Of a stretch of 64,000 nucleotides of DNA, positions 1-64,000 are shown piece by piece. Source of the stretch: Microbacterium candidum. Its GTDB lineage: Bacteria > Actinomycetota > Actinomycetes > Actinomycetales > Microbacteriaceae. Below the pieces are notes generated by a model that worked only from the letters and a program-made list of their open reading frames with translations, searched no databases and was not told where the DNA came from. A program made the translations under genes and the position numbers. Each line of letters starts with the position of its first letter. Within the stretch, counting starts at the first letter, position 1. The stretch spans positions 248,001-312,000 of the forward strand of contig NZ_JASXSZ010000004.1 in the NCBI RefSeq assembly GCF_030315975.1. The letters are read 5' to 3'.

Positions 1-343
1 GCCGGAAGCCCGCGGCACCGCCGTCGGAGCGGACGATGCGCCCGCCGACCGCGAGCTTGCCGAGGCTGCGGCCGCGGGAGAGGGTCTCGACGGTCGTCGG
101 CACCACCACGAGGACCAGCACCACGATGACCACGTACGCGATGCGCGCGCTCGCGGCGTCGATGACGCCCATCGCGGAGAGCCAGACGCCCGCCCAGACG
201 AACAGCAGCAGCACGCCGATCGTCGCGGCGACGTCGATCATGAGGCCGAGCGCCCGGAGGAAGAAGCCCACCGGCTGCACGTCGAGCGCGACGGCCTCGC
301 CGGTGAGGACTTCGTCCTGCGCGACGGCGATCGGTGCGGGCAT
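1..343 (-). CDS. RDD family membrane protein (3' part missing)
   Basis: N-terminal 114 residues of a leftward gene that runs off the window. The start ATG is at 341-343. After about 25 polar residues come two hydrophobic segments (near residues 26-50 and 60-78), then TVETLSRGRSLGKLAVGGRI, which is the RDD signature area (SLGKLxxGxRIV). RDD proteins are small polytopic membrane proteins of unknown biochemical role; in actinobacteria this gene pairs with a SpoIIM-family gene, as it does here, head to head with only 16 bases between start codons. The C-terminal part cannot be seen. The family assignment is solid; the function is unknown. Confidence 0.85.
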   Translation of the reverse strand, partial: MPAPIAVAQDEVLTGEAVALDVQPVGFFLRALGLMIDVAATIGVLLLFVWAGVWLSAMGVIDAASARIAYVVIVVLVLVVVPTTVETLSRGRSLGKLAVGGRIVRSDGGAAGFR

Positions 344-346
344 GGC

Positions 347-353
347 TACAGTA
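347..353. promoter_or_regulatory. Shared, symmetric -10 element for divergent RDD and SpoIIM genes
   Basis: The 16 bases between the two start codons contain TACAGTA. Read rightward it gives TACAGT, seven bases before the ATG at 360; read leftward it gives TACTGT, four bases before the ATG at 343. Both match TAnnnT, so one motif could serve as -10 for both strands and give leaderless or nearly leaderless mRNAs. The leftward spacing is short, so that half is less certain. Confidence 0.45.
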
Positions 354-359
354 AACCGC

Positions 360-1355
360 ATGGACCTCGACGCCCTGGTCGCCGTACGGCACGAGGAATG
401 GGCGCGCCTCGACGAGCTCGGCCGCCGTGGCCGGCTGACCGGCGCGGAGGTCGACGAGCTCGTCACGCGCTACCGCGCGGCATCCGCCGACCTCGCCGAC
501 ATCAAGACGTCCGCGGGTCGCACGGTCCTCGGTGATCACGTGTCGACGCTGCTCGCGCGTGCGCGCCTGCGCCTGACTGCGACATCCGACCCCGTGTTGC
601 GTCAGATCCCGCGCTTCTTCGTGCGCCAGCTGCCCGCGGCCCTGTACCGCCTGCGATGGACGACGCTCGCGATCGCGGTCGGGTTCTTCATCGTGGCCTC
701 GCTCGTCGCGTTCTGGATCTCGCAGGATGCATCGGCCCTCGCCGCCCTCGGCTCGCGCGCGCAGCTGCAGCACCTCGCCGACCAGGATTTCCTCGACTAC
801 TACCGCAAGGACCCGAACGCGGTGTTCGCGGCGAGCGTCTGGACCAACAACGCCTGGATCGCCGTGCAGTGCGTCCTGTTCGGCGTGACCGGGGTGTGGC
901 CGGTCTACACCCTCATGCAGAACGCCGTCGGCGTCGGGACGACGTCGGCGGTGATGATCGCGTTCGGCAAGGGCGACATCCTCCTCCAGTTCATCGCGCC
1001 GCATGGGCTCCTCGAGCTCACGAGCATCTTCGTCGCCGCCGCCGCCGGTCTTCACGTCTTCTGGGCATGGGTCGCGCCGGGTCGGCGTTCGCGCGGTGCC
1101 GCGCTCGCCGCGGCCGGACGATCGCTCGCCACCGTGGCCGTGGGTCTCATCGGCAGCCTGGCCGTCTCGGGTGCGATCGAGGGTTTCGTCACGCCGACGT
1201 ACTGGCCGTGGCCGATCAAGGTCGCGATCGGCGCGATGGCGCTCGCGGCGTTCCTCGTGTACATGCTCGTCGTCGGCGGCCGTGCCCAGCGCGCGGGGGA
1301 GACCGGCGACCTCACCGAGGGGGAGCGCGGCACAGAGAGGCTCGTTGCGGGCTGA
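360..1355 (+). CDS. SpoIIM (stage II sporulation protein M) family membrane protein
   Basis: 331 residues from the ATG at 360, preceded at seven bases by a TACAGT -10 box; an upstream in-frame ATG at 36 lies inside the opposite RDD gene and is rejected. The N-terminal ~95 residues are soluble and helical (MDLDALVAVRHEEWARLDEL). Then come about five transmembrane segments, including TLAIAVGFFIVASLVAFWIS and the family core with NNAWIAVQCVLFGVTGVWP and APHGLLELTSIFVAAAAGL. The HGxxE motif is typical of the SpoIIM/DUF95 family. The organism is not expected to sporulate, so the role is likely in envelope biology together with the RDD and MoxR/DUF58 genes nearby. The exact function is unknown. Confidence 0.85.
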   Translation: MDLDALVAVRHEEWARLDELGRRGRLTGAEVDELVTRYRAASADLADIKTSAGRTVLGDHVSTLLARARLRLTATSDPVLRQIPRFFVRQLPAALYRLRWTTLAIAVGFFIVASLVAFWISQDASALAALGSRAQLQHLADQDFLDYYRKDPNAVFAASVWTNNAWIAVQCVLFGVTGVWPVYTLMQNAVGVGTTSAVMIAFGKGDILLQFIAPHGLLELTSIFVAAAAGLHVFWAWVAPGRRSRGAALAAAGRSLATVAVGLIGSLAVSGAIEGFVTPTYWPWPIKVAIGAMALAAFLVYMLVVGGRAQRAGETGDLTEGERGTERLVAG

Positions 1356-1356
1356 C

Positions 1357-1381
1357 GTTCTTTTGAGCTGATCAAAACAAC
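1357..1381. promoter_or_regulatory. Inverted repeat upstream of furA, probable FurA operator
   Basis: Arms GTTCTTTTGA and TCAAAACAAC (9 of 10 pairing) flank GCTGA. This is the only A+T-rich patch in the area. It covers the expected -35 region of the furA -10 box at 1386-1391. FurA of actinobacteria is known to autorepress from an A+T-rich palindrome just upstream of furA-katG; the assignment here is by position and symmetry. Confidence 0.65.
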
Positions 1382-1385
1382 GCGC

Positions 1386-1391
1386 TACCGT
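1386..1391 (+). promoter_or_regulatory. -10 box of leaderless furA transcript
   Basis: TACCGT followed by six bases and then the GTG start at 1398. No Shine-Dalgarno is present, consistent with leaderless translation, which is documented for furA of related actinobacteria. Confidence 0.55.
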
Positions 1392-1397
1392 GGTGGG

Positions 1398-1832
1398 GTG
1401 GCCACCGACGAGATCCTGCGCGGCGCGGGCCTGCGCGTGACTGCTCCCCGCCGTGCGGTGTACGACGCGCTGCGCGGGATGCCGCACGCTCCCGCGGACG
1501 CCGTGCTCGCGCGGGTGCGCGCGTCCGATCCGGACGCCAATCTGCAGACCGTCTACAACGCGCTCACCGACTTCGCCGCGGCGGGCATCGTCCGGCGCAT
1601 CGAGCCCGAGGGGCGCCCGGGCCTCTACGAGCTGCGCGTCGACGACAACCATCATCACGTGGTGTGCACGGGCTGCGGTGCGGTGGCAGACGTCGACTGC
1701 GTCGTCGGCGCAGCCCCGTGTCTCACGCCCTCGGATGCGCAGGGCTTCGTCGTGCAGTCCGCCGAGGTCACCTTCTGGGGGCTGTGCGCCGCGTGCGCCG
1801 CATCCTCCTCCGTCGCTTCCGCCGGGGCGTAG
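1398..1832 (+). CDS. furA: Fur-family peroxide-responsive repressor FurA
   Basis: 144 residues, usual length for Fur. The N-terminal winged helix includes LRVTAPRRAVYDALR and the recognition helix region NLQTVYNALTDFAAAGIVRRI. The C-terminal dimerisation domain has the metal-binding HHH at residues 85-87, CTGC at 90-93 and a second CAAC pair near residue 130, so regulatory metal and structural zinc sites both look intact. It sits 49 bases upstream of katG on the same strand, the classic furA-katG pair, where metal-loaded FurA represses both genes and oxidation relieves repression. GTG start chosen because it follows the -10 box at six bases and begins the conserved N-terminus. Confidence 0.92.
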   Translation: MATDEILRGAGLRVTAPRRAVYDALRGMPHAPADAVLARVRASDPDANLQTVYNALTDFAAAGIVRRIEPEGRPGLYELRVDDNHHHVVCTGCGAVADVDCVVGAAPCLTPSDAQGFVVQSAEVTFWGLCAACAASSSVASAGA

Positions 1833-1866
1833 CCCCTGCCGCAGACCCCTCCGCCGATACCCCTGA

Positions 1867-4125
<2,259 letters not shown>

Positions 4126-4134
4126 ATCCGCCAA

Positions 4135-4172
4135 GACGAAGGCCGGCCACCTCCCGGTGGCCGGCCTTCGTC
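4135..4172. terminator. Bidirectional terminator between katG and aquaporin
   Basis: Perfect 17-bp stem (left arm 4135-4151, right arm 4156-4172) around a four-base loop TCCC. It lies ten bases after the katG stop and five before the stop of the convergent aquaporin gene, so it can end both transcripts. Confidence 0.85.
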
Positions 4173-4176
4173 ACGC

Positions 4177-4950
4177 TCAGGCCGCGTCCGGGCTGTCGAA
4201 CAGCGCCTTGTACGCGAAGCCCGCCACGAGCGCGCCCACGATGGGGAAGACGATGAACACCCACAGCTGCGCGAGCGCTTCGCCGCCGCCGTAGATCGCG
4301 GTCGCGATCGAGCGCGCGGGGTTCACCGACGTGTTGTCGATCGGGATCGTGGCGATGTGGATGAGGGTCAGCGTCAGGCCGATCGCGAGTCCGGCCAACT
4401 TCGTGCCGCGTGACGGATGCGTGACCCCGAGGATCACGAACAGGAAGATCGCCGTGAACAGCAGTTCGACGACGATCGCGCCGCCGATCCCGAAGTGCGA
4501 GGGGGAGAGGTCGCCCCATCCGTTCGACGCGAAGCCGCCGTCCTGCGCGGTCTTGAGCCACCCGGAGGGACCGGTGAGGCCGATGAGCACCACCACCGTC
4601 GTCGCGATCGCGCCGCCGACGACCTGCGCGAGCACGTAGCCGGTGACCTTCCGCCACGGGAAGCGGCCGGCGGCGGCGAGGCCCATGGTGACGGCCGGAT
4701 TGAAGTGCCCGCCGGAGATCGGGCCGAACGCGTAGAAGCCGACGACAACCGTGAGGCCCACGGCGAAGGCGACGCCGAGGAATCCCACGCCCTTGTTGGC
4801 GGCGGGAGTGCCTTCGCCGAAGCCCGCGGCGAACAGCGCCGTCGCGACGACCCCGATGACGAGCAGGAACGAGCCGAACGCCTCGGCGATGAGGGCGGCC
4901 GTGCGGGAGGGAGTGGTCGTGCCGGTCGGTGATGCCGTCGAATCGCTCAC
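4177..4950 (-). CDS. Aquaporin (MIP family, AqpZ-like)
   Basis: 257 residues from a GTG at 4950, chosen because AAGGAGCATTCC sits just before it; an in-frame ATG 33 bases further upstream lacks a ribosome site. Six hydrophobic segments are visible. Both half-helix motifs are present: HFNPAVTMG (first NPA) and SVNPARSIATAI (second NPA with the selectivity-filter arginine). This is an ordinary water or small-solute channel. There is a long polar N-terminus (about 25 residues rich in S, T, P). It faces katG across a shared terminator and is divergent to a second aquaporin. Substrate (water, H2O2, glycerol) cannot be settled from sequence. Confidence 0.9.
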   Translation of the reverse strand: MSDSTASPTGTTTPSRTAALIAEAFGSFLLVIGVVATALFAAGFGEGTPAANKGVGFLGVAFAVGLTVVVGFYAFGPISGGHFNPAVTMGLAAAGRFPWRKVTGYVLAQVVGGAIATTVVVLIGLTGPSGWLKTAQDGGFASNGWGDLSPSHFGIGGAIVVELLFTAIFLFVILGVTHPSRGTKLAGLAIGLTLTLIHIATIPIDNTSVNPARSIATAIYGGGEALAQLWVFIVFPIVGALVAGFAYKALFDSPDAA

Positions 4951-5023
4951 GGAATGCTCCTTCGAATGCGCGGGGGTCCGCACCGAGGCTAGTGGATGGC
5001 CGTCGCACGGCGCGCACTACCTG

Positions 5024-5050
5024 GGAATGGGCTGACAGTGGGCTAGTGTT
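5024..5050 (+). promoter_or_regulatory. Possible SigR/SigH-type promoter for the second aquaporin
   Basis: GGAAT at 5024-5028, nineteen bases, then GTT at 5048-5050. The SigR consensus is GGAAT-N18/19-GTT. A housekeeping-like TAGTGT (5044-5049) overlaps it, so the call is tentative. Confidence 0.35.
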
Positions 5051-5101
5051 TTTCCGTCCCCTGGACGCGCTCTTCCGCGTCTCGTTCTGAAGGAGAACCT
5101 C

Positions 5102-5776
5102 ATGTCGGGCACGCTTCGCAGTGCACTTGCCGAGTTCATCGGCACTTTCCTCTTCGTCTTCGCGATCATCAGCGCCGTCAACGACGGATCCGTCTTCGCG
5201 CCTATCGCCATCGGCTTCGCGCTCATGGTCCTCGTCTACGCCACCGGTCACATCTCCGGAGCGCACCTGAACCCGGCGGTCTCGGTCGGCGTGTGGCTGC
5301 GCGGTGCGATCGGCGCGAAGGACATGCTCGTCTACATCGTCGCGCAGCTCGTCGGAGCGGCCCTCGGTGCGGCCGTGACCTTCGCGCTGTTCCCGACGCC
5401 CAAGGCGCCGGGCAAGTTCGAGCTCGGTCCCTCGTTCCTCGTCGAGGCGCTGTGGACGCTCGTGCTCGTCTACGTCGTCCTGAACGTCGCCACGTCGAAG
5501 GACAACGCGAACAACTCGTTCTACGGCCTCGCGATCGGCTCGACGGTCCTCGTCGGCGCGATCGCCGTCGGACCGATCTCGGGCGGCGCGTTCAACCCTG
5601 CCGTCGCGCTCGGCCTGTCGATCACGGGCCACTTCGCGTGGGCGTCCTTCTGGGTCTACGTCGTCGCGCCGATCGTCGGCGGTGCCGTTGCGGCGCTTCT
5701 GTTCCGCCTGCTGAACACGCACGACAAGCTGCCGCTGGCCGTGGCCGCGGAGGAGTCGACCGCCGCTTCGGCGTAA
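5102..5776 (+). CDS. Aquaporin family channel with NPAV in second half-helix
   Basis: 224 residues, six membrane segments, start ATG with GAAGGAG eight bases upstream. First motif is HLNPAVSVG. The second is AFNPAVALG, so the arginine that normally follows NPA in the selectivity filter is replaced by valine. In plant TIP1 aquaporins the same replacement widens the filter and goes with H2O2 or ammonia passage; that is family knowledge, not proof here. The gene is back to back with an ordinary aquaporin and close to katG, and its promoter region contains a SigR-like motif. Likely a peroxide, ammonia or water channel. Confidence 0.88.
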   Translation: MSGTLRSALAEFIGTFLFVFAIISAVNDGSVFAPIAIGFALMVLVYATGHISGAHLNPAVSVGVWLRGAIGAKDMLVYIVAQLVGAALGAAVTFALFPTPKAPGKFELGPSFLVEALWTLVLVYVVLNVATSKDNANNSFYGLAIGSTVLVGAIAVGPISGGAFNPAVALGLSITGHFAWASFWVYVVAPIVGGAVAALLFRLLNTHDKLPLAVAAEESTAASA

Positions 5777-5787
5777 CGTTCCTGAAT

Positions 5788-5824
5788 CGAAGCCGGCCCG
5801 GGCGATGCGCCCGGGCCGGCTTCG
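5788..5824 (+). terminator. Rho-independent-type terminator after aquaporin
   Basis: A 17-bp perfect stem (5788-5804 with 5808-5824) with loop ATG, starting 12 bases after the stop codon. No T-tract, as is usual for high-G+C actinobacterial hairpins. Confidence 0.8.
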
Positions 5825-5853
5825 TCGTCCCGCGCGGGGTCGGATCCGCCGTC

Positions 5854-5914
5854 GTTGACTTCCCTCAGAAGTACGCGACACGCCGGGCGCGTCGTACTTC
5901 TGCGGCAAGTCGAC
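5854..5914. repeat. Long imperfect palindrome, candidate dispersed intergenic element
   Basis: Two 22-base arms (5854-5875 and 5893-5914) pair at 19 positions, with the innermost ten bases, CAGAAGTACG and CGTACTTCTG, perfect. The 17-base spacer is G+C rich. It lies between the aquaporin terminator and the stop of the convergent DUF58 gene. It may act as the DUF58 operon terminator or be a REP-like repeat; only one copy occurs in this window. Confidence 0.6.
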
Positions 5915-5929
5915 GAGAAGGAGCGGGGC

Positions 5930-7216
5930 TCAGAGCCTCCCGAGGGCCTTCAGCGCGAGATAGCGATCGGCGATGCGCGGGGGGAGGTCGTCGGCGGAAG
6001 CCGTGATCGCCTCGGCCCCGGCGCGACGGATGGCGGCTGCGACGCGGTCCGCGTCGTGCTGCGACCGCTCGCGGGCCGCGGCCGCGTAGGCGTCTTCGTC
6101 GGCGAGAGCGGGATCCTCGTCCGTCGCGGTGCCGACGAGCACGTGGGTGCCGGCGAGCGAGGGGAGGCTCGCGAGGAAGCCGCGGGATGCCTCCGGCTCG
6201 TCCTGCGCAGTCAGGAGCACGACGAGCGCCGGATGCGTCGCGAGCGTCCGCGCAGCGGCGAACGCCGCGTCCCAGTCCGTGTCGATGAGCTGCGGATCGA
6301 CGGGAGCCATCGCATCCACGAGCGCCGGGAGGAGTGCGGGTCCTTCGACACGGGTCACCCGCGCCCGGGGGATGCGGTCGAAGAGGACGACGTGGAGATG
6401 GTCTCCGGCGCGTGTCGCGAGGGCGGCGAGGAGCAGCGTCGCCTCGAATGCGGCATCCAGGCGCGTGCCATCGCCGACGCGCGCTGCCGCGGTGCGTCCT
6501 GTGTCGACGACGACCACGATGTGGCGGTCCCGCTCGGGGCGCCACGTGCGGAGCATCGTCGTCCCGGCGCGTGCGGTCGCCCGCCAGTCGATCGAGCGGA
6601 CGTCGTCGCCGCGCACGTACTCGCGCAGGCTGTCGAACTCGGTCCCGGCCCCGCGCACCTGGACGCTCGTCGCGCCGTCGAGCTCGCGCAGCCGCGCAAG
6701 CCGTGAGGGGAGGTGCCGGCGCGCGGTGAAGGGCGGAAGCACCCGCAGCGCCCCGGGAGCGGCGACGACCGCTTGACGTCCGGCGAGTCCGAGCGGCCCG
6801 TTCGAGCGGATGACGACGAACCCCGTGCGCAGCTCCCCACGACGGCGGGGCAGGAGAGGGATCGCGTACGTCCGCCGCTCTCCGGGGGGCAGATCGACGC
6901 GGATGCGCGCATCCGGTGCGCCCGCGGTCGGCTGCCAGGCATCCCGCATCCGGCCCCGGATCCGCCGGGTCCCGGTGTTGCGCACGGTGAGCGCGGCCGC
7001 GACCGGCTCCCCGAGCCGAGCCCGGGCGGGCAGATTCCGCGAGACGTCGACGCGGCGCGGCGATGCCGCGGCCGCTGCATCCACACAGGCCGCGATCGCG
7101 CACAGCACGATCCACCCCGCCGCCACCGCCCACGGCGAGGCCCCGGCGGCCGCGAGCATGACGACGGGGACAACGCCGACGGCGACGAGGAGGGCGAGCC
7201 GGCCGGTGAGGAACAT
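5930..7216 (-). CDS. DUF58 domain protein
   Basis: 428 residues starting at the ATG at 7216, which overlaps the stop of moxR (TGATG). The N-terminus has two hydrophobic segments (FLTGRLALLVAVGVVPVVML and the following stretch), then a beta-rich region, then the DUF58 core GTEFDSLREYVRGDDVRSID followed by WRATARAGTTMLRTW, and a von Willebrand A-like fold (HIVVVVDTGRT). DUF58 proteins are encoded with MoxR AAA ATPases; the ATPase is thought to act as a chaperone for vWA-type partners. Membrane-bound. Last gene of a five-gene leftward operon equivalent to Rv3689-Rv3693. Function in the cell is not established. Confidence 0.85.
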   Translation of the reverse strand: MFLTGRLALLVAVGVVPVVMLAAAGASPWAVAAGWIVLCAIAACVDAAAAASPRRVDVSRNLPARARLGEPVAAALTVRNTGTRRIRGRMRDAWQPTAGAPDARIRVDLPPGERRTYAIPLLPRRRGELRTGFVVIRSNGPLGLAGRQAVVAAPGALRVLPPFTARRHLPSRLARLRELDGATSVQVRGAGTEFDSLREYVRGDDVRSIDWRATARAGTTMLRTWRPERDRHIVVVVDTGRTAAARVGDGTRLDAAFEATLLLAALATRAGDHLHVVLFDRIPRARVTRVEGPALLPALVDAMAPVDPQLIDTDWDAAFAAARTLATHPALVVLLTAQDEPEASRGFLASLPSLAGTHVLVGTATDEDPALADEDAYAAAARERSQHDADRVAAAIRRAGAEAITASADDLPPRIADRYLALKALGRL

Positions 7217-8166
7217 CAGAGCGGGACGGGGGTCTGCTGCACGACGGAGGACAGGATCGCGTCGACGGACACGCCCTCGAGCTCCGCCTCGGGGCGCAGC
7301 CGGATGCGGTGCCGCCACGTCGGCACGAGCATCGTCTGCACGTGATCGGGGGTGATCCCGGGGGAGCCCACGAGCCACGCCCAGGCCTTCGCCGTCGCGA
7401 GGAGCGACGTCGCGGCGCGCGGGCTCACTCCGAGCTGCACGGACGGACTCTGCCGCGTCGCCCGGGCGAGGTCGACGATGTACGCGATGACGTCGTCGGA
7501 GGCGTCGACGGATGATGCAGACCGCTGTGCCGCGTGGAGCTCGGGCACCGTCACGACGGGCGTGAGCTCGCCGAGGTCGCGCGGGCGGAAGCCGCGTGCG
7601 TGACGGCGCAGGACGTCGAGCTCGGCGTCGCGCGCCGGCACGTCGATCAGGAGCTTCAGGAGGAACCGGTCGAGCTGCGCCTCGGGCAGCGTGTACGTGC
7701 CCTCGTGCTCGATCGGGTTCTGCGTCGCCGCCACGAAGAACGGGTCGGGCAGCGGCCGCGAGACCCCGTCGGTGGACACCTGGCGCTCCTCCATCGCCTC
7801 CAGGAGCGCGGCCTGCGTCTTAGGCGGTGTCCGGTTGATCTCGTCGGCCAGCACGATGTTCGTGAAGACGGGCCCCTCGCGGAACTCGAACTCGCCCGTC
7901 CGCGCGTCGTACACGAGCGATCCGGAGACGTCGCCCGGCATGAGGTCCGGGGTGAACTGGATGCGCTTCGTCTCGAGGCCGAGCGAGCGGCTGAACGCGC
8001 GGACGAGAAGCGTCTTCGCGACGCCCGGCACGCCTTCCAGCAGCACGTGCCCCTGCGCGAGGAGGGCGATCAGGAGCCCCGTGACCGCGCCATCCTGTCC
8101 GACCACCGCCTTGCCGACTTCGAGCCGGACGCGGTTCATCGCCTCGCGGAGTTCAGTGTCGTTCAT
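7216..8166 (-). CDS. MoxR-family AAA+ ATPase
   Basis: 316 residues from the ATG at 8166 (ribosome site GGAAGGAACC). Walker A GVPGVAKTLLVRAF near residues 45-58, Walker B VLADEINRTPP, sensor region FFVAATQNPIEHEGTYTLPEAQLDRF and the C-terminal lid are all present, the normal MoxR layout. It likely uses ATP to remodel the DUF58/DUF4129/DUF4350 membrane partners encoded with it. Its 5' end overlaps the DUF4350 gene by 14 bases and its 3' end overlaps DUF58 by one base, so translation is coupled. A longer upstream in-frame start lies entirely in the DUF4350 coding region and is rejected. Confidence 0.92.
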   Translation of the reverse strand: MNDTELREAMNRVRLEVGKAVVGQDGAVTGLLIALLAQGHVLLEGVPGVAKTLLVRAFSRSLGLETKRIQFTPDLMPGDVSGSLVYDARTGEFEFREGPVFTNIVLADEINRTPPKTQAALLEAMEERQVSTDGVSRPLPDPFFVAATQNPIEHEGTYTLPEAQLDRFLLKLLIDVPARDAELDVLRRHARGFRPRDLGELTPVVTVPELHAAQRSASSVDASDDVIAYIVDLARATRQSPSVQLGVSPRAATSLLATAKAWAWLVGSPGITPDHVQTMLVPTWRHRIRLRPEAELEGVSVDAILSSVVQQTPVPL

Positions 8167-9388
8167 TCGTGGTTCCTTCCGGGCGGACGGCCGCATGCAC
8201 GGCGTCCTCGAGGTCGCGGAGGTCGGCGGCGAGGCGAGCGAGGTCGCGATCGCCGGCGGGGACGGTGTCGATGAGGATGGCGTGGACCATCCGCGGATCC
8301 GCCCCCAGACGGGCGGCGACCGCGTCGGCGACGGATGCGGCGGATGCGGACGGCGGGAGGCCCAGCAGTCGCGCGAGACGACCGCGCGCGCCGTGACGCA
8401 GCTGCGCGAGCGCGTGCCCCGCATCCCCGGACCGGGCGTACAGGCGCGCGCGTCCCGCCGCGGTCTCGCCGATGCGGACGGTGACAGGCAGGTTCTCCTC
8501 GACGAGGGGGCCGAATCGCCGCCCGCGCCAGATTCCTGCCGCGACACCGGCGACGAGGAGCAGCACGATCACCGGCGACACCCACTCCGGTGTGAGGGAG
8601 CCGAGGGTGGGCGGTGCGGAGAGGTCGCTGTCGTCGATCGACGGCATGAACCATACGAGGGTGGCGCGCGTTCCGAGGAGGTTCATCGCGAGCGCCGCGT
8701 TGCCGTGCTCGGCGAGGTGCTCGTTCGCGAGCAGCGACTTCCCGTCGAGCGCACTGAGGGGCCCCGAGGCGCGGTCCACCCGCAGCAGGGCCGCGGCATC
8801 GCCGGACGGGTAGCAGACGGACACCCCGTCCCCCGGGACGGCGATGGCCGCGACAGAGATGACGCCGGCGCGGTTCGCGGCGGGCAGGTCGCACGCCGGT
8901 GCGAGGGCGCCGGTCGCGAATCCTGCGGGCCGCGAGTCGTGGAAGAGCGTGCGCAGCGACCGCGCGCGCGGGTCGATCACGACGGCATCGGCCGCGGCAT
9001 CCGCCACCGCGCGCAGCCGTGCGTCGGAGAGGTACGGGCTGTCCGGCATCGCGAGCGTCGCGGCCGTGGCGTGCAGGGCGTCGAGCGCGCTCTGCGTATC
9101 GCGGACGACGTCGACGCGCACGCCGTGCTGCTCCAGGAGCTGGACGATCGCCCGCGCACCGTCGGGGGCCGCGGACTCGGGATCGAGGGGCGCCTTCTTC
9201 GCCCACGGCTGGCCGCCGAACAGAGACACCCCGAGGAGGGCGGCGACGAGGATGCCTGCGCCGATGGCGATCCATGCGGCGACGCGCCCCCCGCGTCGGC
9301 GACCGGCGGCCGACGGGATGAGCGGCTGCGCGGCGTCCGACGGGCGGGGCGGCGCGTCCGCGAGCGCGGAGGGCGGTGATGCGGTCAT
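8153..9388 (-). CDS. DUF4350 domain membrane protein
   Basis: 411 residues. A transmembrane helix follows the proline-rich N-terminus (VAAWIAIGAGILVAALLGVSL), then an extracytoplasmic domain with DPESAAPDGARAIVQLLEQH, the DUF4350 hallmark region, and a second membrane helix (WVSPVIVLLLVAGVAAGIW) before a cytoplasmic tail of about 130 residues. The start overlaps the DUF4129 stop as ATGA. Part of the conserved MoxR-linked membrane cluster; the biochemical role is unknown. The family call rests on context and the DUF4350-like region after the first helix. Confidence 0.78.
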   Translation of the reverse strand: MTASPPSALADAPPRPSDAAQPLIPSAAGRRRGGRVAAWIAIGAGILVAALLGVSLFGGQPWAKKAPLDPESAAPDGARAIVQLLEQHGVRVDVVRDTQSALDALHATAATLAMPDSPYLSDARLRAVADAAADAVVIDPRARSLRTLFHDSRPAGFATGALAPACDLPAANRAGVISVAAIAVPGDGVSVCYPSGDAAALLRVDRASGPLSALDGKSLLANEHLAEHGNAALAMNLLGTRATLVWFMPSIDDSDLSAPPTLGSLTPEWVSPVIVLLLVAGVAAGIWRGRRFGPLVEENLPVTVRIGETAAGRARLYARSGDAGHALAQLRHGARGRLARLLGLPPSASAASVADAVAARLGADPRMVHAILIDTVPAGDRDLARLAADLRDLEDAVHAAVRPEGTTNERH

Positions 9389-10059
9389 GCCGGCGCACCC
9401 GCGTCGGCGAGGGCGGGGGAGTGAGACGCGTCGGCGGTCGCGGTCTCCGCCGCGACCACGCGCGCGTAGAGATCGGGCGTGCCGGGCCGCCGGAGGTATC
9501 GCACATCGTCGAAGGCGGTCGCGGCGGTCTCGAGCGCCACGGCGGCCGAAGGGATGCGGCGGCCCGCGGCCCGCGCGAAACCATGGGCGGTCGCGCCCGG
9601 AGCGGTGTGGACCACGTCCCGCTCATCGAGCCCGCGCGCGAGCGCGCGGAAGCGGAGGACGACGGCCTCGTCCCACGCGGCGCGTGCGGCGGCCGCATCC
9701 GCCGCCCGCCGCAGCTGGGCCGCGGTGCGCTCCTCGACATCGCCGAAGAGATCCGAGGCACGGCGGGTCTGCGGAACGGTGCGCGAACGCCCCCAGATGA
9801 AGAACGCGCCGATGACGAGCAGCACGACGACGATCGCGACGAGTGCGGCGATCCACCAGCCCCACGCGCCGCCGGGCGAGACACGGAACAGATTCGTGAA
9901 GAAGTCGCGGATGGCGGCGGCGACCTCGTCGAACACCGTCGGCCGCGCCGCGGCGTAGACGGGCTTCGAGAGCTCCTGCTCGGCCCAGCGGCGCGCCTCG
10001 TCACCGCTGGGCGTCAGCGGCGGCACGTCGTCGGAGAACGGCAGGAGCACGAGCATCAT
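9385..10059 (-). CDS. DUF4129 domain membrane protein
   Basis: 224 residues. Short exported N-terminus, then RRWAEQELSKPVY (the conserved segment ahead of the DUF4129 helix), one transmembrane helix (WWIAALVAIVVVLLVIGAFFI) and a C-terminal helical domain with DAAAARAAWDEAVVLRFRAL, typical of DUF4129. Double start ATGATG at 10059 and 10056; the first is annotated. Overlaps the upstream gene stop and the downstream gene start, so it is translationally coupled in the operon. Some DUF4129 relatives are fused to transglutaminase domains; here it is stand-alone. Function unknown. Confidence 0.8.
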   Translation of the reverse strand: MMLVLLPFSDDVPPLTPSGDEARRWAEQELSKPVYAAARPTVFDEVAAAIRDFFTNLFRVSPGGAWGWWIAALVAIVVVLLVIGAFFIWGRSRTVPQTRRASDLFGDVEERTAAQLRRAADAAAARAAWDEAVVLRFRALARGLDERDVVHTAPGATAHGFARAAGRRIPSAAVALETAATAFDDVRYLRRPGTPDLYARVVAAETATADASHSPALADAGAPA

Positions 10060-11369
10060 GGGGTGGAGGGGTCGTCAGGGCGTTCGCCGGGCGCGGTCCA
10101 CTGCGTCGGCGCAGGTGCGACGTCCGGTGCGGGAGCCGGAGCCGCCGCCGGTGCGCCGGGTGCGCCGCCCGGCACCGGTGCCGCCGGATAGGCGGCCGGG
10201 GGTGCGGCATACCCCGGTGCGGGGTATCCCAGTGCAGGGTACGCCTGGGGCGGATATCCGTACCCGGGCTGCCCGGCGTACGCGGGCGCTGGATGGCGCG
10301 GCGCGGCGATGCGCCCGATGCCCACCGTGTACGGGTCGGCGAGGCCCGGCGCGCCCGCATCTCGCTGTTCCACGTAGGACAGCAGATCGAGGTCGAGACC
10401 TTCGTGGCGCATGCGGCAGTCGACATACAGGAGCGCGGTCGCGGTCGAGAGGACCACCGTCGAGATCGCCGAGATGACCAGGGCGAGGCACTGCACGGCG
10501 ACGACGGTGATGATGAAGCTCAGCGGCACCGTCGTCGCGTCGGCTCCAGTGGGAGCGATGATCGTGGACAGCGTCGAGCCGAGCAGGCTGAACGGGATCG
10601 AGATGATCTGCGCGAGCACCTGGAAGATCAGCTGGATGACGATCGTGACGCCCAGGATCGGCCAGAACCGCGAGCGGGTGAGCCGCCAGGACCTCGCTAT
10701 GCCGCCACGGATCGTGGCGCGCTCGAGGATGATGGCGGCAGGGGTGAGCAGCAGCTTCGTGGAGAGCCACAGCGACAGCACGATGCCGCCGAGGACGGAC
10801 AGGATCGCCGCGAGCACCGCGGCGATCGGCGTCAGCAGCGCGAGGCCGGAGATCGCGAGCACAACGGCGCCGACGCCGAGAAGCACCGCCGCCCCGAGGA
10901 TCGCGGCGTACCCGATGAGCCGCCACGCCACGGGCCGCACGCGGCGCCACAGGGCCTTCAGCGTCAGCTTCTCCGCGAGGACCTCGTGTGCCACCTCCGT
11001 GACGACGACGGCCTGCACGATGACGCCGAGCACACCCGCGGCGAGTCCCAGGATGCCGGCGACGAGCACGGTGATCGCGAACGAGCCGGCCATGATCGCG
11101 TTGTAGTCGTCGCTCCCGGGCGTCACGGTGTCCAGGCGCGAGAACACCCCGAACGCGACTCCGGCGGTCGCCGCGCCGACGACGATGTAGGCGGCGACCT
11201 GCACGAGGAGCGCGAATCCGAGCAGCACGCGCGGGTTCTGGCGGAGGGCGGTGAACGACCGACCCAGCACGGCTCCGAACGTGAGGGGATGCAGCGGCAC
11301 GATCCCCGGCCGCGGCGGCGGCGTCCACGCGGGCCTGCCCTGTTGCGGCGTCGTCCAGGTCACGCGCAT
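10056..11369 (-). CDS. GPDPase membrane-domain-like protein
   Basis: 437 residues from the ATG at 11369, preceded by GGGAGAGCAGGGG; an ATG 81 bases upstream lacks a ribosome site. After IVPLHPLTFGAVLGRSFTAL, a phrase typical of this actinobacterial family, come six or so membrane helices. The final ~80 residues are an unusual low-complexity tail rich in P, A, G and Y (repeats such as YPAPGYA and AYPA), likely cytoplasmic. The membrane part resembles the glycerophosphoryl diester phosphodiesterase membrane domain, but no catalytic GDPD domain is present. First gene of the five-gene leftward operon with DUF4129, DUF4350, MoxR and DUF58. Confidence 0.75.
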   Translation of the reverse strand: MRVTWTTPQQGRPAWTPPPRPGIVPLHPLTFGAVLGRSFTALRQNPRVLLGFALLVQVAAYIVVGAATAGVAFGVFSRLDTVTPGSDDYNAIMAGSFAITVLVAGILGLAAGVLGVIVQAVVVTEVAHEVLAEKLTLKALWRRVRPVAWRLIGYAAILGAAVLLGVGAVVLAISGLALLTPIAAVLAAILSVLGGIVLSLWLSTKLLLTPAAIILERATIRGGIARSWRLTRSRFWPILGVTIVIQLIFQVLAQIISIPFSLLGSTLSTIIAPTGADATTVPLSFIITVVAVQCLALVISAISTVVLSTATALLYVDCRMRHEGLDLDLLSYVEQRDAGAPGLADPYTVGIGRIAAPRHPAPAYAGQPGYGYPPQAYPALGYPAPGYAAPPAAYPAAPVPGGAPGAPAAAPAPAPDVAPAPTQWTAPGERPDDPSTP

Positions 11370-11456
11370 CCCCTGCTCTCCCGGCTCCTGCACCGTGTGC
11401 CCCATGCTGTCACACTGGAGCGTCACGGCGCGGGCACAGCATGCCTCCACCCCTCT

Positions 11457-11462
11457 GTCAAG
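11457..11462 (-). promoter_or_regulatory. TTGACA -35-like element for the leftward MoxR operon
   Basis: The leftward strand reads TTGACA here, about 90 bases before the first gene. The hexamer 17 bases further on (TGTGCC) is a weak -10, so this is a suggestion only. Confidence 0.3.
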
Positions 11463-11472
11463 GTGCTTCCGT

Positions 11473-11486
11473 TAGTCTGTGGACAA
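11473..11486 (+). promoter_or_regulatory. mtrA -10 box followed by a DnaA box
   Basis: TAGTCT (11473-11478) fits a TAnnnT -10 about 75 bases before mtrA. Sharing its last base, TGTGGACAA (11478-11486) is the reverse of TTGTCCACA, the DnaA-box form used in high-G+C actinobacteria. A bound DnaA would cover the likely transcription start. Confidence 0.4.
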
Positions 11487-11552
11487 ATCCCGCTCGGGGC
11501 GGCTCTGTCATGCCGTCGCGAGACTCGACGTCTCAGAAGGACTCACGCGCAG

Positions 11553-12233
11553 ATGGCACCCCGCATCCTGGTGGTCGACGACGACACCGCTCTGGCCGAG
11601 ATGATCGGCATCGTGCTGCGCACGGAGGGTTTCGAGACGTCGTTCTGCGCCGACGGCTCGCAGGCCGTCGAGGCGTTCCGCACGCAGCGGCCCGACCTCA
11701 TCCTCCTCGACCTCATGCTGCCCGGAATGGACGGCATCGAGATCTGCACGCGCGTGCGTGCGGAATCCGGCGTCCCCATCATCATGCTCACCGCCCGCAC
11801 CGACACCGCCGACGTCGTCCGCGGCCTCGAGTCGGGGGCGGACGACTACATCGTCAAGCCCTTCAACCCGAAGGAGCTCGTCGCCCGCATCCGCACGCGC
11901 CTGCGCCCGACCGTCTCAACGGTGCGGGAGGACCTGCGCATCGGCGACCTCACGGTCGACGTCGCTGGTCACGAGGTGCGTCGCGGCGAGGAGCCGATCG
12001 CCCTCACGCCGCTCGAGTTCGAACTGCTCGTGGCGCTCGCGACGAAACCCCAGCAGGTCTTCTCGCGCGAGATGCTGCTCGAGCAGGTCTGGGGCTATCA
12101 CTACAAGGCCGACACGCGCCTGGTGAACGTCCACGTCCAGCGCCTGCGTGCCAAGGTCGAGCGCGACCCGGACAACCCCAAGATCGTCACCACCGTGCGC
12201 GGAGTCGGCTACCGGGCCGGCGCCGCGGTGTGA
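11553..12233 (+). CDS. mtrA: Response regulator MtrA
   Basis: 226 residues, OmpR/PhoB class. The receiver domain begins PRILVVDDDTALAEMIGIVL with phosphoacceptor D53 in LLDLMLPGMDG, the conserved Thr/Ala region MLTAR and Lys in DDYIVKPFNPKEL. The C-terminal winged-helix domain ends VTTVRGVGYRAG. Strong match to actinobacterial MtrA, an essential regulator of cell-wall hydrolases, division and replication. Start ATG has AAGGA about ten bases upstream. mtrB follows after 15 bases, then lpqB overlaps. Much longer in-frame openings upstream run through the antisense of the neighbouring membrane gene and are not real. Confidence 0.95.
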   Translation: MAPRILVVDDDTALAEMIGIVLRTEGFETSFCADGSQAVEAFRTQRPDLILLDLMLPGMDGIEICTRVRAESGVPIIMLTARTDTADVVRGLESGADDYIVKPFNPKELVARIRTRLRPTVSTVREDLRIGDLTVDVAGHEVRRGEEPIALTPLEFELLVALATKPQQVFSREMLLEQVWGYHYKADTRLVNVHVQRLRAKVERDPDNPKIVTTVRGVGYRAGAAV

Positions 12234-12248
12234 GCCAGTGAGGCCGTG

Positions 12249-13916
12249 ATGGCTCCCGCCTCCACCCCGGCCGCGGCCTCCCGCCCTCCCGTCACCGCCT
12301 GGCGCGACTGGCGCGCGTGGCCGGAGAGCCTCGCGAGCCTGTGGCGACGCTCGCTGCGCTTCCGCACGGTGCTCATCACCGTCGCCCTCACCGCCCTCGC
12401 GATCCTCATCGCGTGCGTGTGGATGGCGCTCGCCATCCAGAACGACCTCTTCCAGTCGCGCCTTCAGCAGGTCGAGTCCGACTCGCGCCGCGCGACGCAG
12501 GCCGCGCAGAGGTACCTGGATGCCGCTGAGCCTCAGGGTGACGCCGTGCAGTTGCAGCTGCTGATGAAGCAAGCCGTGCGGAATCTGCAGCAGCAATCTG
12601 CCACTGACATGATCGCGGTCTACCGAATCGCGAAGTACTCGCCCATCGCGCCGCAGGACGTCACGACCGGTCTGGAGAAGTCGATCATCTCTGCAGACCT
12701 CCGCGCGAAGGTGCGCGCCGGTGGCGAGCCGCAGTGGTGGCAGTCGGTGGCGTTGCCGGCGGGCGAGGGCCAGCAGGTCGCCGGGATCATCGTCGGCCAG
12801 CAGATCACCGTGCCCGAGGTGGGGCCGTACGAGCTCTACTTCGCCTACGATCTCGGCGCCGCCTCCCAGACCCTGTCCTTCATCCAGGCGACCCTGTGGA
12901 TCGTGGGCATCGCCCTGCTCATCCTCATCGGCGCGATCGCGTGGTTCGTGCTGCGCTCGCTGACCGCCCCCATCAGCGCAGCGGCCGAGACGAGTGCGAA
13001 ACTGGCAGCCGGCGATTTCGGCGAACGGCTGCCGGTGCACGGCGAGGACGAGCTCGCCACGCTCGGACGCTCATTCAACGCGATGGCGGACAGCATCGAG
13101 TCGCAGATCAAGGAGCTCGCGGACCTGTCCCTCGTCCAGCAGCGCTTCGTCTCCGACGTCTCGCACGAGCTGCGCACGCCCCTGACGACGATCCGTCTGG
13201 CGTCCGACATGCTCAACGACAGCCGGGACGACTTCGATCCGGCTACCGCCCGCGCCGCCGAGCTCCTCCACGCGCAGGTGCAGCGGTTCGAGACGCTCCT
13301 GACCGACCTGCTCGAGATCAGCCGATACGACGCGGGCTCGGTCCAGCTCGAGCTCGAGCCGACGAGTCTCGCGCATCTCGCCGAAGACGTCATCGCGTCG
13401 ATGAGCCAGCTGGCGGAGCAGCACCACACGAGCGTGCGGCTCGTCGCTCCGGGGGCGTATTCCCCGGTCGACATGGACCCGCGACGAATCCGCCGCATCG
13501 TCCGCAACCTCCTCGGGAATGCGATCGAGCACGGAGAGGGCCACCCCATCGTCGTCACGGTCGACTCCAACCAGCAGGCTGTTGCGATCGGCGTGCGCGA
13601 CTTCGGACTCGGCATGACGCCGGAGGAGACCGACCGGGTCTTCGACCGGTTCTGGCGCGCCGACCCGTCACGGGTGCGGACGATCGGCGGCACGGGACTG
13701 GGGCTCTCGATCTCGCTCGGCGACGCCCGCTTGCACGGCGGGACTCTCGCCGTCTGGAGCGCGCCCGGCAAGGGGTCGAATTTCGTTCTCACGCTGCCGC
13801 GCGCCGGCCAGCGCCTGGATGGCGCGATGCCGATCCCGGTCGATCCCGGCGAGGACGCGCTTGCCTCCCTCGGTGCGACGCAGCCCATCGGAGTGACATC
13901 GGGGAGCGACTCATGA
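12249..13916 (+). CDS. mtrB: Sensor histidine kinase MtrB
   Basis: 555 residues. One membrane helix near residues 38-58 (TVLITVALTALAILIACVWM), an extracytoplasmic sensor of about 160 residues, a second helix (LWIVGIALLILIGAIAWFVL), HAMP, then HisKA with H306 in SDVSHELRTPLT and HATPase with N box RNLLGNAIEHGE and G boxes DFGLGM and GGTGLGLSI. Partner of MtrA. An adjacent GTG at 12246 directly precedes the ATG and either could be used. The 3' end overlaps lpqB by four bases (ATGA). Acts at the membrane and septum and in mycobacteria is modulated by LpqB. Confidence 0.95.
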   Translation: MAPASTPAAASRPPVTAWRDWRAWPESLASLWRRSLRFRTVLITVALTALAILIACVWMALAIQNDLFQSRLQQVESDSRRATQAAQRYLDAAEPQGDAVQLQLLMKQAVRNLQQQSATDMIAVYRIAKYSPIAPQDVTTGLEKSIISADLRAKVRAGGEPQWWQSVALPAGEGQQVAGIIVGQQITVPEVGPYELYFAYDLGAASQTLSFIQATLWIVGIALLILIGAIAWFVLRSLTAPISAAAETSAKLAAGDFGERLPVHGEDELATLGRSFNAMADSIESQIKELADLSLVQQRFVSDVSHELRTPLTTIRLASDMLNDSRDDFDPATARAAELLHAQVQRFETLLTDLLEISRYDAGSVQLELEPTSLAHLAEDVIASMSQLAEQHHTSVRLVAPGAYSPVDMDPRRIRRIVRNLLGNAIEHGEGHPIVVTVDSNQQAVAIGVRDFGLGMTPEETDRVFDRFWRADPSRVRTIGGTGLGLSISLGDARLHGGTLAVWSAPGKGSNFVLTLPRAGQRLDGAMPIPVDPGEDALASLGATQPIGVTSGSDS

Positions 13917-15598
13917 AGCGCCGGTTCGGGATCGCCGCTGTCGTGGCGGCTCTTGCGGTCGCCCTGACCGCATGCACGGGGCTGCCCATGTCGGGACCGG
14001 TCGTGCAGGGTCTTCCCGCGGGGCAGAACGCCGGCGATGCCGCATTCGCATTCCTTCCGGACGGCCCGCAGCGCGGTGCGACCCCCCAGCAGATCGTTGA
14101 CGGGTTCCTCAAGGCAGGATCGGGGCCGCAGGGCGGCTGGGAGACGGCGCGCCTGTTCCTCGCTTCGTCGTTCCGCGACACATGGAAGCCGACGGCCGGT
14201 GTCACCGTTGATGACCTTTCAGCCCGGTCGTATTCGCCCGATGGTGCCGACAATGACAAGCGCGCCAGCATCGACCTTCAGGTGAGCCCGGTCGCGTCCG
14301 TCGACGCCAACGGGGGTTACACCGTCGTCTCGTCGACCAAGCCGACGCCCCTTTCGTTCTCCCTCGCGCGCCAGTCGGACGGCGAGTGGCGCATCACGAA
14401 GGCCCGGGACGGCATCGTGCTGGACCAGACGACGTTCGCCAGCGTCTTCCACCCTTACTCGCTGATGTACTACGACACGTCGTGGACCTACCTCGTGCCG
14501 GACGTGCGGTGGTTCCCGGCGACGAATGCGGCGTCGCGCATCGTCCAGGCGCTCGTCAAGCAGAAGCCGAGCGCATGGCTCATGGACAGCGTCCGCTCGG
14601 CGTTCCCCGAGAACGTGGGGGTGTCCGCATCCGTTCCGCAGACCGCCGGGGTGGCGCAGGTCGACGTGACGGGCATCGACACTCAGCAGATACAGCAGAC
14701 GACCCTCAACCGGATGCTGACCCAGTTGACGGCGAGTCTCGCGACCGCCGGGATCACGAGCGTCAAGATGTTGAGCGGCTCGACTCCGGTCGACGCGACC
14801 GTCCTCGCGCCGCCGTCGGCGCCTCCGCCGCAGACTGTCCTGCTGACCGACAAGGGATTCGGCCTATATCAGTCCGAGGGTCAGATCGATCCCCTGCCCG
14901 GGCTCGATGGAGCGGTCGCTCAGCAGCACCCGAATGCGATCGAGCTGTCCGCGGATCGGCAGACCGCCGCGCTCCGGCTCGACGACGGTACTGTCGGGAT
15001 GCTCAGCACCGGCCGTCCGATGGCCGCGATCGATGCGCGCCCGGGGCTCGTGGGGCCGACGCTCGACCCTCGCGGCTTCGTGTGGACAGTCCCCGCGGCC
15101 GCGCCGACCGCCGTGCGCGCGGTCAACGATGCGGGCAAGGGTGGGGCGATCGCGGGGGCCTGGAGCGGTGCCTCGCGTATCGAAGCGATGCGCGTCTCGC
15201 ACGATGGCGCGCGCATCGCGGCGATCGTCGTCGTCGGCGGCCGGCCCTTGCTCGAGGTCGCCGGCATCATCCGCGACCCGGACACCCTTGTGCCGCAGAG
15301 GCTCAGCGACCCGGTCGTCATCGGGACGCTCCCCGGCGATGGCCTGAATCTCGACTGGCTCGACGACACGACCGTCGGTGCCCTTGCGCACGATGGCGAC
15401 AGCATCACGCTCGTCGCGCAGCAGGTCGGCGGCACCGCCCAGTCGATCGACGCACCGCCGGGCGCGGTCTCCCTCGCCGGCCTGACGACTGTGGAGACCG
15501 TGCGCCTGCGGGGTGCGGACGGCGCGCTGTACCTGCAGCGCGGATCGACCTGGTCGCCGGTCGGTTCGGGCGTGCGGGTCCTCGCGACCGTGCAGTAG
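13913..15598 (+). CDS. lpqB: Lipoprotein LpqB (MtrAB accessory)
   Basis: 561 residues. Signal peptide with lipobox ALTAC (Cys near residue 22), then the conserved GLPMSGPVVQGLP of the family. An N-terminal LpqB/GerMN region (about 40-300) is followed by a C-terminal domain rich in beta strands consistent with a propeller. LpqB lies on the outer face of the membrane and tunes MtrB activity. Start ATG overlaps the mtrB stop. The gene order mtrA-mtrB-lpqB is diagnostic for actinobacteria. Confidence 0.94.
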   Translation: MKRRFGIAAVVAALAVALTACTGLPMSGPVVQGLPAGQNAGDAAFAFLPDGPQRGATPQQIVDGFLKAGSGPQGGWETARLFLASSFRDTWKPTAGVTVDDLSARSYSPDGADNDKRASIDLQVSPVASVDANGGYTVVSSTKPTPLSFSLARQSDGEWRITKARDGIVLDQTTFASVFHPYSLMYYDTSWTYLVPDVRWFPATNAASRIVQALVKQKPSAWLMDSVRSAFPENVGVSASVPQTAGVAQVDVTGIDTQQIQQTTLNRMLTQLTASLATAGITSVKMLSGSTPVDATVLAPPSAPPPQTVLLTDKGFGLYQSEGQIDPLPGLDGAVAQQHPNAIELSADRQTAALRLDDGTVGMLSTGRPMAAIDARPGLVGPTLDPRGFVWTVPAAAPTAVRAVNDAGKGGAIAGAWSGASRIEAMRVSHDGARIAAIVVVGGRPLLEVAGIIRDPDTLVPQRLSDPVVIGTLPGDGLNLDWLDDTTVGALAHDGDSITLVAQQVGGTAQSIDAPPGAVSLAGLTTVETVRLRGADGALYLQRGSTWSPVGSGVRVLATVQ

Positions 15599-15690
15599 GT
15601 CTTCCTCCCGAGGGCAGACGAGCGTGGCCCTTGTCCACCGAACGTTCGCGCGCCGCACCTCGGGGTCGGGGATCGATCGAGGATGGGCGG

Positions 15691-16356
15691 ATGGATGCCG
15701 TTCGCACCGCGCTCGCTGAAGCGCTGTCGCTCTTCTTCCCGGTGGAATGCGCGGGATGCGGGGCGCTTGACGTCGTGCTGTGCCAGGGGTGCCTCGTGGA
15801 CCTCGAGTCCCGGGTGCGTTCGCGGCGTCTCTCCTCGGGCGTGAAGGTCCACGCAGGTCTCGCGTACGAGGGCGCCGCAGCGCGCGTCATCCGCGCCGTG
15901 AAGGAGCAGGGCCGGACGGAACTCGTGCGGGTGCTCGCCCCCGCGCTCGCTGCGTCGGTGACCGTGGCGGCTCTCGCCGCTGCGGAGGGCGGGGTTCCTG
16001 CGATCGTCGTGCCCGTCCCGACGTCACGGGCGGCGATGCGCAGGCGCGGCTATCGCGTGGTCGACCTCATCGCCCGGCGGGCGGGCCTGCGCATCGAGCG
16101 GCTGCTCCTGCCGGCGGGCGTAGCGGCCGATCAGCGGTCTCTCGGGCGCGACCAGCGGCGCCTCAACGCAGTCGGGACGATGCGCGCGCGGCATGCGGCG
16201 GGTCGCCGCATCCTCGTCGTCGACGATGTCGTGACCACGGGTGCGACCCTCGACGAAGCGGTCCGGGCGCTGCGGACCGCAGGAGCCGACGTGGTGGGCG
16301 CGGCGGCGGTGGCGGCGACGGAGCTGCATTACACGGGCGGGGTGAACACATTCTGA
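15691..16356 (+). CDS. ComF family phosphoribosyltransferase-like protein
   Basis: 221 residues, start ATG 92 bases after lpqB. An N-terminal zinc-ribbon-like pair (ECAGCGALDVVLCQGC) is followed by a type I phosphoribosyltransferase fold ending with the PRPP loop RILVVDDVVTTGATLDEA. Also PVPTSRAAMRRRGYR, the ComF signature. In transformable bacteria ComF helps DNA import; in actinobacteria it is widespread and its role is unclear. Its position between lpqB and hpf is conserved. The start could be one of two nearby ATGs; this one begins the recognisable N-terminus. Confidence 0.88.
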   Translation: MDAVRTALAEALSLFFPVECAGCGALDVVLCQGCLVDLESRVRSRRLSSGVKVHAGLAYEGAAARVIRAVKEQGRTELVRVLAPALAASVTVAALAAAEGGVPAIVVPVPTSRAAMRRRGYRVVDLIARRAGLRIERLLLPAGVAADQRSLGRDQRRLNAVGTMRARHAAGRRILVVDDVVTTGATLDEAVRALRTAGADVVGAAAVAATELHYTGGVNTF

Positions 16357-16364
16357 ATTCGTGC

Positions 16365-16393
16365 GTGACAGGTCGCTGATCCGTGTCTATGGT
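16365..16393 (+). promoter_or_regulatory. Housekeeping-type promoter of hpf
   Basis: GTGACA (16365-16370), 17-base spacer, TATGGT (16388-16393). This is one of the best -35/-10 pairs in the window and lies about 60 bases before the hpf start. Confidence 0.6.
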
Positions 16394-16455
16394 GGGGGGC
16401 ACAAGGCGACGAAGGTCCGCCCTTGGCCGGGGGGACCGGAACAAGGAGGTCAGGG

Positions 16456-17118
16456 ATGGAAACCAGCATCGTCGGCGTGGGAGTGAGCGTTTCGGATCGC
16501 TTCCGCGGGGTCGTCGAGGAGAAGGTGTCCCGGATCGAGCACCTGGCGCCGCGCGCCCAGGGCCTCGAGGTCAAGGTCACTCATCGCGCGTATCACAACG
16601 GGCGCATGGAGGACTCCACCGTGGAGCTCACACTGACCGGCAAGGGGCCGGTCGTCCGGTCCGAGGCTGTCGACAACGACAAGTTCGCCGCCCTCGACAT
16701 CGCGGTCGACAAGCTCTCCGAGCAGCTGCGGCGGGCGAAGGAGAAGCGGGTCGACGGGCGTAAGCACCCGCGCGGAGCCAAGCTCGACAAGGAGAGCGGC
16801 GCGCTGCACGGCGTCGACGTCCAGCCCGTGTCGGCCGATGTGCTGCGGGCCGTCGCGACGGGGGAGATCCCGATCATCACCGGCAACGAGGACGAGGAGG
16901 ACTACACGCCCGTCGTCATCCGGACCAAGCGGTTCGGCGCCGAATGGATGACCGTCGAAGACGCCGTCGACCGCATGGAGCTCGTCGGACACGACTTCTT
17001 CCTCTTCATCGATGCGCGCACGGACCACCCGAGCGTCGTGTACCGCCGCAAGGGCTGGGACTACGGCGTCATCTCGCTGACGACCCTCGCGCCGCCGGAA
17101 GAGGCGCTGGTCTCCTGA
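16456..17118 (+). CDS. hpf: Long-form ribosome hibernation promoting factor
   Basis: 220 residues, long HPF. The N-terminal S30AE fold (METSIVGVGVSVSDRFRGVV to about residue 105) binds the small subunit near the mRNA channel. A charged linker leads to the C-terminal dimerisation domain VIRTKRFGAEWMTVEDAVDR and WDYGVISLTTLAP that joins two ribosomes into 100S particles. Ribosome site AAGGAGGTCAGGG is very strong. It has its own promoter and a terminator 12 bases after the stop, so it is a single-gene unit although it sits between comF and an accessory block. In Mycobacterium secA follows directly; here it does not. Confidence 0.95.
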   Translation: METSIVGVGVSVSDRFRGVVEEKVSRIEHLAPRAQGLEVKVTHRAYHNGRMEDSTVELTLTGKGPVVRSEAVDNDKFAALDIAVDKLSEQLRRAKEKRVDGRKHPRGAKLDKESGALHGVDVQPVSADVLRAVATGEIPIITGNEDEEDYTPVVIRTKRFGAEWMTVEDAVDRMELVGHDFFLFIDARTDHPSVVYRRKGWDYGVISLTTLAPPEEALVS

Positions 17119-17129
17119 TCTCAGGAATG

Positions 17130-17165
17130 ACGGATGCCCGGGGCCGTTCGGCTCCGGGCATCCGT
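17130..17165 (+). terminator. hpf terminator hairpin
   Basis: Arms 17130-17145 and 17150-17165 (16 pairs, one G-T) with a four-base loop GTTC. It is the only stem-loop seen in the hpf 3' region. Confidence 0.75.
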
Positions 17166-17211
17166 CTGTTCGCGGTCTGTCGGCCGCTCGCCGGCTGTCG
17201 CCTGCGAGGGA

Positions 17212-18543
17212 TCAGTTGTCGAAGATGTCGTCGATGAGGCCGCCGATGACGAGGCCGCCGAGCACACCGCCCATGACGTCGCCCATCCCGCTGCGCGGCT
17301 GGCCGCCCCATCCGCCCTGCTGCGGGTAGCCGCCGGGCTGGCCCCAGCCGCCGTACGGCCGCGCGCCGTCGATGTCGCGCTGAGCCGCGGCGAGCGCCTC
17401 GCTCGCGAGCGTCGCGACGCGCCGAGCCGTGTCGAGGGCAGCGGCGCGGTCGTCCTCGGCGACTGTGGACCCTTCGGGAAGACGTGCGCGCAGACGCTCC
17501 GCCTCGGCGAGCCGCGTGCGCGCATCGGCGCCGATCCAGCCGCGCTGGCCCGCGATGACGTCACGCGCCACGTACAGCTGCCGATCCGCGTCGTCGAGGG
17601 CGTTCTGCAGCTGCGCGGGGGACGGCGGGGGGTTGGCGATGCGCTCCCGGGCTGCGGCGACCGCCGCGTCCAGGGCGGAGTTCGCCTCGCGCAGGCGCGT
17701 GAGGTCGGCGAGCGGGTCGGTCTTCGCACCCGAGGGAGGCAGTGCCGCGAGGGCGGCGGACAGCGCCTGCGCCGCCGACACGATCGCGGGGGACTGTGGC
17801 AGCGAGCGAGCGACGACGAGATCGCCGCGCGAGTCGTCGATGACGGCGGAGAGGGTCGATTCGGCGCGCAGCGCCTCGATCTCGTACGTCTCGAGGGCGT
17901 CGAGCATCGCGGACGCGCGGCGGACCGACTCGGTGGCGGCCTCCAGCGCCGTGTTGCCCTGCTCGCGCTGCCCGGCGGCGCGGCGGCGCTCCGCCACGTC
18001 GGCGCTGTGCGCGGCGAAGTCGAGCAGCTGTGCGGCGTTCACGGGGATCTGGGCGACGTTCTGGAGCGCCTCGGGGGAATAGCGCTCGGAGAGCCGGGCG
18101 AGCGTGTCCCGGGCCGGGGCGATGCGCTCGCGGAGGGCCGCGGCATCCGTCTGCACCTTCGTGAGGATCTGCGGGGCGTTGCGGGCGAGGGCGATCGGCT
18201 GCGCGAGCGCCGCGGTCTTCTCGTCGAGCAGGTTCTCCGCCCATTCGCACAGCTGGACGATGCGCGCGTTGCGCGTGCGCAGTTCCTCAGGAGTGTCGGG
18301 GATCTCGTCGTGGTTCAGCTGATTGAGCTGGAACGCCTCCGCCATGTGCGTCTTGACGGAGTCGAGGGCGGCGTTGAGATCCGCCGTCGCGTTCTCGCCG
18401 AGCTCCGCGATCGCGAACTCGAGCTCGTCGGAGGTCAGGCGGATGCGCTCATCCGCCTCCACGAGCGCCTTGCGCGCCCTGATCTCGAGATCGGCGTCCG
18501 CCGCATCCTGTTCACGCTTGCGCTTGCCCCAAAAGCCGGCCAT
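17212..18543 (-). CDS. Coiled-coil protein with Gly-rich hydrophobic C-terminus
   Basis: 443 residues, not assigned to a named family with confidence. The first residues are MAGFWGKRKREQDAADADLE; there is no signal peptide. Residues about 10-385 are almost entirely Ala/Glu/Arg/Leu helices with heptad character, and the last ~60 residues have GGWGQPGGYPQQGGWGG followed by a short hydrophobic stretch (GGVLGGLVIGGLIDDIFDN). The C-terminal style resembles the tail of TPM-domain proteins of actinobacteria, but no TPM domain is seen. Leftward, single gene, with the GTYTCGCG array in its upstream region. Could be a cytoplasmic scaffold or PspA-like structural protein; function unknown. Confidence 0.7.
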   Translation of the reverse strand: MAGFWGKRKREQDAADADLEIRARKALVEADERIRLTSDELEFAIAELGENATADLNAALDSVKTHMAEAFQLNQLNHDEIPDTPEELRTRNARIVQLCEWAENLLDEKTAALAQPIALARNAPQILTKVQTDAAALRERIAPARDTLARLSERYSPEALQNVAQIPVNAAQLLDFAAHSADVAERRRAAGQREQGNTALEAATESVRRASAMLDALETYEIEALRAESTLSAVIDDSRGDLVVARSLPQSPAIVSAAQALSAALAALPPSGAKTDPLADLTRLREANSALDAAVAAARERIANPPPSPAQLQNALDDADRQLYVARDVIAGQRGWIGADARTRLAEAERLRARLPEGSTVAEDDRAAALDTARRVATLASEALAAAQRDIDGARPYGGWGQPGGYPQQGGWGGQPRSGMGDVMGGVLGGLVIGGLIDDIFDN

Positions 18544-18632
18544 CCCCCGATCCTACGGTCGGGGTCCTTCGGGTCCGCTGGGTGCTCGCTGAGGGCGTAG
18601 CGGGGATGCCGCGACGGTGATGCGCGAGGCGC

Positions 18633-18864
18633 GGTCTCGTGGGAGGGCCCTGACCCTGCGAGGGCGTCCCGGTCTCGTGCGAGACTCGCGGTCGCGGCGA
18701 GACCTGGAGTTGGGCGCGAGACCGAGTGCGGTGCGCCCCGTTTCGCGCGCAACGCCCGGTCTCGCGGCCGGGCCGCCCCGTTTCGCGCGGCACCAGGTTT
18801 CGCGTACGGGCGGCCCCGTGCGCGCGCAACACCCGATTTCGCGGGCAGGCGGCCGGGTTTCGCG
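18633..18864. repeat. Array of GTYTCGCG-type short repeats
   Basis: The 363 bases between the coiled-coil gene and the helicase gene contain no credible gene. Ten copies of GGTCTCGY or GTTTCGCG (one with a G-to-A change) lie on both strands: 18633, 18671, 18697 (reverse), 18716 (reverse), 18740, 18758, 18780, 18797, 18836 and 18857. The copy at 18672-18685 forms a palindrome, GTCTCG-TG-CGAGAC. Spacing is irregular (about 16 to 40 bases). The upstream part is GGTCTCG, the downstream part GTTTCGCG, as if two subfamilies had diverged. It may hold regulator sites for the leftward coiled-coil gene, or be a 3' structure of the helicase mRNA. Confidence 0.65.
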
Positions 18865-18906
18865 CGAAGCGACGGGTTTGGGCGGCAGGACGCAGAGCGG
18901 CGCGTC

Positions 18907-20793
18907 TCAGCTGTCGCGGGTGTGGCGGGGCTTGCGCGGCGGGCGGTCGTCTCGGTCGTAGCTGCGTGAGCGGTCGTCGCGGTCATAGCTGCGCGGACGC
19001 TCGTAGCCGCCCCGGTCGTCGCGGTCGCCGCCGTAGGGACGGCGCTCGCCGTCGTTCCGGCGCGGACCGTCATGGCGGCGCGGGGCGCGGCCGGTGTCGA
19101 TGCGCAGCTCGATCGGGCGGCCGGAGATCTCCGTGTCGGCGAGGCGGTCGAGCGTGTCGCGCGACATGTCCGACGGGAGCTCGACGAGCGAGAAGTCGGG
19201 CATGATCTTGATCGCCCCGAAGTCGTCGCGCCGCAGACCCCCCTCGTTGGCGAGCGCGCCGACGATCTGGCGGGGTTCGACGCGCTGCCGCTTGCCGAGG
19301 GCGATGCGGTAGGTCGTGAAGCCTTCGCGCGGCTGGCGGCGCTCGGGGCGGTCTGGCCGCTCGAAGCGGTCGCCGCGGTCGGGTCGGTCGCCGCGCTCGC
19401 GGTCGGGCCGGCGGAGCTGCTTCGGCTCGGGGTCGGGCTCGAGAAGGAGGGGAGTGTCGCCCTGCGCGACGATCGCGAGGGCGGCCGCGACATCCGTCTC
19501 CGGCACGTCGTGGTGGCGAACGTAGTGGGCGATGATCTCGCGGAAGCCCTCCATCCGGTCGCCCTCGCCGAGCGCGGCCGTGATGCGGTCGTCGAAGCGC
19601 GACAGGCGCGTCTCGTTGACGGCGTCGACGCTCGGCAGCGGGATCTCGGTGAGCTCCTGGCGCGTCGCGCGCTCGATCATCTTGACGAGCCCGCGCTCGC
19701 GCGGCGTGACGAAGCTGATCGCGTCGCCGGTGCGGCCGGCGCGACCGGTGCGGCCGATGCGGTGTACGTACGACTCCGCATCCGTCGGGATGTCGAAGTT
19801 GACGACGTGCGAGATGCGCTCCACGTCGAGGCCGCGCGCGGCGACGTCGGTCGCGACGAGGATGTCGAGCTTGCCCGACTTCAGCTGGTTGACGGTGCGT
19901 TCGCGCTGCGCCTGCGCGATGTCGCCGTTGATCGCGGCGGCCGAGTACCCGCGGGCGCGGAGCTTCTCGGCGATCTCCTCCGTGACGCTCTTGGTGCGGC
20001 CGAAGACGATCATGCCGTCGAAGTTCTCGACCTCGAGGATGCGGGTGAGGGCATCCATCTTCTGCTGCCACTGCACGACGAGGTAGCGCTGGGCGATGTT
20101 GGCGGAGGTCGCCGTCTTCGCCTTGACGGTGATCTCCTCCGGGTCGTGGAGGTACTGCTTCGACATGCGGCGGATCGTGGCCGGCATCGTCGCGGAGAAG
20201 AGGGCGACCTGCTTCGTCTCGGGCGTCTCGGCGAGGATCGTCTCGACATCCTCCGCGAAGCCCATCTTGAGCATCTCGTCGGCCTCGTCGAGCACGAGGT
20301 ACTTGAGCTCGGAGAGATCGAGCGTGCCCTTCTCGAGGTGGTCGATGATGCGGCCCGGGGTGCCGACGACGACGTGCACGCCGCGGCGCAGCGCCGATAG
20401 CTGCACGCCGTAGCCCTGACCGCCGTAGACGGGGAGGACATGCACGCCCTTCAGGTGCGCGGAGTACTTCTCGAACGCCTCGCAGACCTGCAGGGCGAGC
20501 TCGCGCGTGGGGGCGAGGACGAGCGCCTGCGGGCTCTTCTGCGTCACGTCGAGACGGTCGATGATGGGCAGCGCGAACGCGGCGGTCTTGCCCGTGCCGG
20601 TCTGCGCCATGCCGACGACGTCGCGACCGGCGAGCAGCGGCGGGATGGTCGCCGCCTGGATCGCCGAGGGCGCCTCGTAGCCGATCTCCTTCAGCGCTTT
20701 GAGGACCGGCTCGCCGAGGGCGAGGTCGGCGAACGTCATCGCGGCGGGCTCGGCGGGAGCCTCGGTCTCGATCTGATCTGCGTCGGCGTGCAC
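18907..20793 (-). CDS. DEAD-box RNA helicase (DeaD/CsdA type)
   Basis: 628 residues, GTG start at 20793. Q motif region FADLALGEPVLKAL, motif I AQTGTGKT (63-70), Ia PTRELA, II DEAD (169-172), III SAT, VI HRIGRTGR (about 345-352). After the helicase core come a DbpA-type RNA-binding domain (TTYRIALGKRQRVEPRQIVG) and a basic, repetitive tail with DRDDRSRSYDRDDR. It unwinds RNA for ribosome assembly and decay, often cold induced. A leaderless start is possible: TACGCT lies five bases before the GTG. A second start, ATG at codon 19 (MTFADLALGEP), is an alternative. Single leftward gene. Confidence 0.92.
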   Translation of the reverse strand: MHADADQIETEAPAEPAAMTFADLALGEPVLKALKEIGYEAPSAIQAATIPPLLAGRDVVGMAQTGTGKTAAFALPIIDRLDVTQKSPQALVLAPTRELALQVCEAFEKYSAHLKGVHVLPVYGGQGYGVQLSALRRGVHVVVGTPGRIIDHLEKGTLDLSELKYLVLDEADEMLKMGFAEDVETILAETPETKQVALFSATMPATIRRMSKQYLHDPEEITVKAKTATSANIAQRYLVVQWQQKMDALTRILEVENFDGMIVFGRTKSVTEEIAEKLRARGYSAAAINGDIAQAQRERTVNQLKSGKLDILVATDVAARGLDVERISHVVNFDIPTDAESYVHRIGRTGRAGRTGDAISFVTPRERGLVKMIERATRQELTEIPLPSVDAVNETRLSRFDDRITAALGEGDRMEGFREIIAHYVRHHDVPETDVAAALAIVAQGDTPLLLEPDPEPKQLRRPDRERGDRPDRGDRFERPDRPERRQPREGFTTYRIALGKRQRVEPRQIVGALANEGGLRRDDFGAIKIMPDFSLVELPSDMSRDTLDRLADTEISGRPIELRIDTGRAPRRHDGPRRNDGERRPYGGDRDDRGGYERPRSYDRDDRSRSYDRDDRPPRKPRHTRDS

Positions 20794-21003
20794 AGTTCAG
20801 CGTACCGGGGTGGGCCTGGGAAGCGACAGGATGCCGCGGCCTACGCGCTTTGCGCATCCGCTCCGGCTGCACTTGCCGGGCCGGATTCGTCGCCCGGAGC
20901 GATGAGACGACGCGTCAGGCCCGGCGAGGGAGCGTCGCCGACGTTCGCCAGGCCCGAATCGTCGCGTCGGCTTCGCGAAACGGCGAATCGGGGCCGTCGG
21001 AAG

Positions 21004-23826
21004 TCACGCGATGACAGTGCGACGGGTGAGGTCCGGATGTCGCGGCGGCACGAGCCAGTTGGCGACGGCGATCGCGAGGGGGAGGGCGATCGCGATGCCG
21101 GCGATCGTCCACCACGGGATGTCGGCGAGCTGGAGCGTCCCCCCGGACGCGATCGCGAGGCCGATCGACGGGAGGATGCCGGCGGCGGCGCCGGCGAGGG
21201 TGCCGAAGCCTGCGATGATGAGCCCTTGCCAGAACCCGATGCGGCGGCGGAGCGCGCGGGTGCCGCCGATCGCGGCGAGGGTCGCGTCATCCGGTCGCCG
21301 TTCGAACCGCGCGAGCCCCAGCGCCACCGAGCTCGCGCCGAGCACCAGCACCGCGAGCACGATCGTGAGGGGGATGAGCCACGCCTCAATGCCCGGCGGG
21401 CCGAGCTCGAGATGCGTGTTAATTGCCAGCGGCGCCCCCGCCGAGAAGGCGGCCGCCTGCTGGTTGAGCCGGTCCATATCCTCGGGTGTCGGCGCGGTGT
21501 CGAGCGCAGCGATCACGCCGTTCGGCTGCACGACGAGGCCGAGTCCGTCCGCCGTGGCGTGGGCGATCGCGATGATCGTCGGCTGGAGCGCGGCATCGAC
21601 GCTGATCGCGTCGAGCGGCTTCGTCCAGGAGGGCGTCGCGATGCCGGGCGCCCCGTCCACCGGCCGCCAGATGTTGTCCGGTGCCCGCCCTTCGTACTGG
21701 TCGACGCCAGTCCACGAGCCGACCTCGATCCTTCCGTCCGTGACGTACCGCCCGTCCGTCACGATCGCTGCCCCGTCGCGGTACGCCTGCAGTTGGGCGT
21801 CCGTGAGGCCGACTCCGAGGGCTGTCTCCACCTCGTCGGGCGCGATCACCGTGATGTTGTTGCCCTGCTGTCGGCCCGACCACGAGACGACCCCACCCGG
21901 GGCGACGAGATAGCGCTGAGGGAGGATGCCGACGACCCATGTCGCATCCTTCGGCACCTCGGCAACATCGTTCGCACCGTAGGACGGCTCCGGCTGCGTG
22001 GACAGGACCGCCGTGGCCGTCGCCCCCGTGTCCAGGGCGAGCCCGACGGCGGCGGATGCCGCGGCGTTGGCATCTTCCTCCGAGATCGCCGGCAGGGCAC
22101 CGTGCCGGGTGTCCTGCGCCCAGAACGTGAACGCCACGTCGCCCACCGGAGCGGCATAGTTCCAGTGCCGCGCCGTGTCGGCCGCCTGCATGGCGAAGGC
22201 GCCCATGCCGAACGTGCCGAGGAAGACCGTCGCGGCGATCGCCGCGAACGCGGGCACCGTGCGTCCGGCGTTGGCGGCGGCGTCGCGGGAGGAGAGCCGC
22301 GCCGCCATCGTCGTCCGCGACAGCGCCCGCCCCAGGATCCACAGGAGCCAGGCTCCGGAGAGGAGGATGCCAAGCTGCGCGATGATCGGGCCCGCCATGA
22401 TGCCGTAGACGACGTTCTGCCACGGTCCGGTCGAGAGGTGCGCGGCGTTCAGCGCCGCCATCGCCACCGCCGACGCGATGGTCATTGCGACGCCGACGAA
22501 CAACAGGATCGAGCCCCAGACCGGCCGCGATCGGCGAGGTGACTGCGGTCGTCGCGCGCCACGCAGAGAGCTGAGGATGTCGGTCCGCGAGACGGAGCGG
22601 GCCGGGACGAGCGCGGATGCCGTTCCCACGAGGACCGCGAAGACCAGAATGGCGGCAAGCGCCGGCCAGGGCGCGTGGAACCCCCAGAACTGCGTCGCGC
22701 GGCCGTCGGCGAGCGCCGCCATGAGGACCGCTGCTGCTCCCACACCGATCCCGATCCCGACGACGCCGCCGAGCGAGCCGAGCACGGTCCCCTGCAGGCG
22801 GATCGTCCGGCCGAGATCGCGGCGGTCGGCGCCGACGCTCGCCGTGACGGCGAGCGAGCGCTGCTGTCGTCGTGCCGCCACCGCGAAAGCCGCACCGGCG
22901 AGCATGACGACGACGTAGCCCGCGAACACGCCGGCAGCGACGAGGAGGATGACGATCATCGACAGCGTCGCGCCGCTCGTCAACTGCCGGACCTCGCGTC
23001 GCACGTCGGCGGGTGGGTCGAGCACCACCTCGCGCGAGTAGGCGACGACGCCCTCGTCGTTGAGCTTCTGCACATCGGTCCACGAGAGCGGCTTGTCCGG
23101 CAGGTACCAGCGCGGCTCGGCGCCCACGACCGCGCGCACGGCATCCGTGCCCGGGAGGAAGAGCGCGGCATCGCCCGTCTTGAGCTCGGCCGCACGGAGG
23201 GTGCCGACGACCGTGAAGCTCGCCCGGAGGTCGGGAACGGACAGCGTTCCACCGAGGGGGATGCCGAGGCGCTCCAATGCGGCGGGCGTCACCATCGCCT
23301 CGTTCGGGGCCGTCGGTTCTCGCCCCTCGACGAGATCGTAGCGCCCCGCGAACCTCGGGTTCCAGGCATCCCCCGACCAGGCGCGCAGCACGCCGATGCC
23401 GCCGGCCGTGTCGGTGCGGACGCTGCCGGTCGTGAGCTCGACGGTGTCCGTCCCCGCGGGGAGTAGTGTCGTCGGATCGGAGAGCGGAGCACCGTCCGGG
23501 AACGTGTACCCGCCGCTCGCATCGGTCGGATACCCGTTCGTCGTGGGGTCGTCCGGGACCTGCCAGCAACCTTCGCCGGGGACGCTCACGGCGGCGATCC
23601 ACGCCTGCATCCGTCCGAGCTCGACCGCGGTCTTCTCCTGCGGCGTCGGCATGCTGCTCATCGCGACGACGAGGTACGTCGTGATCGCCGCGATCGGCAA
23701 GGCAACGAGCGTCAAGACGAGGAGGCTCGACAGCTTCGTTCGCCACACCTGCCGACGCGCGAGCCGGGCAGCGACCCGCCACCGCGCGGCGCCGCTGGGG
23801 CGCGCCGCGGCCACGCCGCCCGTCAC
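21004..23826 (-). CDS. FtsX-like ABC transporter permease
   Basis: 940 residues. GTG start overlaps the ATPase stop (GTGA); the longer reading frame upstream is antisense to nothing real and lies within the ATPase and padR genes. The N-terminal helix (SLLVLTLVALPIAAITTYLV) is followed by a large extracytoplasmic region, a group of about three helices around residue 310-430, further helices, a second extracytoplasmic domain and a C-terminal FtsX helix triplet (TIVLAVLVLGASSVALGLARFERR). Architecture of type VII ABC exporters, often for lipids, peptides or antibiotics. Last gene of the PadR-linked operon; substrate unknown. Confidence 0.85.
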   Translation of the reverse strand: MTGGVAAARPSGAARWRVAARLARRQVWRTKLSSLLVLTLVALPIAAITTYLVVAMSSMPTPQEKTAVELGRMQAWIAAVSVPGEGCWQVPDDPTTNGYPTDASGGYTFPDGAPLSDPTTLLPAGTDTVELTTGSVRTDTAGGIGVLRAWSGDAWNPRFAGRYDLVEGREPTAPNEAMVTPAALERLGIPLGGTLSVPDLRASFTVVGTLRAAELKTGDAALFLPGTDAVRAVVGAEPRWYLPDKPLSWTDVQKLNDEGVVAYSREVVLDPPADVRREVRQLTSGATLSMIVILLVAAGVFAGYVVVMLAGAAFAVAARRQQRSLAVTASVGADRRDLGRTIRLQGTVLGSLGGVVGIGIGVGAAAVLMAALADGRATQFWGFHAPWPALAAILVFAVLVGTASALVPARSVSRTDILSSLRGARRPQSPRRSRPVWGSILLFVGVAMTIASAVAMAALNAAHLSTGPWQNVVYGIMAGPIIAQLGILLSGAWLLWILGRALSRTTMAARLSSRDAAANAGRTVPAFAAIAATVFLGTFGMGAFAMQAADTARHWNYAAPVGDVAFTFWAQDTRHGALPAISEEDANAAASAAVGLALDTGATATAVLSTQPEPSYGANDVAEVPKDATWVVGILPQRYLVAPGGVVSWSGRQQGNNITVIAPDEVETALGVGLTDAQLQAYRDGAAIVTDGRYVTDGRIEVGSWTGVDQYEGRAPDNIWRPVDGAPGIATPSWTKPLDAISVDAALQPTIIAIAHATADGLGLVVQPNGVIAALDTAPTPEDMDRLNQQAAAFSAGAPLAINTHLELGPPGIEAWLIPLTIVLAVLVLGASSVALGLARFERRPDDATLAAIGGTRALRRRIGFWQGLIIAGFGTLAGAAAGILPSIGLAIASGGTLQLADIPWWTIAGIAIALPLAIAVANWLVPPRHPDLTRRTVIA

Positions 23827-24542
23827 GAGGAGACCGTGTCGATGAGGGCGTCGACCGCCGGCCGGGACTCGTCGACGATGCGCCCGTCGCGCAGGAACAC
23901 GATGCGGTCCGCCCATGCCGCGTGGCGGGCCTCGTGTGTGACGAGGATGCCGGCGGCGCCCGCATCCACGCGCGACCGCAGGATCTTCAGCACGAGCTCT
24001 CCCGTGATCGAGTCGAGCGCTCCCGTCGGCTCGTCGGCGAGGATCAGGCGGCGACCGCCCACGACGGCGCGCGCGATGGCGACGCGCTGCTGCTGCCCGC
24101 CGGAGAGGTCGTCGGGGAACGACGCCGCCTTGTCGGCGAGCCCGACGGATGCCAGGGCGTCCATGCCGGCGCGCTTCGCCACCCGCGCGCGGAAGCCGTC
24201 GAGCTCGAGGGGGAGCGTGACGTTCTCGAGCGCCGTGAGCGTCGGGACGAGGTTGAAGTCCTGGAAGACGAACCCGAGCGAGCGGCGCCGGAGCTGGGCG
24301 AGCTGGCGGGGGGATGCTGTGGACAGGTGCGTCCCCTCGACGATCACCTCTCCGACCGTCGGCTTCAGGAGCCCGCCCGCGATCGACAGGAGCGTCGACT
24401 TGCCGGAGCCCGAAGCACCCATGATCGCGACGAGCTCGCCGCGGCCGACTTCGAGATCGACACCGGAGAGGGCTGATACGGAGGTCTCGCCGACGCCGTA
24501 CTGCTGGGCGACGCCGACGAGGCGAAGGATCGGGTCGCTCAT
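23823..24542 (-). CDS. ABC transporter ATP-binding protein (MacB/LolD type)
   Basis: 239 residues. Walker A GASGSGKST, Q loop, signature LSGGQQQRVAIARAV, Walker B LILADEPTGALDS, H loop VTHEARHAAW. The LolD/MacB class pairs with FtsX-like permeases, as here with the 940-residue permease. ATG overlaps the padR stop (ATGA), so expression is coupled to the regulator. Confidence 0.93.
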   Translation of the reverse strand: MSDPILRLVGVAQQYGVGETSVSALSGVDLEVGRGELVAIMGASGSGKSTLLSIAGGLLKPTVGEVIVEGTHLSTASPRQLAQLRRRSLGFVFQDFNLVPTLTALENVTLPLELDGFRARVAKRAGMDALASVGLADKAASFPDDLSGGQQQRVAIARAVVGGRRLILADEPTGALDSITGELVLKILRSRVDAGAAGILVTHEARHAAWADRIVFLRDGRIVDESRPAVDALIDTVSS

Positions 24543-25171
24543 CGCGAGAGCTCCTGCGTTTCGTCTCGCTGCGCTCGCTCAACGACCGTCGCCGCAGGCC
24601 TCCCGCGCTTCGGCCGCTCCGTGGAGAGCTCGAGCGCCATCGCGTGCCGCGGATGCAGGGCGAGCCGCTGCTCCGTGTGGTCGAGCCAGCGCACCTCTGC
24701 CTCCGCGGCGAAGATCATCGAGTCCACGACGAGCGCCCACGCCAGCTCCTCGGGCCCGTCCGGGTCGGCGCCCGCGTATTTCGCGCGCTGCAGCGACTGC
24801 AGCTGTGCGAGCGATGCGCGCCGTTGCGTCTGGATGACCTCGGCGACGTCGACCCCGGGAAGCGTCGCCGCGACCGCGAGCTTGATCGCGAGCTCGTCGC
24901 GCGTGCCGGCGCTCCGCTCCACCGGCGACGACAGCCAGTCGCGGACCTCGAGGCGCCCGGCATCCGTGATCTCGAAGTAGACGTGCCCGTGCTCGTCGGC
25001 GTCCCCGCGGGCGACCAGGCCGTCGCGCTCGAGCCGTTCGAGCGTGTTGTAGATCTGCCCGACGTTGAGCGGCCACGTCGACCCGGTGCGGCGATCGAAC
25101 TCCGCCCGCAGCTGGTAGCCGTAGCACGGCCCCTGGTCGAGGATCGCGAGGAGACTCTGGCGTACCGACAT
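24539..25171 (-). CDS. PadR-family transcriptional regulator
   Basis: 210 residues. N-terminal winged helix MSVRQSLLAILDQGPCYGYQ and SLGK-like wing region GQIYNTLERLERDGLVARG, then a C-terminal four-helix dimerisation region (Vir-type PadR). PadR proteins usually repress an efflux operon and release on ligand binding. It lies in the middle of a leftward operon: 11 bases after the MacB-like permease and overlapping the next ATPase. The candidate operator is the 28-bp palindrome at 28151 in front of the first gene. The last ~12 residues derive from a repeat element, an unusual C-terminus. Ribosome site GAAGGGA. Confidence 0.92.
   Translation of the reverse strand: MSVRQSLLAILDQGPCYGYQLRAEFDRRTGSTWPLNVGQIYNTLERLERDGLVARGDADEHGHVYFEITDAGRLEVRDWLSSPVERSAGTRDELAIKLAVAATLPGVDVAEVIQTQRRASLAQLQSLQRAKYAGADPDGPEELAWALVVDSMIFAAEAEVRWLDHTEQRLALHPRHAMALELSTERPKRGRPAATVVERAQRDETQELSR
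24557..24587. repeat. REP-like element embedded in the padR 3' coding end
   Basis: Contains GCTCGCTCAACGACC (24573-24587) followed outward by a run matching CGTTTCGTCTCGC. The 15-mer recurs exactly at 33780-33794 behind secA. Here it encodes the last residues of the PadR protein (VVERAQRDET on the leftward strand). From memory, motifs of this form (GGTCGTTGAGCGAGC with GAAACG) are common in Microbacteriaceae genomes. Confidence 0.6.
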
Positions 25172-25182
25172 GATCTGTCCCT

Positions 25183-26475
25183 TCAGAAGCGGAGCGCGTC
25201 GATCACGCGCGAGCGCACCGCGGTGAGCGCGGGGATGAAGCCCGCGAGCGCCCCGATGGCGACCGCGGCGATGAGCGCCGTGAAGGCGGCGCGCAGGGGG
25301 AACGGCGGGACGTCCTGCATGGGGAACATCTGCATGACGAACGGCATACGCAGGATCACGACGGCCAGCGCGATGCCGAAGACGCCGGCCACCGCGGTGG
25401 CGACGACGCTCTCCAGCAGCACCGTCGTGAAGATCCGTCCGGCGGTCGCGCCGAAGCTGCGCCGGATGCCGATCTCCCGGATGCGCTGGCGCATCGCGAC
25501 GAGCTGGATGTTCACGAGCCCGAGTCCGCCGAGGAGCAGCACGAGCCCCGCGATCCCGCCCGCGACGAGTTCGAACATCACCATGGAGCTCTCCATCTCC
25601 GGCCGCGAACCCCAGTCGGTGCGGCTGACGGAGATCGAGGTGCCGGTGCCGACGGCCGCGCGCATGTCCATCGCGAGGACGGGCCCGATCTCACGTGCCA
25701 TCGCCGGCGGCACCCACACTTCGCGATGGACGGAGGCCTCCGCCGGAAGCTGATCGACGCGCGAGCGGTAGGCGTCGTAGAGCATGACCATCGTCTTCTG
25801 GTCGTCCCACGGGCCTTGCTTCGGCGTCACGCCGACCACCTGGGCGACTCCGGCGCCGTCACCAGTGATCGTGATCGTCGGATGCTGCGCGAGGTCGGGC
25901 GAGCCGTACGCCTCCCACAGCGGCTGACTGATGACGACGGCGGGGGCGAGGAGTTCCGCATCGGATGCCCGCAGCCAGCGCCCCTCCTTCAGTGGAGCGC
26001 GATGGATGACGGTCCAGTCGGGATCGATGAGCCGCGTCTGCACGGGGCGCACCTGATCGGGCGTCTGCAACGTCAACTGCATCCCCTCGGCGACGCGCGT
26101 CGTGTGGCTGAACCCGTAGCGCTCCGCGACGCGGGCGAATGCCGCGTCCACCCCGTCCCAATCCACGGTGCTCGGGCCGCCGGATGACTGCCCCTGCGCG
26201 CCGGGCACCGGACCCGCCATGACGACATCCGGCCCGACGGGCCCGGGGCCTGTGTCGCCGCCCGCGAGAGCCGCCGAGATCGACAGCGTCGCCTGCCGCC
26301 CGCCTTCGCGGTCGGAGTTCTCGGCCATGGCCTGCTTCTGGTATTCGCTGAAGGCGACGACAGCCGCGATCGCGCCCACCGCGAGGGCGATGCCGATGAG
26401 GCTGAGCAGGACCCGGAGCTTGTGGTGGCGGACCTCCGCCCATGCCTCCGCGAGGGCGCCGACGATCGCGCTCAT
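25183..26475 (-). CDS. MacB-like ABC permease
   Basis: 430 residues. N-terminal helix (LRVLLSLIGIALAVGAIAAVVAFSEY), an extracytoplasmic MacB_PCD-type domain (about 45-285), then three C-terminal helices of the FtsX domain, including LVAGGIAGLVLLLGGLGLVNIQL and RQRIREIGIRRSFGATAGRI, the conserved cytoplasmic loop. Starts with ATG overlapping the ATPase stop (ATGA). With the upstream ATPase and membrane fusion protein it forms a MacAB-like tripartite set without an outer-membrane partner, as expected in a Gram-positive. Likely exporter of a peptide, lipid or drug. Confidence 0.9.
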   Translation of the reverse strand: MSAIVGALAEAWAEVRHHKLRVLLSLIGIALAVGAIAAVVAFSEYQKQAMAENSDREGGRQATLSISAALAGGDTGPGPVGPDVVMAGPVPGAQGQSSGGPSTVDWDGVDAAFARVAERYGFSHTTRVAEGMQLTLQTPDQVRPVQTRLIDPDWTVIHRAPLKEGRWLRASDAELLAPAVVISQPLWEAYGSPDLAQHPTITITGDGAGVAQVVGVTPKQGPWDDQKTMVMLYDAYRSRVDQLPAEASVHREVWVPPAMAREIGPVLAMDMRAAVGTGTSISVSRTDWGSRPEMESSMVMFELVAGGIAGLVLLLGGLGLVNIQLVAMRQRIREIGIRRSFGATAGRIFTTVLLESVVATAVAGVFGIALAVVILRMPFVMQMFPMQDVPPFPLRAAFTALIAAVAIGALAGFIPALTAVRSRVIDALRF

Positions 26476-27212
26476 GCGGGGCTCACCGCCCCGAGCGCCG
26501 TGCGCCGGTACTCGGTGTCGAGCTCGACAGGGGCGAGCACGCCGTCCTCGAGCCGGTAGTGCCGGCGGGCGCGCGCGGCGACGTGGACGTCGTGCGTGAT
26601 CGTCACGAGCGCCGCATCCGAATCCGACGCGATCTCGTCGAGGAGCGTCATGACGCTCGCGCCGGTGTCGACGTCGAGGGCTCCGGTCGGCTCGTCGGCG
26701 AGGATCAGAGCGGGCCTGCGCACGAGTGCACGCGCGATCGCGACGCGCTGCTGCTCGCCGCCGGACAGCTGCTCGGGCGGCGAATCGAGCCGGTGCAACA
26801 GCCCGACGCGATCGAGCATCTCGGCGGCCAGGCGCCTGCGGGACCAGAAAGCGCGCCCGCGCGCATAGCTGAGCGGCATCGCGACGTTCTCGAGCGCGCT
26901 GCGCCCGGCGAGCAGGTTGAACTGCTGGAAGATGAACCCGACGCTCCGCCCGCGCAGGCGATCGAGCGTGCCCGGCCGCATCCGCCCCACTTCGCGCCCT
27001 TCGAAGGCGACCACGCCCTCCGAGGGGGAGTCGAGCAGCCCCATGATGTTCAGGAGCGTCGATTTGCCGGAGCCCGAGCGGCCGACGATCGACACGTGCT
27101 CGCCCGCGGCGACCTCGAGGTCGACGCCGCGCAGGATGTCGAGGCGGCTGTCATCGGGGAGCGTCACGTGCTTCGCGACGCCGGCGAGGCTGACGAGGCT
27201 CACCAGCTCCAT
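26472..27212 (-). CDS. ABC transporter ATP-binding protein (MacB type)
   Basis: 246 residues. Walker A GRSGSGKST, signature LSGGEQQRVAIARAL, Walker B LILADEPTGALD, H loop TITHD. The ATG at 27212 overlaps the adaptor gene by 13 bases; a GTG at 27203 would give a tighter GTGA overlap and is an alternative start, shortening the protein by three residues. Partner of the 430-residue permease. Confidence 0.93.
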   Translation of the reverse strand: MELVSLVSLAGVAKHVTLPDDSRLDILRGVDLEVAAGEHVSIVGRSGSGKSTLLNIMGLLDSPSEGVVAFEGREVGRMRPGTLDRLRGRSVGFIFQQFNLLAGRSALENVAMPLSYARGRAFWSRRRLAAEMLDRVGLLHRLDSPPEQLSGGEQQRVAIARALVRRPALILADEPTGALDVDTGASVMTLLDEIASDSDAALVTITHDVHVAARARRHYRLEDGVLAPVELDTEYRRTALGAVSPA

Positions 27213-28126
27213 CCCGCCTGCTCGCAGTACTGGCCGCCGTTTCCATCGTCGTGGCACACCGGCTTGTCCTCGGCGGACGAGCCCGGGACGAACTGGCGGA
27301 TGCTGTCGCCCTCGGCGAGCCCCTCCTTGATCTCGACCCGCTCGCCGTCGCTGACGCCGAGCGTGACCTTCTTCTCGGTGAGCCCGCCCTTGCCGTCGTC
27401 GGCCCAGACGACACCGGTGCCGGAGCCGCCCTTCACCGCTGTCGTCGGGACGACGAGGGCGCCCGTCACGGTGCCGACCTTGATGCCGACCTGCGCCTGC
27501 AGCCCCGGGAAGACCGTCTGGTCGCCCGGCACCGCGCAGCGCACGCTCGTCGTGCCGTCGTCGGCGACCTGGACGCGCACGCCGGTGCAAGTGAACGGCG
27601 CGGGTCCGCCGGTGATGGTGACGGATGCCTCGGACGGGGCCCCGATGAGCCGGTAGAGCTGCACGGGCTGCACTGTGCCGAGCACGTGGTAACGCGCCGG
27701 GGTGAGGGTCGCGAGCTCGAGGCCGACCGAGACCGGCTGCCCCTTCACGACTGCGATCTTGGAAACGTCGCCCGCCTCGGACGCCTTGACGACGACGGTT
27801 CGAGCCGGCTCGGTCTGCTTGATCGTGAACAGCGTCTGTCCCGCGGCGACCGTCTGCCCGTCGGACACGCTCACCTGCGTGACCGTGCCGTCGACCTCGC
27901 TGCGCACCGCGAATCCCTCGTCGCGCGCGACCGTCGCCGGCAGCGACAGCTCGTTGACGAGATCGGCCTTCGCCACGGCGACGACCGTATCGGCGACATG
28001 TGCGGAGGGCTCCGCCACCGCCTGTTCCGTGTCGGGGAAGAATGCCAGCTTCACGAGCGCCACGGCGATCGCCGCGCACGCTGCGAGCATCAGGATGGGG
28101 AAGATCCAGCGCCGCCAGACGACCAT
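27200..28126 (-). CDS. Periplasmic adaptor (HlyD/MacA-like) membrane fusion protein
   Basis: 308 residues from ATG 28126 with GGAGG seven bases upstream. N-terminal anchor (IFPILMLAACAAIAVALVKL), a lipoyl half-domain FAVRSEVDGTVTQVSVSDG followed by TVAAGQTLFTIK, and beta-barrel strands. The hairpin is very short, typical of Gram-positive adaptors. Two cysteine pairs are unusual: one in PFTCTGV/TTSVRCAV and one in the C-terminal CHDDGNGGQYC just before the end, perhaps extracytoplasmic disulfides. First gene of a six-gene operon (adaptor, ATPase, permease, PadR, ATPase, permease) headed by a palindromic operator. Confidence 0.87.
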   Translation of the reverse strand: MVVWRRWIFPILMLAACAAIAVALVKLAFFPDTEQAVAEPSAHVADTVVAVAKADLVNELSLPATVARDEGFAVRSEVDGTVTQVSVSDGQTVAAGQTLFTIKQTEPARTVVVKASEAGDVSKIAVVKGQPVSVGLELATLTPARYHVLGTVQPVQLYRLIGAPSEASVTITGGPAPFTCTGVRVQVADDGTTSVRCAVPGDQTVFPGLQAQVGIKVGTVTGALVVPTTAVKGGSGTGVVWADDGKGGLTEKKVTLGVSDGERVEIKEGLAEGDSIRQFVPGSSAEDKPVCHDDGNGGQYCEQAGWSW

Positions 28127-28150
28127 GTCCGAGCCTCCTTCGATCAAGTG

Positions 28151-28178
28151 TTTTCCGAGTATATACATACTCGGAAAA
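28151..28178. promoter_or_regulatory. 28-bp palindromic operator of the PadR efflux operon
   Basis: Perfect 12-base arms TTTTCCGAGTAT and ATACTCGGAAAA around ATAC. It begins 25 bases before the adaptor start. On the leftward strand it contains TATACT, a good -10, so a bound protein would block RNA polymerase. PadR sites typically contain AGTAT...ATACT, as here. This is the clearest operator in the window. Confidence 0.75.
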
Positions 28179-28209
28179 TAGATCGAGGGGTGTCGAGGCC
28201 CCCGGCGTG

Positions 28210-30696
28210 TCAGCCGGTCGTGACGCTGTACTTCCCTTCGGCGCAGCCGGTGTATCGCCAGCCGCCGGACACCTGCGTGAGCGCGGTGTCGGTGACGCCC
28301 GTGGACGTCACGGTCGGCTTCGTGATCCCGGGGATCCAGACGGCGAGGTCGCACGAACGGGTGGACGTCGATCCGGACATCGTCATCTTCGTCCAAGGCG
28401 CCGTCGTCGAGTACGGATTCGACGACTCCGCGTGCAGCGTGTGCACCCGCCCCGGCGCGGTCTGCGGGTATGCGCGGCTGAGGACACTGAGGAGGTCCAT
28501 GTTCGGGGCCACGTCGTCGCCCGTGGTGCAGCTCTGCGGGATGAGCCCGTTGCCGGTCGGACCGATGCCGTTCTGGGGGTCGCCGCAGGCCTGCTTCCAC
28601 ACCCAGTAGGCGCTGCCGAGGACCCGCGCGTCCTCCTGGTCCGCAAAGCGGACGAGACGCTGCTGCACGTCGGCGCTGTCGCCCCAATAGCCGTACTCTC
28701 CCGACCACAGCGGCACGCCGTACTGGTCTGCGGTGCGGGTGGCGAGCTCGAACTGGCGCTCGATGCTGACGAAGGGGGGCAGGCCCAGTCCGCGGTCCAT
28801 CGTGATCGACTCGGCATACAGGTGGGGCGAGAAGACCAGGTTGCTGTCCGAGGTGAACCCGGGTCGAGGACCGGTGTCGAAGCCGAGCCCCGACCACAGG
28901 ATGCTGGGCTCGAGGAAGATCATCTGCGGTGAGCCGACCGACCGGATCTCGGAGATCGCACGGTCGTAGAACCTCCCGAGCTGCTGCGACGTCGTCACCG
29001 GTGCCGTCTCGCCGAATCCGGGTTCGTTGAGGAGGTCGTAGCCGGCCACGGCGGGGTCCCCCTTGAACTGGTCGGCGACGACGCCCCACGCCTTCACGAG
29101 GGCCGTCTGGATGCCGTCGGTGTCGAAGTAGAAGTGTTCGAACGCGCGGTCGCCCGCGGGGGATATGTCGCGGCCCTGGAACTCGCAGCGGGGTGCGCCA
29201 TCGGAGACCGTCGCCCACACGGGCGCGCCGTCGTAACCCCACATCGGATCCGTTCCCGGCCGGCACACGTCGGCGTCTGTGGCGGCGATGTTCGACCAGC
29301 CGTCCTGATGCATGTCGATGACGACGCGGATGCCGTGCGCCTTCGCCCATGCCACGGCCTGTGCGATCCGGTCGAGGTACGCCTGGCTGTATTCGCCGCG
29401 CGCCGGTTCGAGGGACGACCACGAGATCCCGAGACGCACGACGTTGAACCCGTAGGAGGCCATCGCCGTGAAGTCCGCCTCGGTCAGCGGCCGCGTCGCC
29501 GGCACCGACGCGCGCGGCTGGTAGAAGTCGACCAGCTGGTTGACGTTCACCCCGCGCAGCAGGACCTGGTTGCCGCTGCCGTCGGTGATCATGTCGCCGT
29601 CGGCGCGGAGGAACCCCGCGGGCACGTCCAGCGCCGTCGTCGTCGGACGGGTCGCGGCCCGCACCGCAGTGACGCCCCCGGTGGCGACCGCGATGACCGC
29701 GAAGGCGGCGACCGCCGTGAGCACCGCCGTGCGGGCGGCGGACCGCGGCGCCTGATCCGGCGTTTCCACGTCCTCGGGGGTCTTCGCCGCCCGGCGGGCG
29801 CGGATGCGGTCGGCCGTCCACATCGCGACGGCCGGGATCCAGCCGACCGCGGCGCCGAAGGAGAGACCCTCGGCGACGAACGTGTACGTCGCCATGAGAC
29901 CCCAGATGTCTCCGTCGAAGCCGTTGTCGACGACGATGGCGACGGCGCCCTGGACGATGCCGAGCATGCCGCCGGCGACGAGCGCGCCGAGCCAGATCGC
30001 GAGCGCGCCGTCGACGCGGCGCCGCATCCACCGCATCGAGAGGTAGGCGAACCCGGCGAGCAGCACCATTCCCGAGATCACGGCGAACGCGCCGTGATCG
30101 ATGCGCGGCGCGGGAACCCACTCGGTGTACACCACCGTCGTCCACCACGTGCCGGCGGCGAGCGGGGCGATCGCTCCGAGCAGGACCGCGTACGGCCACA
30201 CGATCCCGGTCTCGCGGAGGGGGAGCCGCCGGGCTTTGCGCGGCAGCTTGTGCAGGCGCCCGCAGTCGGCGCAGAGGTTCTCCGGGGTGCGCAGCTCGAG
30301 CGTCCGCGGGCCTGCGGCGATCCGCGTCACGCCCGCGACGATGAGCGCGGACGGCACGGCCTTGGCGGCGACGTAGCTCGCCGCCCATCCCGCGAACAGC
30401 GGATCCCCGGTCATGGCGAAGGCCGTCGCCGCTTGGGCGAGGAGGATCGCGAGGGTGACTCCGGCGGTCATCGTCCAGAACCGCGCGCCGGCGCGCACCG
30501 CGCACCACCACACGACGACGAAGAGCACAGGGAGGAACACGACGTACCTGGCGAGCGGCCACCACAGCTGCGCCTGCGGCGCACCGCCGGGCCAGCCGGC
30601 GAGGACGAGCAGGCCCGTCGGGTCGATGAGCGCCTGCAGGACGACCAGTGCGGCGGTCGTGCCGACGGCGACCAGGGGTCGGCGGGCAAGCATCAT
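28210..30696 (-). CDS. Membrane-anchored GH5 family glycosidase
   Basis: 828 residues. Residues 1-~330 form a polytopic membrane region with about eight helices; a cytoplasmic loop carries a CxxC motif (NLCADCGRLHKLPRKARR). From about residue 345 comes a GH5-type TIM barrel: LLRGVNVNQLVDFY, YGFNVVRLGISWSSLEP, RVVIDMHQDGW, YDLLNEPGF (acid/base Glu near residue 557) and PLWSGEYGYWG (nucleophile Glu near residue 666). The MHQD motif resembles endoglycoceramidase-like GH5 members more than classic cellulases, so the substrate may be a glycolipid or beta-glucan. The barrel should face outside. Ribosome site AAGGAG precedes a double ATG (30696 and 30693). A CebR-like operator lies 70 bases upstream. 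Confidence 0.85.
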   Translation of the reverse strand: MMLARRPLVAVGTTAALVVLQALIDPTGLLVLAGWPGGAPQAQLWWPLARYVVFLPVLFVVVWWCAVRAGARFWTMTAGVTLAILLAQAATAFAMTGDPLFAGWAASYVAAKAVPSALIVAGVTRIAAGPRTLELRTPENLCADCGRLHKLPRKARRLPLRETGIVWPYAVLLGAIAPLAAGTWWTTVVYTEWVPAPRIDHGAFAVISGMVLLAGFAYLSMRWMRRRVDGALAIWLGALVAGGMLGIVQGAVAIVVDNGFDGDIWGLMATYTFVAEGLSFGAAVGWIPAVAMWTADRIRARRAAKTPEDVETPDQAPRSAARTAVLTAVAAFAVIAVATGGVTAVRAATRPTTTALDVPAGFLRADGDMITDGSGNQVLLRGVNVNQLVDFYQPRASVPATRPLTEADFTAMASYGFNVVRLGISWSSLEPARGEYSQAYLDRIAQAVAWAKAHGIRVVIDMHQDGWSNIAATDADVCRPGTDPMWGYDGAPVWATVSDGAPRCEFQGRDISPAGDRAFEHFYFDTDGIQTALVKAWGVVADQFKGDPAVAGYDLLNEPGFGETAPVTTSQQLGRFYDRAISEIRSVGSPQMIFLEPSILWSGLGFDTGPRPGFTSDSNLVFSPHLYAESITMDRGLGLPPFVSIERQFELATRTADQYGVPLWSGEYGYWGDSADVQQRLVRFADQEDARVLGSAYWVWKQACGDPQNGIGPTGNGLIPQSCTTGDDVAPNMDLLSVLSRAYPQTAPGRVHTLHAESSNPYSTTAPWTKMTMSGSTSTRSCDLAVWIPGITKPTVTSTGVTDTALTQVSGGWRYTGCAEGKYSVTTG

Positions 30697-30765
30697 GACA
30701 CTCCTTCGTGCTGTGCAGGGGCGGGGCGCGGGGATGCCGCGCGGTGCTGCGCTAAAGACAGCATG

Positions 30766-30781
30766 TGGGACGATCGTCCCA
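30766..30781. promoter_or_regulatory. CebR/CelR-like operator upstream of GH5 gene
   Basis: Perfect 16-bp palindrome TGGGACGATCGTCCCA. The LacI-family cellulose regulators CebR and CelR bind TGGGAGCGCTCCCA, which shares the outer TGGGA and TCCCA. No LacI regulator gene occurs in the window, so control would be from elsewhere. Confidence 0.6.
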
Positions 30782-30877
30782 ATGTCGAATCCGAACAGCT
30801 ACGGGTTTGCCGAGCGAACGCCGCATGATGCATCCACATCCGCCTGTGGTTCCAGCCTGCGTCAAGTCACAGACGGG

Positions 30878-30883
30878 TAACAT
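30878..30883 (+). promoter_or_regulatory. Possible secA -10 box
   Basis: TAACAT in GGGTAACATGACG, 71 bases before the secA start. No good -35 lies 16-18 bases upstream. Weak call. Confidence 0.3.
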
Positions 30884-30954
30884 GACGAGGTGCGCCCGTG
30901 ACCCGGGCCGCATCGGCGCGCGCGAGCGCCGCACCCGACAGATGGAGACATTCC

Positions 30955-33762
<2,808 letters not shown>

Positions 33763-33779
33763 TCGCGGACTCTGCGCAA

Positions 33780-33876
33780 GCTCGCTCAACGACCCGCGGT
33801 GAAATATCTGCGGGTCGTTGAGCGACACGTCGACTCGCTGGCGCTTGCTCAGTGCAGGTCTTCGCGAGACGAAACG
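33780..33876. repeat. secA 3' hairpin built from a REP-like element
   Basis: Perfect 15-base arms CGCTCAACGACCCGC (33783-33797) and its complement (33810-33824) around GGTGAAATATCT. It should terminate secA. The left arm lies in the 15-mer also found at 24573-24587, and the tail GCGAGACGAAACG (33864-33876) matches the other end of that copy, so it looks like an expanded copy of the same element. Confidence 0.7.
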
Positions 33877-33926
33877 TGGGTGGGTGCCGGGCCAGTGCCC
33901 GTCGATTGGCCGCGTCCGGGCGGCAT

Positions 33927-33932
33927 TATCCT
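33927..33932 (+). promoter_or_regulatory. -10 box of leaderless aminotransferase mRNA
   Basis: TATCCT, then six bases, then the ATG at 33939. TTGGCC (33906-33911) may be a -35 at 15 bases. Confidence 0.5.
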
Positions 33933-33938
33933 GATCGG

Positions 33939-35165
33939 ATGAACCGCCTTCGCCCGCTCGACCAGTCGACCAAGCTGCAGAACGTCCTCTACGAGATCCG
34001 TGGGGCCGCCCTGGCAGAGGCCGACAAGCTCGAGGCGGACGGGCACACCATCCTGAAGCTCAACACCGGTAATCCGGCGATCTTCGGGTTCGAGGCGCCG
34101 TACCAGATCGTGCGGGACATGATCGAAGCCGTCCCGAACTCGCACGGGTACTCCGACAGCCGCGGCATCATGTCGGCGCGTCGCGCGGTGGTCTCGCGCT
34201 ACGAGGAGATCCCGGACTTCCCGCCGTTCGACCCGGACGACGTCTACCTCGGCAACGGGGTGTCCGAGCTCATCACGATGACGATGCAGGCGCTCCTCGA
34301 CGAGGGGGACGAAGTACTCATCCCGTCGCCCGACTATCCGCTGTGGACGGCGATGACGAGCCTCGGCGGCGGAACGCCGGTCCATTACCGCTGCGATGCC
34401 GAGGATGACTGGCAGCCGGTGCTGGAGGACATCCGCAGCAAGGTGACGCCGCGCACCAAGGCGATCGTCGTCATCAATCCGAACAACCCCACGGGTGCGG
34501 TCTATCGCCGCGAGGTGCTCGAGGGCATCGTCCAGATCGCGCGGGAGAACTCGCTGCTGCTCTTGGCGGACGAGATCTACGACCGCATCCTGTACGACGG
34601 GGCCGAGCACATCAACCTCGCCTCCCTCGCGCCCGATCTGCTGTGTCTGACGTTCAACGGGCTGTCCAAGACCTACCGTGTCGCCGGCTACCGCAGCGGG
34701 TGGCTGGTCATCACCGGCCCGAAGGCCCACGCACGCGGGTTCCTCGAGGGCATCCAGCTGCTCGCATCCACCCGCCTCTGCCCCAACGTGCCCGCGCAGC
34801 ACGCCGTGCAGGCCGCGCTGTCGGGTGTGCAGTCGATCGACGCGCTGATCGCCCCCTCCGGGCGCCTCCATGAGCAGCGCGACATCTGCTGGGAAGGGCT
34901 GGAGGCCATCCCCGGAGTGTCCTGCTACCGGCCGCAGGGGGCGCTCTACGCTTTCCCTCGCCTCGATCCCGAGGTCCACGAGATCCACGATGACGCCCGG
35001 TTCGTGTATGACCTGCTCGTCGCCGAGCACGTGCTGGTCGTGCAGGGCACCGGGTTCAACTGGCCGACGCCCGACCACTTCCGGATCGTGACGCTGCCGG
35101 AGCCCCGGGTCCTCGCCGACGCGGTCGAGCGCATCGGCAACTTCCTGTCGAGCTACCGGCAGTAG
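33939..35165 (+). CDS. AlaA-like pyridoxal phosphate aminotransferase
   Basis: 408 residues. The N-terminus RPLDQSTKLQNVLYEIRGAA and LKLNTGNPAIFGFEAP closely resembles E. coli AlaA, the glutamate-pyruvate aminotransferase. The PLP lysine is in FNGLSKTYRVAGYRSGW, and the aromatic stacking and Asp-x-Pro region NPNNPTGAVY is intact. Makes alanine from pyruvate and glutamate, or the reverse. Start chosen because a -10 box lies six bases upstream and it begins the conserved part; an ATG at 33852 lies in the secA hairpin region. The 3' end meets the leftward DUF6459 gene with a one-base gap, with no terminator between. Confidence 0.88.
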   Translation: MNRLRPLDQSTKLQNVLYEIRGAALAEADKLEADGHTILKLNTGNPAIFGFEAPYQIVRDMIEAVPNSHGYSDSRGIMSARRAVVSRYEEIPDFPPFDPDDVYLGNGVSELITMTMQALLDEGDEVLIPSPDYPLWTAMTSLGGGTPVHYRCDAEDDWQPVLEDIRSKVTPRTKAIVVINPNNPTGAVYRREVLEGIVQIARENSLLLLADEIYDRILYDGAEHINLASLAPDLLCLTFNGLSKTYRVAGYRSGWLVITGPKAHARGFLEGIQLLASTRLCPNVPAQHAVQAALSGVQSIDALIAPSGRLHEQRDICWEGLEAIPGVSCYRPQGALYAFPRLDPEVHEIHDDARFVYDLLVAEHVLVVQGTGFNWPTPDHFRIVTLPEPRVLADAVERIGNFLSSYRQ

Positions 35166-35166
35166 G

Positions 35167-35595
35167 TCAGAGGAGGGCGAGGGATGTGGCGCGCCAGCGC
35201 CGATCCATCCCCTCGAGCCGGATCGCGATCGCCCGGGTGCGGGCTGCGCCGGCGACCACGGCGACGGCTTCGATGACGCTGTCGGCTGGGCTGGAGTGCC
35301 GCACCGACAGGAGCGTGTAGGCAGGGCGTGAAGCCGCCACGCCGCGCGCACTCCGGGCGCGGGCGGCGAGATTCGAGCGCACGACGAGCTTGCGGTAGGC
35401 GTCCTCGGTCATCCAGCGCGCGAGCTGCTCCGCATCGCGGGCGCCGGCGAGCACCTCCAGAACGCCGAGGCTCAGGTTCCGCAGCAGCGGCTCCGGGTCG
35501 GGGAGGTCGGCGGTGACTGTGCGCTGTGGAGCGAAGAACTCCGGATCCGACGGGCGCACGGCGGTGCTGAGGGGAATGCGATTCAGTGCAGGCAT
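35167..35595 (-). CDS. Rv3235-family small protein (DUF6459)
   Basis: 142 residues. Features DPEPLLRNLSLGVLEVLAGARDAEQLARWMTEDAYRKLVVR in separated parts typical of the Rv3235 group (LARWMTEDAYRKLVVR), then AYTLLSVRHSSPADSVIEAVAVV. Predicted cytoplasmic; function unknown. The family lies near secA in many actinobacteria, as here. GAGAGG serves as ribosome site five bases before the ATG. Confidence 0.75.
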   Translation of the reverse strand: MPALNRIPLSTAVRPSDPEFFAPQRTVTADLPDPEPLLRNLSLGVLEVLAGARDAEQLARWMTEDAYRKLVVRSNLAARARSARGVAASRPAYTLLSVRHSSPADSVIEAVAVVAGAARTRAIAIRLEGMDRRWRATSLALL

Positions 35596-35669
35596 GGGGA
35601 CCTCTCAGGGAACGTGGAGCTTTCTCAGTCCAACAAAGTGACGAACCCCTCCATAGGCATAGATGAGAT

Positions 35670-35678
35670 TGTGGATAA
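35670..35678. promoter_or_regulatory. DnaA box between divergent genes
   Basis: TGTGGATAA, the exact reverse of TTATCCACA. It lies in the 148 bases between the DUF6459 gene and the next rightward gene. Isolated; not part of an origin cluster. Confidence 0.4.
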
Positions 35679-35743
35679 CTCCCGCGGTGCCCTCCGCGAT
35701 CTCGCTAGCATCGCCGACGTACTCGATTCCGAAGGAGTGGCTC

Positions 35744-36337
35744 GTGCGCTGGGACCGCTTCTTCGACGATCTCGAAGACCAGCTCGCCTCCGAGTGGGAG
35801 GCGGAGCGAGCCGTGCTCGACACCGAGGCCGAGCGCCTTCGCCTGTCGCGCGTGACGCTGGTCGAGCGCCTGCGTGGCCTGGAGGCATCCGATTCGTGCT
35901 CGTTCGAGTTCGCCGACGGCGCCGTCCTCGCGGGAATTGTCGCAGCGGTCGGCGCGGACTGGGTGGGAATCGTGCTGTCGACCGGGCGCGGAGGAGTGCT
36001 CGCACCGCTCAGCGGACTGACGGCGGTCGCGGTCTCCCAGCCCGACCTCCTGCGCAGCGCCCGGGCGACAGCGGGCCCGACGCGCGGGCTCGCCGAGCGC
36101 ATGACGATCGGCTTCGTACTGCGCGACCTCGCCCGCCGTCGCGTGCCGGTCGCGCTCCACACGACCGGCGACCGGGCGCTCGCGGGGACGATCGATCGCG
36201 CCGGTGCCGACCATCTCGATCTCGCGCTGCACGAGCCGGGTGCCCCTCGCCGTTCCGCGGACGTCCGCGGCTACCGGCTTGTGCCGTTCTCGTCGATCGC
36301 GTGGATCGCCCTTGAGGATCCGACGGCGTTCGCCTGA
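35744..36337 (+). CDS. Hypothetical protein, actinobacterial
   Basis: 197 residues from a GTG at 35744 with GAAGGAG six bases upstream; the in-frame ATG further upstream lacks a ribosome site. Starts VRWDRFFDDLEDQLASEWEA, an acidic helix, followed by a beta-rich region (SCSFEFADGAVLAGIVAAVG, WVGIVLSTGRGGVLAPLSGL) and a second beta-rich part (VPVALHTTGDRALAGTIDRA) ending VPFSSIAWIALEDPTAFA. The pattern looks like an N-terminal helix plus two small barrel repeats, but no family is recognised. Converges on the small HTH gene with an 11-base gap. A TAGCAT hexamer at 35706 may be the -10. Confidence 0.7.
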   Translation: MRWDRFFDDLEDQLASEWEAERAVLDTEAERLRLSRVTLVERLRGLEASDSCSFEFADGAVLAGIVAAVGADWVGIVLSTGRGGVLAPLSGLTAVAVSQPDLLRSARATAGPTRGLAERMTIGFVLRDLARRRVPVALHTTGDRALAGTIDRAGADHLDLALHEPGAPRRSADVRGYRLVPFSSIAWIALEDPTAFA

Positions 36338-36348
36338 GCCGTCCGGGG

Positions 36349-36627
36349 TCAGTCGCCGTGACGGACGGCGCCGAGGCCCCAGAGCTCCGGGAAGCTGGCC
36401 TCGTTCGACTGCTCCCACAGGGCCATCCGACGCGTCATCTCGATCTCGTCGTCGAGGTACTCCGTCACGCTCGCCTCGTCGATGCGCCACTGCGCCGACG
36501 ATCCGACCCGCGCGCCGCGCAGCCGGCCGGCCTTCACGAGCTCGATGACCTCGTCGACAGACACCGAGAGAGCCTCTGCCACCGTGGCGGGCGGCACCAG
36601 GCGCGCAGGCGAGGACGACTCGGGCAT
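36349..36627 (-). CDS. Excisionase/MerR-like HTH DNA-binding protein
   Basis: 92 residues from ATG 36627. One winged-helix HTH of the excisionase/BldC kind: PPATVAEALSVSVDEVIELV, then KAGRLRGARVGSSAQWRIDE as the wing, then EASVTEYLDDEIEMTRRMAL. The C-terminal 25 residues are acidic and helical. No integrase or phage gene is near, so a chromosomal regulator is likely, perhaps BldC-like. CATAAT six bases before the ATG gives a leaderless promoter, and an inverted repeat spans the start codon, suggesting autoregulation. The next gene is divergent. Confidence 0.75.
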   Translation of the reverse strand: MPESSSPARLVPPATVAEALSVSVDEVIELVKAGRLRGARVGSSAQWRIDEASVTEYLDDEIEMTRRMALWEQSNEASFPELWGLGAVRHGD

Positions 36628-36658
36628 GCCCCCATTATGGCCGCGCCATATGGGGGCA
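36627..36658. promoter_or_regulatory. Inverted repeat over the start of the HTH gene
   Basis: TGCCCCCATTATGG (36627-36640) pairs with CCATATGGGGGCA (36646-36658) apart from one extra T. It overlaps the ATG and the likely -10 (CATAAT on the leftward strand), so it is a good operator candidate for the HTH protein itself. Confidence 0.55.
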
Positions 36659-36676
36659 GGGCCGCGGGAGCACCCC

Positions 36677-36685
36677 TGTGGATAA
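36677..36685. promoter_or_regulatory. Second DnaA box
   Basis: TGTGGATAA, identical to the box at 35670 and followed by the same CT. It lies 40 bases before the SAF gene. Confidence 0.4.
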
Positions 36686-36724
36686 CTTCTGAGCCGAACC
36701 TGAGGAATGGGCGACGATGTCGGC

Positions 36725-37354
36725 ATGACAGTCGTCGAACCCGCACGCCCGCGCCGTCGCGCCCCGTGGGGCGACCTCCGGTTCCTGCTCGGCATCGTGC
36801 TGGTCGTGGCATCCATCGGCGGAGTCTGGTTCGTGGTCGCCGCCTCACGGCAGACCGCTCCGGTCTACGCGGCGGCGCACACCCTCACCCCTGGCCAGCG
36901 GGTGCAGGCCTCCGACCTCGAGATCGTCCAGGCGGCGCTCGGCACGACCTCAGCGGTCTACCTCGCGCCCGGCGCGGGGCTGGCGGAGGGCGCGGTCGCG
37001 ACGCGCACGGTCCGCAAGGGCGAGCTCGTCCCGCGGGCGGCGGTGGGGGATGCGGGGGCCACCGGACTCACGACGGTCGTCGTGCGCAGCACCGTCGACG
37101 TGCCGGCGTCGCTCGATGCCGGCAGCTCGGTCGAGGTGTGGGCGGCTCCGCTCGAGGAGAAGGGCGCCTACGGTGAGCCGCGCATCCTGGTCCCGGATGC
37201 CACGGTCGTCTCGGTCACGCGCGATGATTCGGTGATCGGCAGTGCGGGGGCGGCTCTCGAGCTCGTCGTGCCGCGCGCGGACGTCTCGGACGTGCTCGCC
37301 GCGATGGCGGGCAAAGCGGCGCTGTCGGTCGTGCCGACGAACGCGGCCCGATGA
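36725..37354 (+). CDS. SAF-domain membrane protein (CpaB-like)
   Basis: 209 residues from ATG 36725; an ATG at 36707 is an alternative, neither has a ribosome site. One N-terminal helix (LRFLLGIVLVVASIGGVWFVV), then the SAF domain HTLTPGQRVQASDLEIVQ up to AVATRTVRKGELVPRAAVG, then a second domain with STVDVPASLDAGSSVEVWAA. CpaB/RcpC proteins assemble Tad pili, but no pilin or secretion genes are near. The stop overlaps the next gene (ATGA). In actinobacteria such SAF proteins occur with a CpaE-like ATPase as an isolated pair, as seen here. Confidence 0.8.
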   Translation: MTVVEPARPRRRAPWGDLRFLLGIVLVVASIGGVWFVVAASRQTAPVYAAAHTLTPGQRVQASDLEIVQAALGTTSAVYLAPGAGLAEGAVATRTVRKGELVPRAAVGDAGATGLTTVVVRSTVDVPASLDAGSSVEVWAAPLEEKGAYGEPRILVPDATVVSVTRDDSVIGSAGAALELVVPRADVSDVLAAMAGKAALSVVPTNAAR

Positions 37355-38610
37355 GCGGTCCGATGCGCGACCGTATGGGCGGTGACGCGCGCGGGGGCAT
37401 GATGCTCGCGCTCGTCGCGGTCGACGGGCCGGAGGGGAGGGCCCTCGCCGACGACCTCGCCCGCGAGGGGGTCGGCGTCCTCGCGGTCGTGCCGGCCTCC
37501 GCGCTCGCGGACCTCGCGGCCGACGCGCTCCTCGGCGCGGACGCCGTCGCCGTGCACGAGCAGCTCGAGCGGGCGCAGGTCGTCCTCCTCGATGCGACCC
37601 GCGACACGCTCGATGCGCGCGTGGTGTCGCTGTGCGATCGGCTCGGCACCCGCATCGTGCCGCGCTGCGCCTCGCCCGCCGACGAGCGGCTCGCGGCCGC
37701 GTTCGGTCTTCCCGCTCCCGTCTCGCCCGCCGATGACGCGTCGGTCGTCGCGGACGCGCTCCGTGCCCATCCCGCACCGCAGGCGGCGGCTGATGCCTCC
37801 GGTCGTCGGGTCATCGCGGTGTGGGGTCCGGCCGGTGCTCCCGGCCGTTCGACGGTGGCGATCGCGGTCGCGGCCGAGCTCGCCCGCGGCGCGGGGCGCG
37901 TCGGACTCGTCGACGCCGATTCGCACGCGCCGTCGCTGGCCCTGACGCTCGGCCTCGCCGATGAGGCGCCGGGCTTCGCGGCGGCGTGTCGTCAGGCCGA
38001 TCTCGGCACCCTCACCACCGCTGAGCTGACCCGCATCTCCGCTCCCGTCTCGGTCCCGGGCGGAGCGATCGACGTCCTCACCGGGATCAACCGGCCCTCT
38101 CGCTGGCCGGAGCTCGGCGACAAGCGCGTTGCGGCAGCCCTCGCCGTCGCCCGGGGATGGGCGGAGCACACGGTCGTCGACGTCGCAGCATCCCTCGAGC
38201 GAGACGAGGAGATCGTCAGCGACGTCGTCGACGGACCGCGGCGCAACGCCGCGACGCTGGCCGTGCTCGGAGAGGCAGACCTCGTCGTCGCGGTGGTCGC
38301 CGCCGACCCGCTCGGGGTGTCGCGGTTCCTGCGCGGGTACAGCGAGCTGCGCGCGACGATCGGATCGACGCCGGTCGCAGTCGTCGCCAACCGTCTGCGG
38401 CCCGGAGCGCTCGGCATCGACGCGCGCGGACAGGTGCGCCGCACGCTCGAGAGATTCGCCGGCATCCGCGATGTCTGGTTCCTGCCTGCCGACCAGCGGG
38501 CGGCGGATGCCGCGCTGCTCACGGCCCGCCCGATCGCCGACGCCGCGCCGCGTTCGCCGTTCACGCTCGCGGTGCGCCGTTTCGTGGGGGAGGCCGTGGT
38601 GCGGCCCTAG
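37351..38610 (+). CDS. CpaE/TadZ-like MinD superfamily ATPase
   Basis: 419 residues. An N-terminal receiver-like region (about 15-140) precedes the MinD-type ATPase. Its Walker A reads GPAGAPGRSTVAIA: the usual lysine before Ser/Thr is replaced by arginine and the deviant lysine is not seen, so ATP handling may differ. The next motif GLVDADSHAPSLALTLGL is the conserved DADxxxPSLA. Then IDVLTGINRPSRWPEL and VADLVVAVVAADPLGV-like segments. Coupled to the SAF gene by ATGA. Role perhaps polar positioning of a membrane assembly. Its stop codon forms part of the next gene's -10 box. Confidence 0.8.
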   Translation: MSGPMRDRMGGDARGGMMLALVAVDGPEGRALADDLAREGVGVLAVVPASALADLAADALLGADAVAVHEQLERAQVVLLDATRDTLDARVVSLCDRLGTRIVPRCASPADERLAAAFGLPAPVSPADDASVVADALRAHPAPQAAADASGRRVIAVWGPAGAPGRSTVAIAVAAELARGAGRVGLVDADSHAPSLALTLGLADEAPGFAAACRQADLGTLTTAELTRISAPVSVPGGAIDVLTGINRPSRWPELGDKRVAAALAVARGWAEHTVVDVAASLERDEEIVSDVVDGPRRNAATLAVLGEADLVVAVVAADPLGVSRFLRGYSELRATIGSTPVAVVANRLRPGALGIDARGQVRRTLERFAGIRDVWFLPADQRAADAALLTARPIADAAPRSPFTLAVRRFVGEAVVRP

Positions 38611-38613
38611 GCT
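38608..38613 (+). promoter_or_regulatory. -10 box of leaderless pdtaS mRNA
   Basis: TAGGCT begins with the stop codon of the upstream gene, followed by six bases and the GTG at 38620. The same TAGGCT-N6 layout precedes bcp. Confidence 0.5.
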
Positions 38614-38619
38614 GGATGG

Positions 38620-40134
38620 GTGTCGACACTCAGTGATCTCGTCTACGCGCAGGGGCTCTCGAGCGCGCCCGACGTCGAATGGCTCCACCGGCTCGCGGGC
38701 GACGGGCAGCTGCTCGCGGACCTCGCGTTCGCCGACATCGTGGTGTGGGTGCCGACCGCGGACGACTCGTTCATCGCCGTCGCGCACACGCGACCCGGGG
38801 GAGCGGCGACGCTGTTCTACCGCGACATCGTCGGAGAGCGCGTGCGCCCCCAGTGGCGCGCCCAGGTCAAAGAGGCCTTCGCGACCGGTGAGATCGTCGA
38901 TTCCGCGTCGCCCGACTGGTTCGAGGAGACGCCGACCCGCGTGCGCGCGGTGCCGATCGTGCGCGAGCGCGCGAAGCCCGGCGAGCGGACGCCGGTGATC
39001 GGCGTCCTGACGCGCCACACGAACCTCGGCGAGATCCGCACGCCGTCGCGTGCCCAGATCACGTTCAACGAGTGCGCAGACGAACTGTTCGGCATGATCG
39101 CGTCCGGCGACTTCCCCGACATGACGGCGCCGACCTCGCCGCGTCGTGGCGCGCCCCGCGCATCCGACGGTCTCATCCGTGTCGACGCGGAGGGCGTGAC
39201 GACGTTCGCGAGCCCCAACGCGCTGTCGGCCTTCAACCGCATGGGTTTCGACGACGAGCTCGAGGGCGAGCCCCTCATCGAGATCATCACCCGCATCCTG
39301 CCCTCCAAGCGGCAGTTCGACGAGTCCCTCCCGCTCGTGGCGACCGGCCGTGCTCCGTGGCGCTCGGATGTCGAGGCGCAGGGCGTCACCGTCGCGCTGC
39401 GCGCCATTCCGCTGCGCAATCACGGCACCCGCACCGGCGCGATCGTCCTCTGTCGCGACGTGTCGGAACTGCGCCACCGCGAGCAGGAGCTCATCACGAA
39501 GGATGCGACGATCCGCGAGATCCACCATCGCGTGAAGAACAACCTGCAGACGGTGGCGTCGCTGCTGCGCATCCAGGCGCGCCGTACCCACTCCGAGGAA
39601 GCCCGCGAAGCCCTGACGCACGCCATGCGCCGCGTGTCGGCGATCGCGGTCGTGCACGACACGCTCTCGGAAGGTCTTGCACAGAACGTCGACTTCGACG
39701 AGGTGTTCGCCCGGGTCCTGAAGCTCGTCGCCGAGGTGGCCGCGGGCGCCGGCACGCACGCCCGCACCCGCACCGTCGGGAAGTTCGGCACGCTGCCCAG
39801 CGAGTACGCCACACCCCTCTCGCTCGCGCTCACCGAGCTCGTGACCAACGCGGTGGAGCACGGGCTCGCCGGCACCGAGGGCGAAGTCGTCATCGAGGCC
39901 GACCGCACGGCCGACCACCTCGCCGTGTCGGTGCGCGACAACGGCGTCGGCCTCCCGGAGGGGCACGTGGGCCAGGGTCTCGGCACGCAGATCGTGCGCA
40001 CGCTCATCCAGGGCGAGCTCGGTGGCACGATCGACTGGCAGACGCTCGTCGGCAACGGCACCGAGGTGACCATCGACATCCCGCTGCGCTACATCGACCA
40101 GCCGTTCACGGAGCAGATCGCCATCGTCGACTGA
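38620..40134 (+). CDS. pdtaS: Sensor histidine kinase PdtaS-like
   Basis: 504 residues, GTG start behind a -10 box. A GAF domain (about 1-155), a PAS domain (about 180-290), then HisKA_2 with H302 in REIHHRVKNNLQTVASLLRI and an HATPase with SLALTELVTNAVEHGL, DNGVGLPEGHVGQGLG. It lacks membrane helices, so it is cytoplasmic. In mycobacteria PdtaS phosphorylates PdtaR, an ANTAR RNA-binding antiterminator, in response to copper or nitric oxide. The gene order pdtaS next to whiB1 and sigH matches Mycobacterium. A hairpin follows. Confidence 0.9.
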   Translation: MSTLSDLVYAQGLSSAPDVEWLHRLAGDGQLLADLAFADIVVWVPTADDSFIAVAHTRPGGAATLFYRDIVGERVRPQWRAQVKEAFATGEIVDSASPDWFEETPTRVRAVPIVRERAKPGERTPVIGVLTRHTNLGEIRTPSRAQITFNECADELFGMIASGDFPDMTAPTSPRRGAPRASDGLIRVDAEGVTTFASPNALSAFNRMGFDDELEGEPLIEIITRILPSKRQFDESLPLVATGRAPWRSDVEAQGVTVALRAIPLRNHGTRTGAIVLCRDVSELRHREQELITKDATIREIHHRVKNNLQTVASLLRIQARRTHSEEAREALTHAMRRVSAIAVVHDTLSEGLAQNVDFDEVFARVLKLVAEVAAGAGTHARTRTVGKFGTLPSEYATPLSLALTELVTNAVEHGLAGTEGEVVIEADRTADHLAVSVRDNGVGLPEGHVGQGLGTQIVRTLIQGELGGTIDWQTLVGNGTEVTIDIPLRYIDQPFTEQIAIVD

Positions 40135-40195
40135 CCCGACCGCGTCGGAGGCCGGCATCCACCGCGGCGCCGCGTACTCGACGAGCGGACAGCGA

Positions 40196-40226
40196 AGCGC
40201 CGCGCCGGATGTTCCGGCGCGGCGCT
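40196..40226. terminator. Bidirectional terminator between pdtaS and whiB
   Basis: Perfect 14-bp stem (40196-40209 and 40213-40226) with loop TGT, between two convergent genes. Confidence 0.8.
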
Positions 40227-40243
40227 GATGTTCGCGGAGCGGC

Positions 40244-40492
40244 TCAGCCGGCGCGTCGCGCGCGGGCCGCGCGACGCTTGAGGGCGCGGCGCTCGTCTTC
40301 GGAGAGACCGCCCCACACGCCCGAGTCCTGACCGGTCTCGAGGGCGTACTGCAGGCAGATCTCGGTGACCGTGCAGCGGGCGCAGACAGCCTTCGCCTTT
40401 TCGATCTGGTCGACGGCCGGACCGGTGTTCCCCACGGGGAAGAACAGTTCGGGGTCGACGGTGAGGCAGGCGGCCTTGTCGCGCCAGTCCAT
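40244..40492 (-). CDS. whiB1: WhiB-family iron-sulfur regulator, WhiB1 type
   Basis: 82 residues, typical. Four cysteines C9, C37, C40, C46 coordinate a [4Fe-4S] cluster. The turn GVWGG is followed by LSEDERRALKRRAARAR, the DNA-binding tail. The N-terminus MDWRDKAAC and ELFFPVGNTGPA match WhiB1, the essential nitric-oxide-sensing regulator that binds sigma-A. Leftward; ribosome site AAGGAG seven bases before the ATG. The position beside pdtaS is as in Mycobacterium. Confidence 0.92.
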   Translation of the reverse strand: MDWRDKAACLTVDPELFFPVGNTGPAVDQIEKAKAVCARCTVTEICLQYALETGQDSGVWGGLSEDERRALKRRAARARRAG

Positions 40493-40561
40493 GGTGGTGC
40501 TCCTTGATGACGGATGGACGGTCAGATGATGCCAGAGCTTGGGTTACGCTCTGAGTGGTGC

Positions 40562-40578
40562 GCGAGCGTGACGCTCGC
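40562..40578. promoter_or_regulatory. Palindrome in the divergent whiB region
   Basis: GCGAGCGT-G-ACGCTCGC, eight-base perfect arms. It lies in the 248 bases between whiB and the next rightward gene, downstream of TACGCT (a possible rightward -10). Possibly an operator; otherwise this gap holds nothing recognisable. Confidence 0.35.
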
Positions 40579-40740
40579 CCCACGCCGCTGTGGGAGCACA
40601 ACGTGTTCCATGCTTTCACAGCGCCTCGGCCGAATCAAGACTTCGGACGAGTGCTTTCTGTGCGATTTGCTGTGCGTTCGCCGGAGGGCTTGGAGGGTGT
40701 CCACAACCCGGGGCGCCCGGTTCAGAGGAAGTGTTCGCCC

Positions 40741-41151
40741 ATGCCCACATCCCCGCTTGCTCGCGTGGCCGCCGCGGTCGTCGGCGTCGAGGCGATCGGC
40801 GTCCTCGCGCTCGCCGGCTGGCAGATCGTGGCGCTCGCCGGGGGTGACACCGACTCCGCCGTCAGCGCGATCGCACTGATCGTCCTCACGGTTCTCGGCG
40901 GGGCGGCCGTCGGCGCATTCGCGCTCGGCATCTGGAACGGATGGTCGTGGGGCCGCTCGGGCGGCATCGTCACCCAGCTGCTGATCATCGCGGTCGCGAT
41001 CGGCGCGCTCACGGGCGGCGACGCGCAGCCGCTGATCGCGCTGGGGCTCGGCATCCCTGCGCTCGTCGTCCTCGGCCTGCTGATCGTCGTCGCGCGCCGG
41101 GCCGCCGCCGACAAGAAGGCTGCGGACGGCGGCGACGACACCGGCCGCTGA
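40741..41151 (+). CDS. Small polytopic membrane protein
   Basis: 136 residues from ATG 40741 with AGAGGAA upstream. Four transmembrane helices: ARVAAAVVGVEAIGVLALAG, AIALIVLTVLGGAAVGAFAL, VTQLLIIAVAIGALTGG and LIALGLGIPALVVLGLLIVV, then a charged tail ending KKAADGGDDTGR. No family name recognised; proteins of this shape are common near whiB in actinobacteria. The stop codon abuts the stop of convergent bcp. Confidence 0.75.
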   Translation: MPTSPLARVAAAVVGVEAIGVLALAGWQIVALAGGDTDSAVSAIALIVLTVLGGAAVGAFALGIWNGWSWGRSGGIVTQLLIIAVAIGALTGGDAQPLIALGLGIPALVVLGLLIVVARRAAADKKAADGGDDTGR

Positions 41152-41619
41152 TCAGTCGATGCCGAGGAGCGTGCGCAGGCGCGCGACGTGGCCCGTGGCC
41201 TTGACGTTGTGCAGCGCCTGGACGACCACGCCGTCCTCGTCGATGACGAACGTGGAGCGGATGACGCCCTCGATCTTCTTCCCGTAGTTCATCTTCTCGC
41301 CCCACGCGCCGTACGCCTCGTGCACGGCGTGGTCCGGGTCGCTGAGGAGCGGGAAGGTCAGCCCGTCACGCTCGCGGAACTCGCGGAGCTTCGCGGCCGT
41401 GTCGCGGGAGACGCCGACGACCTTGTAGCCGGCGCCCTGGAGCGAACCGAGGCTGTCGCGGAAGTCGCACGCCTCCTTCGTGCAGCCGGGCGTCATCGCC
41501 GCCGGGTAGAAGTAGAGGATGACGCGCGTGCCGCGCAGGTCGTGCAGCGAGACCGGCGAGCCGTCCTGGTCGTCGAGCGTGAAGTCGGGGGCAGCGGTAC
41601 CGGGAGCGGGCGTCGTCAT
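41152..41619 (-). CDS. bcp: Thiol peroxidase Bcp/PrxQ type
   Basis: 155 residues. The peroxidatic cysteine C46 lies in YFYPAAMTPGCTKEACDF and the resolving cysteine C51 five residues later, the PrxQ pattern. Reduces peroxides with thioredoxin. The conserved GVSRD and PLLSDPD are present. Leaderless: TAGGCT six bases before the ATG. Its stop codon TCA directly abuts the stop of the rightward gene (TGATCA). Functionally in line with the nearby redox sigma factor SigH, whose regulon in relatives includes thioredoxin-linked peroxidases. Confidence 0.93.
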   Translation of the reverse strand: MTTPAPGTAAPDFTLDDQDGSPVSLHDLRGTRVILYFYPAAMTPGCTKEACDFRDSLGSLQGAGYKVVGVSRDTAAKLREFRERDGLTFPLLSDPDHAVHEAYGAWGEKMNYGKKIEGVIRSTFVIDEDGVVVQALHNVKATGHVARLRTLLGID

Positions 41620-41625
41620 CCTCCC

Positions 41626-41631
41626 AGCCTA
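41626..41631 (-). promoter_or_regulatory. -10 box of leaderless bcp mRNA
   Basis: On the leftward strand TAGGCT, six bases (GGGAGG), then ATG. The six bases could also act as a poorly spaced ribosome site. Confidence 0.45.
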
Positions 41632-41671
41632 CGGCGCGGGACGAGGGATGCCTCGGGCACAGCGCCTGTGC

Positions 41672-41710
41672 TCAGCGCTCGGATTCAGCGCTCGGGCTCA
41701 GCGCTCGGCG
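41672..41710. repeat. Three tandem 13-mers at the rsgA stop codon
   Basis: Units TCAGCGCTCGGAT, TCAGCGCTCGGGC and TCAGCGCTCGGCG in direct succession. The last one carries the rsgA stop codon and its two preceding codons. The others extend into the 78-base gap towards bcp. AGCGCT in each unit is self-complementary. Confidence 0.7.
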
Positions 41711-42741
41711 AAGGTCGCGAGCAGGCGCTGCAGCGAGTCGAGGCGGGCGGCGCCCGTCGGGCCGAGGCGCCCCTCCTCGACGGCCTCGACGATCGCGCAG
41801 TCCGGCGCGTCGGGGAGGTGCGTGCATCCGCGCGGACAGTCCTCGGCGACCGTCGCGAGGTCGGTGAACGCGTCGAGGATGTTGTCCGGGTTGACGTGCC
41901 CGAGGCCGAACGAGCGGACGCCGGGCGTGTCGATGACCCATCCGCTTCCCTCGTCGCCCCGGTAGCGCAGGGACACCGTCGAGCTGGAGGTGTGGCGGCC
42001 GCGGCCGGTGACCTCGTTGACGTGCCCCGTCGCGCGCTGCGCGCTCGGCACCAGCGCGTTCACGAGCGTCGACTTGCCGACGCCGGAGTGCCCGACGAAC
42101 ACGGTCGAATGGCCGACGAGCGCGGCGCCGATCTCGTCCACGGGCATCTTGTCGCGGGCGCTCCGGAAGACGCGCAGATCGAGCCCCTCGAAGTGGGTGA
42201 GGAACGCGGTCGGATCGGCGATGTCGGTCTTGGTGACGACGAGGAGCGGACGGATGCCCGCATCCAGCGCCGCGACGAGGTATCGGTCGACGAGGCGCTC
42301 GCGCGGCTCGGGGTCGGCAGCGGCGACCACGACGAGCATCTGGTCGGCGTTGGCGACGATCACGCGCTCGACCTGGTCGGTGTCGTCGGCGCTGCGTCGC
42401 AGGAGCGTCGTGCGCTCCTCGATGCCGACGATGCGGGCGAGAGTTCCCTCGTCTCCGGTCGTGTCGCCGACGACGCGTGCCCGATCGCCCGTGACGATCG
42501 GCATCTTGCGGAGCTCGCGCGCGCGGGCGGCGGTCACCTCGTGCTCGTCCGGCGTATCCTCGCCGGCGAGCACGGTGTAACGGCCGCGATCCACTCCGAG
42601 GACGCGGGCGATCTGCGCATCGGCGTGCGCCGGGCGGCGCTTGGTGCGCGGGCGATTGGCTTTCGGATTCGGACGGACGCGAACATCCGCCTCATCGAAC
42701 TCGGGCTCGTCGTCTTCGTCGTCCGGTTCGAGCCAGCTCAT
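41698..42741 (-). CDS. rsgA: Ribosome small-subunit GTPase RsgA
   Basis: 347 residues. An N-terminal OB fold (about 40-115) precedes a circularly permuted GTPase: G4 VTKTD before G1 GHSGVGKST, then TGRGRHTSS (switch) and G3 DTPGV. The C-terminal zinc site is CPRGCTHLPDAPDC. Acts late in 30S maturation. The N-terminal 40 residues are acidic then basic. Starts 21 bases after aroA and is likely co-transcribed with it. The stop codon lies in a 13-base tandem repeat. In mycobacteria it is likewise next to aroA. Confidence 0.93.
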   Translation of the reverse strand: MSWLEPDDEDDEPEFDEADVRVRPNPKANRPRTKRRPAHADAQIARVLGVDRGRYTVLAGEDTPDEHEVTAARARELRKMPIVTGDRARVVGDTTGDEGTLARIVGIEERTTLLRRSADDTDQVERVIVANADQMLVVVAAADPEPRERLVDRYLVAALDAGIRPLLVVTKTDIADPTAFLTHFEGLDLRVFRSARDKMPVDEIGAALVGHSTVFVGHSGVGKSTLVNALVPSAQRATGHVNEVTGRGRHTSSSTVSLRYRGDEGSGWVIDTPGVRSFGLGHVNPDNILDAFTDLATVAEDCPRGCTHLPDAPDCAIVEAVEEGRLGPTGAARLDSLQRLLATFAER

Positions 42742-42762
42742 CGCACCGTCATCCGAACGCGC

Positions 42763-44154
42763 TCACGACGCCATGTCGCGAAGCGGCGCGGTGTCCGTCG
42801 TCGCCTCGAGCATGTCCGCCCAGAGCTCCGGGAACTCGGGCATCGTCTTGGCGGTCGTGCCGATGTCGTCGACCTCGACGCCGGAGACGCCGAGCCCGAT
42901 GAGCGCGCCCGTCGTCGCCATGCGGTGGTCGTGGAAGGCGCGCCACAGGCCGCCGTGCATCGGCCGGGGGATGATGCGCAGCCCGTCGTCGGTCTCGTGG
43001 GCCTCCCCGCCCACGGCCTGCAGGTTCGCGACGAGCGCCGCGAGGCGATCGGTCTCGTGGCCGCGCAGATGACCGATGCCGTGGAGGTTCGACGGTCCGT
43101 CGGCGAATGCGGCGAGCGCCACGATCGTCGGGGTGAGCTCGCCGACTGCGGACAGGTCGAGGTCGACGCCGGCGATGCCCTCGCCGGCGGTCACCGTGAG
43201 CGTGCCGCTGCGTCGCGCCGCGCGGGCGCCCATGAGACCCAGGATCTCGGGCAGGAGCGCCCCCGGCTGCGTCGAGTGCAGCGGCCAGCCGGTGACCGAG
43301 ACCGAGCCGCCGGCGATCATCGCCGCGGCGAGGAACGGCGCCGCGTTGGAGAGATCGGGCTCGATCGACACGTCCTTGCCGCGGATGCTGCCCGCCGGCA
43401 CCACCCACTCGCCCGGTGCGGGGCGCTCGACGTGGACGCCGCGGTGGGCGAGCGTCTCGACCGTCATGTCGATGTGCGGGATGCTGGGCAGCCGGTCGCC
43501 CTGGTGGATGAGGTGCAGACCGACGTCGAAGCGGGAAGCGGCGAGCAGGAGCCCTGAGACGAACTGGCTCGACGCGCTCGCGTCGATGACGACCTCGCCG
43601 CCGCGCACGTGGCCATGGCCGCGGACCGCGAAGGGGAGCGCCCAGTGCCCGCCGTCGTCGATGTCGACGCCGATGTCGCGCAGGGCTTTGATCATGGTGC
43701 CCATCGGACGGTGCAGCGCGCTCTCGTGCGCGGTCAGCGTCACTTCTCCGCGCGCGAATCCGAGGAGCGGGGCGACGAAGCGCATCACGGTGCCGGCCTG
43801 GCCGCAGTCGATCGTGGCGCCGTCCTGCAGCGGCCAGCGCGGGGTCACGATGAGGTCGTCGCCGAACGGCCCGCGCCCTTCCGTCGCGCGGATGCCGACG
43901 CCGAGGGCGCGCAGCGCCCCGACCATGCGCGCCGAGTCGTCGGAATGCAGGGGGGCGGTGAGCCGGCTGGGGGCGTCGGCGATGGCGGCGAGCACGAGTT
44001 CGCGGTTGGTCAGCGACTTCGAACCGGGCACGGTGACCGTGGCGCGCAGCTGACCCGCGGCGACCGGAGCGGCCCAGGTCTCAGGCGCGACCGCGCCACC
44101 GGCGGCCGAGGCATGCGTCTCGGTGCGATCAGGGGAATACCGGGCGTGGGTCAT
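42763..44154 (-). CDS. aroA: 3-phosphoshikimate 1-carboxyvinyltransferase (EPSP synthase)
   Basis: 463 residues from the ATG at 44154. Substrate loops [17 protein letters not shown] and [32 protein letters not shown] and [35 protein letters not shown]. It transfers enolpyruvate from PEP to shikimate 3-phosphate in aromatic amino acid synthesis. About 25 extra N-terminal residues precede the core. A TAAGGT -10 lies eight bases before the ATG, so the leader is at most two bases. The divergent sigH promoter overlaps the start codon. Confidence 0.95.
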
Positions 44155-44159
44155 CGGTT
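44134..44159 (+). promoter_or_regulatory. SigR/SigH-type autoregulatory promoter of sigH
   Basis: GGAAT (44134-44138), 18 bases, GTT (44157-44159), exactly the SigR/SigH consensus. It is 45 bases before the long sigH start. It lies within the aroA 5' end on the other strand, covering the aroA start codon. Confidence 0.8.
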
Positions 44160-44162
44160 CCA

Positions 44163-44168
44163 ACCTTA
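44163..44168 (-). promoter_or_regulatory. aroA -10 box
   Basis: Leftward TAAGGT, eight bases before the aroA ATG. It sits just past the SigH promoter's -10, so the two promoters overlap face to face. Confidence 0.45.
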
Positions 44169-44203
44169 CTGAAGAGGTCACCCAACACCGCGAAGGAGAG
44201 CCA

Positions 44204-44896
44204 GTGATCGCAACGCTGGAACGTCTCGGTGCGACATCGGACGGCACCATGCCGGCACCGGCCACCACCGTAGACTGGCGCGTGATGAACGATCAGGCAG
44301 ACGCCCTCGTCGATGCACGCGCCCAGTTCGAGGAGCAGGCGATTCCCTACATGGATCAGCTCTATGCGGCTGCCATGCGGATGACGCGCAACCCCGCCGA
44401 CGCGGCGGACCTCGTACAGGAGACGTTCGTCAAGGCGTTCGCGTCGTGGAAGACCTTCACCCAGGGCACGAACCTCAAAGCGTGGCTGTACCGCATCCTC
44501 ACCAATACGTACATCAACACGTACCGGAAGAAGCAGCGCGAGCCCTATCAGGGCACCATCGACGACCTCGAGGACTGGCAACTCGGGGGAGCGGAATCGA
44601 CCACGGCATCGAGCACGCGCTCGGCCGAGGCGGAGGCGATCGACAGGATGCCCGCATCCGTCGTCAAGGACGCCCTTCAGGCGATTCCAGAGGATTTCCG
44701 GCTGGCGGTGTACCTCGCAGACGTCGAGGGCTTCGCCTACCAGGAGATCGCCGACATCATGAAAACACCGATCGGCACGGTCATGAGCCGCCTTCATCGT
44801 GGCAGGCGGATGCTTCGTGAGCTGCTGGCCGATTATGCGCGCGAGCGCGGAATCGACACCGCGTCCGGCGCGAAATCATCGAGGAGTGGGAAATGA
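44204..44896 (+). CDS. sigH: ECF sigma factor SigH/SigR (redox stress), long form
   Basis: 230 residues from GTG 44204 with GAAGGAGAGCCA before it. Region 2: [20 protein letters not shown] and [20 protein letters not shown]; region 4: [20 protein letters not shown] with [20 protein letters not shown]. It directs the thiol-oxidative stress regulon (thioredoxin, mycothiol genes, proteases). The first 27 residues ([20 protein letters not shown] onwards) are not conserved; a shorter leaderless form may start at GTG 44282 or ATG 44285. Overlaps rsrA by four bases (ATGA). Confidence 0.93.
44271..44276 (+). promoter_or_regulatory. Internal -10 for a short SigH isoform
   Basis: TAGACT inside the long reading frame, five bases before GTG 44282 and eight before ATG 44285 (MNDQADAL), the start of the conserved region. 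Suggests a constitutive leaderless transcript for the normal-length sigma factor. Confidence 0.6.
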
Positions 44897-45162
44897 GTGA
44901 CTGCGGCTGCGAGAAGGCGCAGCGGGATCTCGAGGAGTACCTGCGCAACGAGACATGCACGACGACGCGTGCCGACATCGAGGAGCACCTCGCCCATTGC
45001 ACGGGCTGCCAGGACGAGGCGCATGTGGCGCGCACCCTGACCGAGGCCGTGCAGCGCTCGTGCGTGGAGTACGCACCCGTCGAACTGCGCGAGCAGGTGC
45101 TGGCGATCGTGCGGGCCCAGACGACCGTGATCTCGGTCGAGACCGAGTCGGCATCCGCCTGA
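44893..45162 (+). CDS. rsrA: Zinc-containing redox anti-sigma factor RsrA/RshA
   Basis: 89 residues. The ZAS motif is present: Cys in the first helix ([12 protein letters not shown]), then HLAHCTGC giving HxxxCxxC. Zinc with reduced thiols holds SigH; oxidation forms a disulfide, releases zinc and frees the sigma factor. Extra cysteines at the N-terminus (SDCGC), C22 and C57 are seen. Start overlaps the sigH stop. Ends six bases before the stop of a convergent serine hydrolase gene. Confidence 0.92.
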
Positions 45163-45168
45163 TCCGCG

Positions 45169-46803
45169 TCAGGGCGTGAACGCCCGGGAGTAGCGGCATC
45201 CGTCGCGCTCGGCCCAGGGCGACCCGCCGTCGACCGGCGGCCCGAAGGCTATGGTCTCGGGCTCTCCCTGGCCGAGCCGGAACCGGCCGTCGCCGAGCGG
45301 GATGAGCGTCACGTCCTCGGTCGGCGCCTCGACACCTCCGGTCGCGAGGAGCACGAGGGCGCCCTCGCGATCGACCACGCGGAAGTTCGTGAACCACGGC
45401 GAATAGCCGCGGTAGTGGCCGCAATGGGCTCGGTGCTCCGGGGACAGGCGTATCGGCGCCGGTGCCGGTGCGCCGGCCGGTCGCAGGACGAGCGGACCCC
45501 ACGTCCACGCGCCGTCCTCGTATCCGAGGTGATGGCGGCGGAGGGAGGGATGCCGCGTGGCTGCCCGTCCGCTCCAGGTCCACAGCAGCGGGGCGGTCTC
45601 GCCGTCCGTCTCGAGCTCGAGCCGGTCGCCTCGGGTGTGCACGCTGATCCGTCGAGACCCGTCGACGCTTGCGAAGTCGCCGGTGCGCCCCGCCGTCGCC
45701 GGAGAGGCGACGGTGTCCCAGATCGCGGGATCGGGGACCGCCTCGACCGGCACTCCGCGCAGCGCCGACGCGGTTGTGCGGGCCATCGCCTCGGCGACGG
45801 GCGCGTCTCCGTCCGCATTCGTGACGACGGCTGTGACGAGACCGCCGCCGCTGTCGATCAGGAGGAACGACGCGTAGCCGACCATCCCACCGCCGTGCGT
45901 CAGGACGGTGCCGCCGGGTCCCTGCTCCACGTTGATGCCGAGCCCGTATCGGCTGGAGTCGGGCGAGGGGATGCCGGGCAGATCCACGACGTCCTCCCCG
46001 CCCGGCGCGGTCGGCGCCGTCATGGCCGCGAACGCGGACGCGGACAGGATGCGGGTTCCGTCGTCGGCATGCCCGCCGTTCAGCAGCGTCCTGCCGAAGC
46101 GGGCGAGGTCCGCGGCGGTCGCGGCGATATTGCCGTCGGCGCCGGCGACCTCGAGCCACGGTGCGCGGATCAGCGCGTCGCCGGGCAGCCACGGGCGGTC
46201 GTCGTGCAGCCGCTGCGAGCCCCGCGCGAGTCGTCCGTAGTCGTCATGGATGACCGCAGCGACGGAGTCCGCCATGCCCGTGGGCTCGAGCACCCGGCGT
46301 CGGACGTGCTCCGGGAACGGCACTCCAGAGAGCGCGGCGACGATCCGGCCGAGCAGCAGGAACCCGACGTTGGAGTAGTGGAATCGCCCTCCCGGAACGG
46401 CAGGATCACCGACGAACCCGGCCAGTTGGCCGGTCTCGTCGGGGACGGCGTCGATGCTCGCGACGAGTCCGCCGCAGTGGCTGAGCAGATGCGCGACGGT
46501 GAGCCGTTCGTCGCCGAAGGCGGGCGGCACCCACGGGAGGACGTCGCGCACCGGCTGGTCCAGGCGCAGCATCCCCTCGTCCACGAGCTGGAGGACCGCG
46601 ATCGCGGTCGCGACCTTGCTGATCGAGCCGATCTCGAACAGGTGGTCCGGGCGCACGGGACCGCTCGCCTCGACGTCCGAGACGCCGAACGCGCGCTCGG
46701 CGATGAGGCCGCGTGTGTCGGAGACGGCGACCACGCCGCCGGGCACCGCCCAGCGCTCGGCGATGCCGACGGCGGCTTCGAGAGCGCTCGCGGCGTCTGT
46801 CAT
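45169..46803 (-). CDS. Beta-lactamase-fold serine hydrolase, D-aminopeptidase-like
   Basis: 544 residues. Class C-type fold: catalytic Ser and Lys in IGSISKVATA (SxxK), tyrosine in FHYSNVGFLLLG (YSN), and THGGGMVGYAS at the third motif instead of KTG. About 200 extra C-terminal residues are beta rich (GDFASVDGSRRISVHTRGDR and later), as in D-aminopeptidase of Ochrobactrum, which is about 520 residues with two added barrels. No signal peptide, so the enzyme is cytoplasmic. Last gene of a four-gene leftward operon; ATG overlaps the previous stop. Could be a D-aminopeptidase, amidase or esterase. Confidence 0.82.
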   Translation of the reverse strand: MTDAASALEAAVGIAERWAVPGGVVAVSDTRGLIAERAFGVSDVEASGPVRPDHLFEIGSISKVATAIAVLQLVDEGMLRLDQPVRDVLPWVPPAFGDERLTVAHLLSHCGGLVASIDAVPDETGQLAGFVGDPAVPGGRFHYSNVGFLLLGRIVAALSGVPFPEHVRRRVLEPTGMADSVAAVIHDDYGRLARGSQRLHDDRPWLPGDALIRAPWLEVAGADGNIAATAADLARFGRTLLNGGHADDGTRILSASAFAAMTAPTAPGGEDVVDLPGIPSPDSSRYGLGINVEQGPGGTVLTHGGGMVGYASFLLIDSGGGLVTAVVTNADGDAPVAEAMARTTASALRGVPVEAVPDPAIWDTVASPATAGRTGDFASVDGSRRISVHTRGDRLELETDGETAPLLWTWSGRAATRHPSLRRHHLGYEDGAWTWGPLVLRPAGAPAPAPIRLSPEHRAHCGHYRGYSPWFTNFRVVDREGALVLLATGGVEAPTEDVTLIPLGDGRFRLGQGEPETIAFGPPVDGGSPWAERDGCRYSRAFTP

Positions 46804-48131
46804 GCGCTCACGCCCAGAAGCGCCTCCTGCGACACGATCTGCTCGCGTCGCACGAGGTCCTCGAACGTCTCCCGGCGCACCGCCACACGCGTGCGCCCGT
46901 CCCGGGCGAGGAGCACCGGCGGCCGCAGGTTCGTGTTGAAATTGTTGGACATCGTGTAGCAGTATGCGCCCGTCACCGGGATGACGACGAGGTCGCCGAC
47001 CTCAGGTCGCGGCACGCGAACGTCGCGGGCGAGGTAGTCGCCCGACTCGCAGTGCTTGCCCACGATGTCGACTATCTCCGCGGGACCGCTGCGGTCGATG
47101 ACGGCGGGCGCGAACGGCTGTCCGTACAGGGCCACCTCGAGGTTGTCGCCCATGCCGCCGTCGACGGCGACATGCGTGCGCATCCCGCGCTTGACGGTCA
47201 CCACCCGGTACGCCGTCACGACGTTTCGCGCGATCATCGAACGGCCCGGCTCCACGAGCAGCTCGACGTCGTCGCCGAGGTGCCGGTGCACCGCGCGGAC
47301 GATCCGCTCCGCATACTCCTCGATCGTCGGGGCCTCGTCGCCCGGGACGTAGCGCACGCCGAGCCCGCCGCCGAGGTCGTATACGCCGAAGCGCTCGAAC
47401 TCGGCGAGGGCGGCGGCCTCGGCATCGAACTGGTCGAGATCCAGCAGCTGCGACCCGACATGGGCGTGGAGGCCGCGGAGGTCGACGAGGCGCTCCGCCC
47501 GGATCGCGCGGATCGCGTCCTCGACCTGCGCGGACGGGATGCCGAACTTCGACGCGTCGTGGCCGGTTGCAAGGGCCTCGTGCGTGTGCGCCTGCAGCGA
47601 CGGGCTCACGCGCAGCAGCACCGGCACCGGGTCGCGGTCGAGCTCCGCGGCGAGGCGGGCGATGCGCTCGACGTCGTCCAGGTTGTCGATCACGATGTAC
47701 CGCACGCCCCGGCCGTCTCCAGCGCGCAGCGCGACGAGGATGTCGTCGTCGGTCTTCGCATTGCCGTTGAGCACCGCGCGGGCGGGGTCCGCACCGGCTG
47801 CCAGCGCGAGGCGCAGCTCGCCGCCCGCCACGGCGTCGGTGCCGCATCCCTCGTCCGCGGTGATGCCGATGACGGAGGCGGCGGGGAAGCTCTTCGCGGC
47901 GAACAGGACGTGCGACCGCGGATGGCGGTCTCGGAACGCGGACACGTAGCGCCGCACGGTGCGCCGCAGGGCCTCCTCGTCGACGATGTACGCGGGGGAG
48001 CCGTGCTCGGCCACGATGTCCGCGACGGCACATCCACCCACGAGCAGCCGTCCGTCCGCGTCGAGGCGGGCGGTCTCGGGATGCACGCTCAGGTCGATGT
48101 CTGCGGGGCCGATGCGGTCGTCTCGGTTCAT
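46800..48131 (-). CDS. Diaminopimelate decarboxylase-like PLP enzyme
   Basis: 443 residues. Fold type III: PLP lysine in LFAAKSFPAAS, GGGLG for phosphate, EPGRSM, HCESGDYLARD (the CESGD motif from the partner subunit) and TGAYCYTMSNNFN near the end, where most LysA have GAYGY; the Gly is Cys here. An N-terminal extension of about 30 residues is present. Would remove the D-centre carboxylate of meso-diaminopimelate or a similar diamino acid. Its place in a peptide-uptake cluster rather than with lysine genes suggests scavenging, or a paralogue with another substrate. Start overlaps the FGGY kinase stop (ATGA). Confidence 0.82.
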   Translation of the reverse strand: MNRDDRIGPADIDLSVHPETARLDADGRLLVGGCAVADIVAEHGSPAYIVDEEALRRTVRRYVSAFRDRHPRSHVLFAAKSFPAASVIGITADEGCGTDAVAGGELRLALAAGADPARAVLNGNAKTDDDILVALRAGDGRGVRYIVIDNLDDVERIARLAAELDRDPVPVLLRVSPSLQAHTHEALATGHDASKFGIPSAQVEDAIRAIRAERLVDLRGLHAHVGSQLLDLDQFDAEAAALAEFERFGVYDLGGGLGVRYVPGDEAPTIEEYAERIVRAVHRHLGDDVELLVEPGRSMIARNVVTAYRVVTVKRGMRTHVAVDGGMGDNLEVALYGQPFAPAVIDRSGPAEIVDIVGKHCESGDYLARDVRVPRPEVGDLVVIPVTGAYCYTMSNNFNTNLRPPVLLARDGRTRVAVRRETFEDLVRREQIVSQEALLGVSA

Positions 48132-49576
48132 ATCCGCTCCTTCACGGGGGTCTGCGCCAGGCGGGCGGCCTCGTGGCGCTCGAACCGCGCTGCCCAGTAG
48201 TCCGCTCTGGCGGGATCGGGTGTGCTCGTGCGCCTCCCGGGCGTCGCATCCAGGACCGTGCCGGACACGGTCTGGGCGGCGAACCGTGCCGCCCCGACCG
48301 CCGAGTGGTCGTGCTCGGCGTCGTCGAAGACGATCGGTCGGCCGGTGGCGTCCGCGAGGTCCTGTCGGAAGAAGTCCGCCCGCCCACCCGCGCCGGAGAG
48401 CACGACCGGCGCGTGCGGGCGGCCGGTCGCCTCGGCGAGGACCCCGAGGCAGCGGCGCATCTCCAGGACGATGCCGGCCAGGATGCCGCGCGCGAGGTCG
48501 CCCCGCGTCGTCTGCAGCGTGAGCCCTGACATCGCGCCGGCCAGGCGCGGATCCCACAGCGCGCCCTGTTCGCCGGGCCCGAGGTAGGGGAGGACGACGA
48601 GACACGCCTCCGGATCGGACGCCGCGGCCTCGGCCACGAGCGCCGTGACGTCGGTCCCCGTCAGCGTCGCGAGCCACTGCAGGGCGGAGCCCGTCGTCAT
48701 GAGGTCCATCTCCAGCCCGAAGCCGTCGAGCGCCGGGGTGACGAGCCAGCGCCCGAGCGGATCGCGGACGGGATCAGATGCCGCCGCCAGCAGCACGGTA
48801 CTCGTCCCCGCGATGGCGGCCACGGCTCCGGTCCTGCCGAGCGCCCCGAGGCCGTAGGCGCCGAGGACCGAGTCCGCCGCACCGAGCACCACCGGGATCC
48901 CGGCCGCGCAGCCCCACCGCTCGGCGACCTCGGGGAGCAGCGGTGTCGTCGTGCCGCTGGGCGCGACGCGCGGCACGCGGGGAGAGCCCGCCGCCGTCAG
49001 GATCGCGTCATCCCACGCGCCGGCCTCGAGGTCGAACGCGCCGAAGCCGGCGGCCGTGGAGGGGTCCGTGAGCAGCGCTCCGGTCAGCTGAGCGTGCACC
49101 CAGTCCTTGGCGCCGGCGACCGCGAGGTCGCGGCGTTCGCGTCGCACCCACATCGGCAGGAGATAGTGCGCGTCGACGCGCTGTCCGGTGCGCCGGTACA
49201 GCTCGTCCTCGCCGAACCGGGCGCTCAGGTCGCCTGCCTCCTGCTCGGCGCGCCCGTCCTCCCACGTCACAGCGGGGCCGACGGCGAGGAGGTCGTCGTC
49301 GAGGGCGACGAGCGTGGGCAGCATGGCCGACAGCCCGATCGCCGCCCACCGCGCCGGCGCGGCGCTCGCGGCCAGCTCCTGCAGCGCCTCGTCGATCGCC
49401 GACATCCACTGCGCCGGTTCCTGTTCGGCTGCAGCAGGCTCCTCCCGAACCGTCGGATAGGTCCGACGCGCACGGGCGACGGGCCGCCCCGCCGCATCGA
49501 GGGCGACCGCCTTGACACCGCTCGTGCCGAGGTCGATCCCGATCGTCAGGGCGTCCGTGCCTGCATCCACACGCAT
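48128..49576 (-). CDS. FGGY-family carbohydrate kinase (xylulokinase-like)
   Basis: 482 residues. Phosphate 1 motif TIGIDLGTSGVKAVALD, then WEDGRAEQEA, DSVLGAYGLGALGRTGAVAA and the adenosine motif LSGAGGRADFFRQDLADATG. The length and order match XylB, but FGGY substrates vary (xylulose, ribulose, erythritol, glycerol) and no isomerase or sugar-processing gene is near, so the substrate is open. Starts nine bases after the aminotransferase stop; its own stop overlaps the decarboxylase start. A sugar kinase between amino-acid enzymes is the oddest member of the cluster. Confidence 0.85.
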   Translation of the reverse strand: MRVDAGTDALTIGIDLGTSGVKAVALDAAGRPVARARRTYPTVREEPAAAEQEPAQWMSAIDEALQELAASAAPARWAAIGLSAMLPTLVALDDDLLAVGPAVTWEDGRAEQEAGDLSARFGEDELYRRTGQRVDAHYLLPMWVRRERRDLAVAGAKDWVHAQLTGALLTDPSTAAGFGAFDLEAGAWDDAILTAAGSPRVPRVAPSGTTTPLLPEVAERWGCAAGIPVVLGAADSVLGAYGLGALGRTGAVAAIAGTSTVLLAAASDPVRDPLGRWLVTPALDGFGLEMDLMTTGSALQWLATLTGTDVTALVAEAAASDPEACLVVLPYLGPGEQGALWDPRLAGAMSGLTLQTTRGDLARGILAGIVLEMRRCLGVLAEATGRPHAPVVLSGAGGRADFFRQDLADATGRPIVFDDAEHDHSAVGAARFAAQTVSGTVLDATPGRRTSTPDPARADYWAARFERHEAARLAQTPVKERI

Positions 49577-49585
49577 GCGGCGACT

Positions 49586-50971
49586 CTAGAGGGCGGCACC
49601 CGAGGTGCGCACCGCGTCGCGGGCGACGACCCTCATCGCGTCGGAGGCCGCGTTGAGGGTCTCGTCGATATCGGCGTCGGTGTGCACGAGCGACACGAAG
49701 AGGTTCTCGAACTGCAGCGGGTGGAACAGCACGCCGCGCACGACCATCTCCTGGTACCACCGGGTGAACACGTCCTCGCGGGCATGGGCCGCGGCATCCC
49801 GCCAGTTCCGGATCTCGCGGTCGGTGAACCACAGCTGGAAGACGGTGCCGATGCCCGTGACGTGCGCGGGCACGCCGTTCTCGTCGGCGATGGCCTCGAG
49901 GCCGCGGGCGAGGCGATCGCCGAGCGCCCGCTGCCGTTCGTACAGGCCGGGCTGGGCCAGCACGTCCATCGTCGCGGAGACCGCGGCGCACTGCACCACG
50001 TTGGCGTTGTACGTCCCCGAGTGGGAGTACGTGCCGTCGGCGACGAGTCGCATGGCCTCGCGCGTGCCGCCGACCGCCGCGACGGGGAAGCCGCCGCCGA
50101 TGCCCTTCGCGAACGTCGTGAGGTCGGGGTCGATCCCGAACCACTCCTGCGCTCCGCCGCGCGCGAACCGGAAGCCCGTGATGACCTCGTCGAAGATGAG
50201 CATCGCGCCGTGCGTGCGGGTGAGTTCGCGCAGCAGCTCCAGGTAGCCGGGCTCGGGGAGGATGCAGCCGGTGTTGAAGACCGCGGGCTCGGTGAGCACC
50301 GCGGCGACCTCGTCCCCGCGCTCGGCCATCAGCGCGGCGAAGCTCTCCGGGTCGTTCCAGCTGAGCACGATGAGCGTGTCCTCGAGCTCGGCCGGGACGC
50401 CGGGGCCCATCGCGACGGGGCGGGGATGCGCGGCGGGGCCCGCGCGGTGCGGATCGACGTGATTCGACCAGTAGACGGTGTCCTGCCACCCGTGGTAGTG
50501 CCCCTCGAAGCGCACGACGAGCCGGCGCCCGGTGGTGGCGCGGGCGAGGCGCACAGCGGTGCCGACGGCCTCGGAGCCGGAGTTCGTGAAGCGCACCTGT
50601 TCGAGCGACGGCACGGCCGCGACGACCTTCTCTGCGGCCTCGATCTCGAGCTCGTACGGGAGGCCGAAGCACGTGCCGAGGTCGCGGACGGCGTCGACGA
50701 CGGCCTGCGTCACGCCCGGGTGCCGGTGACCGAGGATCATCGGGCCGAGGCCCAGCAGGTAGTCGATGTACTCGTGGCCGTCGACGTCGCGGATGCGCGA
50801 GCCCTCACCGTCGGCGATGAAGAGCGGGTACGGCTCCCAGCCGTTGCGCGGAAGCCGTGCCGTGCTGCCGGCTCCGCCGGGGACGCTGCGCTTGGCCCGC
50901 TCGAAGAGCGCGGCGCTCGCGGCGGTGCGCGCGGCGAAGTCCGCCGGGAAGGTCGTGGTCTGCGTCGTCAT
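49586..50971 (-). CDS. Class III aminotransferase, GSA-aminomutase-like
   Basis: 461 residues from ATG 50971; a GTG at 51001 lies almost on the -10 box and is rejected. Motifs: DGHEYIDYLLGLGPMILGHR, FTNSGSEAVGTAVRLARAT, YHGWQDTVYWS, FDEVITGFRFARGG and the PLP lysine in TTFAKGIGGGFPVAAVGG. Resembles glutamate-1-semialdehyde aminomutase but lies in a catabolic operon, where such homologues act as omega- or beta-amino-acid transaminases. First gene of aminotransferase-FGGY-decarboxylase-hydrolase. Confidence 0.87.
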   Translation of the reverse strand: MTTQTTTFPADFAARTAASAALFERAKRSVPGGAGSTARLPRNGWEPYPLFIADGEGSRIRDVDGHEYIDYLLGLGPMILGHRHPGVTQAVVDAVRDLGTCFGLPYELEIEAAEKVVAAVPSLEQVRFTNSGSEAVGTAVRLARATTGRRLVVRFEGHYHGWQDTVYWSNHVDPHRAGPAAHPRPVAMGPGVPAELEDTLIVLSWNDPESFAALMAERGDEVAAVLTEPAVFNTGCILPEPGYLELLRELTRTHGAMLIFDEVITGFRFARGGAQEWFGIDPDLTTFAKGIGGGFPVAAVGGTREAMRLVADGTYSHSGTYNANVVQCAAVSATMDVLAQPGLYERQRALGDRLARGLEAIADENGVPAHVTGIGTVFQLWFTDREIRNWRDAAAHAREDVFTRWYQEMVVRGVLFHPLQFENLFVSLVHTDADIDETLNAASDAMRVVARDAVRTSGAAL

Positions 50972-51002
50972 CGGTCGCTCGTCTCGTGGTTCAATCGTCA
51001 CT

Positions 51003-51027
51003 TATTATACAGAGTATATAGACTATG
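51003..51027 (-). promoter_or_regulatory. AT-rich promoter/operator of the aminotransferase operon
   Basis: Leftward -10 TATAAT (51004-51009), the only exact consensus -10 noted here. It overlaps a palindrome TATAC-AGA-GTATA (51006-51018). GTATATAGACTATG at 51014 resembles patches at 53998 and 58619. It starts in the M17 gene's stop region. Confidence 0.65.
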
Positions 51028-52282
51028 AATCGACGATGGACAACCAGCGGATGAGCGCTCGCAGCGGCGTGCCCGTCGGGCCGGCCGGCCAGCCGCCGGC
51101 ATCCCGCTCCAGCCAGGCGCCCGAGCCGTTGTCGATGTGCAGCCACGGGACGTCTCCCGCGAACGGCCGCAGATAGGTCGCCGCGACCTGGCCGGTGTCG
51201 GGCGCATCGGTGGGCGCGTTCGCGCTGTCGGCCACGCGGGAGGACAGGAGCGCGTCGTAGGAGGGATGCAGCGGCAGGGCCCAACCCGGGTCGCCGGCGG
51301 CGCCGCCCGCCGCAGTCACCTCGGCCGCCAGGGCGGGGGAGGTGCCCCAGCATCCCCAGTAGGCGGTGCCGACGCCGCCGGAATCGGTGAGCGTCCCGAC
51401 GTCGACGAGGCGAGCGGGCCCGGTCGCGGCGAGCCATGCAAGAGCATCGGCGAGTACGAGGCGCCCCTCGCAGTCGGTGTCGACCACTTCGGTCGTGCGC
51501 CCGGCGGGGTGCGCGACGACATCGCCCGGGCGTAGCGCGGCCGGGCCGGGCATGTTCTCGGCGACCGGCAGGATCGCGTGGAGCGGCAGCCCCGGGCGGA
51601 GGGTCGCGATGGCGATCACGGCGGCGGCGACGGATGCGGCGGCCGCCATGTCGGTCTTCATCCACGCGAGCTCGCCCTGGTCGCGCTTGAGGTCGATCCC
51701 GCCGGAGTCGAACGTGATGCCCTTTCCGGCGAGGGCTGTGACCGGCCCGTCTCCGGGCGTGCGCAGCTCGATGACGAGCGGCGGCTGGGCGGACCCGCCG
51801 CCGACGCCGAGCGTGCCGCCGAAGCCCTGGGCGGCGAGATCCTCGGCGTCCCACACCGCGACGACGACCGCAGGGGAGTGCTCCGAGGCGAAGCGCCTGA
51901 CTTCGTCGGCGAAGGCGCGGGGCCCGAGGAGGTTCGCGGGCGTCTCGACGAGCTGCCGCACCCACGCCTCGGCGCGCGCGATCACGCGCGCGCGGGCGAG
52001 GGGCGCCTCAGCGGCGCCCACGAGGACGAGCGACCGGCTGAGCTCAGGCACGCCCGGTCTGGCGTAGCGCCAGACTCCGGCCGCGAGGCCCGTCGCGATC
52101 AGCTCGGTGTCGGCGGCCGGATCGAGCTCGACGATGACGTCGCCCCCGCAGGATCCCGCCGCGGCGAGGGCCGCCGCGAACGTCCCGGACGGATGCGACG
52201 GGTCCGGCCGGACGACCGTCGCATCCGTCGTCGCGGCCCGCGCCGCGGCGAGGTCGGGCGCCGAGTCGATCGTGGTCGCCAT
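51023..52282 (-). CDS. M17 leucyl aminopeptidase-like
   Basis: 419 residues. Catalytic domain motifs KGITFDSGGIDLKRD (metal-binding Lys and Asp), WMKTDMAAAAS and VDTDCEGRLVLADAL, which replaces the usual NTDAEGR but keeps Asp and Glu. The N-terminal domain is short (about 100 residues). Uses two metal ions to remove N-terminal residues from peptides; cytoplasmic. Its ATG overlaps the stop of the peptide-binding lipoprotein, so uptake and hydrolysis are produced together. Confidence 0.85.
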   Translation of the reverse strand: MATTIDSAPDLAAARAATTDATVVRPDPSHPSGTFAAALAAAGSCGGDVIVELDPAADTELIATGLAAGVWRYARPGVPELSRSLVLVGAAEAPLARARVIARAEAWVRQLVETPANLLGPRAFADEVRRFASEHSPAVVVAVWDAEDLAAQGFGGTLGVGGGSAQPPLVIELRTPGDGPVTALAGKGITFDSGGIDLKRDQGELAWMKTDMAAAASVAAAVIAIATLRPGLPLHAILPVAENMPGPAALRPGDVVAHPAGRTTEVVDTDCEGRLVLADALAWLAATGPARLVDVGTLTDSGGVGTAYWGCWGTSPALAAEVTAAGGAAGDPGWALPLHPSYDALLSSRVADSANAPTDAPDTGQVAATYLRPFAGDVPWLHIDNGSGAWLERDAGGWPAGPTGTPLRALIRWLSIVDS

Positions 52283-53937
52283 CAGCCGGCCCGATGCACC
52301 TGCAGCAGCGTCTGCGTCGACAGATTGTTCACAGAGCCGACGAGCGGCGAAGGCAGGAATCCGGTCCAGTCCGGGGAGTGCGCCTCGATGACGTTCTGAT
52401 AGACGAGCGCGATGTACGGGCGGTCGTCGAACGCCATCTTCTGCATCTGATCGACGATCTGGCGGCGCGTCGCGTCGTCAGGGGCCGTGCTCTGCTCGGC
52501 GTACATCTGGTCGTAGGCGGGGTTGCAGTAGCCGCTGTCGTTGTTGTTCCCCCACTGCGCGCACGTGAGCACGCTCAGCTGGAAGTCCGGGTCGACCGGC
52601 GGGATCCAGTCCCACATCGCGAGATCGAAGTCGTCGTAGGTGTTGTTAGCCCCGTTGATCGCCGTGGTCGCCGCATCCGTGTCCATCTTGCGCATCGAGA
52701 GCTTGACGCCCGCCTTCTTCAGCCCGTTCTGGATGATCTGGAACATCCGGTCGCCGGCGCCGTTGATCTCGGTGGGGAAGATGACCTGGTACGACATCGG
52801 CTGCCCGTTTGCGACGCGGATGCCGTCCGAGCCGGGCTTGTAGCCGAGGGAGTCGAGGATCGCGTTCGCCTTCGCGACGTCGAAGGGGAGGCCCTGCACG
52901 GAGTCGTCGTGGAAGCCGGTGGCCGGCGCGACGATCGTCGAACCGGGTGTGCCGTACCCGAGCCATGCCGTATCGACCATCGCCTTGCGGTCCATCGCGT
53001 ACTCGAACGCCTCGCGCACCTTGGGATCCAGCAGTTCGGGGTGATTCTTCTTCTTCGGGTTCGTATTGATGATGAAGTCGTAGAAGCCCGCGCTCGGGTT
53101 CGTGACGACCGTCATCCCGGCCTTCTTGAGGGTGTCCACCGCGGTCGCGGGCGTCGACTCGCCGATCATGTCGACCTGCTTGGTCTTCAGCGCGGTCACC
53201 ATGGCGTCGTCGTTCGCGAAGAACTGCAGGCCGAAGCCGGTGATCTTCGGCTTCGTCGCGCCCCACCACTCGGGGTTGCGGTCGAACAGCGCGAGCTGGT
53301 CCTTCTTGTAGGACGTGAGGCGGAACGGGCCGCCGGAGACCATCGGCGCGCCGTTCTGGAACGTCGTGATCTTCTTCCCGTCTCCGGTGGCGAGCGGCTC
53401 CCACACGTGCTGCGGGAGGATCGGGAGCTGCGTCATCTGGGCGAGGACGTTCGCGGCCGGCTTGCTGTAGACGACCGTCAGGGTGTCACCGTCGGCCGTC
53501 GCACTGGTCATGCCGCTGATGAAGCCGGCGAGCTGTCCGGTCGGGCCGTCCTGATACTTCATGATCATCGACAGGGTGAAGGCGGCATCCGCCGCGGTCA
53601 GCGGCTTGCCGTCCGACCACTTCGCGCCGTGATGGATGTCGTAGGTCCACGTGAGGCCGTCGGCCGACCGCTTCCAGGACGTCGCGAACGCCGGCACGAT
53701 CGACAGGTCCTTCGTGTCGTACTCGGTCAGGTGCGGATACGAGTACTCGTACACGACGCTGCTGTAGTCCGAGCTGGACACGAACGGGTTGAGGGAGTCG
53801 ATCGTCGCGCTGGCGCCGATCCGCAGCACGCTCGACGTGCCGGAGCCTGAACTGCTGCAGGCGGAGAGGCCGCCCGTCAGAAGGATGCCGGCGACCAATG
53901 CCGCCGCTGCCTGGAATCGGACTCGGGTCGTCCTCAT
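52282..53937 (-). CDS. Peptide/oligopeptide ABC substrate-binding lipoprotein (DppA/OppA type)
   Basis: 551 residues from ATG 53937, GGAGG seven bases upstream. Lipobox LSACSSSGSG with Cys at about residue 27. SBP_bac_5 family: IDSLNPFVSSSDYSSVVYEY, WTYDIHHGAKWSDGKPLTAA, KKITTFQNGAPMVSGGPFRL, YDFIINTNPKKKNHPELLDP. Captures peptides or related compounds outside the cell. Divergent from its permease genes across 120 bases that hold a candidate operator at 53998. Confidence 0.92.
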   Translation of the reverse strand: MRTTRVRFQAAAALVAGILLTGGLSACSSSGSGTSSVLRIGASATIDSLNPFVSSSDYSSVVYEYSYPHLTEYDTKDLSIVPAFATSWKRSADGLTWTYDIHHGAKWSDGKPLTAADAAFTLSMIMKYQDGPTGQLAGFISGMTSATADGDTLTVVYSKPAANVLAQMTQLPILPQHVWEPLATGDGKKITTFQNGAPMVSGGPFRLTSYKKDQLALFDRNPEWWGATKPKITGFGLQFFANDDAMVTALKTKQVDMIGESTPATAVDTLKKAGMTVVTNPSAGFYDFIINTNPKKKNHPELLDPKVREAFEYAMDRKAMVDTAWLGYGTPGSTIVAPATGFHDDSVQGLPFDVAKANAILDSLGYKPGSDGIRVANGQPMSYQVIFPTEINGAGDRMFQIIQNGLKKAGVKLSMRKMDTDAATTAINGANNTYDDFDLAMWDWIPPVDPDFQLSVLTCAQWGNNNDSGYCNPAYDQMYAEQSTAPDDATRRQIVDQMQKMAFDDRPYIALVYQNVIEAHSPDWTGFLPSPLVGSVNNLSTQTLLQVHRAG

Positions 53938-53997
53938 CACCACACCTCCGCGGTTGCGCACGTCGAGCGTGCCGAGTGGGTATTCTTTGTGCGCTTA

Positions 53998-54011
53998 GTA
54001 TGATGACTGAG
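53998..54011. promoter_or_regulatory. Candidate operator in divergent transporter region
   Basis: GTATGATGACTGAG, overlapping a rightward -10, TAGTAT (53996-54001). It is similar to 51014 and to the complement of 58619-58632 (shared GTAT....AC). Confidence 0.4.
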
Positions 54012-54057
54012 CTGCAGGACCGAGTCAAGCAATGTCGCCGATCGGAATCGAGGTGCA

Positions 54058-55014
54058 ATGCGCGCGTACGTCGTCAAACGCACGCTGTTCGCCGTGGTCA
54101 CGGTGTTCGTGGCCATCACGATCAACTTCGTGCTCTTCCGCGTGCTGCCGGGCAACGCGGTCGCGCGCATCTCCCGCGTGCCGAACGCGTCGCCGGCGCT
54201 GAAACAGGCGCTGGAGGCGGAGTTCGGCCTCGACAAGCCGATCTGGCAGCAGTACCTGCTGTACCTCGGCCAGCTTTTCCACGGAAATCTCGGCGTCTCG
54301 TTCGCCAACCGGCAGCCGGTCTTCGAGAACCTCATGCAGGCGTTCGCGAACACGCTGCCGATGGTCGCGACGGGGACCGTGCTGGCGATCGTCATCGGCA
54401 TCGCGTTCGGCGTGTACTCCGCGGTGCGCCGCGGCACCATCGGCGACCACCTGTCGACGAACCTCGCCGTCGTGTTCTACGCGTTCCCGACGCAGTTCCT
54501 CGGCATGATGCTGCTGATCCTCTTCGCCGGCGTGCTGCCGTCGGTCGGCATGAGCGACCCGTTCGCCGTCGGCCAGACACCGTGGGAGCAGTTCCTCGAT
54601 CAGCTGTCGCACATGATCCTGCCGGTCACCACCCTCGTGCTGACGCTCTACGCGGAAGACGCGCTGATCGTGCGCTCCGCGATGCTGGACACGCTCGGCG
54701 AGGACTACGTGCTCACCGCTCGCGCGAAGGGCCTTCCGCGGCGCCGGATCATCAGCTCCTATGCGCTGCGCAACGCGGCGCTGCCGATCATCACGCAGGT
54801 CGCCCTCGCGCTCGGCGCGATCGTCAGCGGCGCGATCCTGGTCGAGGTGATCTTCTCCTGGCCAGGCGTCGGGCGCGCTCTATACGACGCCGTGCTGCAG
54901 CGCGACTACCCCATGATGCAGGGCGGGTTCCTGTTCATCACGGTCGTCGTCGTGGTGCTGAACTACATCGCCGACCTGCTGTACTACCGATACGATCCGA
55001 GGCTGTCCCGATGA
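54058..55014 (+). CDS. Peptide ABC permease, DppB type
   Basis: 318 residues, six helices. Starts RAYVVKRTLFAVVTVFVAIT, with conserved FRVLPGNAV and YGLDKP-like LEAEFGLDKPIWQQYLLYLG. The EAA loop is LTARAKGLPRRRIISSYALR. Ribosome site GAGGTG before the ATG. Ends with the next gene's start (ATGA). Confidence 0.93.
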   Translation: MRAYVVKRTLFAVVTVFVAITINFVLFRVLPGNAVARISRVPNASPALKQALEAEFGLDKPIWQQYLLYLGQLFHGNLGVSFANRQPVFENLMQAFANTLPMVATGTVLAIVIGIAFGVYSAVRRGTIGDHLSTNLAVVFYAFPTQFLGMMLLILFAGVLPSVGMSDPFAVGQTPWEQFLDQLSHMILPVTTLVLTLYAEDALIVRSAMLDTLGEDYVLTARAKGLPRRRIISSYALRNAALPIITQVALALGAIVSGAILVEVIFSWPGVGRALYDAVLQRDYPMMQGGFLFITVVVVVLNYIADLLYYRYDPRLSR

Positions 55015-55964
55015 CTCAAGCGACAGGAACCGCCGAACAGGCGTCGCGCCGCCCGTCCCGATCGTCATCGTGGACGCAGATGGTGGCCAGCTTCGCGACG
55101 CCACCCGCGATCGTCGGGCTCTCCATCGTGGCGTTCTTCACGTTCGCGTCGGTGTTCGCGAACTGGTTGATGCCCTACAGCACGACCGAGCCGAGCTGCG
55201 CCGTGTTCGAGCCGCCCTCGCCGGAGCACTGGCTCGGGTGCGACGACGGCGGCATCGACGTGCTGAGCCTCGTCATCCTCGGCGGCCGCGTGTCTATGGT
55301 CGTCGGATTCGTCGCGGCGGTCATCTCGATCGTCATCGGCGCGACCGTGGGCGTGCTGTCCGGCTACTTCGGCGGATGGGTCGACTCGGTGCTCATGCGC
55401 ATCACCGACTACTTCATCGTCATCCCGCAGATCGTGCTGATGATCGTCGTCGCGGCCGTGTGGGGGCCGAGCCTCGTGCACGTCATCATCGTGATCGGGC
55501 TTCTCATGTGGACGAGCACGGCCCGCGTCATCCGCGCTCAGGCCAAGACCCTCCGCGAGCGGGTGTACGTGCGCCGCACCGTGGCGATCGGCGCCGGGAA
55601 CACACGCGTCATCGTCCGCCACGTCCTGCCGCAGCTGGGGCCGCTGCTGATCGCCAACGCGGTGCTGGCGATCACCGTCGCGATCTTCAACGAGACGGCG
55701 CTCGCGTTCCTGGGGCTCTCGGACCCGACGGCCGTCACGTGGGGAACGATCATGGAGCATGCGTTCGAGCGGGACGCAGTGAGCACCGGCGCGTGGTGGG
55801 CGATCGTCCCGGCGGGCGTGGGGGTGGCGCTGCTCATCATGGGCTGTTACCTCATCGGCAACTCGATCGAGGACGCGCTGAACCCCCGGCTGCGCGTGTC
55901 GTACCTGTCGGCGAAGTCGTGGCGGCTGCGACCGCTCGTCGGTCGTGGGAAGGATGAGCTGTGA
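55011..55964 (+). CDS. Peptide ABC permease, DppC type
   Basis: 317 residues. After a polar N-terminus come a first helix, an outer loop with EHWLGCDDGGIDVLSLVILG (the HWLGTDxxGRD motif changed to CDDGGID) and five helices. EAA loop RRTVAIGAGNTRVIVRHVLP. Partner of the DppB-type permease; overlaps the ATPase start (GTGA). Confidence 0.93.
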   Translation: MTQATGTAEQASRRPSRSSSWTQMVASFATPPAIVGLSIVAFFTFASVFANWLMPYSTTEPSCAVFEPPSPEHWLGCDDGGIDVLSLVILGGRVSMVVGFVAAVISIVIGATVGVLSGYFGGWVDSVLMRITDYFIVIPQIVLMIVVAAVWGPSLVHVIIVIGLLMWTSTARVIRAQAKTLRERVYVRRTVAIGAGNTRVIVRHVLPQLGPLLIANAVLAITVAIFNETALAFLGLSDPTAVTWGTIMEHAFERDAVSTGAWWAIVPAGVGVALLIMGCYLIGNSIEDALNPRLRVSYLSAKSWRLRPLVGRGKDEL

Positions 55965-57706
55965 GCGGATCGGCCAATGCGCTGGAGCTGCGCGACCTGA
56001 ACGTCTGGTTCGACCCCCGCGACGGACGCGGCGATCCCGTGCAGGTCGTCGAGCACCTCGACCTCGCAGTGGCCCCGGGGGAGCGGGTCGGCCTTGTCGG
56101 CGAGTCCGGCTCCGGGAAGACGACGACGATCCTCGCGGCGATGGGCCTGCTGCCCGCGAGCGCGACCGTCTCCGGCGGCGTGCTGATCGACGGCGTGGAC
56201 GCCATGCGCCAGGGTGAGACGAGCATGCACACGCACCGCTGGACCGATATCGCAATGGTGTTCCAGGGCGCGATGAGCGCGTTCAACCCGGTCAAGACGG
56301 TCGGGTGGCAGGTGCGCGAGGCGATGGAGATCCACGGGATCGCGAAGGGCCGGGCCGCTGAGCGGCGTACGGACGAGCTGCTCTCCCTCGTCGGGCTCCC
56401 GGCCGGGACGCAGCAGAAGTACCCGCATCAGCTCTCCGGCGGGATGAAGCAGCGCGCGGTCATTGCGATGGCACTCTCGTGCGACCCGAAGGTGCTGCTC
56501 GCCGACGAGCCGACCACGGCCCTCGACGTCGTCGTGCAGGATCAGATCCTGCGACTTCTCGCCCGGCTGTCGGACGAGCTGGGACTCGCGCTCGTGCTCG
56601 TGACGCACGACCTCGGCGTCGTCGCCCAGGCGTGCACGCGCGCCGCGGTCATGCGCGACGGGCGGATCGTCGAGGACGGTCCGATCGAGCAGCTGTATCG
56701 CGATCCTTCCCACCCGTACACGCGTCAGCTGTTCGATGCCACCCCCGACCTCTTCGCCGTCACCCCGCGGGAGGAGCCCGCCCCAGCGGCGCCACTGCTC
56801 GACGTCTCGGCGCTGCGCGTGGTCTACGGGCAGGGCGGGCGCAAGCGCGGTCGCGGCGCATCGACGCCGGCAGGCGCCATCGACCTGTCGCTGTCGCCCA
56901 GCCCGATGGCGGCCACCGAGACGATCATGACCACGAACGTGCGCGACGACGCGGCCGATGAGCGAGACCGGGCGAACGGTGCCGCCGTCGACGGCATCGA
57001 CCTCCAGGTCTCGGAGGGCGAGTTCGTCGCGCTCGTCGGGCAATCCGGCTGCGGCAAGACCACGACGCTTCAGGCGATCCTCGGCATGGTCCCTGTCGCG
57101 AGCGGCTCGATCCGCATCGACGGCACGGAGGTCGCCGGCCTGCGCGCGCGGGAGTGGCGCCCGCTGCGCCGGGACGTGCAGATGATCTACCAGGACCCCT
57201 ACGAGGCGCTGGACGGGCGGTTCCGGGTGCGGGATGCCGTGATGGAGCCGCTCATCGTGCACCGCGAGGGGAGCAGAACGGAGCGCAGGGAGCGCGTCGC
57301 GGAGGCCCTCAGCGATGTGGGGCTCGATCCCGACGTGTTCGGCGCCCGCTTCCCGCACGAGCTGTCCGGAGGTCAGCGCCAGCGCGTCGCGATCGCCGCG
57401 AGCCTCGTGCTCCGCCCGCACCTGCTGCTGGCCGACGAGCCCGTGTCGATGCTGGACGTGTCGGTTCGCACAGGGGTGCTGCAGCTGCTCGACAGGCTGC
57501 GGCACTCGCACCGGATGGGGATCCTCATGATCACCCACGACCTGTCCACCGCAGCGGCCTACGCCGACCGGATCGTCGTCATGCGCGCGGGCCGGATCGT
57601 CGAGCAGGGCGACCCATGGAGCATCGTGCACGAGCCGACCGCGGAGTACACCGAGCGGCTGCTGGCGAGCGTGCCGAGCCCGGATCCCGCACGAGCCGTC
57701 CGCTGA
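55961..57706 (+). CDS. Fused double ATPase of peptide ABC transporter (DppD-DppF)
   Basis: 581 residues with two ATP-binding domains. First: Walker A GESGSGKTT, signature LSGGMKQRAVIAMAL, Walker B LLADEPTTALDVV. Second: Walker A GQSGCGKTT, signature LSGGQRQRVAIAASL, Walker B LLADEPVSMLDVS. A stretch of about 60 residues from GQGGRKRGRGASTPAG to RANGAAVDGIDL splits the first and second strands of domain two, an insert not seen in usual DppF. GTG start overlaps the DppC stop. Powers import from the 52282 binding protein. Confidence 0.92.
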   Translation: MSGSANALELRDLNVWFDPRDGRGDPVQVVEHLDLAVAPGERVGLVGESGSGKTTTILAAMGLLPASATVSGGVLIDGVDAMRQGETSMHTHRWTDIAMVFQGAMSAFNPVKTVGWQVREAMEIHGIAKGRAAERRTDELLSLVGLPAGTQQKYPHQLSGGMKQRAVIAMALSCDPKVLLADEPTTALDVVVQDQILRLLARLSDELGLALVLVTHDLGVVAQACTRAAVMRDGRIVEDGPIEQLYRDPSHPYTRQLFDATPDLFAVTPREEPAPAAPLLDVSALRVVYGQGGRKRGRGASTPAGAIDLSLSPSPMAATETIMTTNVRDDAADERDRANGAAVDGIDLQVSEGEFVALVGQSGCGKTTTLQAILGMVPVASGSIRIDGTEVAGLRAREWRPLRRDVQMIYQDPYEALDGRFRVRDAVMEPLIVHREGSRTERRERVAEALSDVGLDPDVFGARFPHELSGGQRQRVAIAASLVLRPHLLLADEPVSMLDVSVRTGVLQLLDRLRHSHRMGILMITHDLSTAAAYADRIVVMRAGRIVEQGDPWSIVHEPTAEYTERLLASVPSPDPARAVR

Positions 57707-57718
57707 CGGGACCTGTCG

Positions 57719-57735
57719 GCATCCGTCCCGGATGC
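57719..57735 (+). terminator. Small hairpin after fused ATPase
   Basis: GCATCCG-TCC-CGGATGC, seven-base perfect stem, between convergent genes. Weak as a terminator. Confidence 0.4.
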
Positions 57736-57760
57736 AAGCCGGGTCTGTTCGGGAAGCTGC

Positions 57761-58588
57761 TCAGGAGCCGCCGCCGAGCGACTGCACGCTCCACGGCCCG
57801 TTGTGCGTCGGCTCGACCAGGCGCCGGTCCGAGGAACCGGAGATGTAGAACACGAAGTCGTGCGCGGGGTAGGTCTGCTGGAACGAGTCGAACGGCACGC
57901 CTGCCGCGTCCGCGCTCACCCCGCGGATCCGTACCACGTCCGCGCGCGGCCCCAGCTCGAGATGCTCGCGCTCCCACGAGGTCGGGCGGTCGACCTCGAT
58001 GGCCTGCTCGACGTACTCGTCGACGAACCCGTGCTTCTCGGCCAGGAATCCATAGAGCGAGCCACCCGTGGCGAGGTGCTTCTCGTCGAGCGACGGAACG
58101 AGGCTGAGCGGCACGACGGCCCGTTCGAGCACCTTCGGCGTCGAGCCCAGTCGGCGCACGCGCGAGATCTCCCACACGGGAGCGCCCTCGTCGATCCGCA
58201 GGGCCGCGGCGTGCTTCGCGCTCGGGATGCCGACGATGAGCCCGATGAGCTCCGTGGTCAGCTCGAGCCCGCGGTCGGCGGAGGTCAGCGTCTCCAGCAG
58301 GCCGCCGCGCGCCGAGGGCGTGCTCAGGATGCGCTGCGGCGCGACGAACGTGCCCACCCCCTGGTGGCGCACGATCTTGCCGTCTCGGTCGAGTTCGTCG
58401 AGCGCGCGTCGCACGGAGATGACGCTGACGCCGGCGAGCTCCGCGAGCTCGGCGGTGCTGGGCAGTCGAGCGCCCTCGCGCAGGCCCTGCTCCTCGATCA
58501 GTTCGATGACGAGGTCGTAGACGTGCTGGTAGCGCAGCGTCCGCGCGGGCGCGGAGCGCTGCGGGGTGGAGGGGTGTGACGCAGCCAT
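57761..58588 (-). CDS. GntR/HutC-family transcriptional regulator
   Basis: 275 residues from ATG 58588 (GAGAGGA upstream); the frame continues upstream without a ribosome site. N-terminal GntR winged helix LRYQHVYDLVIELIEEQGLR, AELAGVSVISVRRALDELDR, VRHQGVGTFV; C-terminal UTRA effector domain EISRVRRLGSTPKVLERAVV. HutC members respond to small ligands such as amino acids, histidine derivatives or sugar phosphates. Placed to control the adjoining peptide cluster. Its promoter has an AT-rich patch like those in front of the cluster's operons. Confidence 0.92.
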   Translation of the reverse strand: MAASHPSTPQRSAPARTLRYQHVYDLVIELIEEQGLREGARLPSTAELAELAGVSVISVRRALDELDRDGKIVRHQGVGTFVAPQRILSTPSARGGLLETLTSADRGLELTTELIGLIVGIPSAKHAAALRIDEGAPVWEISRVRRLGSTPKVLERAVVPLSLVPSLDEKHLATGGSLYGFLAEKHGFVDEYVEQAIEVDRPTSWEREHLELGPRADVVRIRGVSADAAGVPFDSFQQTYPAHDFVFYISGSSDRRLVEPTHNGPWSVQSLGGGS

Positions 58589-58618
58589 GGCGATCCTCTC
58601 ATGCGACCTCGACCTGCT

Positions 58619-58632
58619 ATATGTTGTCATAC
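58619..58632 (-). promoter_or_regulatory. Candidate GntR autoregulatory site
   Basis: Leftward GTATGACAACATAT; TATG-TTGT-CATA is a partial palindrome. About 30 bases before the gene start. Confidence 0.4.
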
Positions 58633-58656
58633 CAGGCATGAGAACGCCTCGGATCG

Positions 58657-59565
58657 TCAGGGAGAGTCGCGCGTGAACAGTCGCAGCGCGCGGGGCACGA
58701 CGTCGATCGTGAGCGGCAGCGCGCCGATCGGGTCTCCGTCGGCGTAGGCCGTGACGCCCGCCGCGTCGAGCCGGATCGAGCGCACCCTGCGCGTCGAGAC
58801 CTCGTCCACGGTGGTGTGGGTGCCCCTGTACACGCGCGGCAGGAGCCGCAGCAGGTGCAGCCGCCCCGCGGGGCGGACGAGCGTCACGTCCAGCAGCCCG
58901 TCAGCGGGGTCCGCATCCGGACAGATCGGGATCCCGCCGCCGTAGGTCCGACCGTTGCCCACGGTCGCCATCACGAGATCGCCGGACAGCTGCTCCCGCG
59001 TGCCGTCGGCGAGTTCGAGGTCGAGGGAGAACGGCACGCCGTGCAGGGTCAGGAACTCGATCAGGATCGCGATGTTGTAACGCGACCCGCCGCGCGGCCA
59101 GCGCATCGCGTTCGCCCGGTCGTTGACGCGCGAGTCGAATCCGCTCGCGAGCACGGTGCCGAAGAGCTCGGTCGAACCGTCTGCGCGCGTGACGCGAGCC
59201 AGGTCGATGTCCTTCGTCACGCCGGCGGCGATGGTGTCGGTCGCCGTCTCGACGTCGAGTTCGCGCAGGCCCGCGACGGCGGCGAGGTCGTTGCCCGTGC
59301 CCACCGGGATGATCCCGAGGGGGATGCCGGTTCCCGCGACCTCCTGCATCGCGAGATGCAACGTGCCGTCGCCGCCCGCGACGACGACGGCCGTCGCATC
59401 CAGCTCGATCGCCGCCCGCAGGAGCTTCGTCGACTCGGCGGCGCTCCCGCCGGAGACGATCGCGACCTCCATCCCGTGCGCGCGCAGGCGCTCCGCGGCG
59501 CGTTCCGCCGGACCCGTGCCGCCGCCGGCCCGCGCGGCTGGGTTCGCGAGAAGGGCGACCGTCAC
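58657..59565 (-). CDS. Diacylglycerol kinase/lipid kinase family protein
   Basis: 302 residues from GTG 59565, overlapping the preceding stop as GTGA. DAGK catalytic motifs: ALLANPAARAGGG, VVAGGDGTLHLAMQ, GIIPVGTGNDLAAV; the C-terminal beta region holds TVGNGRTYGGGIPICPDADP and DGLLDVTLV. Phosphorylates a lipid hydroxyl, most likely diacylglycerol, for recycling to phosphatidate. Next to an AGPS-like oxidase and glpD. Confidence 0.9.
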   Translation of the reverse strand: MTVALLANPAARAGGGTGPAERAAERLRAHGMEVAIVSGGSAAESTKLLRAAIELDATAVVVAGGDGTLHLAMQEVAGTGIPLGIIPVGTGNDLAAVAGLRELDVETATDTIAAGVTKDIDLARVTRADGSTELFGTVLASGFDSRVNDRANAMRWPRGGSRYNIAILIEFLTLHGVPFSLDLELADGTREQLSGDLVMATVGNGRTYGGGIPICPDADPADGLLDVTLVRPAGRLHLLRLLPRVYRGTHTTVDEVSTRRVRSIRLDAAGVTAYADGDPIGALPLTIDVVPRALRLFTRDSP

Positions 59566-61211
59566 GCGAGGATCTCGTCGTCGGCCGACGGTCGCCGCTC
59601 GGGGACGGCGACGAGCGCGCCGGGATTCATGATGCCGTTCGGGTCGAGCGTCGCCTTGACGGCTTGGAGCACATGGACGCCGAGCGGACCGATCTCGTCC
59701 TCGAGGTACGGGCGGTGGTCGCGCCCCACCGCGTGATGGTGGGTGATCGTGCCGCCGGCCGCGACGATCGCGCGGGATGCCGCATCCTTCGCCCGAGCCC
59801 ACTGCGCGGCGGGGTCGGCGGTGAGGGCCGCGACGACCGTGAAGTACAGCGATGCGCCCGCGGGGTACACGTGCGAGATGTGGCACAGGACGATCGGCTT
59901 CGTGTCGGCGAGCGCCTCGGTGAGGGCGACCGTCACGGCGTCCTTGAGTCCGGCGAGGTCGGTCCATGTGGCGGCGGTCTCGAGGGTCTCGGCGAGGACG
60001 CCGATGTCCAGCAGCGCGTCGCGGAGGGCCGGCGCGGCGAAACGTCCGCGCTCCCACGAGCGCGCCGCGGCCTCGCCGCGGTCCTTGCCGCGGTGCTTCG
60101 CGAAGACGGCGGCCGTGGCATCCCGCGCCGCCTTCGCCTCCCGCTTGCTCGCGCCCTCGAACGTCGCGACCGCGAGGCATCCGCGCATGCGCGCGACGTG
60201 CCCGCCGAGGGCCGCGTTGACGCGCGTCTCGGTCGCGTCGGACAGGCGCAGGACGGTCGGACGGATGCCGCGCTGCGTCAGGGCGCGGACGGCTTCGGCG
60301 CCGTCCGCGAAGCTCTTGAAGGTCCACGCGCCGTAGAGGGTCGCCTTCGGCAGCCGGTGCACGCGCACGGTGACCTCGGTGATGACGCCGAACGCACCCT
60401 CCGAGCCGAGGACGAGCTGCCGCAGATCCGGACCGGCCGCACTCGCCGGGGCGCGGTCGAGGTCGAGGTCGCCCACGGGAGAGGCGAACCGCATCCCGTG
60501 AACGAGATCGTCGAACCGGCCGTAGCCGCGCGACGCCTGACCGCTCGAGCGCGTCGCGGCGAACCCGCCGATCGAGGCATAGCGGAAGCTCTGCGGGAAG
60601 TGCCCCAGCGTGCAGCCGTGCGCGGCGAGGAGCTCTTCGGCCTGGGGGCCGGTGGTCCCCGCGCCGAACGTCGCGAGGAGCGACGTGCCGTCGAAGCGCA
60701 GCAGCCCGGCGGTGCCTTCGAGGTCGAGTGCGATGACGGCGCGGTGGGTGCCGGTTGCGGGCTCGACCCCGCCGACGACGCTCGTGCCGCCGCCGAACGG
60801 AACGACGGCGATGCCGCGCGCGTCGCAGATCGCGAGGACCGCCGCGACCTCGTCGTGGGTCGCGGGGCTCACCACGGCGTCGGGCGCCTGCTGCGTGCCC
60901 GGGTCGCGGCGGGCGAGGAGGTCGGGCGTGCTCTTGCCGCCGAGGTGCAGCGCCCGGGCGGCGTCATCCGTCGTCGCCGCGGCCGCGCTCCGCAGCGCGG
61001 TCAGGTCGTCGACGGAGAGACGGGACGGGCTCACGCGCGGCGACGGGATGCGGGGGACGGGATGCGGCTCCCCCCGCAGCATGCGCGCCGCGAGGAATCG
61101 CGCCGCGGCGGGAAGCCGGCGGACGTCCTCGTCTGTGCCCCATGCGTCCCACGTCATGCGCGGGCGGGTCTCAGGGACAGCGGGGAGCTCGGGGGGCGTC
61201 GTCGCGGCCAT
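59562..61211 (-). CDS. FAD-linked oxidase, alkyldihydroxyacetonephosphate-synthase-like
   Basis: 549 residues from ATG 61211. VAO/PCMH flavoprotein: FAD pyrophosphate segment VVPFGGGTSVVGG, ASIGGFAATRSSGQASRGYG, VLGSEGAFGVITEVTV; C-terminal GTITHHHAVGRDHRPYL, where AGPS enzymes also have HHH and a catalytic Tyr/His region. The N-terminus TWDAWGTDEDVRRLP matches AGPS more than glycolate oxidase. AGPS makes ether lipid precursors; bacterial homologues next to glpD may act on sn-glycerol compounds. Overlaps the DagK start. Confidence 0.85.
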   Translation of the reverse strand: MAATTPPELPAVPETRPRMTWDAWGTDEDVRRLPAAARFLAARMLRGEPHPVPRIPSPRVSPSRLSVDDLTALRSAAAATTDDAARALHLGGKSTPDLLARRDPGTQQAPDAVVSPATHDEVAAVLAICDARGIAVVPFGGGTSVVGGVEPATGTHRAVIALDLEGTAGLLRFDGTSLLATFGAGTTGPQAEELLAAHGCTLGHFPQSFRYASIGGFAATRSSGQASRGYGRFDDLVHGMRFASPVGDLDLDRAPASAAGPDLRQLVLGSEGAFGVITEVTVRVHRLPKATLYGAWTFKSFADGAEAVRALTQRGIRPTVLRLSDATETRVNAALGGHVARMRGCLAVATFEGASKREAKAARDATAAVFAKHRGKDRGEAAARSWERGRFAAPALRDALLDIGVLAETLETAATWTDLAGLKDAVTVALTEALADTKPIVLCHISHVYPAGASLYFTVVAALTADPAAQWARAKDAASRAIVAAGGTITHHHAVGRDHRPYLEDEIGPLGVHVLQAVKATLDPNGIMNPGALVAVPERRPSADDEILA

Positions 61212-61215
61212 GCGC

Positions 61216-61230
61216 ACAGTATGGCAAACT
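61216..61230. promoter_or_regulatory. Divergent -10 boxes for AGPS-like gene and glpD
   Basis: Only 25 bases separate the start codons. Leftward TACTGT (61216-61221) lies four bases before ATG 61211, as in the RDD gene. Rightward CAAACT (61225-61230) lies six bases before GTG 61237. Confidence 0.45.
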
Positions 61231-61236
61231 CGCCGG

Positions 61237-62781
61237 GTGACTCGGATCCTCGGCCGCACGCCGCATCCTTCCGCGCTCTCCGCGCGCCGGCGGTCGCGGG
61301 AACTCGAAGTCCTCGGAGACGACCCCCACGTCGACGTCGTCGTGATCGGCGGGGGGATCACGGGCGCGGGGCTGGCGCTGGATGCGGCATCCCGAGGGCT
61401 GCGCACGGTGCTCGTCGAGGCGCACGACCTCGCCTTCGGCACGAGCCGCTGGAGCTCGAAGCTCGTGCACGGCGGGCTGCGCTACCTCGCGAGCGGGCAG
61501 GTCGGCATCGCCTACGAATCGGCGTACGAGCGGCAGCTGCTCATGACCCGCATCGCGCCGCACCTCACGCGCCCGCTCGCGCAGGTCATGCCGCTGCACG
61601 ATCCCGGCGCGCTCGCCCGCGGGGCGTACGTCGGCGCCGGGTATGCGCTCGGCGACGGGCTGCGCCGGGTCGTGCGCACGCCCGGCCGCGTGCTCGCAGC
61701 GCCCGGAGCGCTCTCGCCCTCGTCGGTCGCCGCCCTCGCTCCCGCTGTACGGCGGGAGGGGCTGCGCGGCGGCGTGCACGGATGGGACGGGCAGCTCTTC
61801 GACGACGCCCGCCTCGTCGTCGCCGTCGCGCGGACGGCCGCCGGGTACGGGGCATCCGTCCTCACGCGCGTGCGCGCCGTCTCCGCGACCGGCGACCGGG
61901 TTGTCGTGCGCGACGAACTCACCGGCGACGAGCTCGAGCTGCACGCGGGCGCCGTCGTGAACGCGACAGGGGTGTGGGCCGGGCAGGTCGACCCGCACGT
62001 GCACCTCCGCCCGAGCCGTGGCACCCACCTCGTCGTGGAGACCGCGCGACTCGGGTGGTCCGACGTGTCGTTGACGGCGCCCCTTCCCGGGTCGTCGAGC
62101 CGCTTCGTCTTCACTGTCCCGGCGCCCCACGGCCGCACCTACATCGGCCTCACCGATGTCCCCGCGGGCGAGGAGGTGCCGGACGTGCCACGGGCGACGG
62201 ACGCCGAGATCGACCAGCTCCTCGGCGTCATCAACGGCGTGCTCGCCTCGCCCCTCTCGCGAGACGACGTCGTCGCGACGTTCGCCGGCCTGCGGCCGCT
62301 CCTCACGGGACCCGAGGGGGAGGAGACGAGCGATCTGTCGCGCAAGCACGCGATCGTGGAATCGGAATCCGGCATGCTCTCGGTCGTCGGCGGCAAGCTC
62401 ACGACCTACCGCCGCATGGCCGAGGACGGCATCGACGAGGTCGTGCGCCGCCGCGGCTTCGGCCCGATGTCGCGGACGCGCGACCTGCCGCTCGTGGGGG
62501 CGTGGCCCCGGGCGCGGCTGGGGGAGATCGCCGGGCCTGCACGGTACGTCCGGCGGTACGGGGCGGAGGCCCCCTACGTGTCGCGGCTTCCGTCGGGGCC
62601 GGGGGCCGCGCGCGAGGTCACCGCGCAGGAGCTGCACTGGGGCGTCGCTGTGGAGGGCGCTCTGACGATCGACGACCTGTTGGATCGGCGCACGCGGCTC
62701 GGGCTCGTCGCGGAGGATCGCGAGGCGTCGATGGATGCCGCGGCATCCGCCTTCGAGCGTGCCGGCGTGACCCCCACCTGA
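61237..62781 (+). CDS. glpD: Glycerol-3-phosphate dehydrogenase/oxidase (GlpD-type)
   Basis: 514 residues, leaderless GTG start. FAD dinucleotide fold VDVVVIGGGITGAGLALDAA, TSRWSSKLVHGGLRYLASG, AVVNATGVWAGQVD, FTVPAPHGRTYIGLTDVP, VVGGKLTTYRRMAEDGID. Oxidises sn-glycerol 3-phosphate to DHAP at the membrane and passes electrons to quinone. Slightly short at the C-terminus versus E. coli GlpD but with the C-terminal domain present. Divergent to the AGPS-like gene. Confidence 0.92.
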   Translation: MTRILGRTPHPSALSARRRSRELEVLGDDPHVDVVVIGGGITGAGLALDAASRGLRTVLVEAHDLAFGTSRWSSKLVHGGLRYLASGQVGIAYESAYERQLLMTRIAPHLTRPLAQVMPLHDPGALARGAYVGAGYALGDGLRRVVRTPGRVLAAPGALSPSSVAALAPAVRREGLRGGVHGWDGQLFDDARLVVAVARTAAGYGASVLTRVRAVSATGDRVVVRDELTGDELELHAGAVVNATGVWAGQVDPHVHLRPSRGTHLVVETARLGWSDVSLTAPLPGSSSRFVFTVPAPHGRTYIGLTDVPAGEEVPDVPRATDAEIDQLLGVINGVLASPLSRDDVVATFAGLRPLLTGPEGEETSDLSRKHAIVESESGMLSVVGGKLTTYRRMAEDGIDEVVRRRGFGPMSRTRDLPLVGAWPRARLGEIAGPARYVRRYGAEAPYVSRLPSGPGAAREVTAQELHWGVAVEGALTIDDLLDRRTRLGLVAEDREASMDAAASAFERAGVTPT

Positions 62782-62800
62782 ACCCTCGCTCCCGAACGTC

Positions 62801-62842
62801 CCCGCCTGCGTGTTCCCGCCTGCGTGTCGCCGCCTGCGTGTC
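62801..62842 (+). repeat. Three tandem 14-mers after glpD
   Basis: CCCGCCTGCGTGTT, CCCGCCTGCGTGTC and GCCGCCTGCGTGTC, in direct succession, 19 bases after the glpD stop. Confidence 0.65.
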
Positions 62843-62924
62843 GAATGACTGGTCGTCGGTCCCGACATGCCGAGCAGTCGGGCGAGAACCGGCGTGTCGA
62901 GGAGAGTGACCGGTCTTTCGACAC
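62838..62924. repeat. Inverted repeat between glpD and the permease gene
   Basis: 17-base arms (62838-62854 and 62908-62924) pair at 15 positions; a smaller CCCGAC/GTCGGG stem lies within. Possibly the glpD terminator or a REP-type element. Confidence 0.5.
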
Positions 62925-62955
62925 CGAGTCGGTCAGGGATGTCGGGGGTCCCCGG

Positions 62956-62961
62956 CAAACT
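62956..62961 (+). promoter_or_regulatory. -10 box of leaderless permease mRNA
   Basis: CAAACT, seven bases, then GTG 62969. The eight bases GGCAAACT are identical to those before glpD. Confidence 0.4.
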
Positions 62962-62968
62962 GGGAATC

Positions 62969-64000
62969 GTGACCTCGCATCGCGGCATCGGCGTCCTCCA
63001 GGGCACAGCCCTCTACGTCGCGGCGATCCTCGGCACGGGCCTGCTCGTGCTCCCGGGGCTCGCTGCGCGTGTGGCCGGGCCGGCATCCGTCGTCGCGGTG
63101 CTGGCGGTGATCCTCCTCGCCGTCCCGCTCGCGGGAACCTTCGCCGCCCTCGCCGCGCGGTATCCCGACCCGGGCGGGGTCGCGAGCTATGTTCGGCGGG
63201 CCGTCGGACCCACGGCCGCGCGCGCCACCGGCTACTGGTTCTACTTCGGGGTCGCCGCGGGCTTCCCGGTTCTCGCGCTCCTCGGCGGCGACTACGTGAC
63301 AGCCATCGCGGGCATCGACCGTTCGGCCGTGCCGCTCATCGGGCTCGCGATCCTCGTGCCGCCGTTCGCGATCAACATGCTGGGGGTGCGCACCGCGGGG
63401 TGGGTGCAGTTCGTCCTCACCGGGACGCTGACGGCGATCGTCGTCTTCCTCGTCTCCGCGTCCTTCCCGCACGTCGAGACCGCGCACTTCGCGCCGTTCC
63501 TCCCGCACGGCTGGGTCGGTGTCGGCACGGCGATCAGCCTGTTCGTCTGGGCCTTCGCCGGGTGGGAGGTCGGCACGCACATCTCCGGCGAGTTCCGCGA
63601 TCCGCGGCGGGCGATCCCGATTGCGACGGCGATCGCGCTCGCGATCACCGGGGCGGCTTACGTGCTGCTCCAGATCGTCACGGTCGGCGTCCTGGGCGAC
63701 GAGGCCGGCGCCGGCGCGGTGCCGCTCGTCACGCTCGCAGTGAGCGCCGCCCCGGGCGTCGGACCGCTCGTGGTCGGTGCGGCGGCGGGCATCGTGTGCT
63801 TGGGCGTGCTGAACTCCTACATCGCGGCGTTCGGCAAGCTCGGCGCCTCGCTCGCCGTCACGCGCGATCTGCCGCGCGTGCTCGCGCCCGGGGCGGAGGC
63901 GGGCGGGGTGCCGCGCCGGGCGATCCTGCTCACGTTCGTCATCGCGCTCGCGTACACGGGCGCCGCGGTGGCCACCGGCGGAGACCTGCAGACCTTCATC
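62969..64000 (+). CDS. APC-superfamily amino acid permease, YjeH-like (3' part missing)
   Basis: 344 codons to the window edge, GTG start. About nine or ten membrane helices so far; begins TSHRGIGVLQGTALYVAAIL followed by GTGLLVLPGLAARVAG, close in pattern to E. coli YjeH, an exporter of methionine and branched-chain amino acids. Also ARYPDPGGVASYVRRAVGP and VWAFAGWEVGTHISGEFRDP, conserved family loops. The last helices are outside the window. Confidence 0.88.
   Translation, partial: MTSHRGIGVLQGTALYVAAILGTGLLVLPGLAARVAGPASVVAVLAVILLAVPLAGTFAALAARYPDPGGVASYVRRAVGPTAARATGYWFYFGVAAGFPVLALLGGDYVTAIAGIDRSAVPLIGLAILVPPFAINMLGVRTAGWVQFVLTGTLTAIVVFLVSASFPHVETAHFAPFLPHGWVGVGTAISLFVWAFAGWEVGTHISGEFRDPRRAIPIATAIALAITGAAYVLLQIVTVGVLGDEAGAGAVPLVTLAVSAAPGVGPLVVGAAAGIVCLGVLNSYIAAFGKLGASLAVTRDLPRVLAPGAEAGGVPRRAILLTFVIALAYTGAAVATGGDLQTFI

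Follow-up and report, generated by a model that had tools for sequence, protein, structure and literature searches.

Why does one intergenic gap of Microbacterium candidum hold ten copies of a six-base word, on both strands, and does this array stand alone or belong to something more widespread? The gap lies in a stretch of 64,000 nucleotides, the whole of which was analysed and is called the window here. A sequence-only reading had described the gap as gene-free and as lying between a DEAD-box helicase gene and an unnamed gene, which it labeled a coiled-coil gene. The description of the gap agrees with both the ORF list and a codon model, neither of which places a gene in the gap; both neighbors are on the minus strand, and the gap starts after the helicase stop. 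The unnamed gene matches no Pfam family at E 0.001 and no NCBIfam family at E 1.

Arrangement of the array

The features of the locus are as follows.

17212 to 18543, minus strand: unnamed gene downstream of the array, with a match in 294 of 295 genus genomes
18544 to 18906, no strand: intergenic gap with the whole array, flanked by the stop of the DEAD-box gene and the start of the next gene
18634 to 18639, plus strand: outlying half-site GTCTCG, 38 bp (2 x 19) before the next
18672 to 18685, no strand: close palindrome GTCTCG-TG-CGAGAC, two half-sites, by sequence
18680 to 18685, minus strand: additional half-site CGAGAC, lying 18 bp beyond the canonical element
18698 to 18764, no strand: canonical 67-bp element, CGAGAC-N13-CGAGAC-N17-GTTTCG-N13-GTCTCG, an exact match to the genus-wide pattern
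18746 to 18858, plus strand: degenerate direct repeat of three 36-nt copies at steps of 38 and 39 bp, each step equal to two units, from a repeat search
18780 to 18785, plus strand: extra half-site GTTTCG
18797 to 18802, plus strand: extra half-site GTTTCG
18836 to 18841, plus strand: half-site ATTTCG with one mismatch, 39 bp from 18797 and 21 bp from 18857, by sequence
18857 to 18862, plus strand: extra half-site GTTTCG
18907 to 20793, minus strand: DEAD-box RNA helicase gene (DeaD/DbpA type; Pfam DEAD, Helicase_C, DeaD_dimer and DbpA), whose 3' end the array follows

The gap carries ten GTYTCG/CGARAC hexamers on both strands, starting at 18634, 18672, 18680, 18698, 18717, 18740, 18759, 18780, 18797 and 18857. 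Three minus units (18680, 18698 and 18717) are followed by five plus units (18740, 18759, 18780, 18797 and 18857) to make a palindrome, and two more plus units, 18634 and 18672, lie to the left of the minus units. Hexamers of the same orientation follow one another at steps of 17 to 21 bp, or twice that, and the step is 19 bp both from 18698 to 18717 and from 18740 to 18759. The initial count of ten copies of GGTCTCG or GTTTCGCG is right for the hexamer, but strictly there are nine of these longer words (five of GGTCTCG and four of GTTTCGCG), given that the site at 18680 has no preceding G. The palindrome GTCTCG-TG-CGAGAC is present where it had been reported, whereas the rule that the third base is C in the 5' half and T in the 3' half holds overall with an exception at 18759, which belongs to the 3' half and has C.

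The density of hexamers is out of the ordinary

Dinucleotide shuffling of the gap, repeated 20,000 times, gave between 0 and 7 hexamers, compared with the ten observed, and the densest 300 bp elsewhere in the window has 4. A background from the same genome, made of 684 kb of its 4.35 Mb (the window plus 31 stretches of 20 kb), contains 254 gaps of at least 60 nt; the gap at 18544-18906 ranks first among them for hexamers, and the next six have 9, 8, 7, 7, 6 and 6. The longer word GGTYTCGCG occurs 226 times genome-wide versus 72 for its reversed control, such that the word itself is moderately over-represented, whereas its concentration in this one gap exceeds the ordinary. Judged by the shuffles and by the other gaps, such a density is not a matter of chance. 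The possibility that the remaining hexamer-rich gaps hold the same element was rejected for the five viewed of the next six, which instead hold a hairpin family beginning with GGTCGTTGAGCGAG. The next gap upstream of the helicase gene (20794-21003) has local repeats of a different sequence, GCCGGGCCGGATTCGTCGC and GCCAGGCCCGAATCGTCGC, together with an inverted CGGCGAATCGGGGCCG.

The core of the array is a palindrome dispersed through the genus

The central part of the array, at 18698-18764, is a palindrome of four hexamers with the form CGARAC-N13-CGARAC-N17-GTYTCG-N13-GTYTCG. When direct gaps were fixed at 13 and the inner gap was allowed to vary from 10 to 35, this pattern was present in 217 of 366 Microbacterium genomes, and its reversed-pattern control gave zero among the matches listed. 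Forward counts reach 57 in one genome (G054) and 55 in another (G163), and there are six in the genome studied here. A copy was also seen in the background sample from this genome (L052). Since 149 of the 366 genomes have no exact copy, the element is not essential. All copies come from pattern searches, with loci chosen because the pattern matched. That the class of element is real we consider almost certain.

The spacing of the hexamers is quantized. Among 113 distinct four-hexamer copies the inner gap is 17 (62 copies), 18 (9), 28 (31) or 29 (3), with other values in 8, so that 105 of the 113 have an inner gap of 17-18 or 28-29 bp; the difference between 17 and 28 bp is about one turn of B-DNA. 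A three-hexamer pattern in which both gaps were free to vary from 6 to 30 gave 134 matches listed from ten genomes. The direct gap was 13 in 88 readings, where a copy may be counted once per strand, and the inner gaps of these 88 were 17 (40), 18 (8), 28 (39) and 29 (1), with nothing else. This free-gap pattern was found in 114 of 119 genus genomes, although some matches look like chance occurrences in coding sequence, and its reversed control gave 0 or 1 per strand. In the genome under study, CGARAC-N(10-17)-CGARAC has 65 matches versus 6 for the reversed form, and N13 accounts for 22 of the 65. The ruler is not absolute, as variants with lengths of 77, 79 and 82 bp also occur.

Of the 13 genus members in an order-wide search, 10 carry the four-hexamer pattern, as do 6 of the 284 other genomes, for a total of 16 of 297. 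The six outside the genus belong to three families (f6, f7 and f9); their copies keep the geometry but have different spacers, and the inner gap is 18 in every copy listed for f7 and f9. In a family-wide search the three-hexamer pattern was matched in 40 of 299 genomes, some of them by chance. A related series with a different arrangement, CGAGAC-N13-CGARAC-N15-GTCTCG, was seen at G632:C1:1225414-1226480 and also in G592 and G493, all from one genus of the family (g64), with several units about 130 bp apart. Another variation on the theme occurs in the genome of the window at L169 1266-1452 (C1:1357265-1357451), where each copy of a tandem repeat of about 120 bp contains a four-hexamer element beside CGCTGATGTCGGCGC words.

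The geometry bears on the idea that the array is parS or another site for the ParB family. The parS consensus has abutting, inward half-sites, TGTTTCAC-GTGAAACA, and GTTTCGCG is one change from a parS half. The resemblance ends with the half-site. The hexamers of the element point outward (CGARAC ... GTYTCG), opposite to those of parS; they are separated by 17-28 bp; there are many copies, and these are located at gene ends; and GTTTCACG occurs 0 times in the window. The doubt about parS that was voiced from the outset was well placed, and the chance that this is a ParB-family site is next to nil.

The array in its enlarged form appears private to one genome

The helicase gene is adjacent in 16 of 35 loci from relatives, and those 16 gaps contain 0 or 1 hexamers. 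At two loci where the helicase gene is not adjacent (L023 and L024), three and two hexamers are found in the 250 bp before the downstream gene. A DNA search of the 366 genus genomes found no full-length match to the array besides its own. Matches at E 0.001 or better were obtained in 38 of the 366, the source genome included, and of nine other matching loci viewed, three (L076, L080 and L081) led to an intergenic element and six had no array. Six plasmid records matched 8-11% of the query with a best E of 0.09, none of them meaningful, and Rfam gave no match in the window at gathering thresholds. From these comparisons the array as a whole appears to be private to this genome. Absence from close relatives had been named as an observation that would speak against a specific array. 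The array is indeed missing from this gap in relatives, but to take this as a refutation would be misleading, because its building block is present elsewhere in most of the genus.

A related proposal was that the repeats are a relic of tandem amplification, in which case the array would be a slippage product without function that is palindromic by accident. In its 3' half the array has degenerate direct repeats of 38-39 bp, and it is absent from the 16 gaps with the same neighbors; both are what such a history would leave, and amplification may explain the extra units that flank the core. The core itself is one copy of a dispersed palindrome whose 67-bp geometry recurs in 217 of 366 genomes, and as an account of the array in full this explanation is therefore very improbable.

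Spacer sequences differ among species

The hexamers and their distances are conserved, while the 13-mers and the inner part vary by species, as illustrated by CGAGAC-CCCGGGTTCACGC in G029, CGAGAC-GGGGTTTGCAGCA in G078 and CGAGAC-TAGCCCCCGTCGT in G038. In 118 outer units, the information content outside the hexamer stays within 0.8 bit at every position. Copies within one genome resemble each other, and G054 has two subfamilies, in one of which (type A) the copies differ at few positions. When five copies from the genome of the window were compared, each in the better orientation, 32-51 of their 67 positions agreed, of which up to 24 are in the hexamers.

The arms of the element are largely complementary, and ten elements or strands folded singly gave z values from -4.6 to -17.4. 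Specifically, the window core at 18698-18764 folded alone gave -5.6 on the plus strand and -4.6 on the minus strand, while the whole 363-bp gap (z -0.68) folds no better than its shuffles. The set with an inner gap of 28 comprises 20 copies, 13 of them from G029. Pairing in its inner stem greatly exceeds that of shuffled partners and involves several pair types and compensating changes, whereas for the outer 13-mers the majority of positions are close to the shuffled level. The set with an inner gap of 17, made of 36 copies from mixed species, has arms that agree at most spacer positions well beyond what shuffles give, a result that could come either from hairpins or from species-specific symmetric binding sites.

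Other comparisons do not follow the pattern expected of paired RNA. The A/G position of the hexamer has no covariation between arms for either the outer or the inner pair, in a weak test on 59 copies of which only 10 and 21 are variable. Among 28 type A and 20 type B copies of G054, arm covariation is absent at nearly all positions, with type B position 19 as a clear exception, and positions 26 and 28 of the type A arms match less than chance. The most likely source of this apparent anti-pairing is an asymmetric progenitor from which the copies descend and which is present in both orientations. RNA covariation was rejected as the sole explanation, being supported in the inner-gap-28 set but not in G054. 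We judge it slightly more probable than not that the half-sites are recognized one by one in duplex DNA, with the hairpin potential strengthened in some species.

Copies lie at the 3' ends of genes

Convergent genes flank 59 of the 104 distinct copies for which flanks were available, codirectional genes 30 and divergent genes 4; another 9 overlap a called ORF and 2 have no called neighbor. This set was de-duplicated, with 4 copies with short flanks skipped. The 254 gaps of at least 60 nt in the background include 37 convergent, 132 codirectional and 85 divergent ones, and by Fisher's test the copies are enriched in convergent gaps (p = 4e-18) and depleted from divergent gaps (p = 2e-9), with neighbors called by a codon-score gene caller trained on this window and the background taken from this genome only. 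Some convergent gaps hold little beyond the element, leaving 3 + 6, 2 + 3 and 2 + 4 nt at three loci (L146, L150 and L154, respectively). Placement differs in G054, where 12 of 15 copies with flanks are codirectional.

This location invites the explanation that the element is a plain bidirectional intrinsic terminator, or an RNA hairpin that protects 3' ends, whose hexamers are inherited by descent without any reader protein. The position at gene 3' ends, the stable folds and the compensating changes in the inner-gap-28 stems are all in keeping with it. In addition, own-genome hairpins of at least 12 bp are found in 30 of 47 convergent and 45 of 161 codirectional gaps, compared with 2 of 83 divergent gaps. 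In most of the 29 loci shown, an ordinary terminator can be made out by eye in the convergent gap that follows the downstream gene, and at one locus (L017) a variant of the element with outer hexamers TGAGAC/GTCTCA stands where the others have the terminator. In the window, the corresponding site at 17129-17166, between a convergent S30AE-domain gene and the unnamed gene, has a terminator-like hairpin with 18-nt arms that are 94% complementary.

Several properties of the element are at odds with an ordinary terminator. U-tracts are rare: in 99 of 101 copies no more than 4 T occur in the 12 nt after either end, in the other 2 there are 5, and the T fraction is 0.116 after the element versus 0.191 after the best hairpin of the 47 convergent gaps, in a comparison that used mononucleotide shuffles. 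TTTTT does directly follow one G054 copy (L289). A terminator also provides no evident reason for an inner gap fixed at 17/18 or 28, or for the unpaired extra half-sites in the window and at L081, and hardly any covariation is seen in G054. We therefore regard an RNA hairpin without a reader protein as improbable.

Evidence on mobility

The copies might instead constitute a miniature mobile element, similar to a MITE or a REPIN, in which the arms are terminal inverted repeats, the CGARAC pairs are contacts for a transposase, and an enzyme acting in trans makes the copies. Gene 3' ends would then simply be places where insertions are tolerated, consistent with divergent gaps that are nearly free of copies. 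The complementary arms do constitute terminal inverted repeats. There are close subfamilies within a genome (type A comprises 28 of 48 G054 copies), with asymmetric arms in both orientations, and presence is patchy across genomes. The flanks of 15 G054 copies have little in common beyond CCG on the left (15/15) and CGG on the right (12/15), so that the shared sequence stops about 3 nt outside the hexamers. In three genomes (G175, G120 and G113), neighboring copies are 120-149 bp apart.

Other observations weigh against mobility of this type. The Y1 (RAYT-type) transposase, PF01797, was found in 0 of 20 genomes, 13 of which are element-rich or the source genome, whereas the same search matched 5 of 14 control genomes. 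No target duplication is evident by eye in the 15 G054 copies. Between G185 and G295, two genomes that are close by flank identity, the six elements compared are all at orthologous places, in pairs that were picked by eye from matching elements and that represent six of the seven exact copies per genome. The all-G form of the four-hexamer pattern was found in 0 viral contigs, and carriage by phages was rejected as a candidate on these grounds. On balance, we consider a miniature mobile element rather unlikely, though it is a stronger contender than a bare hairpin.

Comparison with known dispersed palindromes

To our knowledge, known dispersed palindromes are families by sequence. ERIC and other intergenic palindromes of about 100 bp are long imperfect palindromes in transcribed 3' regions that are defined by their sequence. 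The element described here is also a long imperfect palindrome, but its geometry is fixed and its sequence is largely free between species. It resembles intrinsic terminators as a stable hairpin between convergent genes or at 3' ends, and differs in its rare U-tract, fixed hexamers and quantized spacing.

The nearest likeness is to REP and BIME sequences. As described in the main text of PMC3733652, the GTAG and CGTC super-families are short dispersed palindromes that lie mainly downstream of coding regions, between convergent or unidirectional genes. REPs are often paired in opposite orientation, and some families are species-specific (PMC3733652, main text). The same text reports that many families prefer heterodimers and suggests that this protects against degradation and clearance by enzymes such as SbcCD. 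A term search of that main text did not find the words Actinobacteria, Microbacterium, Clavibacter or Leifsonia.

The element shares with REPs its palindromic form and its intergenic position at 3' ends. However, no unpaired GTAG or CGTC tag is seen by eye in the displayed flanks, and the ends of the element, CGARAC and GTYTCG, pair together. Furthermore, conservation concerns a hexamer and its spacing rather than the sequence of a stem, and most copies are 67-68 or 78-79 bp long. The element also resembles REPINs, with two inverted arms in one hairpin and subfamilies within a genome, but the Y1 transposase was not found in any of the 20 genomes searched. A RAYT-REP reading is accordingly unsupported, and because it lacks both REP tags and a RAYT enzyme we have not filed the element as a REP. 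No description of an element of this kind was found among the matches listed in the open-access literature.

A proposed reading of the array

We tentatively propose, with confidence that falls a little short of even, that the array represents an enlarged copy within a family of short, REP-like palindromes dispersed between genes, and that a putative protein reads CGARAC half-sites in duplex DNA and acts at gene ends. The family would be built from 19-bp units that each start with CGARAC, and a protein tuned to each species would read two half-sites per arm. We infer such a reader because spacing that changes in steps of about one helical turn, and the missing arm covariation in G054, are hard to obtain from RNA pairing alone. 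The same rigid spacing across species, together with the A/G position of the hexamer that does not covary, gives indirect support to the early suggestion that the array binds protein cooperatively, which stays plausible.

When bound, the palindrome at gene ends could serve as a two-way transcription stop or as a topological or insulating site. A role in ending or insulating transcription is suggested by the position of the copies and has a close to even chance of being correct. The subfamilies suggest that copies have spread from progenitors within a genome. In the window, a single core copy behind the DEAD-box gene would have gained units on either side, and these added units may give a longer binding tract there.

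The copies share a ruler and one hexamer, and the remainder is rewritten from species to species, which points to a reader protein whose specificity drifts. A broader and more doubtful reading is that several families of one actinobacterial order carry a system in which a sequence-specific putative protein co-evolves with the spacers of its species, reads CGARAC at rigid intervals (19 bp in each arm and, across the dyad, 23-24 or 34 bp), and either mobilizes the palindromes without a RAYT or uses them as bidirectional insulators of gene ends. Because a genome can hold as many as 57 copies and the ruler distinguishes 17/18 from 28 bp so clearly, both the reader and the role are open to direct test.

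Other palindromic repeats in the genus

The hairpin family that was encountered in the other hexamer-rich gaps is a second dispersed family of this genome. Its members begin with GGTCGTTGAGCGAG, have CGAGACGAAACGC or CGAGTCGAAACGC ends, and also hold CGARAC words. Sites were seen at L045 11402-11790, L060 11849-12206 and 14803-15246, and L067 180-357, with further ones at L064 12790-12947, L072 15275-15387 and L074 14734-14893, in both convergent and codirectional gaps. Upstream of the unnamed gene, three loci from relatives (L011, L018 and L026) contain inverted repeats of unrelated sequence, such as GTTCAGAATTCAGGAGA ... TCTCCTGAATTCTGAAC in L026, which suggests that the genus may harbor more palindrome families.
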